Source: a bacterium
GTDB lineage: Bacteria > Cyanobacteriota > Vampirovibrionia > Obscuribacterales > JAKAZS01
Assembly: GCA_021815785.1 (NCBI GenBank)
Contig: JAKAZS010000034.1
Location: forward strand, 1-32,373
Reading direction: 5' to 3'
Length of the DNA stretch: 32,373 nt
Numbering within the stretch: the first letter of the stretch is position 1; every line of letters starts with the position of its first letter. The translations under genes and the position numbers were made by a program. A model generated the notes under the pieces. That model saw only the letters and a list, made by a program, of their open reading frames with translations, ran no database searches and was not told where the DNA came from. This document shows positions 1 through 32,373 of this stretch, piece after piece.

Positions 1-1
1 A

Positions 2-856
2 ATCATCTGGCTTCCCTGGTTTAATTTGTTCTTAGAAGCCTTACATGCTCCCCATCAGGTTTTTTATGTAACACGTAAAGCTACTTTGTGGTGGCCAATT
101 TATGCTTTAGTGGTAAGACTGCCTTTAAATTTTATTTTATTTTTAAGTGGTAAAAAAATAATTTTACCTTGTATATTATTATATGGTTCAGCAGCTGTTA
201 TCCTTTTGTTCAGTTTAAAAGGGCTATTTGTAAAAAATGCTAATGATAAAATGCTTAATTTCTCTAATAGCCAAGAGTTTAAAAGGCTAACAGTTGAATA
301 TCTTTGGCTTTGGCTGCTTGTTCCATCTCTTTTATTATGGGGATTGGATATTGTTAAAAATCAAAAATTGATTGAAATATCACGTTATAGCTATGCAATT
401 GCTCCTAGTGCTTTTATTTTAGGTGGCATAGGATTATATAATTTATCGCGACACTATTTAAAATTATTTAAATCGGTTATTTTAATTCAAATTATTTTTT
501 GCCTGATAAATACTAGTTATACTCATATAATTCCTCAAAAAGAGCCTTGGCAAAGTTTAGCAAATGATTTAAGCAAGTATAACCCTAAGGATTATTTTGT
601 TTTTGTCAGTCAATTCTATGATATTGTATGTTTGGATCGGTATTTAACTCGACCTTATCGCCAAATTGGGCTTTCTCCAGCTATGGAAGTAAAACAAATA
701 GAAAACATTTTTATAAAATTTAAGCCGGTTAAATTTATTTTAATTACCGCTCAAGAAGGCGAGGCCATAAAAAATATGTTACCGCATAATTTTAAAATGA
801 CAAGGCAAATAAATTACTTTCATGGTCTGCATCTGCGTGAATATGTTAGGTTTTAA
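2..856 (+). CDS. GT39/ArnT-like membrane glycosyltransferase, C-terminal part (5' truncated by window)
   Basis: The frame is open from base 2, so the TTG at 26 in the ORF track is an internal codon and the gene starts outside the window. The visible ~284 residues begin with an LPWF...FLEAL segment followed by hydrophobic helices (about residues 30-55, 60-75, 100-115, 130-145, 155-172). They include the SRYSYAIAPSAF stretch that resembles the RYxxxxxP segment late in the membrane domain of GT39/PMT/ArnT-type enzymes. A soluble C-terminal tail of about 100 residues follows, probably periplasmic. Enzymes of this family transfer a sugar from a polyprenyl-phosphate donor to lipid or protein acceptors on the outer face of the inner membrane. 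The catalytic acidic residues lie in the missing N-terminus, so substrate cannot be inferred. The neighbouring convergent GT2 gene could make such a donor. Family placement is by pattern only. Confidence 0.65.
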   Translation: MIWLPWFNLFLEALHAPHQVFYVTRKATLWWPIYALVVRLPLNFILFLSGKKIILPCILLYGSAAVILLFSLKGLFVKNANDKMLNFSNSQEFKRLTVEYLWLWLLVPSLLLWGLDIVKNQKLIEISRYSYAIAPSAFILGGIGLYNLSRHYLKLFKSVILIQIIFCLINTSYTHIIPQKEPWQSLANDLSKYNPKDYFVFVSQFYDIVCLDRYLTRPYRQIGLSPAMEVKQIENIFIKFKPVKFILITAQEGEAIKNMLPHNFKMTRQINYFHGLHLREYVRF

Positions 857-917
857 CACTAGTATTCTTGATGCAAAAAACCAATTATTTTTAGCGCAAG
901 CATATTAATTTACAATT

Positions 918-1715
918 TTAAGGTTGAAACAATCTGCTATTAAGCAGCTTTAATTTAGCTAAAAGGTAAATTAATAATACTCTTAAAACACCTAGACCAT
1001 AAATAATTGAACTGCCTAATTTAATTGAAGATGCTTCTGGAAAATAACGAGTTTCAACACCAATTTCAGCAATTTTAAAATTAAAGTAAACGGCTTGACA
1101 CAAAATTTCGGCATCAAAGACAAATGCTATTGAATTGCGCAAAAAAGGAACGGTTTCAAGAAATTTGCGACTATAAGCACGGTAACCAGTATGGAATTCA
1201 GACAAATTGGTGCCAAGGATTAAATTTTGGCAAAACGTTAGACAACGGTTAGCAATAAATTTATAGTAAGGCATGCCGCCTTTTAAGGCACCATTATTTA
1301 AAAATCTTGACCCAAGCACAATGTCCGCTTGTGAATTAATAATAGGGGCAATTAATTCAGGAATTTTACGGGGATCGTATTGATAATCAGGGTGAAGCAT
1401 AATAATAATATCAGCTTCATCGCGTAAAGCCTCAAGATAACAGGTTTTCTGATTACCACCATAGCCAACATTATGCGGATGTTCAACTACTTTAATATTT
1501 AAAGAACTGCCTATTTGAGCTGTATCGTCTTTAGAACAATCATCAACTAAGATTATTTCGGAAACTAGGCCATGAGGAATATCTTCAAAAGTTTTAAGTA
1601 AAGTTTTAGCAGCGTTGTAAGCTGGCATTGTTACAATAATTTTAATTTCTGGTTTTAAATTATTTATGCGGTTTTCTTTAGTTTTTATGTTATTTTGATA
1701 TTTTGTTAAGGTCAA
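918..1715 (-). CDS. Glycosyltransferase family 2, polyprenol-phosphate sugar transferase type
   Basis: A GT-A fold GT2 enzyme. Near the N-terminus is VTMPAYNAAKTL, then the nucleotide-binding VDDCSKDDT, a HNVGYGGNQK segment, MLHPDYQYDP in the metal-binding region, GSRFLNNGAL, and EFHTGYRAYSRKFL in the acceptor region. This set resembles dolichol/undecaprenol-phosphate mannosyl- or glucosyltransferases, which load a sugar onto a lipid carrier at the cytoplasmic membrane face. The C-terminus is hydrophobic (IIYGLGVLRVLLIYLLAKL), probably one membrane helix. The ORF track starts at 1772, but a TTG at 1715 preceded by GGGAG about 7 nt upstream is the better start. The upstream extension would overlap the divergent gene at 1744. 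Length is then about 265 aa. A product feeding the GT39-like enzyme next door is plausible but inferred. Confidence 0.85.
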   Translation of the reverse strand: MTLTKYQNNIKTKENRINNLKPEIKIIVTMPAYNAAKTLLKTFEDIPHGLVSEIILVDDCSKDDTAQIGSSLNIKVVEHPHNVGYGGNQKTCYLEALRDEADIIIMLHPDYQYDPRKIPELIAPIINSQADIVLGSRFLNNGALKGGMPYYKFIANRCLTFCQNLILGTNLSEFHTGYRAYSRKFLETVPFLRNSIAFVFDAEILCQAVYFNFKIAEIGVETRYFPEASSIKLGSSIIYGLGVLRVLLIYLLAKLKLLNSRLFQP

Positions 1716-1743
1716 AATTTTTCTCCCTTTATCTTTTAATATA

Positions 1744-3015
1744 ATGTTAGTGGTCAAGATGAATAAAGTCAATTTATTTAAATTAAAAACTTATAATAAT
1801 AGTATAAAAACATGTTTAACCCATCAATGGAATATGATGATTGGGCTAAGTTTCTTTATTCTAGAAGTGGTTTTTCTTACTTTATATGTTTTTAATTTTT
1901 GGTTTAGTTGTAATCTTAATACTTTAGTTCTATTAAGTTTTATTTTAATTTTAACTTTAGCTTTTATCCTTTTAGTCACCCTTGAACTAAATATTTTTAA
2001 TTTAATTGTTTATCCCTTACATAGAGGTAAGCCATTAATTGTATTTCGAGAGCTATTAAGCCTTGATAATCCTAATTATCCACCTGGTATAAGTTTTGGC
2101 TTAAAACATGTTCAGTTTCAGGTAATTAAAGAATTAAAGTTAAATTTTTGGGGTAATTTAGAAATTAAATCAGATTGTTTAACCGGATGTTTGAATAAGA
2201 TTCATAACGAAACCATTTTAACGATACCTTTTAGCTTAGCTAATTATCAAACGCAAGTTTTGTTAATTAATAAGATAAAAAATAATTGTTCCAATCTTAA
2301 ATTAAATAATAGATTAGTTAAATTTATGATTAAACCACCTTTAGCTGGTGCTAAACGAATGCATGGAGTGACTTTAATTATTTTACTGTATTTATTATTT
2401 GATATTAATTTTACTACCTTTAATTATTTAGAATTACTGAAAAACTATTATTATGCCACTAATCTTACTGAAACTCATGGTATTCCTGTGTCAGTGTATT
2501 TTCAAAAAGCCGATGCAATTGAAAAATTAAATCCACAATATTCTTATATCTGGCCTAGATTTTTTTCATCAAATCATATTATCAACAACTTGGCTTATTT
2601 AAAGTCAAAATATTATTTTCAAATTTATGATTATAACGATTGTTTAATGGTATTAAAAAACGGATTAGTAAGAGATGCTAAAAACTTTCGTTTAGAACTT
2701 GCTTATGCTCGTTATTTAAGTGCTTTAAAACATTATGATTTAGCTGATAAATCGCTAATTAAATCTAGTGAATTGCATAAAACTAAGCTTTTACCTAAAT
2801 TCTATCGTTTTAGCATGGCTATTAATTTAAATGATAAAGTAAAAGCTGATAAATTATATACTGATTTTAACCAGTCATTGACTAAAGACGTCTTTGGTGA
2901 CAAGCCTAAATGGCCTCCATTTAGTGGCAGTTTTCTCGATGATATTTGGTATCAGGAAGATTTTAATTATATTTTTGAAATGCTGTTAAATAAGGGTTAC
3001 GAGGTAAATAAATAG
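1744..3015 (+). CDS. Membrane protein of unknown function with TPR-like C-terminal half
   Basis: I do not recognise a family for this 423-aa protein. Residues about 30-55 and 60-85 form two strong membrane segments and about 208-225 a third. The segment between 90 and 200 looks soluble. The part after about 290 is helical with Ala/Tyr/Leu spacing like tetratricopeptide repeats (LELAYARYLSALKHYDLADK and neighbours). A membrane-anchored protein with an extracytoplasmic or cytoplasmic TPR-type scaffold is the most that can be said. It is divergent from the GT2 gene with less than 50 nt between starts, so the two share a very small promoter region. An ATG at 1759 is an equally possible start; neither start has a convincing ribosome binding site. 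The reading frame is intact and the codon use matches the neighbours. Confidence 0.7.
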   Translation: MLVVKMNKVNLFKLKTYNNSIKTCLTHQWNMMIGLSFFILEVVFLTLYVFNFWFSCNLNTLVLLSFILILTLAFILLVTLELNIFNLIVYPLHRGKPLIVFRELLSLDNPNYPPGISFGLKHVQFQVIKELKLNFWGNLEIKSDCLTGCLNKIHNETILTIPFSLANYQTQVLLINKIKNNCSNLKLNNRLVKFMIKPPLAGAKRMHGVTLIILLYLLFDINFTTFNYLELLKNYYYATNLTETHGIPVSVYFQKADAIEKLNPQYSYIWPRFFSSNHIINNLAYLKSKYYFQIYDYNDCLMVLKNGLVRDAKNFRLELAYARYLSALKHYDLADKSLIKSSELHKTKLLPKFYRFSMAINLNDKVKADKLYTDFNQSLTKDVFGDKPKWPPFSGSFLDDIWYQEDFNYIFEMLLNKGYEVNK

Positions 3016-3194
3016 CCTAAAGTTAATTCAGCCTTAATTAAGATAATTTGTTTTGTCTAAAATTTAATTACTTACACTATTACGATTTCACTAACTAAAA
3101 TAGACATTATTTCGGCTCGGCTTCTTATAATCAAGAAATGAATTCCAAGTAAAAAAAAAATTTATAATAAGCTAAGGCTCTTAAATAATAATAT

Positions 3195-3465
3195 TAAAAA
3201 CAAAAACACCATCTCAAATCAAGTTCGACGATGGTGTTTTTGCTACTATTTGGCTGCTTGTGGCTTACAAGCGTTAGTATTTCTTTATGCTTTAGCCAAA
3301 TATCACATAAAGCGGGCTGCTAGCCGATGTTTCCGGTGGGCGCCACCTGACGTTTCTACATTGCCCCTGGGCTCATCACAACTACTCGTTTGTTTCATTG
3401 CTCACCCTTATGCAATTAATATACCAGGGTTTTGCAGCAAGTTAAACTACCCCAAATAACATTTA
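3195..3465 (-). ncRNA. Candidate structured non-coding RNA (strand probably minus)
   Basis: This block is much more GC-rich than the surrounding DNA, especially 3310-3375, and holds many short helices. They are TATTTGG 3247-3253 with CCAAATA 3452-3458 (closing), GCTTGT 3256-3261 with ACAAGC 3267-3272, CTTTATG 3283-3289 with CATAAAG 3306-3312, GGTGG 3335-3339 with CCACC 3343-3347, CCCTGG 3365-3370 with CCAGGG 3424-3429, and ATTGC 3397-3401 with GCAAT 3412-3416. On the minus strand it runs into a terminator with a long U-tract (3202-3241). A minus-strand TTGAAA and TATTAA pair lies upstream in 3461-3525. The 69-aa ORF across it has no protein-like character. I could not match it to tmRNA, RNase P, SRP RNA or a riboswitch class I know. 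A faint likeness to the 5' half of 6S RNA on the plus strand is too weak to use. Confidence 0.4.
3202..3241 (-). terminator. Intrinsic terminator, 12-bp perfect stem, possibly bidirectional
   Basis: AAAAACACCATC at 3202-3213 pairs perfectly with GATGGTGTTTTT at 3230-3241 across a 16-nt loop. Read on the minus strand the stem is followed by a second T-run (GTTTTTGTTTTTAAT), which is the stronger direction and would end the candidate RNA at 3195-3465. On the plus strand it could also stop transcription from the membrane-protein gene ending at 3015, though it lies about 190 nt beyond that stop codon. Confidence 0.7.
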
Positions 3466-3527
3466 ATCTAATTGTCATAGTAATTAACTGTTAATAACTT
3501 TCAGTTTCCAAGCTTTCAAGCCTACCC

Positions 3528-3565
3528 AAGCTATGTTTTGGATATATTTATCCAAAACATAGCTT
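3528..3565. repeat. Perfect 17-bp inverted repeat with 4-nt loop
   Basis: AAGCTATGTTTTGGATA (3528-3544) is the exact reverse complement of TATCCAAAACATAGCTT (3549-3565), separated by TATT. No U-run follows on either strand, so this is not a standard intrinsic terminator. It sits between the candidate RNA and the ankyrin remnant. It could be a palindromic intergenic repeat, a transposon-end remnant or an RNA processing/stability hairpin; the sequence does not decide. Confidence 0.75.
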
Positions 3566-3587
3566 TAGAAATATCAAGGGTTTTTAA

Positions 3588-3943
3588 ATCACAATTGATC
3601 TTAACTTGGTTAAGCTTTTATTAGATTATCAGGCGAAGCCTAATGGTACTTTTAATAACTTAAGTGCTTTGGCTTGTGCTTGTGTTTCAACGCAGGATGT
3701 GACAGTCCCTCAACTGTTATTAGCCAAGGGGGCTTTACCTAATATTACAGCTAATTCTGATAGCCCAATGTGGCAGGCTTGTGCATATGCAAGTCATGTA
3801 AGTGCTAATACGCAAATTTTAGATTTATTGTTGGCTCATAAAGCTTTTATCGATCCAGTTGATGATTCTATCCTTGGCCACCCCCAAATCCCCAAAATGT
3901 GCTTGAATTAGTTAAGAGTAGAAATTGGCTACCTAAAAATTAA
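3588..3943 (+). pseudogene. Ankyrin-repeat protein remnant (5' truncated, 3' frameshifted)
   Basis: The ORF track gives 101 aa from a TTG at 3606, but the frame is open back to 3588 with no good start or ribosome binding site, and it begins in the middle of an ankyrin repeat (DLNLVKLLLDYQAKPN). Two further helix pairs follow: TVPQLLLAKGALPN and ANTQILDLLLAHKAFID. After the CCCCAAAA run near 3892-3899 the ORF falls into a short unrelated tail (PKMCLN). Shifting frame there restores a plausible ankyrin-like ending, NVLELVKSRNWLPKN, that stops at 3943. So what remains is about three repeats with the N-terminus missing and a probable indel in a homopolymer-like run. A live small ankyrin protein with an unusual start cannot be excluded. 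A sequencing error in the run would explain the shift but not the missing 5' end. Confidence 0.55.
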
Positions 3944-3959
3944 GAGTTAGCCTAATATA

Positions 3960-3996
3960 AAAATTTATTTGAAATTTTAATGTTCAAATAAATTTT
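3960..3996 (-). terminator. Hairpin terminator between ankyrin remnant and response regulator operon
   Basis: AAAATTTATTTGAA (3960-3973) pairs with TTCAAATAAATTTT (3983-3996) around a 9-nt loop. On the minus strand the stem continues into TTTTTATA, which suits termination of the operon that ends with the response regulator at 4175, about 180 nt upstream in that direction. It could also act on the plus strand after the ankyrin remnant. The stem is almost all A/T, so its strength is uncertain. Confidence 0.5.
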
Positions 3997-4174
3997 ATTA
4001 AATCGTTTATAATTATCTTAGTTCTTTGCTGATTTTCATCATTTACGCTAGTTTGTTTTTGACAAAGTACAATTGTATTGTTTGAAAAGTTGGATTCACC
4101 TGTCAAAAGTAGGATCCGTAAAAGAGAAAATATTTTATGATACTGTCAGTAGTGTTACAACAAGAGTGGAGTTA

Positions 4175-4891
4175 TTATTCGTATTCACCTTTGTTATAGC
4201 CTTCAGCTACTAACTGATAGCCACCACCATAAACCGTTCTTACATATTTACGTTCAGCTGTTTCAATGCGGGTACGTAAATGGCGGATATGGACACGAAT
4301 GGTATCAACATCATCATCAGGTGCATAACCCCAAACTTCTTCGAGTAATTTGCCAGTTGATACTGTCTGACCATGATGTTGCATAAGGCAGTGTAAAATT
4401 TCAAATTCTGTTGGGGTTAATTTGATAACTCTTTCACCTATTTTAGCCTGTAAATTTTCCGGGATTAATGTAATTTCGCCAGCCGTTAATATTTCTGGTA
4501 ATGTTGATGATTTTGGTGCTGAGCTTGATCGTCTTAAGAGCGCGCGAACTCTAACTTGTAACTCGGCAATTTCGAATGGTTTCACCAGATAATCGTCAGC
4601 TCCTGAATCAAAGCCGGTAATTTTATCTTTAGTCATGCCTAGAGCCGTTAGTAAAATAACGGGAATACTATGGGTATGTTGGTTTTGTCTTAATCTTTGA
4701 CAAACGGTAAACCCATCAAGATCGGGCATCATTACATCAAGAATAACTAAATCGGGTCGGTGTTGTTGGGCAAGCGCCAGACCTTTAATACCATCACTAG
4801 CCGTATAGATTTGATGTCCTTGCATTTCCAGGTTCACCTTAACTAATTCGACGATTGATTGATCATCATCAATTACTAGAATTCTTGCCAC
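4175..4891 (-). CDS. OmpR/PhoB-family response regulator (receiver + winged helix)
   Basis: At 238 aa this is a normal-length OmpR-class DNA-binding response regulator. The receiver domain (about 1-118) shows the acidic pocket ILVIDDD (D8-D10), the phospho-acceptor D52 in [13 protein letters not shown]82 in LLTALG and K104 in DDYLVKPFE. The effector domain (about 138-234) has the winged-helix signature ending in [11 protein letters not shown] and [13 protein letters not shown]. The start is GTG at 4891, with AAGGAG 7 nt upstream. It lies 18 nt after the HtrA-like protease gene and is probably the last gene of the operon. No histidine kinase is encoded in the window, so it is an orphan here. 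Its place next to an envelope protease suggests, but does not show, an envelope-stress role. Similar proteins in Cyanobacteria include RpaB/RpaA-type regulators; the exact ortholog cannot be told. Confidence 0.93.
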
Positions 4892-4909
4892 TTGTATTCT
4901 CCTTATCTT

Positions 4910-5983
4910 TTAAGTTGAACTAACTCCTAATTTTACCGTTACTTGTTTAAGTTTGCCGTTACGTAAAACATTAATTGTAACATTTTGGCCGGGTTTCTTT
5001 TTCTCTAAATATGATAGCAAATCATCAACACTTTGAATCTTTTGATTGTCAATACCTACAATTATATCAGCTTGGGTGCTGTCAACTGATTGAATGGTGA
5101 AAGGTCCTTGTTGATAGACTACTAGCTTCGGACCAGATAATCCAGCTTGGGCTGCTGGACCATTGGGATCAAGTTTGACAATTTTTAAGCCTAATTCAGT
5201 TGGCTGAAAAGCCAATATGCCTAAATCGGGTCTTATAATTCCATGATTAGCTATTAATTCAGGTATGATGCCTTTAGCAATATTTATGGGGATAGCAAAA
5301 CCAATGCCGGATGATTGACCGGACCTACTTAAAATAGCAGTAGTAATGCCAACCATTTTACCTTGACTGTCAAGCAGTGGTCCGCCAGAATTTCCGGGAT
5401 TGATGGCCGCGTCAGTTTGGATTACTCCTTTAATCATTCTGCCGGTTTCGGTTTTAAGTGTGCGCCCCAGGCTTGATACTATGCCTACGGTAAGAGTTCT
5501 GGTTAAGCCAAACGGGTTGCCAATAGCTAAGACTTTGCGACCTACTTCTAATTGGTTGGAATCACCAAAAGGAATTATGGTTAATTTTATATTTTTTGGT
5601 GGATCGATTTTTAGTATGGCAATGTCATTGGATGGATCACAGCCAACAATTGTTGCTCTAAGGCTTAAGCCATCAAACAAGGTGACACTAATATTTTGAG
5701 CTCGTTCAATAACATGGTTATTTGTTAAAATATAGCCATCGTTAGATATTATTGTGCCGGACCCCATACCTTCTTTGGGTGAAACATTAAAAAATAAATC
5801 TTCAGCTGTAGCAATAGTTGAAATATTAACTACAGCTTTATTGCACGTCTTATAAACTTTTATATTTACAAGTTCTTCGGGTAAAAGCGTTAATTTAGTA
5901 TTGTTAGTTGTTGGCGATTTAGACCAGACTGGTGTGTTTAAATTAATAATTAATAATATTAATAATGAAATAGTTTTTTTCAA
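4910..5983 (-). CDS. HtrA/DegP-like serine protease with one PDZ domain
   Basis: A 357-aa exported protease. Residues 1-21 are a Sec signal peptide (MKKTISLLILLIIN...VWS). The trypsin-like domain carries the complete triad: H90 in ILTNNHVIE, D120 in PSNDIAILKID and S199 in INPGNSGGPLL. A single PDZ domain occupies about residues 265-352 (ADIIVGIDNQKIQSVDDLLS), making it DegS/HhoA-like rather than the two-PDZ DegP. It should degrade or refold damaged proteins in the periplasm. The start is TTG at 5983 with AAGGA 8 nt upstream; this TTG overlaps the plsY stop (TTGA), so translation is probably coupled. It lies within the operon ending with the response regulator. There are two cysteines in the mature part (in YKTCNKA and VGCDPSND), which might form a disulphide; this is speculative. 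Confidence 0.94.
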   Translation of the reverse strand: MKKTISLLILLIINLNTPVWSKSPTTNNTKLTLLPEELVNIKVYKTCNKAVVNISTIATAEDLFFNVSPKEGMGSGTIISNDGYILTNNHVIERAQNISVTLFDGLSLRATIVGCDPSNDIAILKIDPPKNIKLTIIPFGDSNQLEVGRKVLAIGNPFGLTRTLTVGIVSSLGRTLKTETGRMIKGVIQTDAAINPGNSGGPLLDSQGKMVGITTAILSRSGQSSGIGFAIPINIAKGIIPELIANHGIIRPDLGILAFQPTELGLKIVKLDPNGPAAQAGLSGPKLVVYQQGPFTIQSVDSTQADIIVGIDNQKIQSVDDLLSYLEKKKPGQNVTINVLRNGKLKQVTVKLGVSST

Positions 5984-6588
5984 ATTTTTGCTTCCTTATT
6001 GTGGATAATTCTAATTATATTGTCTTTATGCCGAAAACTTACAAAAATAAAGCCAAGTAAGCAATAAAGTGTAAATGGTAAGGGGTTTTTAAATAAGTAC
6101 ATTAAAATAATGGTAAGAAAAGAAGTCAATAGGGATGCCAAGGAAACGATGCGAAAAATTATAACAATAGTAAACCAAAAGATGAAACTTAAAAATCCCA
6201 CTCGATAATCTAGGGCAAAAATTGTGCCAAGTCCAGTTGCGGCACTTTTACCACCGGACCAGTTTAAAAATATTGATTTACTATGGCCAAGCATAGCCAT
6301 AAAAGCAATTATTAAGGCAATATATGTATAGTTTAGCGTGATAAGTTTACTATTGGTATTTAGTTGTAAATAAATTATTAATGGTAGATAACCTTTTAAA
6401 AAATCCAGGATAAATACTAAAACACCAGCTTTTTTGGAAACACAACGATAAACGTTGGTGGCTCCAGTAGATTTTGACCCTAGTTCGCGAATATCTAGGC
6501 CATAAATATATTTGGCAATTAAATAACCAAAGGGAATCGCGCCTAATAAATAACTTAGCAATATAAAACCTAAATCTAAACCAGTCAA
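5980..6588 (-). CDS. plsY: Glycerol-3-phosphate acyltransferase PlsY
   Basis: A polytopic 202-aa membrane enzyme that transfers an acyl group from acyl-phosphate to glycerol-3-phosphate, giving lysophosphatidate, the first step of phospholipid synthesis. The three PlsY motifs are present: GSKSTGATNVYR near residue 37, GHSKSIFLNWSGGKSAATGLG near 100, and FRHKDNIIRI near the C-terminus. Motif 2 reads GGKS where many bacteria have GGKG; the S form with ATGLG is familiar from cyanobacterial PlsY proteins and supports that affiliation. The start is TTG at 6588, 5 nt after the der stop, with an AGAGG motif inside the end of der. Its stop overlaps the start of the htrA-like gene by 4 nt. The companion plsX is not in the window. 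Confidence 0.95.
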   Translation of the reverse strand: MTGLDLGFILLSYLLGAIPFGYLIAKYIYGLDIRELGSKSTGATNVYRCVSKKAGVLVFILDFLKGYLPLIIYLQLNTNSKLITLNYTYIALIIAFMAMLGHSKSIFLNWSGGKSAATGLGTIFALDYRVGFLSFIFWFTIVIIFRIVSLASLLTSFLTIILMYLFKNPLPFTLYCLLGFIFVSFRHKDNIIRIIHNKEAKI

Positions 6589-6593
6589 TGCTT

Positions 6594-8030
6594 TTATTTC
6601 CTCTTATTGATTTTTGGTCGAACAAATAAACGAATCGGCGTGCCTTTAAAATCAAAAGCTTCTCTGATTTTACGTTCAAGATAAGTTTCATAGCTTGGCT
6701 GGAATACTCCCTTATCATTTACAAATAAGACAAAGGATGGTGGGCTGACACTGACTTGAGTTACATAATAAACCTTTAATCGTTTTCCGCGTTTTAATGC
6801 TGGTGGCGGACTTAAGGTAAGCGCTTTATGAATCACCTCATTTAGCGGGCTGGTGCCAACTCGGAATTTTGAAGATTTATAAGCTAATTCAACGGCTTCA
6901 AATATTTTGGGTAAATTACTTTCTTTTAAAGCACTTAAAAATAGGATTGGCGCAAAATTTAAATTGCGTAAATGCGTTCTGATTTCATCGGTCATATTTT
7001 TACGTAACGTTTTATCTTCAATAAGGTCCCATTTGTTTACCACGATTACACAAGCTTTACCAGATTCAACGATTTTTGCGGCAATTTTTTGATCTTGATC
7101 AGTTATCATCAAAGTTGCGTCTATGACTAAAACGGCAACATCACAGGCACTTAATGATTTTAATGCACGCACAACGGCAAAGCCTTCTAGGCTATAGCCA
7201 ACTTTAGATTTCTTGCGAATTCCTGCGGTATCAACTAAGCAGTAATTACGGTTTTTATAAGTTGTTTCCCAGTTAACACTGTCTCGGGTAGTGCCAGAAA
7301 TGCTATCGACAATACTTCGATGTTTTTTGAGCAAAGCATTAAATAAACTTGATTTTCCGGCGTTAGGTTTACCAATTAAGCAAAAATTAATGGTTGCAGT
7401 ATCAATATTTACAGTGTTTTCGTCGTTTTCAATTAGATCAAGGGTCAGTAAATCATCAAAATTTTCATTTTCAATATTTTCGTATAAGTCAATAATTTCA
7501 AATTTCTTTTTAGTCTTATGATGATTGGGGTCGATTTTATTGACTACAATATCCAGCAAATCGCCGACCCCAAGATCGCCACGTAAAGCTGATAATGATA
7601 CTAATTCATTAAAGCCAAATTGATGAAATTCAGCGGTGTTAATTTCTTCTTTAATTGAGTCAATTTTATTTACGGCTAGGATAACTTGGGTTTTATTTTG
7701 GCGACGGATTAAATTAGCAATATCATGGTCTCCAGGCATAAGTCCGGTTTTGCCATCAACTAAAAAAATAACAATGTCACTTTCTTCAATAGCCGCTTGA
7801 GTCTGTAATAATACTTGTTTATTTAAATTGTCTTGAGATAGCGTATCGACACCGCCGGTATCGATAATAATAAAATGTTGGCCACACCATTCAATTTCAT
7901 GATAAATCCGGTCGCGGGTAACACCAGCCACCTTGTCGATGATGGCATGGCGTTTCTGCGCCAGTCGGTTAAACAGGGTTGATTTGCCCACATTTGGTCT
8001 ACCAATAATAGCTACTATGGATTTTTCCAT
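6594..8030 (-). CDS. der: Ribosome-assembly GTPase Der (EngA), double G domain
   Basis: At 478 aa this is the usual Der architecture. The first G domain has the P-loop GRPNVGKS at about residues 10-17, the DTGG switch and NKID. The second has GKPNAGKS near 220, DTAGI and VNKWD. A C-terminal KH-like domain follows, containing SPPSFVLFVNDKG and the conserved ending SYETYLERKIREAFDFKGTP. The linker between the G domains is long and acidic (ENIENENFDDLLTLDLIEND). Der is an essential GTPase in 50S subunit maturation. The ATG at 8030 has AAGGA just upstream and is well supported. It is the second gene of the minus-strand operon, 29 nt after the J-domain gene and 5 nt before plsY. All nucleotide-binding residues look intact. 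Confidence 0.97.
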   Translation of the reverse strand: MEKSIVAIIGRPNVGKSTLFNRLAQKRHAIIDKVAGVTRDRIYHEIEWCGQHFIIIDTGGVDTLSQDNLNKQVLLQTQAAIEESDIVIFLVDGKTGLMPGDHDIANLIRRQNKTQVILAVNKIDSIKEEINTAEFHQFGFNELVSLSALRGDLGVGDLLDIVVNKIDPNHHKTKKKFEIIDLYENIENENFDDLLTLDLIENDENTVNIDTATINFCLIGKPNAGKSSLFNALLKKHRSIVDSISGTTRDSVNWETTYKNRNYCLVDTAGIRKKSKVGYSLEGFAVVRALKSLSACDVAVLVIDATLMITDQDQKIAAKIVESGKACVIVVNKWDLIEDKTLRKNMTDEIRTHLRNLNFAPILFLSALKESNLPKIFEAVELAYKSSKFRVGTSPLNEVIHKALTLSPPPALKRGKRLKVYYVTQVSVSPPSFVLFVNDKGVFQPSYETYLERKIREAFDFKGTPIRLFVRPKINKRK

Positions 8031-8059
8031 GGTTTCCTTAATAAATGAAAGAAGATTAT

Positions 8060-8908
8060 TTATACTTGTGGTTTGGTTTGGCTTTTACCAAATTTTTTAC
8101 CAAGTTTTGGCGCTAAAGATTCAATGTATTGAAGAAGAGCATCTTTAGCTGTGTTAAGAAATTTTGCACTGTCGGTATCGCCACCCAAATCTGGATGTAA
8201 TGATCCTTGGGTAAGTTCTTTTTTCCAGGCTGTCATAACTGCTTCTTTAGTTATGTTACTTGGGTCGATACCTAGAATAATACATGCTTTGCGGATTTCA
8301 GCCGGAATTAAATTAGTGTTAAAGTTGGCTTGTGGCACTTTACTACCACCGACAAATTTATTTAATGATACAGTTGTGCTTTGATTGTCATTAGCTGAAA
8401 GGTTATTGGTCGCAATGTCTAAATTATCGTTGGTTTTAGGAGATTCAGCGGATAAATTATCGGATTGAGAACTGGTATTGTCATTAGCGACTGAGTCTAT
8501 GGAATTGTCAATTTGGGTTGATTGATTAGCGGTTAAGGTATTTTCCTGATCGTTAAAATTATTCTCGGTATTTAATGATGACAAGTCAATATCTTCAATA
8601 ATTTCAATATTGTTAATGTCATCTATATCATCAAATCCATCAAAGATATCGAGTGATTCTAAATCAAGAATTTTGATATTCTGGTTTTTATCAACTATTG
8701 GATTGATAATAGGGCGAGTTAGCTCTAAGCCTTCATGCTTAAGTAATTCAACTATTTTCGGATTATTTAGAATGAGATCTTCGTTTAACTGGCTTAAATG
8801 ACAGATTAATTCAATACTTAAAGGTTGATTTTCTTCCTTTGCCTTGCTTATGGCTAAGGAAATCATTTTTAAGTCAAGTTCGCTAAATGAATCGGGATTA
8901 TTGGTCAT
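8060..8908 (-). CDS. J-domain protein with acidic low-complexity middle
   Basis: A 282-aa protein in three parts. Residues 1-70 are helical and charged. Residues 80-185 are an acidic, Asn/Asp/Ser-rich stretch (FDGFDDIDDINN, IEIIEDIDL) that is probably disordered. Residues 203-270 form a degenerate DnaJ domain: KACIILGIDPSNITKEAV, then HPDLGGDT with the HPD tripeptide at 238-240, and a closing helix AKFLNTAKDALLQYI. J domains stimulate the ATPase of a DnaK partner through HPD, so a co-chaperone role is likely. The zinc-finger and substrate-binding domains of true DnaJ are absent. It heads the operon with der, plsY, htrA-like and response regulator genes. No clear ribosome binding site precedes the ATG at 8908, which may mean leaderless-like or weak initiation. 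The client is unknown. Confidence 0.75.
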   Translation of the reverse strand: MTNNPDSFSELDLKMISLAISKAKEENQPLSIELICHLSQLNEDLILNNPKIVELLKHEGLELTRPIINPIVDKNQNIKILDLESLDIFDGFDDIDDINNIEIIEDIDLSSLNTENNFNDQENTLTANQSTQIDNSIDSVANDNTSSQSDNLSAESPKTNDNLDIATNNLSANDNQSTTVSLNKFVGGSKVPQANFNTNLIPAEIRKACIILGIDPSNITKEAVMTAWKKELTQGSLHPDLGGDTDSAKFLNTAKDALLQYIESLAPKLGKKFGKSQTKPQV

Positions 8909-9292
8909 AATTAATTAAACAATGAAAGTCTCTAGAACAAAGAGGCTAATAACGCGGAATAATCTCATTTAAGGAACGCCTAATTGCCTAGGTAAGTAAA
9001 TTATAACTTATTCGTGGCATTTTTACATTAATCATTATCATTAAAACGAAACCATAGTTAAGAATTTGTATAATTGGGCTAAGGGCTTAAGTTAGAGTTC
9101 TGGTTGTTGACAGTTGCAATGATAACTATCCTGCTTAAGCATCCGTAACATTAAGGTTACTTAAAAATTGCCTTAGATTAATGAAAAAGATTTTATATGA
9201 ATTTAAATAATTGGTTAAGTTTTTTTAGATAGTCAGTGGATTAAATATATTTACAATGATCTGCTCACGAAAGTTATTGAGATTTAGCGTAA
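8909..9292 (-). promoter_or_regulatory. Promoter-bearing intergenic region upstream of the J-domain operon
   Basis: This 384-nt gap separates RNase E/G (ending at 9293) from the J-domain gene. It holds no credible ORF. A minus-strand TATAAT (9005-9000) lies about 92 nt upstream of the 8908 start and is a candidate -10 box, with only a poor -35 (TGTAAA or ATGTAA). A small hairpin, GTAAC with GTTAC around 9149-9164, lies in the region where rne transcription might end but lacks a good U-run. Nothing else is recognised. Confidence 0.3.
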
Positions 9293-11425
9293 TTAGTTCG
9301 ATTCTTCATTCAACGGAAAATCATTCTGACTTTTGATTTTTAGGCGGTAAATACCAGTATTTGGGTCAAATTCAGCATCTAAATATTTTTCATCAGTATT
9401 AGACGTATCGTTTTCAACATCTTGATTATTAGATATTGCGGCATTTACGTGATTATTGATTAAATTAAAAGTATAGTTTGGTGCGTCTAAATTTGAGTTT
9501 TGAATTGAATCAAAATTTAAATTTTCAGCGGTATTTTCAGTGATTAGCGACGTTTCTTGACTTTCTCCGGATATTGGGCTAAGCCTAATGGGATCAGCAA
9601 TAACGTTTAAATCTGTGGCAAACAATTGAGGCAAAGTTTCATTTTCCATTACTGACTGTTCTGCTTTAATATTTTGCGAAATTATTTGCGGATTTTCCAA
9701 TTCACTAAATTTGGCTTCTTCTGCATTTAAAGCAATTTCGCTAGCTGTTTCTCGACGATGATTATTTATATCACTATCAAGGTCTTGGTCGATTGTTAAA
9801 TCTTCCAAACTGAAATCTTCAAGATTTGAATTTGAGTAAGCTGGATTATTGATATTGAGTTGGTGCGTATTTTCATTGAGATTTTGCTCTAAAGCTTGAT
9901 CAAAGCTAAACTCATTAATAAGAAGCGATTCGGGTTGATTAGCTTCGAGAATTTCGCTTGCTTGTAAATCGGTGGCTTCAATCAATTCCTCAGCTTTATG
10001 ATTACTTTCATTACTGCGGTTATTTTCGATATTACGATTATTGTCGTAACTGGTTTTATAAAATTTATTATAATCCATACTACTACTAACTACCGGAAGG
10101 ACTTTTTTGCCATGAGCGCTAGCAGCCTTCAGAAATCCGTTTTTATCATTATTACTGATCTGATTAGAGGCAATGGCATTGCTCTTTAGGGTTAATGGTA
10201 TCATTATTTTGTCATTGCCGTGTGATAAGGTTAATGAAGGGATAATTCCTAGTCCTGAGCAATGACTGCAATGCTTCGTAAATAATTCACGAATACTTTG
10301 TCCTTGTCTGTGTCTGGTTAATTCTACGAGCCCAAGATCGGATAATTGTCCAAGCTGTGGTTTAGCTCGATCATCTTCTAAAGCTTTTTGAAAAACTTCT
10401 AATACTTGTTGTTGATCTTTACGGCTTTCCATGTCAATAAAATCAACAATTACCATACCACCAATATTACGTAAGCGTAATTGACGGGATATTTCGGTGG
10501 CCGCTTCAAGATTGGTTCTTTTAACAGTTTGGGCTTGGGTTCGTGAACTGGTAAATCTTCCTGAGTTGACGTCGATTACCGTTAAAGCTTCTGTCGGTTG
10601 AATATTTAAATGACCACCACTAGGTAAATCAACTCGATCAGATAGAGCCAGTTCAATTTCCTTATCGATATTACGACTGACTAAAAGACTTGCATTAGAA
10701 TCATTGCAGGTAACTTTAGTGTTTTTGCTAGCCCAGCCACTTAAATATTCTTGAGCTCGTTTACAAGCGTCTTGACTATCTAAGATTATTTCATTCATAT
10801 CTTGGCTGTAGGTATCACGAATAACTCGGTATAACAAGTCTTGGTCGCGATAAATAAGTGTTGGCCCGATAGTTGCCTCTGCTTGAGTCACTATTGACTG
10901 CCAGCGATCCCAGAGTAATTCAAAATCATCAAAAAGTTCTTGTTCAGTGTGTCCTTTAGCTTCAGTGCGAATAATAACGCCTACGCCAGGAGGTTTCATT
11001 AAGTTGATTATTGACTTGAGGCGTAGTCTTTCTCTAATATCACTAACTCGACGTGAAACAGATATCCCTTGTTCTTCAGGAACTAAAACGAGAAATTTTC
11101 CGGGCAAACTTACCGCTGTAGATACGCGAGGTCCTTTGTGTCCGGTTGGTTCTTTAGTTATTTGAATTAAAAGCTTTTGTTTTGGGACTAGCCTTTCTTT
11201 TAAATTTCCTTGACCACGAATGTCATTGGCATGAAGGAAACCCATTTTATCTTTGCCTAAATTTACAAATGCTGCATCTATGGCCGGTAGTATATTTTCG
11301 ACAATAGCTGTATATACATCACCAAGTAAAAGTTCTCCGCGATTAACAAAAAACTCAACTACGCGCTCATTCTCTAAAAGTGTTGCTATACCATCTTCTT
11401 CTGCTATAATTAGCGATCTTTTCAT
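9293..11425 (-). CDS. rne: Ribonuclease E/G family endoribonuclease
   Basis: A 710-aa RNase E/G. The N-terminus has the S1 RNA-binding domain (about 34-110; GDVYTAIVENILPAIDAAFV, MGFLHANDI). The catalytic core carries the magnesium-binding aspartates in LTVIDVNSGRFTS and MVIVDFIDMES. The zinc-link cysteines CSHC sit near residue 390, just before a long tail of about 300 residues rich in Asn, Glu, Ser and Ile. That tail is probably disordered, as in the scaffold regions of RNase E, but I see no arginine-rich C-terminal motif of the type known in Cyanobacteria. It cleaves single-stranded AU-rich RNA in mRNA decay and in rRNA/tRNA processing. The ATG at 11425 has AGAGG upstream. It is transcribed alone, away from the relA side. 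Confidence 0.95.
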   Translation of the reverse strand: MKRSLIIAEEDGIATLLENERVVEFFVNRGELLLGDVYTAIVENILPAIDAAFVNLGKDKMGFLHANDIRGQGNLKERLVPKQKLLIQITKEPTGHKGPRVSTAVSLPGKFLVLVPEEQGISVSRRVSDIRERLRLKSIINLMKPPGVGVIIRTEAKGHTEQELFDDFELLWDRWQSIVTQAEATIGPTLIYRDQDLLYRVIRDTYSQDMNEIILDSQDACKRAQEYLSGWASKNTKVTCNDSNASLLVSRNIDKEIELALSDRVDLPSGGHLNIQPTEALTVIDVNSGRFTSSRTQAQTVKRTNLEAATEISRQLRLRNIGGMVIVDFIDMESRKDQQQVLEVFQKALEDDRAKPQLGQLSDLGLVELTRHRQGQSIRELFTKHCSHCSGLGIIPSLTLSHGNDKIMIPLTLKSNAIASNQISNNDKNGFLKAASAHGKKVLPVVSSSMDYNKFYKTSYDNNRNIENNRSNESNHKAEELIEATDLQASEILEANQPESLLINEFSFDQALEQNLNENTHQLNINNPAYSNSNLEDFSLEDLTIDQDLDSDINNHRRETASEIALNAEEAKFSELENPQIISQNIKAEQSVMENETLPQLFATDLNVIADPIRLSPISGESQETSLITENTAENLNFDSIQNSNLDAPNYTFNLINNHVNAAISNNQDVENDTSNTDEKYLDAEFDPNTGIYRLKIKSQNDFPLNEESN

Positions 11426-11608
11426 TATTTACCTCTATATTGATTATGACCATAAAGTCAATAAAAACTGCTGTTTTACTGATTCAAAACTAAGTATATT
11501 TTTTAATAAGTCATTAAAGACAAAAATTTGCGAATTTCCAAACATGGATAATTATGTATTGATTGAAGGATTAAAACCAAATAATTTTGTTCAAATTAGT
11601 TTTGTTTT

Positions 11609-11643
11609 CACAAAAATTTAATAAATATTATTAAATTTTTGTG
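11609..11643. repeat. Perfect 16-bp inverted repeat, 3-nt loop
   Basis: CACAAAAATTTAATAA (11609-11624) is the exact reverse complement of TTATTAAATTTTTGTG (11628-11643), separated by ATA. It lies about 185 nt upstream of the rne start in a divergent spacer, where a terminator is not expected for either flanking gene. An operator or a 5'-leader hairpin involved in rne autoregulation is possible, since RNase E genes elsewhere are regulated through their 5' leaders. That link is inference. Confidence 0.6.
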
Positions 11644-11864
11644 GTTCAAACTTAAGAAATTAAAATTGTTGGTTTTAATGAAAATAAATCATTAAGATAT
11701 CAAATTTAATTTTGATACTCAGTACTTATTGTTATTATTGTTTTGTTAAAATATGCTTTAAACACTGGATAGCCAAAACAATTTAAAACTTACGATTCAA
11801 GTAACTTCTTAAACCTTAATTATTATAACAAAAAAAAACGCCATGGCTGGATCTTAAAATAAAT

Positions 11865-11888
11865 TAATTATGTATATTTACATAATTA
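11865..11888. repeat. Perfect 10-bp inverted repeat upstream of the 115-aa ORF
   Basis: TAATTATGTA (11865-11874) pairs with TACATAATTA (11879-11888) around a TATT loop. It is about 75 nt upstream of the 11964 start. Dyads of this size and spacing are typical of regulator binding sites, but no regulator can be named and the arm is purely A/T-rich. Confidence 0.4.
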
Positions 11889-11963
11889 TATCGTTTCTTT
11901 TAGCTTAAATCGTGGTAAATATGATTTAGAATTAATAATTTATTTATATTTAAGGTTTTTACA

Positions 11964-12311
11964 TTGATTATTGATGCATTTGCTAATTATTTACGAAAAA
12001 GTGATCCTGAGTTATCGGCTCTGGTTATATTAGCAAGGTGGCTTTGGGAAAATTTAACTTTTGCCGAAAATAATACTCAGATAAGCAAAGTCCTTAAAGC
12101 TGAAATTGCGGTAAGTATCTCGAAAAAAAACCTTTCAAATACTGATTTTAAACCTGTAAAACCCTTAAATGTCCCAGTTTATTTGTTTTCACCTAAATCA
12201 CCGACCGGGAAAGTACTTTTACAAAATCTTTATGATTTTTGTTTAAGTTATGAACATCAAAAATGGTCTAGGTTTATTCATCATGTTAAAGCCAGCGATT
12301 TTAACTACTAA
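11964..12311 (+). CDS. Hypothetical 115-aa protein
   Basis: A small soluble-looking protein with no family I recognise. The first half is helical (FANYLRKSDPELSALVIL, ARWLWENLTF). A middle basic Ser/Asn/Lys stretch follows, and then NVPVYLFSPKSPTGKVLLQN and a helical, aromatic C-terminus (FCLSYEHQKWSRFIHHV). There is no signal peptide or membrane segment. The start is TTG with AAGG about 8 nt upstream. It stands alone between rne and relA, on the same strand as relA but 245 nt away. The amino-acid composition is that of a real protein rather than a frame shadow, and there is no competing ORF. Function unknown. Confidence 0.55.
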   Translation: MIIDAFANYLRKSDPELSALVILARWLWENLTFAENNTQISKVLKAEIAVSISKKNLSNTDFKPVKPLNVPVYLFSPKSPTGKVLLQNLYDFCLSYEHQKWSRFIHHVKASDFNY

Positions 12312-12495
12312 TTATTTTGATACCATATTTTTTTAGGATAAGTTTAGGCTTTATTAACAATATACCAAGTTGATGTTGGGTATTTCAAACAGAGTTATCT
12401 GAATATATAATATACCTTTATTTTGATATTGATTAAAATTAACTAGTATTTAAAAAAATTAACCTTTATTGTTGAATGATTAACTTAAACAGCAG

Positions 12496-12524
12496 TTTAA
12501 CAAAATATTTATATTGTGTATAAT
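12496..12524 (+). promoter_or_regulatory. Candidate sigma-70-type promoter for relA/spoT
   Basis: A perfect TATAAT (12519-12524) is preceded at 17-nt spacing by TTTAAC (12496-12501), a weak -35. Transcription would start near 12531 and give a leader of about 26 nt, with an AAAGGA ribosome binding site just before the ATG at 12557. The remaining 245-nt spacer upstream shows nothing else. Confidence 0.45.
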
Positions 12525-12556
12525 ATATTGTACTCATCCAATGTATAAAAGGATTT

Positions 12557-14911
12557 ATGACTGACAATTCAGTACATCCTGTAGTCAAACAGGAAGAAGA
12601 AAAATTATTTTCGTTATTAGCGAAGCAAAATCGCTTAAAAGCTGATATTGATTATATAAAAAGAGCCTATGCTTTTGCTTATAAAGCTCATGATGGTCAA
12701 GTTCGTAAATCTGAAGAGCCTTATATTATTCATCCCATTAATGTGGCAATTTTACTGGCTGACCTTGATTCTGATAAACAAACTATAGCTAGTGGTCTTT
12801 TACATGATGTGATTGAAGATTGTAATATTGATGGCCAACAAATTGAAGAGAATTTTGGTTCTGATGTACGTTTAATTGTTGAAGGCGTTACTAAACTTGG
12901 TAAGTTAAGCTTTAGTTCCAAAGAAGAACGTCAGGCTGAAAATTTTCGTAAGTTAATTGTGGCTGTAGCTGACGATGTTCGAACATTATTAGTAAAATTG
13001 TCCGATCGTTTGCACAATATGCGTACCCTTGATCATATGGCTCCATACAAACAGGCTGAAATCGCTAAAGAAACTTTAGAAATCTATGCTCCTTTAGCCA
13101 ATCGTTTTGGTCTTGGTCAAATGAAATGGGAATTGGAAGATCTTGGTTTGAAATATTTGCATCCTGCTGAATATGCTGAAATTACTAATTTAGTTGCCCA
13201 AAGTCGAGATAGTCTTAAGGCTTTAATTGACGATACAGTTAATAAAATTAAAGATGAATTAAATTCCAAAAAAATTAAGGCCGAAATTACTGGACGACCT
13301 AAGCATTTATTTGGGATTTGGAAAAAAATGAAAACTCAAAATAAGAGTTTTCATGATTTATATGATATTTTAGCGGTGCGAATTATTATTTCAAGTATTG
13401 ATGATAAGGAGTTTTGTGATTTGGAAAGCGATCCTGATACGGCTAAATGTTATGAAGTAATGGGGCTAATTCACAATTTATTTAAACCAATACCAGGACG
13501 GTTTAAAGATTATATTGCTATGCCTAAGATGAATAATTATCAGTCATTACATACTGCGGTTATTGGCTCTACTGGCAAACCAATTGAAATCCAAATTAGA
13601 ACGGAGCGTATGCATCATATTGCAGAATATGGCTTCGCTGCTCATTGGCGGTATAAAGAATCTGGTCAATCAGTAAAAGCTGATTCAAGCCTAGATAAAA
13701 AACTGGCTTGGTTACGTAATTTAGTTGAGTGGCAGCAAGATCTTAAAGATGCTCAAGAATATCTTGATGTAGTAAAAATGGACTTGTTTTCCGATGAAGT
13801 TTTTGTGTTTAGTCCTAAAGGTGATGTGTATGATTTGCCTTCAGGCTCATCGCCTATTGATTTTGCCTATCGAATCCATACTGATGTTGGTAATAAATGT
13901 GTTGGTGCACGAATCAATGATCGTATTGTGCCATTAAATACAGTATTAAAAAATGGTGATATTCTTGACATAATTACCAGTAAAAACGCCCACCCCACTT
14001 TAGACTGGTTAAACTTTGCTAAAACTCATCAGGCCAAAAACAGAATTCGTCAATGGTTTAAGAAATATCACCGCGAAGAACATATTTTACAGGGGCGACA
14101 AATGCTTGAAGCCGAAATTGGTAAAAGTGGTCTTGATGAATTTTTAAAATCAGATAAAGTTCGTGATGTCGGCAAAAAATTAAACATTGTTGAACCTAAT
14201 GATATTTTAGCGGCCATTGGCTATGGTGATTTATCTGTAGCTCAGGTGGTAAATAAGGTTAAAGATGATCCGGAAAAATCTTTAAAAAACTTTAGCATAA
14301 ATAATAATGAAAAACGTAAACAAAGTAATGTTGGTAGCCTTGGTGGTCTGTTGCACCATTTGGCTAAATGTTGTCAGCCAGTTCCTGGCGAAGAAATTGT
14401 AGGTGTAATTAGTCGTGGCGATGGTATAGCGGTTCACAAAATTGACTGTTACAATTTAAGTAAAGTTGATGAAGATCGTCGTATGGCTGTAGACTGGTCT
14501 AAAGAGCGGGTATCTAAATATCCAGCTGGTCTGGTTGTAGAATGTCTGGATCGCGTTGGTATAGCTGGAGATATTTTAAAGAAAATTTCTGATTCGAAAA
14601 TTAATTTGCGTGATTTAAAAGTAGAAACGCATAAACAAAAGAAAATTGCTTTAATTCATATTATTTTAGATGTTCAGGACGTTGAACAGTTAAATAAAGT
14701 ATCTCAATCGATTAGTCAAATTAGTGATGTCATCAAGATATACCGTAAAGATAATCGCAGCAAAAATTCGGTAAGTTCAAACTTGGTTAATAATGCAAAC
14801 AATGTTGCTACTTCTGTCAGTAAAACAGCTAAGATTACGCCTATTTCGGACCCTAAACTTAGGGTTAAAGCAAATAATTTGAAAGTAAATAAAGAAAAAC
14901 GCGCTGAGTAA
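12557..14911 (+). CDS. Bifunctional (p)ppGpp synthetase/hydrolase RelA/SpoT (Rsh)
   Basis: A 784-aa long RSH enzyme. The N-terminal HD hydrolase domain retains its metal ligands: H45-D46 in KAHDGQVRK and H83-D84 in LLHDVIEDC, plus KLSDRLHNMRTL. The synthetase domain (about 225-365) has FKDYIAMPKMNNYQSLHT and EIQIRTERMHHIAEYG. A TGS domain (about 400-465) starts EVFVFSPKGDVYDLP. The C-terminal part includes the conserved HHLAKCCQPVPGEEIVG of the zinc-finger-like region (near 605) and an ACT domain (about 665-735). Intact HD and synthetase residues argue for both synthesis and hydrolysis of (p)ppGpp, making this the main stringent-response enzyme. The last ~50 residues are a Ser/Asn/Lys-rich extension. 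It leads a three-gene plus-strand unit with rdgB and the Cys-rich ORF. The ATG is supported by AAAGGA. Confidence 0.95.
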   Translation: MTDNSVHPVVKQEEEKLFSLLAKQNRLKADIDYIKRAYAFAYKAHDGQVRKSEEPYIIHPINVAILLADLDSDKQTIASGLLHDVIEDCNIDGQQIEENFGSDVRLIVEGVTKLGKLSFSSKEERQAENFRKLIVAVADDVRTLLVKLSDRLHNMRTLDHMAPYKQAEIAKETLEIYAPLANRFGLGQMKWELEDLGLKYLHPAEYAEITNLVAQSRDSLKALIDDTVNKIKDELNSKKIKAEITGRPKHLFGIWKKMKTQNKSFHDLYDILAVRIIISSIDDKEFCDLESDPDTAKCYEVMGLIHNLFKPIPGRFKDYIAMPKMNNYQSLHTAVIGSTGKPIEIQIRTERMHHIAEYGFAAHWRYKESGQSVKADSSLDKKLAWLRNLVEWQQDLKDAQEYLDVVKMDLFSDEVFVFSPKGDVYDLPSGSSPIDFAYRIHTDVGNKCVGARINDRIVPLNTVLKNGDILDIITSKNAHPTLDWLNFAKTHQAKNRIRQWFKKYHREEHILQGRQMLEAEIGKSGLDEFLKSDKVRDVGKKLNIVEPNDILAAIGYGDLSVAQVVNKVKDDPEKSLKNFSINNNEKRKQSNVGSLGGLLHHLAKCCQPVPGEEIVGVISRGDGIAVHKIDCYNLSKVDEDRRMAVDWSKERVSKYPAGLVVECLDRVGIAGDILKKISDSKINLRDLKVETHKQKKIALIHIILDVQDVEQLNKVSQSISQISDVIKIYRKDNRSKNSVSSNLVNNANNVATSVSKTAKITPISDPKLRVKANNLKVNKEKRAE

Positions 14912-14919
14912 TTGTTTTA

Positions 14920-15531
14920 GTGAATTTATTTTTTGCTAGTTCTAATAATCATAAAATTAAAGAAATTGAAGCAATTCTAATTCAATTTCAAAATTTAAGT
15001 CTAGGTTCACTTAATATTCTACAGTTACCAGAAAAAATTGATATTCCTGAAACGGGGGTTACTTTTATGGAAAATGCTAACATTAAAGCTAGTACGACTG
15101 CTAAATTAATGTACGAGTATGCCTTGGCTGATGATTCTGGTCTTGAGGTAAAAGTGTTAGATAATCGACCCGGTATTTATTCAAATAGATATGTTAGTGG
15201 ATCTGATCAAGATCGCTGTGCAAAATTGTTAAGTGAATTAGCTCAAATACCTAAAACTATGCGCCAGGCTCGTTATGTGTGTGCGATGTCCTTAGCCTGC
15301 CCCAATGGTGAAATCATATTTACAACCCAAGCTTATCTTAATGGCTGGATTGGTTTTAATAACGCTGGTCATAATGGTTTTGGCTACGATCCAATTTTTT
15401 GTCCTAATAATGATGAAAAATCTATTGCTGAATTAAGCGATTCGGCAAAAAATTTAATTTCGCATCGGGCTAATGCACTTAAAGAAGTTATACTATTCTT
15501 AAATGGGTATCATGAGGTAAAGCAACAATGA
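14920..15531 (+). CDS. rdgB: RdgB/HAM1-family XTP/dITP pyrophosphatase
   Basis: A 203-aa nucleoside-triphosphate pyrophosphatase that removes non-canonical purines (XTP, dITP, ITP) from the nucleotide pool. The family signatures are all present: FASSNNHKIKEIEAIL at the N-terminus, FMENANIKA, the ADDSGLEV metal/catalytic motif near residue 67, GIYSNRY, GFGYDPIF near 146 and SHRANAL at the end. The start is GTG at 14920, 8 nt after the relA stop, with no strong ribosome binding site, so it is probably translated by coupling to relA. Its own stop overlaps the next ORF (ATGA). Co-transcription of (p)ppGpp and purine-sanitation genes is biochemically sensible; any functional link is inference. Confidence 0.95.
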   Translation: MNLFFASSNNHKIKEIEAILIQFQNLSLGSLNILQLPEKIDIPETGVTFMENANIKASTTAKLMYEYALADDSGLEVKVLDNRPGIYSNRYVSGSDQDRCAKLLSELAQIPKTMRQARYVCAMSLACPNGEIIFTTQAYLNGWIGFNNAGHNGFGYDPIFCPNNDEKSIAELSDSAKNLISHRANALKEVILFLNGYHEVKQQ

Positions 15532-15779
15532 AAGAAGCTGATTTTAAAGGTCTTATACTGATTATTATTGCGGTTCTAGTTAGTGTATTCGTAAATAACA
15601 CACCTGGATTAGCGAAGCGTTGTGTAGGCGCTAATCCTTGTGAGGCCTGTACTACATGTAATTATTGTAAGTTTTGTGCTGTTGAAAATGGGCATTGTGG
15701 AATTTGTCAGGCTGATTCATTGCAAAAGCCGCCTGTACGTACTAACAAACACGTTCAAGGGACAATAATTAAAAAGTGA
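15528..15779 (+). CDS. Small exported cysteine-rich protein
   Basis: An 83-aa protein overlapping rdgB by 4 nt (ATGA), so it is very likely translated by coupling. Residues 8-28 are a strongly hydrophobic segment (LILIIIAVLVSVFV) ending NTPGLAK, either a signal peptide or a membrane anchor. The exported part has eight cysteines at 32, 38, 41, 44, 47, 50, 57 and 60, a run of CxxC spacings (CEACTTCNYCKFC, then CGIC) that suggests bound metal, an iron-sulphur cluster or disulphides. The tail is basic (PPVRTNKHVQG, ending IKK). I recognise no named family. The repeated CxxC spacing resembles clusters in ferredoxins or zinc proteins but matches neither fully. Confidence 0.75.
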   Translation: MKEADFKGLILIIIAVLVSVFVNNTPGLAKRCVGANPCEACTTCNYCKFCAVENGHCGICQADSLQKPPVRTNKHVQGTIIKK

Positions 15780-15854
15780 TATTTTAATTAAGAACTATGA
15801 AATTATTAGATTTTAAAAGATTAACCTAACTTTAGTTACCGTTTTGGTGAAGCC

Positions 15855-16349
15855 TTACTGAATAACTTGACTTTGGATATTAGCAAAATTATTGATTAGT
15901 AAGTTTAAATTTATCCAGATAGTTTTTTGATTTGAGCTAATATTATTATCAGTTGTTATACTAAAATCATCTTGATTAGCATATAATTCTATTTTGGCCA
16001 GCATTGGATCTTTGTTGTCCAGGTAATTAATTACCGCAAAATTATTATCCTTAGCAATCAATACCAATCCATAATCAGGAATATTTATCTGGTTAGGTTT
16101 ATCCTTAAAAGAATTTATGGTTATGGCTAATTTATGCTTAGGCAAAAAGGCCTCTTGAAACAATTGGTTAATAGTTATAAGCTTTAGAGGCAGTTCAATT
16201 TTGGGAATTTGTAAATCAATTGTACTACTAGTGCAATGATATGGCATTTGACCTTGACTATTAGTTAAAGGTAATGAATTTTGTGCATTAACTAAACTAT
16301 TAGATATAAGATATAGGCAAAGTATAATTATTGCATACGGATAAAGCAT
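15855..16349 (-). CDS. Predicted secreted protein of unknown function
   Basis: A 164-aa protein with a clear N-terminal signal peptide (hydrophobic core YAIIILCLYLISNSLV, probable cleavage after VNA). The mature part is rich in Asn, Ile and Leu with alternating hydrophobic residues (IDLQIPKIELPLKLITI, GLVLIAKDNNFAVINYL), suggesting beta structure. One cysteine (YHCTSST) remains. No catalytic motif or known family is evident. It is convergent with the cysteine-rich ORF and divergent from the cytidine-deaminase-like gene, so it is probably transcribed alone. The ATG at 16349 has no strong ribosome binding site (GTAACAAAGA lies just upstream). Confidence 0.65.
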   Translation of the reverse strand: MLYPYAIIILCLYLISNSLVNAQNSLPLTNSQGQMPYHCTSSTIDLQIPKIELPLKLITINQLFQEAFLPKHKLAITINSFKDKPNQINIPDYGLVLIAKDNNFAVINYLDNKDPMLAKIELYANQDDFSITTDNNISSNQKTIWINLNLLINNFANIQSQVIQ

Positions 16350-16532
16350 TCTTTGTTACTAAAATAAATTTGTCCTAATTAAAATGTTTTTTCATTTTAA
16401 TCGATAACTTAAGTAAAATTTTACTGATAAACTTTTCTTAAGTTATTTCTATTTTAATTTAAACATTATAATAGAAACGTTATTAGAAAATTTGTTAATT
16501 ATTTCCATTGCCGTTAGCATTAATTATATAGT
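16350..16532. promoter_or_regulatory. Divergent promoter region with nested inverted repeats
   Basis: This 183-nt spacer holds a hairpin, ATTAAAATG 16378-16386 with CATTTTAAT 16393-16401 (T6 loop). It also holds a 10-bp dyad, ATAACTTAAG 16404-16413 with CTTAAGTTAT 16437-16446, and inside that dyad a 14-bp palindrome, AGTAAAATTTTACT (16412-16425). An ATTATAAT at 16466-16472 gives a TATAAT -10 box on both strands, usable by the divergent genes, but without a convincing -35 on either side. The dyads look like operator or leader structures; no regulator is identifiable. Confidence 0.35.
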
Positions 16533-16928
16533 ATGAATTACCAGGATCTTATTTATCAAGCTCAAATTGCTCATAATCGAGCTTATGTTCCTTATTCACA
16601 ACAAAAACTTGGCGTAAGCTTATTAACTAATCAGAATAATGTTTATTTGGGCTGTAGTGTTGAAATTGCTAATTTTGCATCTTCCCTGTGTCCAGTGGCA
16701 TTGGCTGTAGGACAGGCAATTTTAGCTTGCGATCAAGAGCTCAAAGCCTTGGCTTTATATCCCAAACTACATTTATCTGGCAATGCCAGGCAATTGCTGA
16801 TTGAATTTAATCCATTAATGGAAATAGTTTATTTAGATACCAATCAAAATTTGCAAATTAAAACCTTAAATGAATTATTGCCTTATTTTTTTGGGCCTAA
16901 AGATTTAAATATTCCTAATTTTTCCTGA
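16533..16928 (+). CDS. Cytidine-deaminase-fold protein lacking catalytic residues
   Basis: The 131-aa length and overall pattern fit a tetrameric-type cytidine deaminase: AHNRAYVPYSQQKLGVSLL matches the AxxAYxPYSxxxVGAAL entry, YLGCSVEIANFA matches the GCNVENAS region, and NARQLLIEF matches CRQVLxEF. The zinc and catalytic residues are gone. The CAE triplet reads C53-P54-V55, so the proton-shuttling Glu is missing. The second motif PCGxCRQ reads L81-S-G-N-A85-R-Q, so both zinc cysteines are replaced. The frame is intact and codon use matches the neighbours, so this is a pseudoenzyme rather than a decayed gene. It lies 20 nt upstream of the UbiD gene and is probably co-transcribed with it. It may retain nucleoside or protein binding; the function is unknown. 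Confidence 0.75.
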   Translation: MNYQDLIYQAQIAHNRAYVPYSQQKLGVSLLTNQNNVYLGCSVEIANFASSLCPVALAVGQAILACDQELKALALYPKLHLSGNARQLLIEFNPLMEIVYLDTNQNLQIKTLNELLPYFFGPKDLNIPNFS

Positions 16929-16948
16929 TTTTTTTTATAACTGATACC

Positions 16949-18490
16949 ATGAATAATACTGATTTAAAAGCTTTTGTTGATGAATTAATCCAATGTAATG
17001 AATTGGTTACGATTAATACTGAAGTAGATGCATATTTAGAAATTGCCGAAATTACTGATAGGGTTAGCAAAACTCCCGGTAAGCAAAACAAAGCATTGCT
17101 TTTTACAAATGTGAAGAATTATCAAATGCCGGTTTTAATTAATGCATTTGGGTCTGATAAACGAATTTGTATGGCTTTAGGAGTTGAAAAACTTGATGAT
17201 ATTGGTGTTCGGATTAAACAGTTACTTAAACCTAAAGTACCTGAAAATTTCCTGGATAAATTAGCTTTGCTACCGACTTTAATGGAAGTAGGCAAATTCC
17301 CCCCACAAATAGTTAATAAATCAGGTTCATGCCAGGAAGTGGTCTTAACTAATAGGGATGAACCAATGCTGGATACTTTGCCAATTATAACTTCCTGGCC
17401 TTATGATGCCGCTCCATTCATAACTTTAGGTGTTGTAATCACGCGGGATCCTAAATCGCAAATAAGAAATCTAGGCATATACCGAATGCAATATATTAAT
17501 AACAATACTTTAGCAATGCATTGGCATAAACATCATGATGGAGCTAGGCATTTTGAAAATCAACGAGAGCATGAATCGAGTGCGGTACCTTATATTGTCG
17601 AACCACCTAATTATGGTACTTTTTTTGATAATCACAAATATCAAGATCAAAATGTTAAATTAGAGGTAGCGGTGGTGATAGGTAGCGATCCAGCGGTAAC
17701 TTATGCAGCTTCAGCTCCATTACCTCCCGATATTGATGAGTTTTTGCTGGCCGGCTTTTTACGCAAAAAACCAGTTAAATTAGTTAAGTGTAAAACGGTT
17801 GATTTAGAAGTACCCAGTGATGCCCAAATAGTTATTGAAGGGTATGTTGATCAAGCACAATTAATTAATGAGGGTCCTTTTGGTGATCATACAGGTTTTT
17901 ACAGTTTGCCAGGTTTATTTCCGACTTTTCATGTTACGGCTGTAACGCATCAGGCTAAGCCAATTTATCAAACCACGATTGTTGGTAAGCCGCCGCAGGA
18001 AGACTGTTATCTTGGTAAAGCTACCGAAAGGATTTTTTTGCCAATGGTTCAGTTATTGGTACCAGAAATTGTTGATATGAATTTACCCTGGGAAGGCGTA
18101 TTTCATAATTGTGCAATTATTTCGATTAATAAACGTTATCCCGGTCAGGCTAAAAAGGTTATGAATGCTGTCTGGGGTTTAGGTCAGTTAATGTTTACTA
18201 AATTTGTGATTGTGGTTGACAAAGATATAAATGTGCATAACTTGTCGCAAGTTGCCTTAGTTGTTTTTGGTAATACCTGCCCCCGCCGTGATACCTTAAT
18301 TACTGATGGTCCTCTTGATATTTTAGATCATGCTAGCCCAATATTAGGGTATGGATCAAAAATGGGTATCGATGCAACTGTTAAATGGAAAGCTGAAGGT
18401 TGTAACCGTGATTGGCCGCAGCCAATTGTAATGTCAGCTGCTGTTAAAGAGTTAGTATCAGCTAAATGGTTGCAATATGGTATTGAATAA
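16949..18490 (+). CDS. UbiD-family prenylated-FMN-dependent decarboxylase
   Basis: A 513-aa member of the UbiD (3-octaprenyl-4-hydroxybenzoate carboxy-lyase) family. Recognisable parts are NLGIYRMQYINNNTLAMHWH in the prFMN/metal-binding region, SSAVPYIVEPPNYG, SDPAVTYAASAPLPPDIDE, EGPFGDHTGFYS, which carries conserved catalytic acidic residues, and VGKPPQEDCYLGKATERIF. UbiD enzymes decarboxylate aromatic or unsaturated acids with prFMN supplied by a UbiX partner, which is not in the window. In related bacteria such proteins act in ubiquinone or menaquinone-type quinone synthesis, but the family also covers other substrates, so the pathway is uncertain. The ATG at 16949 follows the cytidine-deaminase-like gene by 20 nt with no strong ribosome binding site. 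A terminator follows the stop. Confidence 0.92.
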   Translation: MNNTDLKAFVDELIQCNELVTINTEVDAYLEIAEITDRVSKTPGKQNKALLFTNVKNYQMPVLINAFGSDKRICMALGVEKLDDIGVRIKQLLKPKVPENFLDKLALLPTLMEVGKFPPQIVNKSGSCQEVVLTNRDEPMLDTLPIITSWPYDAAPFITLGVVITRDPKSQIRNLGIYRMQYINNNTLAMHWHKHHDGARHFENQREHESSAVPYIVEPPNYGTFFDNHKYQDQNVKLEVAVVIGSDPAVTYAASAPLPPDIDEFLLAGFLRKKPVKLVKCKTVDLEVPSDAQIVIEGYVDQAQLINEGPFGDHTGFYSLPGLFPTFHVTAVTHQAKPIYQTTIVGKPPQEDCYLGKATERIFLPMVQLLVPEIVDMNLPWEGVFHNCAIISINKRYPGQAKKVMNAVWGLGQLMFTKFVIVVDKDINVHNLSQVALVVFGNTCPRRDTLITDGPLDILDHASPILGYGSKMGIDATVKWKAEGCNRDWPQPIVMSAAVKELVSAKWLQYGIE

Positions 18491-18545
18491 TTAGCATTTT
18501 TTTTGCTAAAAGTTAATTGATTTTTAACAATTAATTGTTTTTAAT
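18491..18545 (+). terminator. Double hairpin terminator after the UbiD gene
   Basis: TTAGCA (18491-18496) pairs with TGCTAA (18504-18509) around seven Ts immediately after the stop. A second hairpin, TTAATTG (18513-18519) with CAATTAA (18528-18534), is followed by TTGTTTTTAAT, a reasonable U-tract. Together they separate the UbiD gene from the giant surface-protein gene. Confidence 0.6.
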
Positions 18546-18566
18546 ATCCTTCAGTTTTAAAGAATA

Positions 18567-18647
18567 TATAATCACAAAAATGTATTCTTATTTTTCTTGT
18601 ATCGACAAGTTGTAAAGTGTGGTTTAATTTCTGGAGTTTAAATTAAT
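18567..18647 (+). promoter_or_regulatory. Candidate promoter and leader of the first giant surface protein
   Basis: A TATAAT at 18567-18572 is the best -10 box; no good -35 is seen at 16-18 nt spacing. The leader of about 70 nt contains a small hairpin, CTTGT (18596-18600) with ACAAG (18605-18609). A GGAG motif lies 11 nt before the ATG at 18648, a slightly long spacing that still supports this start over the downstream ATG at residue 30. Confidence 0.3.
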
Positions 18648-21600
18648 ATGACTAAGAGCAATGTGGTAAATCATAAAAACTTTAATGTAATAAGGTCCCC
18701 TCAGCAAATGACTATAATAGATTGTTTAGTGGGTATGTCCAAGTTCCTGAATCATCGAATGGTATTAAATTTAAAGGTTTTAGCCTTAGCCATTATGTTG
18801 CCATTAACCCAATGTTCAACAGTCTATGCTCATGAAACTTCTACCAGTAACATGGGTGCTGCCAATCTTACCCATAATCATAATGAAACTCCTAATTATA
18901 TTAACGATGCAAGTCATGCCTTAGCTTCAATCAATCCGCAAATTGTTAATCCCAGTGTTGATATAAGTTCTATACTTCATAGTGTTGTTGAATCAAGTTT
19001 AAATCTAAATTCAGTGTTACATAATGTAAATTCTGGTCATTTAGTCCAGGATGTCACTTTAATTATTGGCAACCATAATCTTGAGGTTGGTAGTAATCAA
19101 GCCTTAACACCAGCTGAAGCTATTGCTTTAAGTCAGGTTTTAAGCACTAATCATCAAACTTTAGTTCTTGATGCCCTTGGACAAGGTGTAGGTGGTAGTT
19201 TAAATACTAGTTCTTTAGGTAGTCAAGTAAATAATCTAGAAGTGTCGTCCGGTGTTACTTTGGTTGACAACTCTAAAACCTTAATTTTAACTGGTAATTT
19301 AGCTAATTATGGTGATATCGTTTTTGGAGGTTCGGGAAATTTACAAGCCAATAACATATTAAATGAAGGCAGTGGCTTAATTAGTTCGAGTGGAACACTT
19401 GGTATTACTACCAATGCTTTAATTAATGAAGGCGGTATTTATGGGGCAAATGGTGTCAATATTAATGCCCCAGTTGTTTATAACGCTGGAACCGTTGAAT
19501 CGGCCTTAGGCAATATAAATATAGCTAATGCTAATATGCTTGATGTGACGGGAACGCAAAACAGTGTTTTTGAAGCTAATAATGGCAACATTAATATAGA
19601 TGTAAATGCAACATCTTTAAGTCAAGGTATGAATTTAGCTTATGGTAATTATTTAAGTAATGAATTAAATTTAAATGCTGGCAATGGCTTTGTTCAAGGG
19701 GTAACGGGCAATGTTAGCGGTCAGATTAATATCAATGCTAATAGTGCTCACTTGGCAACAGCTTCCAAAGATATGTTGCTTGGCAATGACTTGGTTAATG
19801 GCGATCCCACCTATGTTAATTTACTTGGTGATATATCATTAAATGGAGCGGTAACTACTAATGGTAATAATTTGGCTATTATTGCTAATGGCAATATTAA
19901 TGTTGCTACAGGAGGCATTGCTGCCTATGTTAATACAGGTTCAAGTACAGCTAACTCTGGTAATGTAGTTATGATTGCTGGTGTTGGTACTAATGTATCT
20001 GGTGGCAGTGTTAACTCGTCAACTATTCCAGTGGGCGGATCGCCAGCTACTTCTACCGTAACAGTAAGCCTTGGTTCAGCAACCGGTAATACTGGTGGTA
20101 ATATAGATTTAGTATCTAACAATAATCTGGCTACCAGTGTTGCCGTGATTAATACCGCATCAGCCTTTGCCAATGGCAATGGTGGTAACGTAACTTTATT
20201 AGCTCAAAGCAATGGATCTTCTGGTGGTGAGGTTATTACTAGTGCTGGTACAATTAACTATGGGATTGTAACAGGCGGTAATGGGACGGGTAATAATGGG
20301 AATGTAACGGTGATTGGTACGGCTAACAGTGGTACTGGTGTTAGTCTTGGCTATGTGACAACGACTGGTGGCGGTGGAACTGGTGGGGATGTCTCTATCT
20401 ATACAGCCAATCCAAGTGTTCAGTCGGTAGCTTTTGATACCACTGGATCAACTGCATCAATAATTACGGCGAATACGGCAAGTTTATCCCCATCATCCAT
20501 TGCTTTAAACGGTAATATTATTACTTCATCAGGTAATGGAATTATAACCATAAATTCTGGAGCTGGAATAACTAGTGGCACTAATCTTTTATCAGGAGCG
20601 AGCCTTGTAGTTAATGCAGTAAGTGGTGATTTTGGTGCTTTTAGCTCCAATGTTCAAACTAATGTTGGTGCTTTGACTTTAACTATTAATGGCAGCGCCT
20701 ATATTACTGATAATGCTAGTTTGGTTACAGTAAACAATAGTTCGGTTGGGTCTATCAGTAATTTTGAATTAATCATGAATAATGCTACAGCTGGTTCAAT
20801 TGATATAGTCGGGTTAGTGACCGCTGGCGCTGATAATGGAACTGGAACTATTATTTTAACTACTAGTGGCGCTGGGACAATTAATACATCTGGAGCTGGT
20901 AACGTCGCTCAAGCTGGTACTTTAATTTTAAATACCAGTGGCGGTGATATTGGCAATAATAGCCAATTTATGCAAATTGATACCAGTAATTTAAGTCTAA
21001 ATACCCTACATAATGGAGCAATTACTGGTAATGCTTACTTAATTAATGCAAATCTGCAGAGTACTAGTTTAAATACTTCTACTATTGGCAATAACAGTAT
21101 TTTATTCCTGGAAACTACTGGTGGTATAGTAGTTAATGGCTTAGTCGCAGCTGGTGGTATAAGTAATTTTGGTACTATCAACTTAAATGTTCAAGCGGGA
21201 ACGATAACTTCATCGGGCTCTGGAAGTATTTTGCAAGCTGGTGGTGAAGTACTTTTAAATACGGCTGGCGGTAATATTGGATCATCTAGTCAGGCGGTGT
21301 TAACCAACACTAGTAATTTGAATATCGGTACTTTAAATAGTGGATCTACAACCGGTAGTGCCTACGTAACTAACAGTAATCCTGGTGGTGTTACTCTGTT
21401 AGCTGGTTCGGTCGCAGCTAATGGCGTTTTACAGTTAACATCAGCTGGTAATATTGTAATTGACAATACAATTACCGCTGGAACGGATACAGGAACAGGT
21501 ACTATTAATTTAATTGCCAATGGTAGTGGCTCGATAACCACCCAAACTATTGGTCAGTTTTTACAGGCTGGGAACGTTAACCTTACCACTAATGGTAGTG

Positions 21601-24600
21601 ATATTGGCAGTTTAGCTCAAGGCTTTCAAGTTGATGCCAGCAATGTTGGGGTTACCACTGGTGGCGTAACTGGTAATGCTTTTATTCAAGATGCCCAGGC
21701 TTCAACTACAGTTAATATAACTATAACCCAAGCCATTGTTGGTGTGGTTAGTTCCGATACATTCGGTTTTAGTGGCGTAAATTCTAGTACTAGTAGTATA
21801 TTAACCGGATCTGGAGTAACGGTTCACTCACCAAATGTCATAATAGCTTCGGTTAATGGTAATATTGGTCTATCTGGCCAGGTTTTTGCTTTAAATTCAA
21901 CTGGGATAACTTTAAATGCAACATCTAATAGTGTTTTTGCTACCGATAGTGCCTCTGGTAATATTGTTTTTAATACGGTAACTGCACAAGGCCATCCGGT
22001 AACTAACGCTGTGGCTATGAATGGTGGTGGAACCTATCAGTTTACCGATACCAGTAATGGTAATTTACAGTCTGGTCTTGGTGTGGGTGTCATAAGCGGT
22101 AACTTTGTAAGTTTAACTTCAGCTTTAGGCGCTGTTGGTAATAATGTAAATGTTTTAAATGTTGATGCTAATAATTTAAATGTAAGCGCTGGAACTGATT
22201 CATACATTAGCAATAGCTCGGTCAGTGTTAACTTAAATGGAGTAACCGTAGGTGTTACCAATACATTTTCTTTAACCAGTTCGGGTAATGTTGTGGTAAA
22301 TGGAGTTGTTAGTGCTGGAGCCGATAGTGGTAGCGGCACTATTGATTTAAATACTACTTCAACGGGTACTATATCGACAACGCTAGGATCCTTAACTGAC
22401 ATATTAACTGCTGGAAACGTTAATTTAAGCACAAATGGCAGTGATGTTGGCAGTATCAGTCAAGGTCTATTAGTTGATGCTAATAATGTCGGGGTAACAA
22501 CTGGTGGAGTCACTGGCAATGCCTTTGTACAAGATGCCAGTGGTAATAATATTATAATCACGCAAGGCTTAGTTGGATCAGTTAGCACTGATACTTTTGG
22601 TTTTAGTGGAGTAAATTCCAGTACAACTGGCATAAATACTGCTACTGGCGTAACTATTACCGCTCCGAATATGATTGTTGTCTCAGTTAATGGCAATATA
22701 GGTACTGGTAGTGGACTTGGAGCGACGTTTAATGTTAATTCTAACAATGTATCTTTTATGGCTACGTCAAATAGTGTTTACGTGAATGATAATGCCAGTG
22801 GATTAATATCATTAGATACGATAACAGCTCAAGGACAAACCGTAACCAATGCAGCTGATATGAATGGTGGTGGAACCTATTACTTTAATGCCAGTAATTC
22901 AACCAGCGCTGGAAATTTATTAACTGGCAGTGGGGCTAGCATAAGTGGCAATAATGTAAATTTAAATAGTGATTTAGGTTATGTAGGTAGTAGCACTAAT
23001 GCATTGGCAGTAATTGCTAATAATTTAAGTACTAATGCTGGAACTGATTCTTATCTTAACGATAGTGTAACAACTAGTGTTAATTTAAACGCTAGTAATG
23101 TCGGCAGTTCTAACACTTTGAATTTAACCGCTTCTGGAGCGGTAATTGTTAATGGATTAGTCACAGCTGGTAGTGATAGCAGCACTGGTACAATTAATAT
23201 TTTTGCTAGTGGAACGATTAGTACCTTAACTGGATCAACCAGTGATTTATTAGTTGCTGGTAGTGTTAATTTAAATACCAGTTCAAATGGCAGTGATATT
23301 GGTAGTATCAATCAAGGTTTAATGGTTGATGCTAATAGTGTTGGTGTGACTACAGGTGGTGTCACTGGTAATGCTTATGTTGAAGATGTAAGTGCTAACA
23401 ATATAACTATAACTCAAGCTGTTGTTGGAATAGTTAGTACTGATACTTTTGGCTTTAGTGGCGTAAATTCAAGTACCACAAGTTTAACAACCGGTAGCGG
23501 AGTATCAATAACTGCTCCAAATATCCTAGTAGCTTCTGTTAATGGCAATATAGGTACCGGTAGTGGATCTGCCCAAACATTTAATGTTGATTCTAGCAAT
23601 GTCACTTTTAATGCAACATCTAACAGTGTTTATGTAAATGATTCTGCTAGTGGGATTATCTCATTCAATAATGTAACTGCTCAAAGCCAGAATGTTACCA
23701 ACGCTGCTGATTTAAATGGCGGTGGAACTTATTACTTTAATGCTAGTAATGCTACTACTGCTGGCAATTTAATAACTTCTCCAGGAGCTAATATAAGTGC
23801 TAAATATGTAGATTTAACTTCAGCTCTTGGCTCAATTGGTAGCAGCACCAATAATATATCCGTAAATGCCGCTAATTTAAGCCTAAATGCAGGAAGTGAT
23901 GCTTATGCTAACGATACCGCTGCAAGTGTTAATTTAAACGCATCGAGCGTTGGTGCAACTAATACTTTGCAGGTATTAACCCCTGGCAATTTAAATGTAA
24001 GTGGAGCGATTGCTGCTGGATCGTTAAGCGGAACTGGGACAGTTAATTTAACAGTCCAAGGTGGTAGTAATATAACGCAAACCCTAACTAATGGAACCAT
24101 TACTGCTGGTAATGTTAACTTGACTACTAGTGGTGGTTCAATTACAACATCGGCTAATATTGTTACCAATAACTTAAGTATGATAACAACTAGCGGTGGC
24201 GGTATAGCGATAAATTCAAAAGTTGGTGCAATTACTGGTACAACAACGCTTAATGCTAATGGCACAGGATATATAACCACTGGAACCGGAGGACTGGTTA
24301 TTGGTAATAGTTTAAATATGACAAGTACTGGTGGTGAAATTGGTTTTGGTGTAGGTGGATTACAACCATTATTGACTCAGGCTAATAGCTTAATGTTTAA
24401 TGCTGGGTTATCGGTAGGTATATTAAATGCAACTAACAATTTAAGTATAGGCACATCCGTATCCGGAGCTAATGTATATGTCGAAAATAGCGGAAATATG
24501 GTGGGAACAGGCACTATAACTGCACCAGTGGTTGGTTTATATTCGTTTTCGGGTAGTTCTGGAATAGGATCTGCTAGTAGTTTAATGCAAATAAATGCCC

Positions 24601-26480
24601 ATAATATTGGGCTAGAATCCTATGGAAGTGGATCAAGTGTCTATGTAAATGATACCTATACTGGAAGTACCGTAATGCAGGCCAGTCAAGCTATTAATAT
24701 CTTTAAATTAAATACCAATGGACCGCTTACCATTTATGCGCAAATTGATCAAAATGGAGTAGTAACACCAGGAATTATTGGCGGAACAATAATCGCCATT
24801 CAAACGCAAAGTGGATATGGTATATATAATGATGCTAGTATTCAGGCTAGCGATTTTATCTTTTTAACGGCTAGCCAAACTGGCTATATAGCTGAACCAG
24901 CTACTGGTGCTTTAATGATAGCGCCCAATATAAGTTTAGTTAGTGGTGGTGGTGCTATAGGAGCAGGCGGCAGGTTGTTATTAAACAGTGGACTTGTTGC
25001 CGCTTCAACCCAAGGCTTAAATAGCTTTGTTAATATTTATGATGAAGCTACTAATTCAGGAATTGTCGGTGGTCAGTCTGGGAGCTCATTTACCTTTAAT
25101 ACTAATGGTAATGTAAATGTAATTGGTTCGGTAGCAACTGGAGCTGGAGTTAAAGCTAATGGTGGAGCAATTAATATAAGTGGAAATGGCCTTATTAATA
25201 TAGGTACAACTAGTGGAATTAATGTAACTACCAATAATGGACCAATAGTTGTTCAGGATAATAACACAGCTAGTGGAGTTATCCAAATTGCTAAAGGTGA
25301 CTATATTTATACTAATACACCGGTAAATACTGCTGGTTATGTAGTATTTAATATTGGAAATTATACTCAAGTTAATAACTCTAATCCTAATCCAGTTAAT
25401 ATAACTGTGCAATCTAGTGGTGGAGCTAGCGTTTATTTTGGTACGCATGGTATAGCTACATTAGGTGGAGGCAATGTGTTAAATGCTAAAGGTCAGTCGA
25501 TCGTATTTAATACTGGAGCTTTAAGTGCTAATGCGATAACTTTAGGTGGCAGTTTGAGTATAACAGCTGATCCACCTGTAGCTGTGGTAGCAAGCTCTGG
25601 AGTAGTTGCTCTTCAAAATAATGTAGCCTTATTAGGATTAGCTGGTGCTAATGGTAATGCACAAGCTGGAATCAGTCAAAGTACAGTTAATGTATTAGAT
25701 AACAATCAGGCTACCTTAAATACTAATTCTTTAAATAGTGATTCTAGCCAAAATCCCGATTCGGGATATTTAGGATATAACAATATTGATAATAATGAAA
25801 TGGTTGCTAATACGTCAATTTATATGCCTATAAGTTATAAGGCTGAAGTTAGTGATGTTGCAATTTCTCAAACGGCTAACAGCATAATGAATTTAAGTCA
25901 TAATGCAAAAGCTAATGGTCGTAGCTTAAATTTGAACGAGGGTAGTGATAATGTTGCCTTGGCTCATGGAAGTGCAATTATTCGATCCAGCCACGATTTA
26001 AATATAGTATTAGGCACAAAGAATCCAATTCAAGTAAAGCTTAAACGAGGAGCTATTGTTTTAGCAATTGCCAACGGTAATGTTGTAAGTGTTTATAATT
26101 TACATGATAATGCAGCTTCAAGTGTGGTTATAAAAGCAAATGACAATAAATTAATTTCGTTAACTCCAGGCCATCAGGCAACTTTAGCTAAAATAAATCA
26201 ATCACTTGATTTTGCTTATGTTAATCAAGTGAGTAAAATTGGTTACCGAGCTATTAAAGCAGTTAAAGAGGTTAATTATGTGTCTTATACTTCAGACTTT
26301 TCGATACCTAGTGCTATTATTGCGATTAAACCATTAAAAGCAATGTTTGCAAGTAGTAATCGCAAAGTTAAGGCTATAGCGCAGCAGTTATTAAAAACCA
26401 GTGTAGTGGTAACGCAAAGCACAAGTGGTAGTGGTGTTTATGAACAGGTTACCAAACCTAAATTAACGGCTATGAATTAG
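18648..26480 (+). CDS. Giant beta-repeat surface/secreted protein (adhesin-like), FecR-like C-terminus
   Basis: A 2610-aa protein. It opens with an unusually long signal region: ~38 mostly polar residues, then hydrophobic VLALAIMLPLTQ and a likely cleavage after STVYA (residue 61). A head domain (about 62-450) contains QALTPAEAIALSQVL and LNEGGIYG-type beta-strand motifs like filamentous-haemagglutinin beta helices. From about 660 to 2200 are Gly/Asn/Ser/Thr/Val-rich modules, including three ~282-aa tandem copies. Residues about 2390-2490 resemble a FecR domain (VKLKRGAIVLAIANGN, LTPGHQATLA). A basic tail ends the protein. Cysteines are nearly absent after the signal. No autotransporter barrel, LPXTG or dockerin is visible, and no TpsB partner is in the window, so the export route is unknown. 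A tandem paralog follows. Surface adhesion or matrix formation is inferred from architecture only. Confidence 0.85.
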   Translation: MTKSNVVNHKNFNVIRSPQQMTIIDCLVGMSKFLNHRMVLNLKVLALAIMLPLTQCSTVYAHETSTSNMGAANLTHNHNETPNYINDASHALASINPQIVNPSVDISSILHSVVESSLNLNSVLHNVNSGHLVQDVTLIIGNHNLEVGSNQALTPAEAIALSQVLSTNHQTLVLDALGQGVGGSLNTSSLGSQVNNLEVSSGVTLVDNSKTLILTGNLANYGDIVFGGSGNLQANNILNEGSGLISSSGTLGITTNALINEGGIYGANGVNINAPVVYNAGTVESALGNINIANANMLDVTGTQNSVFEANNGNINIDVNATSLSQGMNLAYGNYLSNELNLNAGNGFVQGVTGNVSGQININANSAHLATASKDMLLGNDLVNGDPTYVNLLGDISLNGAVTTNGNNLAIIANGNINVATGGIAAYVNTGSSTANSGNVVMIAGVGTNVSGGSVNSSTIPVGGSPATSTVTVSLGSATGNTGGNIDLVSNNNLATSVAVINTASAFANGNGGNVTLLAQSNGSSGGEVITSAGTINYGIVTGGNGTGNNGNVTVIGTANSGTGVSLGYVTTTGGGGTGGDVSIYTANPSVQSVAFDTTGSTASIITANTASLSPSSIALNGNIITSSGNGIITINSGAGITSGTNLLSGASLVVNAVSGDFGAFSSNVQTNVGALTLTINGSAYITDNASLVTVNNSSVGSISNFELIMNNATAGSIDIVGLVTAGADNGTGTIILTTSGAGTINTSGAGNVAQAGTLILNTSGGDIGNNSQFMQIDTSNLSLNTLHNGAITGNAYLINANLQSTSLNTSTIGNNSILFLETTGGIVVNGLVAAGGISNFGTINLNVQAGTITSSGSGSILQAGGEVLLNTAGGNIGSSSQAVLTNTSNLNIGTLNSGSTTGSAYVTNSNPGGVTLLAGSVAANGVLQLTSAGNIVIDNTITAGTDTGTGTINLIANGSGSITTQTIGQFLQAGNVNLTTNGSDIGSLAQGFQVDASNVGVTTGGVTGNAFIQDAQASTTVNITITQAIVGVVSSDTFGFSGVNSSTSSILTGSGVTVHSPNVIIASVNGNIGLSGQVFALNSTGITLNATSNSVFATDSASGNIVFNTVTAQGHPVTNAVAMNGGGTYQFTDTSNGNLQSGLGVGVISGNFVSLTSALGAVGNNVNVLNVDANNLNVSAGTDSYISNSSVSVNLNGVTVGVTNTFSLTSSGNVVVNGVVSAGADSGSGTIDLNTTSTGTISTTLGSLTDILTAGNVNLSTNGSDVGSISQGLLVDANNVGVTTGGVTGNAFVQDASGNNIIITQGLVGSVSTDTFGFSGVNSSTTGINTATGVTITAPNMIVVSVNGNIGTGSGLGATFNVNSNNVSFMATSNSVYVNDNASGLISLDTITAQGQTVTNAADMNGGGTYYFNASNSTSAGNLLTGSGASISGNNVNLNSDLGYVGSSTNALAVIANNLSTNAGTDSYLNDSVTTSVNLNASNVGSSNTLNLTASGAVIVNGLVTAGSDSSTGTINIFASGTISTLTGSTSDLLVAGSVNLNTSSNGSDIGSINQGLMVDANSVGVTTGGVTGNAYVEDVSANNITITQAVVGIVSTDTFGFSGVNSSTTSLTTGSGVSITAPNILVASVNGNIGTGSGSAQTFNVDSSNVTFNATSNSVYVNDSASGIISFNNVTAQSQNVTNAADLNGGGTYYFNASNATTAGNLITSPGANISAKYVDLTSALGSIGSSTNNISVNAANLSLNAGSDAYANDTAASVNLNASSVGATNTLQVLTPGNLNVSGAIAAGSLSGTGTVNLTVQGGSNITQTLTNGTITAGNVNLTTSGGSITTSANIVTNNLSMITTSGGGIAINSKVGAITGTTTLNANGTGYITTGTGGLVIGNSLNMTSTGGEIGFGVGGLQPLLTQANSLMFNAGLSVGILNATNNLSIGTSVSGANVYVENSGNMVGTGTITAPVVGLYSFSGSSGIGSASSLMQINAHNIGLESYGSGSSVYVNDTYTGSTVMQASQAINIFKLNTNGPLTIYAQIDQNGVVTPGIIGGTIIAIQTQSGYGIYNDASIQASDFIFLTASQTGYIAEPATGALMIAPNISLVSGGGAIGAGGRLLLNSGLVAASTQGLNSFVNIYDEATNSGIVGGQSGSSFTFNTNGNVNVIGSVATGAGVKANGGAINISGNGLINIGTTSGINVTTNNGPIVVQDNNTASGVIQIAKGDYIYTNTPVNTAGYVVFNIGNYTQVNNSNPNPVNITVQSSGGASVYFGTHGIATLGGGNVLNAKGQSIVFNTGALSANAITLGGSLSITADPPVAVVASSGVVALQNNVALLGLAGANGNAQAGISQSTVNVLDNNQATLNTNSLNSDSSQNPDSGYLGYNNIDNNEMVANTSIYMPISYKAEVSDVAISQTANSIMNLSHNAKANGRSLNLNEGSDNVALAHGSAIIRSSHDLNIVLGTKNPIQVKLKRGAIVLAIANGNVVSVYNLHDNAASSVVIKANDNKLISLTPGHQATLAKINQSLDFAYVNQVSKIGYRAIKAVKEVNYVSYTSDFSIPSAIIAIKPLKAMFASSNRKVKAIAQQLLKTSVVVTQSTSGSGVYEQVTKPKLTAMN
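21594..24134 (+). repeat. Three tandem ~282-aa coding repeats in the first giant protein
   Basis: Units begin at 21594, 22437 and 23289 with GSDIGSLAQG, GSDVGSISQG and GSDIGSINQG, giving lengths of 843, 852 and about 846 nt (281, 284 and 282 aa). Each unit contains GVTTGGVTGNA, TDTFGFSGVNSSTT, SVNGNIG, TSNSVYVND, NGGGTYYFNAS and a closing half that resembles the shorter modules upstream. Indels between units are whole codons, so the protein frame is selected. DNA identity is moderate rather than near-perfect, so these duplications are not the most recent in the locus. Confidence 0.85.
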
Positions 26481-26503
26481 TATCTTTCAATTTATTTGAA
26501 AAT

Positions 26504-26545
26504 TATTTAAAGAGGCTTTATCTAATGATAAAGCCTCTTTAAATA
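26504..26545 (+). terminator. 17-bp perfect hairpin terminator after the first giant gene
   Basis: TATTTAAAGAGGCTTTA (26504-26520) is the exact reverse complement of TAAAGCCTCTTTAAATA (26529-26545), with the loop TCTAATGA. It starts 24 nt after the stop codon and is followed shortly by ATATTTTTATTG. This is the strongest terminator in the window. Confidence 0.85.
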
Positions 26546-26613
26546 TGATATTTTTATTGAAGCTTACGAATATTGACAATTGCAAATGCTGGTATAAATA
26601 CAGTGTAGATTTT

Positions 26614-26650
26614 TATTTACAGCCAATTAAATTTGAATTGGCTGTAAATA
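26614..26650. repeat. Second perfect hairpin in the paralog spacer (15 bp)
   Basis: TATTTACAGCCAATT (26614-26628) pairs exactly with AATTGGCTGTAAATA (26636-26650) around AAATTTG. No U-run follows on either strand. A back-up terminator, an RNA-stability element or a remnant palindromic repeat are all possible. Confidence 0.7.
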
Positions 26651-26715
26651 TTATAAAACCTTTACCTTAATGAGTTTATGGTAGTTGTACTAAATAGTTA
26701 TTTAGGTATTTAGTA

Positions 26716-26746
26716 TGTTTTTGTAAACATAAAATTTACAAAAACA
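26716..26746. repeat. Third perfect hairpin in the paralog spacer (12 bp)
   Basis: TGTTTTTGTAAA (26716-26727) pairs exactly with TTTACAAAAACA (26735-26746) around CATAAAA. Both arms carry five-base A/T runs, but no U-run follows the stem on either strand. It lies about 230 nt before the second giant gene, so a leader or operator role is also possible. Confidence 0.6.
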
Positions 26747-26975
26747 CTGTTTTGAATTAAATAAAAATAATCATTAATTTTAGTCAGCGTTGTATTAACT
26801 TATCTTTTTTGAAAGTGTTTCTAATTTTTAGATGTTTATGTCCAGTTTTTTTTTACATTAATAATTTTCCCTTAACTAAAATTAAGAATCCTTTCTGAAT
26901 TCTTTCAGTACAATCCTTTAATACTCTATTACCATAGTTTAGGAAATTTATTTTTGCGTAGGAGCTAAAAATCAA

Positions 26976-29900
26976 ATGACAATCAACAACAATAATTCCA
27001 TTGTCAAAAATGACACGATAATTAATTATAATGACGTTAATATCATTGTTCAGAAGGTTGCAAAACAGATACATCTTGGGCAGCAACACTTATCGTCAAA
27101 GCATAGCCTGGTCAAAAAGCTTACGGTTTTTCTACTAGCTCTTATGCTTCCGTTAAGCCAATCGGCTTGCGTATTAGCTAATGAAATTGGCGCTAGTAAT
27201 GCCTCTGCCACAGCTGCTGCCAGTCATCATCATAACGTAGAAGCTCCTAACTACGTTACTGCTGCTGCCCATGCTGTTGCTACAATTAATCCTAGCGTTG
27301 TCAATCCTAATGTTGAAATAAATTCAATCCTGCACAGTGTTGTAAATTCAAGTTTAGACTTAAGCTCAGTCTTGCACAATGTTAACGTTGGCGCTCTAAG
27401 TCATGACGTTTCGATAATGGCCGGCAACCATAACTTAGAAGTATCCAGCAATCAAGCTTTAACCCCAGCCGAGGCTCTTGTTGTTAGCCAGGTGTTGGCC
27501 ACTAATCACCAGACTTTAGTGCTTGACGCCTTAGGTCAAGCTACTAGTGGTAGTTTAAACGCTAGTACGCTAGGCAATACTGTAAATAATTTACAGGTTA
27601 GCAGAGGTGTGACTTTGGTTGATAACTCTAAAGCATTAACGCTAACCGGAAATCTTGCCAACTACGGCGACATAGTATTTTCTGGCAGCGGTAATTTAAC
27701 TGCTAACAATATATTAAATGAAAGCGGAGCGCAAATATCAGCTAACGGAGTCTTAGGCCTTACCACCCATGAACTTATCAATGAAGGTGGAATTTATGGA
27801 TCTAATGGCGTTAATATAAATGCATCTTTTATATACAATTCGGCGACGGTCGAAGCTGGCTTAGGCAGTATTAATATAGCTAGCGTTAACGCACTTGACA
27901 TTACAGGGGCGCAAAACAGCGTTTTTGAGGCGACCAACGGCAATATAAATGTAGATGTCTCAGCTAATTCTTTAGCTAGCGGAATGAATTTGGCATTTGG
28001 TAATTATTTAAGCAATGAATTAAATTTAAATGCTGGCAGTGGATATATTCAAGGGTCTACTGGCAATGTTACTGGTCAAATTAATATCAATGCCGACAGT
28101 GCGCATTTAGCTTCTGCCGCAAAAGATATGTTACTAGGCAATGACCTGGTTAAAGGTGACCCTACTTATGTAAATACAGCTGGAAATATTACTATAAATG
28201 GTGCGGTAACGTCAACTGGTGCTAACTTGGCTATAATTGCTAGCGGCAATATAAATGTAGCTAGTGGTACAACGGCAACCATAAATACTCAAGGTACTAC
28301 ATCAGCTGGTGGAAATTTAGTTATGATTGCTGGTTTAGGTACTAATGTATCTGGTGGTGGTGCTAATTCGTCAACTATTCCAACGGGTGGATCGCCAGCT
28401 ACTTCTACCGTAACAGTAAGCCTTGGTGCTACATCAGGCAACGCTGGCGGCAATATTGATTTGGTCAATGGTAATACAGGTTTAACGCCAGGCTTAAATG
28501 TTATAACCACAGCTGGCAATGGTACCAATACCGCTGGCGGGTCGGTAACTTTAATAGCTGTGCCAAATAGTATAACCGGTAGTGGCGGTCAGATTTTAAC
28601 GAGCAACGGGACAACTAGCTTTGGTATTGATACAAGTGGAACAGGTTCAGCTTATAACGGAAACGTTTTAATTGTAGCTGGTGGTTTATCGTCTGGCTTG
28701 GCCGTTGAATTGGGATCCGTTACTACAACGTCAACTGGTGAAACCGGTGGTGGTGGTAACGTGAGTATTTATTCAGCTACGCCTAGTGTCCAGACCGTTA
28801 ATTTTGATACCACGGGAACTCAAAGCGCTGCTATAACCGTTAATACATCTAATTTGGTTACATCTGATATAGTAATCAACGGTAATATTACCGCACCCAA
28901 TGTAACAGCTAGCGGTGTTGTGACTTTGGCTACTGGTGGCCAAATACTTATGGGAGCCAACACGATAACTGGTAATACACTTAATGTTTCTGATGGTCTT
29001 GGTAATTTTGGAAGTCTTGGTACTAATGTATCACTGGATGTTAGCTATTTAAGTGTTAATGTAGCTAACGGCTCGGCTTATTTATCTAGCCCGGGTTCTG
29101 TAACTGTAAATACATCAGCCGTTTCATCAGGTGGTTTCTTTTATCTACGTTCAAATAATAATATTACACTAAACGGAACGATTACAGCTGGGTCTGCTAA
29201 TGGATCGGGGATTATTGGCTTGGTTACTCTGACTGGAAATATTGCCCAAAATTCTAACGCCGATGTCTTAACGGCTGGTAACGTCAGCTTAACAGCAAAT
29301 TCTGATATCGGTTCGACTACTAACAATATTTATATTGATACAGCTTCCGCTTCGATTGTAGTAGCTACACCAGGCTTAGCTAATGTTTATGTTAGCGATA
29401 ACTATACTGGTAACGTAAATTTTGCTGGTGCAACGACACCTACCACATCAGGAAATTTTGATTTTTCAACCCTGGGTAATTTAGTTATTAATAGCAGTTT
29501 TAACATGGGGTCCGACAATTCGGCCAGTGTATTGCAGTTACAAGCTAACGGAAGTATTATTCAAGGGTCAGTACCACCTAATACACCTTATATACTTACG
29601 GCTGGAACTGTTAACTTGCTAACCAATGGTGGAAATATAGGCAGTTTAAACAATAATGTAGTCATCGACGCTGATACCGTTAATATTTCTACTGGTGGCC
29701 TTTCAGGTAGTTCATATGTATTTGATAACAGTCCAAATGACATATTAATCAACCAGGCTACTGTTGGTTCGGCTAGCAATGATGTTTTTGCCTTTACGGG
29801 CCTTAATGGTTCTACTACATATATAACCGAAGCCACTGGTTTAGTAATTACGGCTGGTCAGGTAATTATTGCTTCACAAAATGGTAATATTGGGCTTGGC

Positions 29901-32373
29901 TCAAGTTTATTTAATATAGATTCAAATTTAGTCACTTTAAACGCAACTTCAAATAATGTTTACGTAAACGACACTGCCAGTGGCAATATCACATTAACCA
30001 ACGTTTTGGCTCAAGGCAATAATGTCGGTAATGCAGCAGCTGGTTTATTTGAGTTTAACGCCACAAATGCTACAACGGCTGGTAATATAGAAACCGCAAC
30101 CGGGGCTAGTATAAACGCTCCAAGTATTATATTAAATTCCGTAATTGGTTCTATTGGCAATAGTACCAGCGCTGTAAATGTGAATACGAATAAACTTACT
30201 CAAACTAGTAGTAATTTAACATTAACTAGCGCTCAAGGCGCTTATATTGCGGATAGTTCTACTAATTCATTAAATTTATTAGCTTCAAATGTTGGTAACA
30301 ATCAAACGTTAGAATTAAGCAACGCCAGTTCAATAGTTGTAAGTGGCTTAGTTCAAGCGGGCAGCGATAGTGGTAGTGGGAGTATTAGCTTGACAGTTAA
30401 TGGAACTGGAACAGTAACCACTTTAGCAACTGGCGATAATTTACAGGCTGGAACGGTTAGTGTAACCACAACTGGTGGGAATATTGGATTTCTAGGCGCT
30501 AATTTATTAGTTGATGCTGGTTTATTAAGTGTCAATACGGGTCTAACTGTAAACACGGCTAGTGCCTATGTAAATAATACTTATACCGGTCAAATGAGTT
30601 TAGACTCTAGCCAGGTAGGTAATTCTGGAACACTAGACATTGTAGCTACTGGTGGTATTTTAGTTGGTGGTTTTGTTACAGCCGGCAGTGCTAGTGGGAC
30701 AGGCGTAATTGATTTAAGTGCCAATGGAACTGGTAGCATAAGTTCTATAGCTAGTTTAACGGCTGGAACCGTTAATTTAACTACAACTGGTGGCAATATT
30801 GGCAACAGTGCTAATGCTATTATTGTTGACAGTAGTGCGTTGAGTGTAAATACTGGCAGCATTTCAACAATAGCTAGCGCCTATGTAACTGATATATTTA
30901 CCGGTAGTTTAGTGCTAAATGCTAGTTCAGTTGGCAGTTTAGGAACGTTAGATGTAGCTTCTAATGGATCGATGGTTGTAAGTGGAGTGATTTCAGCTGG
31001 AAGTGACACAGGCTTAGGTGTGATTAATTTAACTACTAGTGGAGCGGGTGGCGGTATCACACAGGCTGCTCTAACCGATACAATAACAGCTGGTAGTGTA
31101 AGTTTATTAACGACTGGCGGTAATATAGGTTCAAGCACAACTGACTTAGCCGTTAATGCTAATACTTTAAGTGTTAATACTGGCACTAGTAATATGACTG
31201 CTAGCGCTTATGTTAGCGATGCCTATACAGGCAGTTTAAGTTTAAAAGATAGTCAGGTAGGTGACAGTGGAACGTTGAGTTTGTCAGCTAGTGGAGCTAT
31301 TGCTTTAAGCGGGCCTATTACAGCTGGGGTCGATAGTGGATCGGGAACTATTAATTTAACTGCAAGTGGTGGAGTTAATGGAACAATTACCCAATTAACG
31401 ATTAGTGATTTACCAACAGCTGGAACCGTCAATTTAGTAACAGCGGGTGGTAATATTGGATCTTTAGCTAATATTTTAACCATCGATACCGATAATTTAA
31501 GTGTAAATACAGGTAATACCGTAACCACGGCTAGCGCTTATTTAACAGATAGTAATATTGATAATGTTAATCTAAACGCAAGCTCAGTCGGTTCAGCTGG
31601 AACATTAGATATAACAGCAGCTAATGGAATTGTAGTTAATGGAGTTATCGCAGCTGGATTCGATAATGGTTCTGGTGTTATTAATTTAACAGCTGGTGGT
31701 ACTGGAGCAATAACGCAAGCGTTGTTATTAAATTATCTGCAAGCTGGCAATATAAGTTTAGTTACAGACGGTGGTAATATTGGTTCACCAAGTAATGACG
31801 TAACTATCGATAGTAATTTTGTTAGCATTTCAACTGGTGGCTCGACAGGTAGCGCTTACGTATCTGATAATAGCCCTAATACTATAACGATAAATCAGGC
31901 TCTTGTTGGAACAGCTAATGGCGATATTTTTGTTTTTTCTGGCTTTAATAGTTCAACAACCAGTATTTTAGAAGGCAGTGGGGTCGAAATAACAGCCCCG
32001 CAAGCTGTAATAGTTTCGGTTAACGGCAATATTGGTACGAGTGCTAGCTTATTTAATATTGATTCTAACCTGGTAACCTTAAACACCACTTCTAATAGCG
32101 TATATGCAAATGATAGTGCCAGTGGAGCTATCGTTTTGACCAATTTTAACGGACAGGGAAATTTAGTTAATAATGCAGCTGCTGGTATTTATGAGTTTAA
32201 CGCCACAAATGCTACAATGGCTGGTAATATAGAAACCGCAACCGGAGCTAGTATAAACGCTCCAAGTATTATATTAAATTCCGTAATTGGTTCTATTGGC
32301 AATAGTACCAGCGCTGTAAATGTGAATACGAATAAACTTACTCAAACTAGTAGTAATTTAACATTAACTAGCG
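26976..32373 (+). CDS. Second giant beta-repeat surface/secreted protein, paralog of the first (3' truncated by window)
   Basis: This gene is not in the ORF track because it has no stop before the window ends. ATG at 26976 follows GGAG by 11 nt, and recognisable protein is read in the same frame up to 32373, giving at least 1799 codons. The signal region is 68 residues: polar first half, then VFLLALMLPLSQ and a likely cleavage after CVLA. The head domain aligns to the first protein through PNYVTAAAHA, QALTPAEALVVSQVL, TNHQTLVLDALGQ, GVTLVDNSKAL, GNLANYGDIVF, NEGGIYGSNGVNIN and AKDMLLGNDLV. Repeat modules follow, including a run of five spaced 105-110 aa apart and near-identical blocks 714 codons apart. 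The C-terminus is not seen, so a FecR-like end cannot be confirmed. Export route and ligand are unknown. The likely role is a second, diverged surface fibre. Confidence 0.85.
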   Translation, partial: MTINNNNSIVKNDTIINYNDVNIIVQKVAKQIHLGQQHLSSKHSLVKKLTVFLLALMLPLSQSACVLANEIGASNASATAAASHHHNVEAPNYVTAAAHAVATINPSVVNPNVEINSILHSVVNSSLDLSSVLHNVNVGALSHDVSIMAGNHNLEVSSNQALTPAEALVVSQVLATNHQTLVLDALGQATSGSLNASTLGNTVNNLQVSRGVTLVDNSKALTLTGNLANYGDIVFSGSGNLTANNILNESGAQISANGVLGLTTHELINEGGIYGSNGVNINASFIYNSATVEAGLGSINIASVNALDITGAQNSVFEATNGNINVDVSANSLASGMNLAFGNYLSNELNLNAGSGYIQGSTGNVTGQININADSAHLASAAKDMLLGNDLVKGDPTYVNTAGNITINGAVTSTGANLAIIASGNINVASGTTATINTQGTTSAGGNLVMIAGLGTNVSGGGANSSTIPTGGSPATSTVTVSLGATSGNAGGNIDLVNGNTGLTPGLNVITTAGNGTNTAGGSVTLIAVPNSITGSGGQILTSNGTTSFGIDTSGTGSAYNGNVLIVAGGLSSGLAVELGSVTTTSTGETGGGGNVSIYSATPSVQTVNFDTTGTQSAAITVNTSNLVTSDIVINGNITAPNVTASGVVTLATGGQILMGANTITGNTLNVSDGLGNFGSLGTNVSLDVSYLSVNVANGSAYLSSPGSVTVNTSAVSSGGFFYLRSNNNITLNGTITAGSANGSGIIGLVTLTGNIAQNSNADVLTAGNVSLTANSDIGSTTNNIYIDTASASIVVATPGLANVYVSDNYTGNVNFAGATTPTTSGNFDFSTLGNLVINSSFNMGSDNSASVLQLQANGSIIQGSVPPNTPYILTAGTVNLLTNGGNIGSLNNNVVIDADTVNISTGGLSGSSYVFDNSPNDILINQATVGSASNDVFAFTGLNGSTTYITEATGLVITAGQVIIASQNGNIGLGSSLFNIDSNLVTLNATSNNVYVNDTASGNITLTNVLAQGNNVGNAAAGLFEFNATNATTAGNIETATGASINAPSIILNSVIGSIGNSTSAVNVNTNKLTQTSSNLTLTSAQGAYIADSSTNSLNLLASNVGNNQTLELSNASSIVVSGLVQAGSDSGSGSISLTVNGTGTVTTLATGDNLQAGTVSVTTTGGNIGFLGANLLVDAGLLSVNTGLTVNTASAYVNNTYTGQMSLDSSQVGNSGTLDIVATGGILVGGFVTAGSASGTGVIDLSANGTGSISSIASLTAGTVNLTTTGGNIGNSANAIIVDSSALSVNTGSISTIASAYVTDIFTGSLVLNASSVGSLGTLDVASNGSMVVSGVISAGSDTGLGVINLTTSGAGGGITQAALTDTITAGSVSLLTTGGNIGSSTTDLAVNANTLSVNTGTSNMTASAYVSDAYTGSLSLKDSQVGDSGTLSLSASGAIALSGPITAGVDSGSGTINLTASGGVNGTITQLTISDLPTAGTVNLVTAGGNIGSLANILTIDTDNLSVNTGNTVTTASAYLTDSNIDNVNLNASSVGSAGTLDITAANGIVVNGVIAAGFDNGSGVINLTAGGTGAITQALLLNYLQAGNISLVTDGGNIGSPSNDVTIDSNFVSISTGGSTGSAYVSDNSPNTITINQALVGTANGDIFVFSGFNSSTTSILEGSGVEITAPQAVIVSVNGNIGTSASLFNIDSNLVTLNTTSNSVYANDSASGAIVLTNFNGQGNLVNNAAAGIYEFNATNATMAGNIETATGASINAPSIILNSVIGSIGNSTSAVNVNTNKLTQTSSNLTLTS
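30051..30231 (+). repeat. Near-identical 181-nt coding repeat, copy 1
   Basis: This block matches 32193-32373 with only two mismatches (ACG to ATG, changing Thr to Met, and a silent GGG to GGA). The offset is 2142 nt, exactly 714 codons, so the frame is conserved. Sequence just before it (GCTGGTTTATTTGAG against GCTGGTATTTATGAG) and the modules further upstream are clearly more diverged. Confidence 0.95.
30474..31769 (+). repeat. Tandem ~108-aa coding modules in the second giant protein
   Basis: The GGNIG motif recurs at 30474, 30789, 31116, 31446 and 31770, spacings of 315, 327, 330 and 324 nt (105, 109, 110 and 108 aa). Each module reads roughly: AGTVNLTTTGGNIG, an aspartate-rich strand, LSVNTG, SAYV.D, a strand ending SxVG, GTLDI, a VVxGxxxAG turn, then GTINLTxSG. 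Related modules occur in the first protein before 21594 and inside its longer repeats, so this ~108-aa block looks like the basic building unit of both proteins. Confidence 0.8.
32193..32373 (+). repeat. Near-identical 181-nt coding repeat, copy 2, cut by window end
   Basis: Second copy of the 30051-30231 block. The match runs right up to the last base of the window, so the true extent of the repeat is longer than 181 nt or ends just beyond. Confidence 0.95.

Follow-up and report, generated by a model that had tools for sequence, protein, structure and literature searches.

Poplar-1 (Rfam RF03041) is said to have been reported first by Weinberg et al. 2017 and, to our knowledge, is catalogued without a known function. 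Three other bacterial RNAs invite comparison with it. CsrB and RsmZ are, like poplar-1, multi-copy structured sRNAs, and 6S RNA is a stand-alone gene of similar size. Yfr2, an RNA of the same phylum, is present in multiple copies at unfixed loci (PMC6778093) and repeats the motif GGAAACA in a hairpin loop (PMC1242208). Poplar-1 shares with Yfr2 the phylum, the unfixed multiple loci and repeated GGAAAC-type motifs; however, Yfr2 is about 80–95 nt long, carries its motif in the loop of a hairpin and has a 5′ end of the GUGUGAGG type, whereas poplar-1 is about 210 nt long and pseudoknotted, with GAAAC in an internal loop. In the present work we describe a poplar-1 locus in a 32,373-nt stretch of DNA (hereafter the window). 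The family itself was already catalogued; the present analysis adds the full gene layout, a covarying pseudoknot and 5′ domain, a dedicated promoter and a distribution limited to one order.

Identification of the poplar-1 gene

Positions 3195–3465 had been singled out from the letters alone as a GC-rich, highly foldable island, and the island is real. The GC content at 3239–3377 was 48.2%, compared with 35% for the whole window and 26.5–29% for the flanks, a value as high being found in only 1% of all 139-nt segments and 2.3% of the intergenic ones. The minus-strand transcript 3411–3197 gave a fold of −63.2 kcal/mol, which was equalled by none of 200 shuffles (z −3.06). Since the plus strand of the patch likewise folds well, the strand was set by homology and not by folding energy. 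The interval 3195–3465 spans the entire predicted transcript and nearly all of its promoter.

A cmscan search showed that the minus strand at 3377–3239 is a full-length match to RF03041 (model 1–141 of 141; 100.6 bits, E 4.1e-23). The match was visible in E-value mode only: a standard Rfam scan of the window at gathering thresholds returned nothing there, because 100.6 bits falls short of the family cut-off of 110.5 bits, which is a curation threshold and not a biological feature. All nine copies in three genomes of the genus scored 95.7–109.0 bits, every one under this cut-off, so the whole genus lies just below the Rfam threshold and is missed entirely by it. Relatives in the same order surpass 110.5 bits, and the whole gene layout is common to them and the window copy. 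Compared with Rfam poplar-1, the genus keeps a full-length covariance match, the same core helices and the same type of sRNA gene, but it scores below the cut-off, its 3′ hairpin is shifted (helix 9 is displaced by one base), a closing pair is G-C instead of C-G, and the loop AAGG is missing. We conclude that the patch is a diverged member of the catalogued family poplar-1 and a non-coding RNA gene. Judged by homology and covariation, the identity, strand, extent and structure of this gene appear practically beyond doubt.

The sequence-only reading had thus rightly expected a structured RNA ending near 3195, and the Rfam search that it proposed identified the RNA. It had matched the patch to no common RNA, and from the letters alone it could not see that the RNA belongs to a catalogued family and lies just under the Rfam cut-off. 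It had offered a 6S-like or lineage-specific molecule; the second half of this suggestion holds, as poplar-1 is found in Obscuribacterales only, and the first does not, as Rfam gives poplar-1 at the locus. A diverged 6S RNA, which would mimic an open promoter and bind RNA polymerase, agrees with the present RNA in its similar size and stable fold. However, the poplar-1 fold is branched and pseudoknotted, unlike the single long, centrally bulged hairpin of 6S, RF00013 had no match at 3000–3700 up to E 10, and poplar-1 occurs in many copies per genome. A separate 6S match in this genome (G000:C30:12674–12891, minus strand; L129 1501–1718) scored 30.2 bits against the Rfam cut-off of 46.4 and is a possible, though weak, candidate for a diverged 6S RNA. 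We therefore regard a 6S identity for the patch as scarcely credible.

A conserved protein in the plus-strand frame 3250–3459, the alternative that the earlier reading had named, was not found: the frame had no Pfam match, and in most sister copies it is interrupted by stop codons or shifts of frame. In the sense direction, a 31-aa frame with an ATG start was present in only two of nine genus copies.

Conserved fold and pseudoknot

The structure was scored on 44 full-length aligned sequences, including the window copy and five congeneric ones, and comprises nine helices and a pseudoknot (60 pairs), where six complementary helices had been proposed from the single sequence. The fraction of cells paired was 96.7%, compared with 83.5% in shuffles and 31–41% in slid controls, the slid control being flattered because the structure was partly derived from the scored alignment. 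None of 500 shuffles was as good as the 60-pair structure. Changes on both sides were seen in 45 of the 60 pairs, a count that depends much less on how the structure was derived; covariation among homologs, to which the earlier reading had looked for support, is thus plainly present. Furthermore, a covariation ranking made without the structure as input recovered the helices, its top ranks being helix pairs, including those of the pseudoknot. The consensus poplar-1 helices are accordingly kept by covariation.

All six counted pairs of the pseudoknot are formed in 44 of 44 sequences, and three of them show changes on both sides; elsewhere the two arms take forms such as CUGACU with AGUCAG. The consensus line given by cmscan lacks the pseudoknot, as such lines show nested pairs only. 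The fold has three parts: a hairpin domain at the 5′ end, a central arm whose internal loop holds two opposed GAAAC motifs, and a pseudoknot that joins the loop of the next hairpin to the 3′ strand. Positions that are conserved but unpaired form short stretches scattered along this compact fold, and no long conserved seed was seen in the 44 copies.

Promoter, 5′ domain and terminator

Conservation among the aligned copies reaches well past the Rfam model, so that the gene is larger than RF03041, with the promoter, the 5′ domain and the terminator all lying outside the model (Table 1). Transcription would proceed on the minus strand from the gene's own promoter, with a predicted start near 3412, to an intrinsic terminator that also belongs to the gene, near 3200; the RNA would be about 205–210 nt long.

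Table 1. Positions in the window of the features assigned to the poplar-1 gene
Feature	Positions	Strand	Evidence or remark
Upstream promoter boxes, TTAAAT (3466–3461) and GGGGTAGT (3453–3446)	3446–3466	−	Conserved in 89 aligned promoter regions
Extended −10 element TGGTATATT	3418–3426	−	TATACT-like hexamer conserved in aligned copies; promoter scan match with TG
5′ domain beyond the Rfam model: GGGUGAG, hairpin, closing helix GGGU (3407–3404)/GCCC (3372–3369)	3369–3407	−	Covariation, helices 1–2
Poplar-1 core	3239–3377	−	RF03041 model positions 1–141; two GAAAC motifs face each other in the internal loop
Pseudoknot, loop UUUGGCU (3300–3294) with AGCCAAA (3255–3249)	3249–3300	−	Helix 7, covariation
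Intrinsic terminator, arms 3242–3230 and 3213–3201, then U-run	3200–3242	−	Perfect 13-bp repeat

The putative promoter has the same order in the copies, TTAAAT followed by GGGGTA(C/G)T and then the extended −10 element, and the spacing from GGGG to GGTGAG was 47–49 nt in 84 of 89 aligned copies. The strict pattern GGGGTAST-N20-24-GGTATATT occurred nine times in three congeneric genomes, exactly at the nine poplar-1 loci. In the 5′ domain, six of the seven pairs of the hairpin show changes on both sides, as does the closing C-G/G-C pair (helices 1–2). The U-tailed terminator claimed from the sequence was borne out: the minus strand carries a perfect 13-bp inverted repeat with a T-run behind it. 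This terminator is preserved among the aligned copies, where 11 of 13 pairs show changes on both sides. A simple terminator scan missed it because such a scan considers loops of 3–8 bases only.

Upstream of the promoter, 3528–3565 forms a perfect inverted repeat (17 bp, 4-nt loop). One of its arms, CAAAACATAGCTTGG, is also preserved in front of other poplar-1 copies in the genus, where it is followed by repeated GCTTG motifs, and for this reason the repeat may be the site of a regulator.

Distribution and copy number

Poplar-1 was found in 47 of 53 sampled Obscuribacterales genomes, in about 216 copies. The 236 genomes from the rest of the class yielded no copy, and in the phylum sample no match exceeded the cut-off, with scores outside the order at chance level. 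A second model, built from 41 sequences with the 5′ domain included, recovered the same 47 genomes, and neither this nor the Rfam model revealed distant homologs outside the order. As far as these genome searches reach, poplar-1 is confined to Obscuribacterales, an order of non-photosynthetic Cyanobacteriota.

The genomes with poplar-1 carry between 1 and 14 copies, usually several, and complete copies often lie in tandem same-strand arrays 500–1500 nt apart. The present genome has four full copies; beyond these it holds a 54-nt fragment from the 3′ end and a weaker match of 38 nt. The 54-nt piece (L005 845–898; G000:C65) consists of the last 54 nt of poplar-1 plus the terminator and lies directly behind a short reading frame; it is either a truncated copy or a borrowed terminator. 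One of the genome's own copies is matched at 99% identity by a copy in a sister species; others look like more recent duplicates.

Multiple copies, tandem arrays and recent duplicates are also what a mobile, transposing repeat without a role in the cell would leave behind. Such an origin is already disfavoured by covariation, in that the compensatory changes seen from genus to genus reveal an RNA fold under selection. In addition, the promoter and terminator are kept together, viral contigs had no poplar-1 matches, no transposase was among the recurring neighbours tested, and the copy shared with the sister species likewise argues against it. Taken together, a mobile repeat is very improbable indeed.

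Genomic context

The gene that follows poplar-1 in the window is convergent to it. Across the loci, downstream genes lie on either strand (60 on the same and 32 on the opposite strand), as do upstream genes, and no neighbour family recurred at more than 11 of the loci retrieved. The neighbours also differ among the four copies of this genome. One site recurs, upstream of dUTPase–dapB (about eight loci in several genera), with an M16 peptidase gene in between in some genera; it is perhaps the ancestral location. The other copies of the present genome adjoin unrelated genes.

The layout of a riboswitch is likewise a structured RNA with an intrinsic terminator behind it, and this, with the copy upstream of dUTPase–dapB in several genera, might be taken to indicate a cis-acting leader, a riboswitch or attenuator that governs the downstream gene through its terminator. 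A constant downstream gene on the same strand was, however, found neither in the window nor at the other loci nor among the copies of this genome, and tandem arrays of complete copies do not fit such a role. Because the neighbouring genes vary, poplar-1 is a family of free-standing RNA genes and not a leader; for the window copy, we consider a leader very unlikely. On the evidence as a whole, the patch is very probably a stand-alone gene for poplar-1 RNA, of which this genome carries four full copies.

Possible modes of action

An independent promoter and terminator, variable neighbours and multiple copies lead us to infer that poplar-1, if transcribed as predicted, acts in trans. Its most likely mode would be that of a protein-binding regulatory RNA: the fold would serve as a platform for one or more proteins, as an RNP or a protein-titrating RNA, and extra copies would raise the dose of poplar-1 under one dedicated regulator. 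A protein platform is favoured since the conserved unpaired positions are short and spread through the compact fold, not gathered in one long seed. With the copies raising dose under a single regulator, this proposal is a serious one, to which we give somewhat less than an even chance.

The main rival is a base-pairing, trans-acting sRNA similar to Yfr2 or to the multi-copy Qrr sRNAs of Vibrio, which would reach mRNA or sRNA targets through short, conserved, unpaired motifs such as GAAAC. In favour of this are the multiple copies at unfixed loci and the two GAAAC motifs of poplar-1, which recall the GGAAACA repeat of Yfr2. However, a long conserved unpaired seed is absent, the fold is far larger than that of Yfr2, and the GAAAC motifs sit in an internal loop rather than in the simple hairpin loop of an 80–95-nt RNA. 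Furthermore, the Yfr2-type 5′ motif GTGTGAGG occurred in none of the 44 poplar-1 copies. A GAAACAAGGAAAC pattern search for Yfr2 itself gave two loci, neither of which was recognised by Rfam. Hfq was not found in this genome with the Pfam model, which counts weakly as the same model misses the Synechococcus control. We give base pairing a smaller, though still appreciable, chance.

Across the order, Hfq matches over the cut-off were restricted to three genomes (G005, G049 and G043) of genus g4, in which poplar-1 is absent or single-copy; the coincidence of Hfq with scarce poplar-1 may possibly be fortuitous.

Titration of CsrA, as by CsrB or RsmZ, was rejected. Several GGA motifs are present in copies of the larger family (f2), but copies in the genus contain 0–1 GGA each; CsrA was not found in this draft genome and was present in only two of the 53 order genomes, so that nearly all poplar-1 carriers are without a CsrA gene that could be found.

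A broader form of the protein-platform proposal would place poplar-1 at the core of a global regulatory RNP specific to the order, with a putative protein partner, a dose set by copy number and a promoter used by poplar-1 only; we put this forward as speculation that is rather unlikely as it stands. The function of poplar-1 becomes testable, with the promoter as bait for the regulator and the RNA as bait for the partner.

Other features of the window

Two further observations concern the rest of the window. A short reading frame with ankyrin repeats occupies 3606–3911; no complete gene surrounds it, and it may be what is left of one. At 18648–26480, a reading frame of 2610 aa encodes an unusually large protein.
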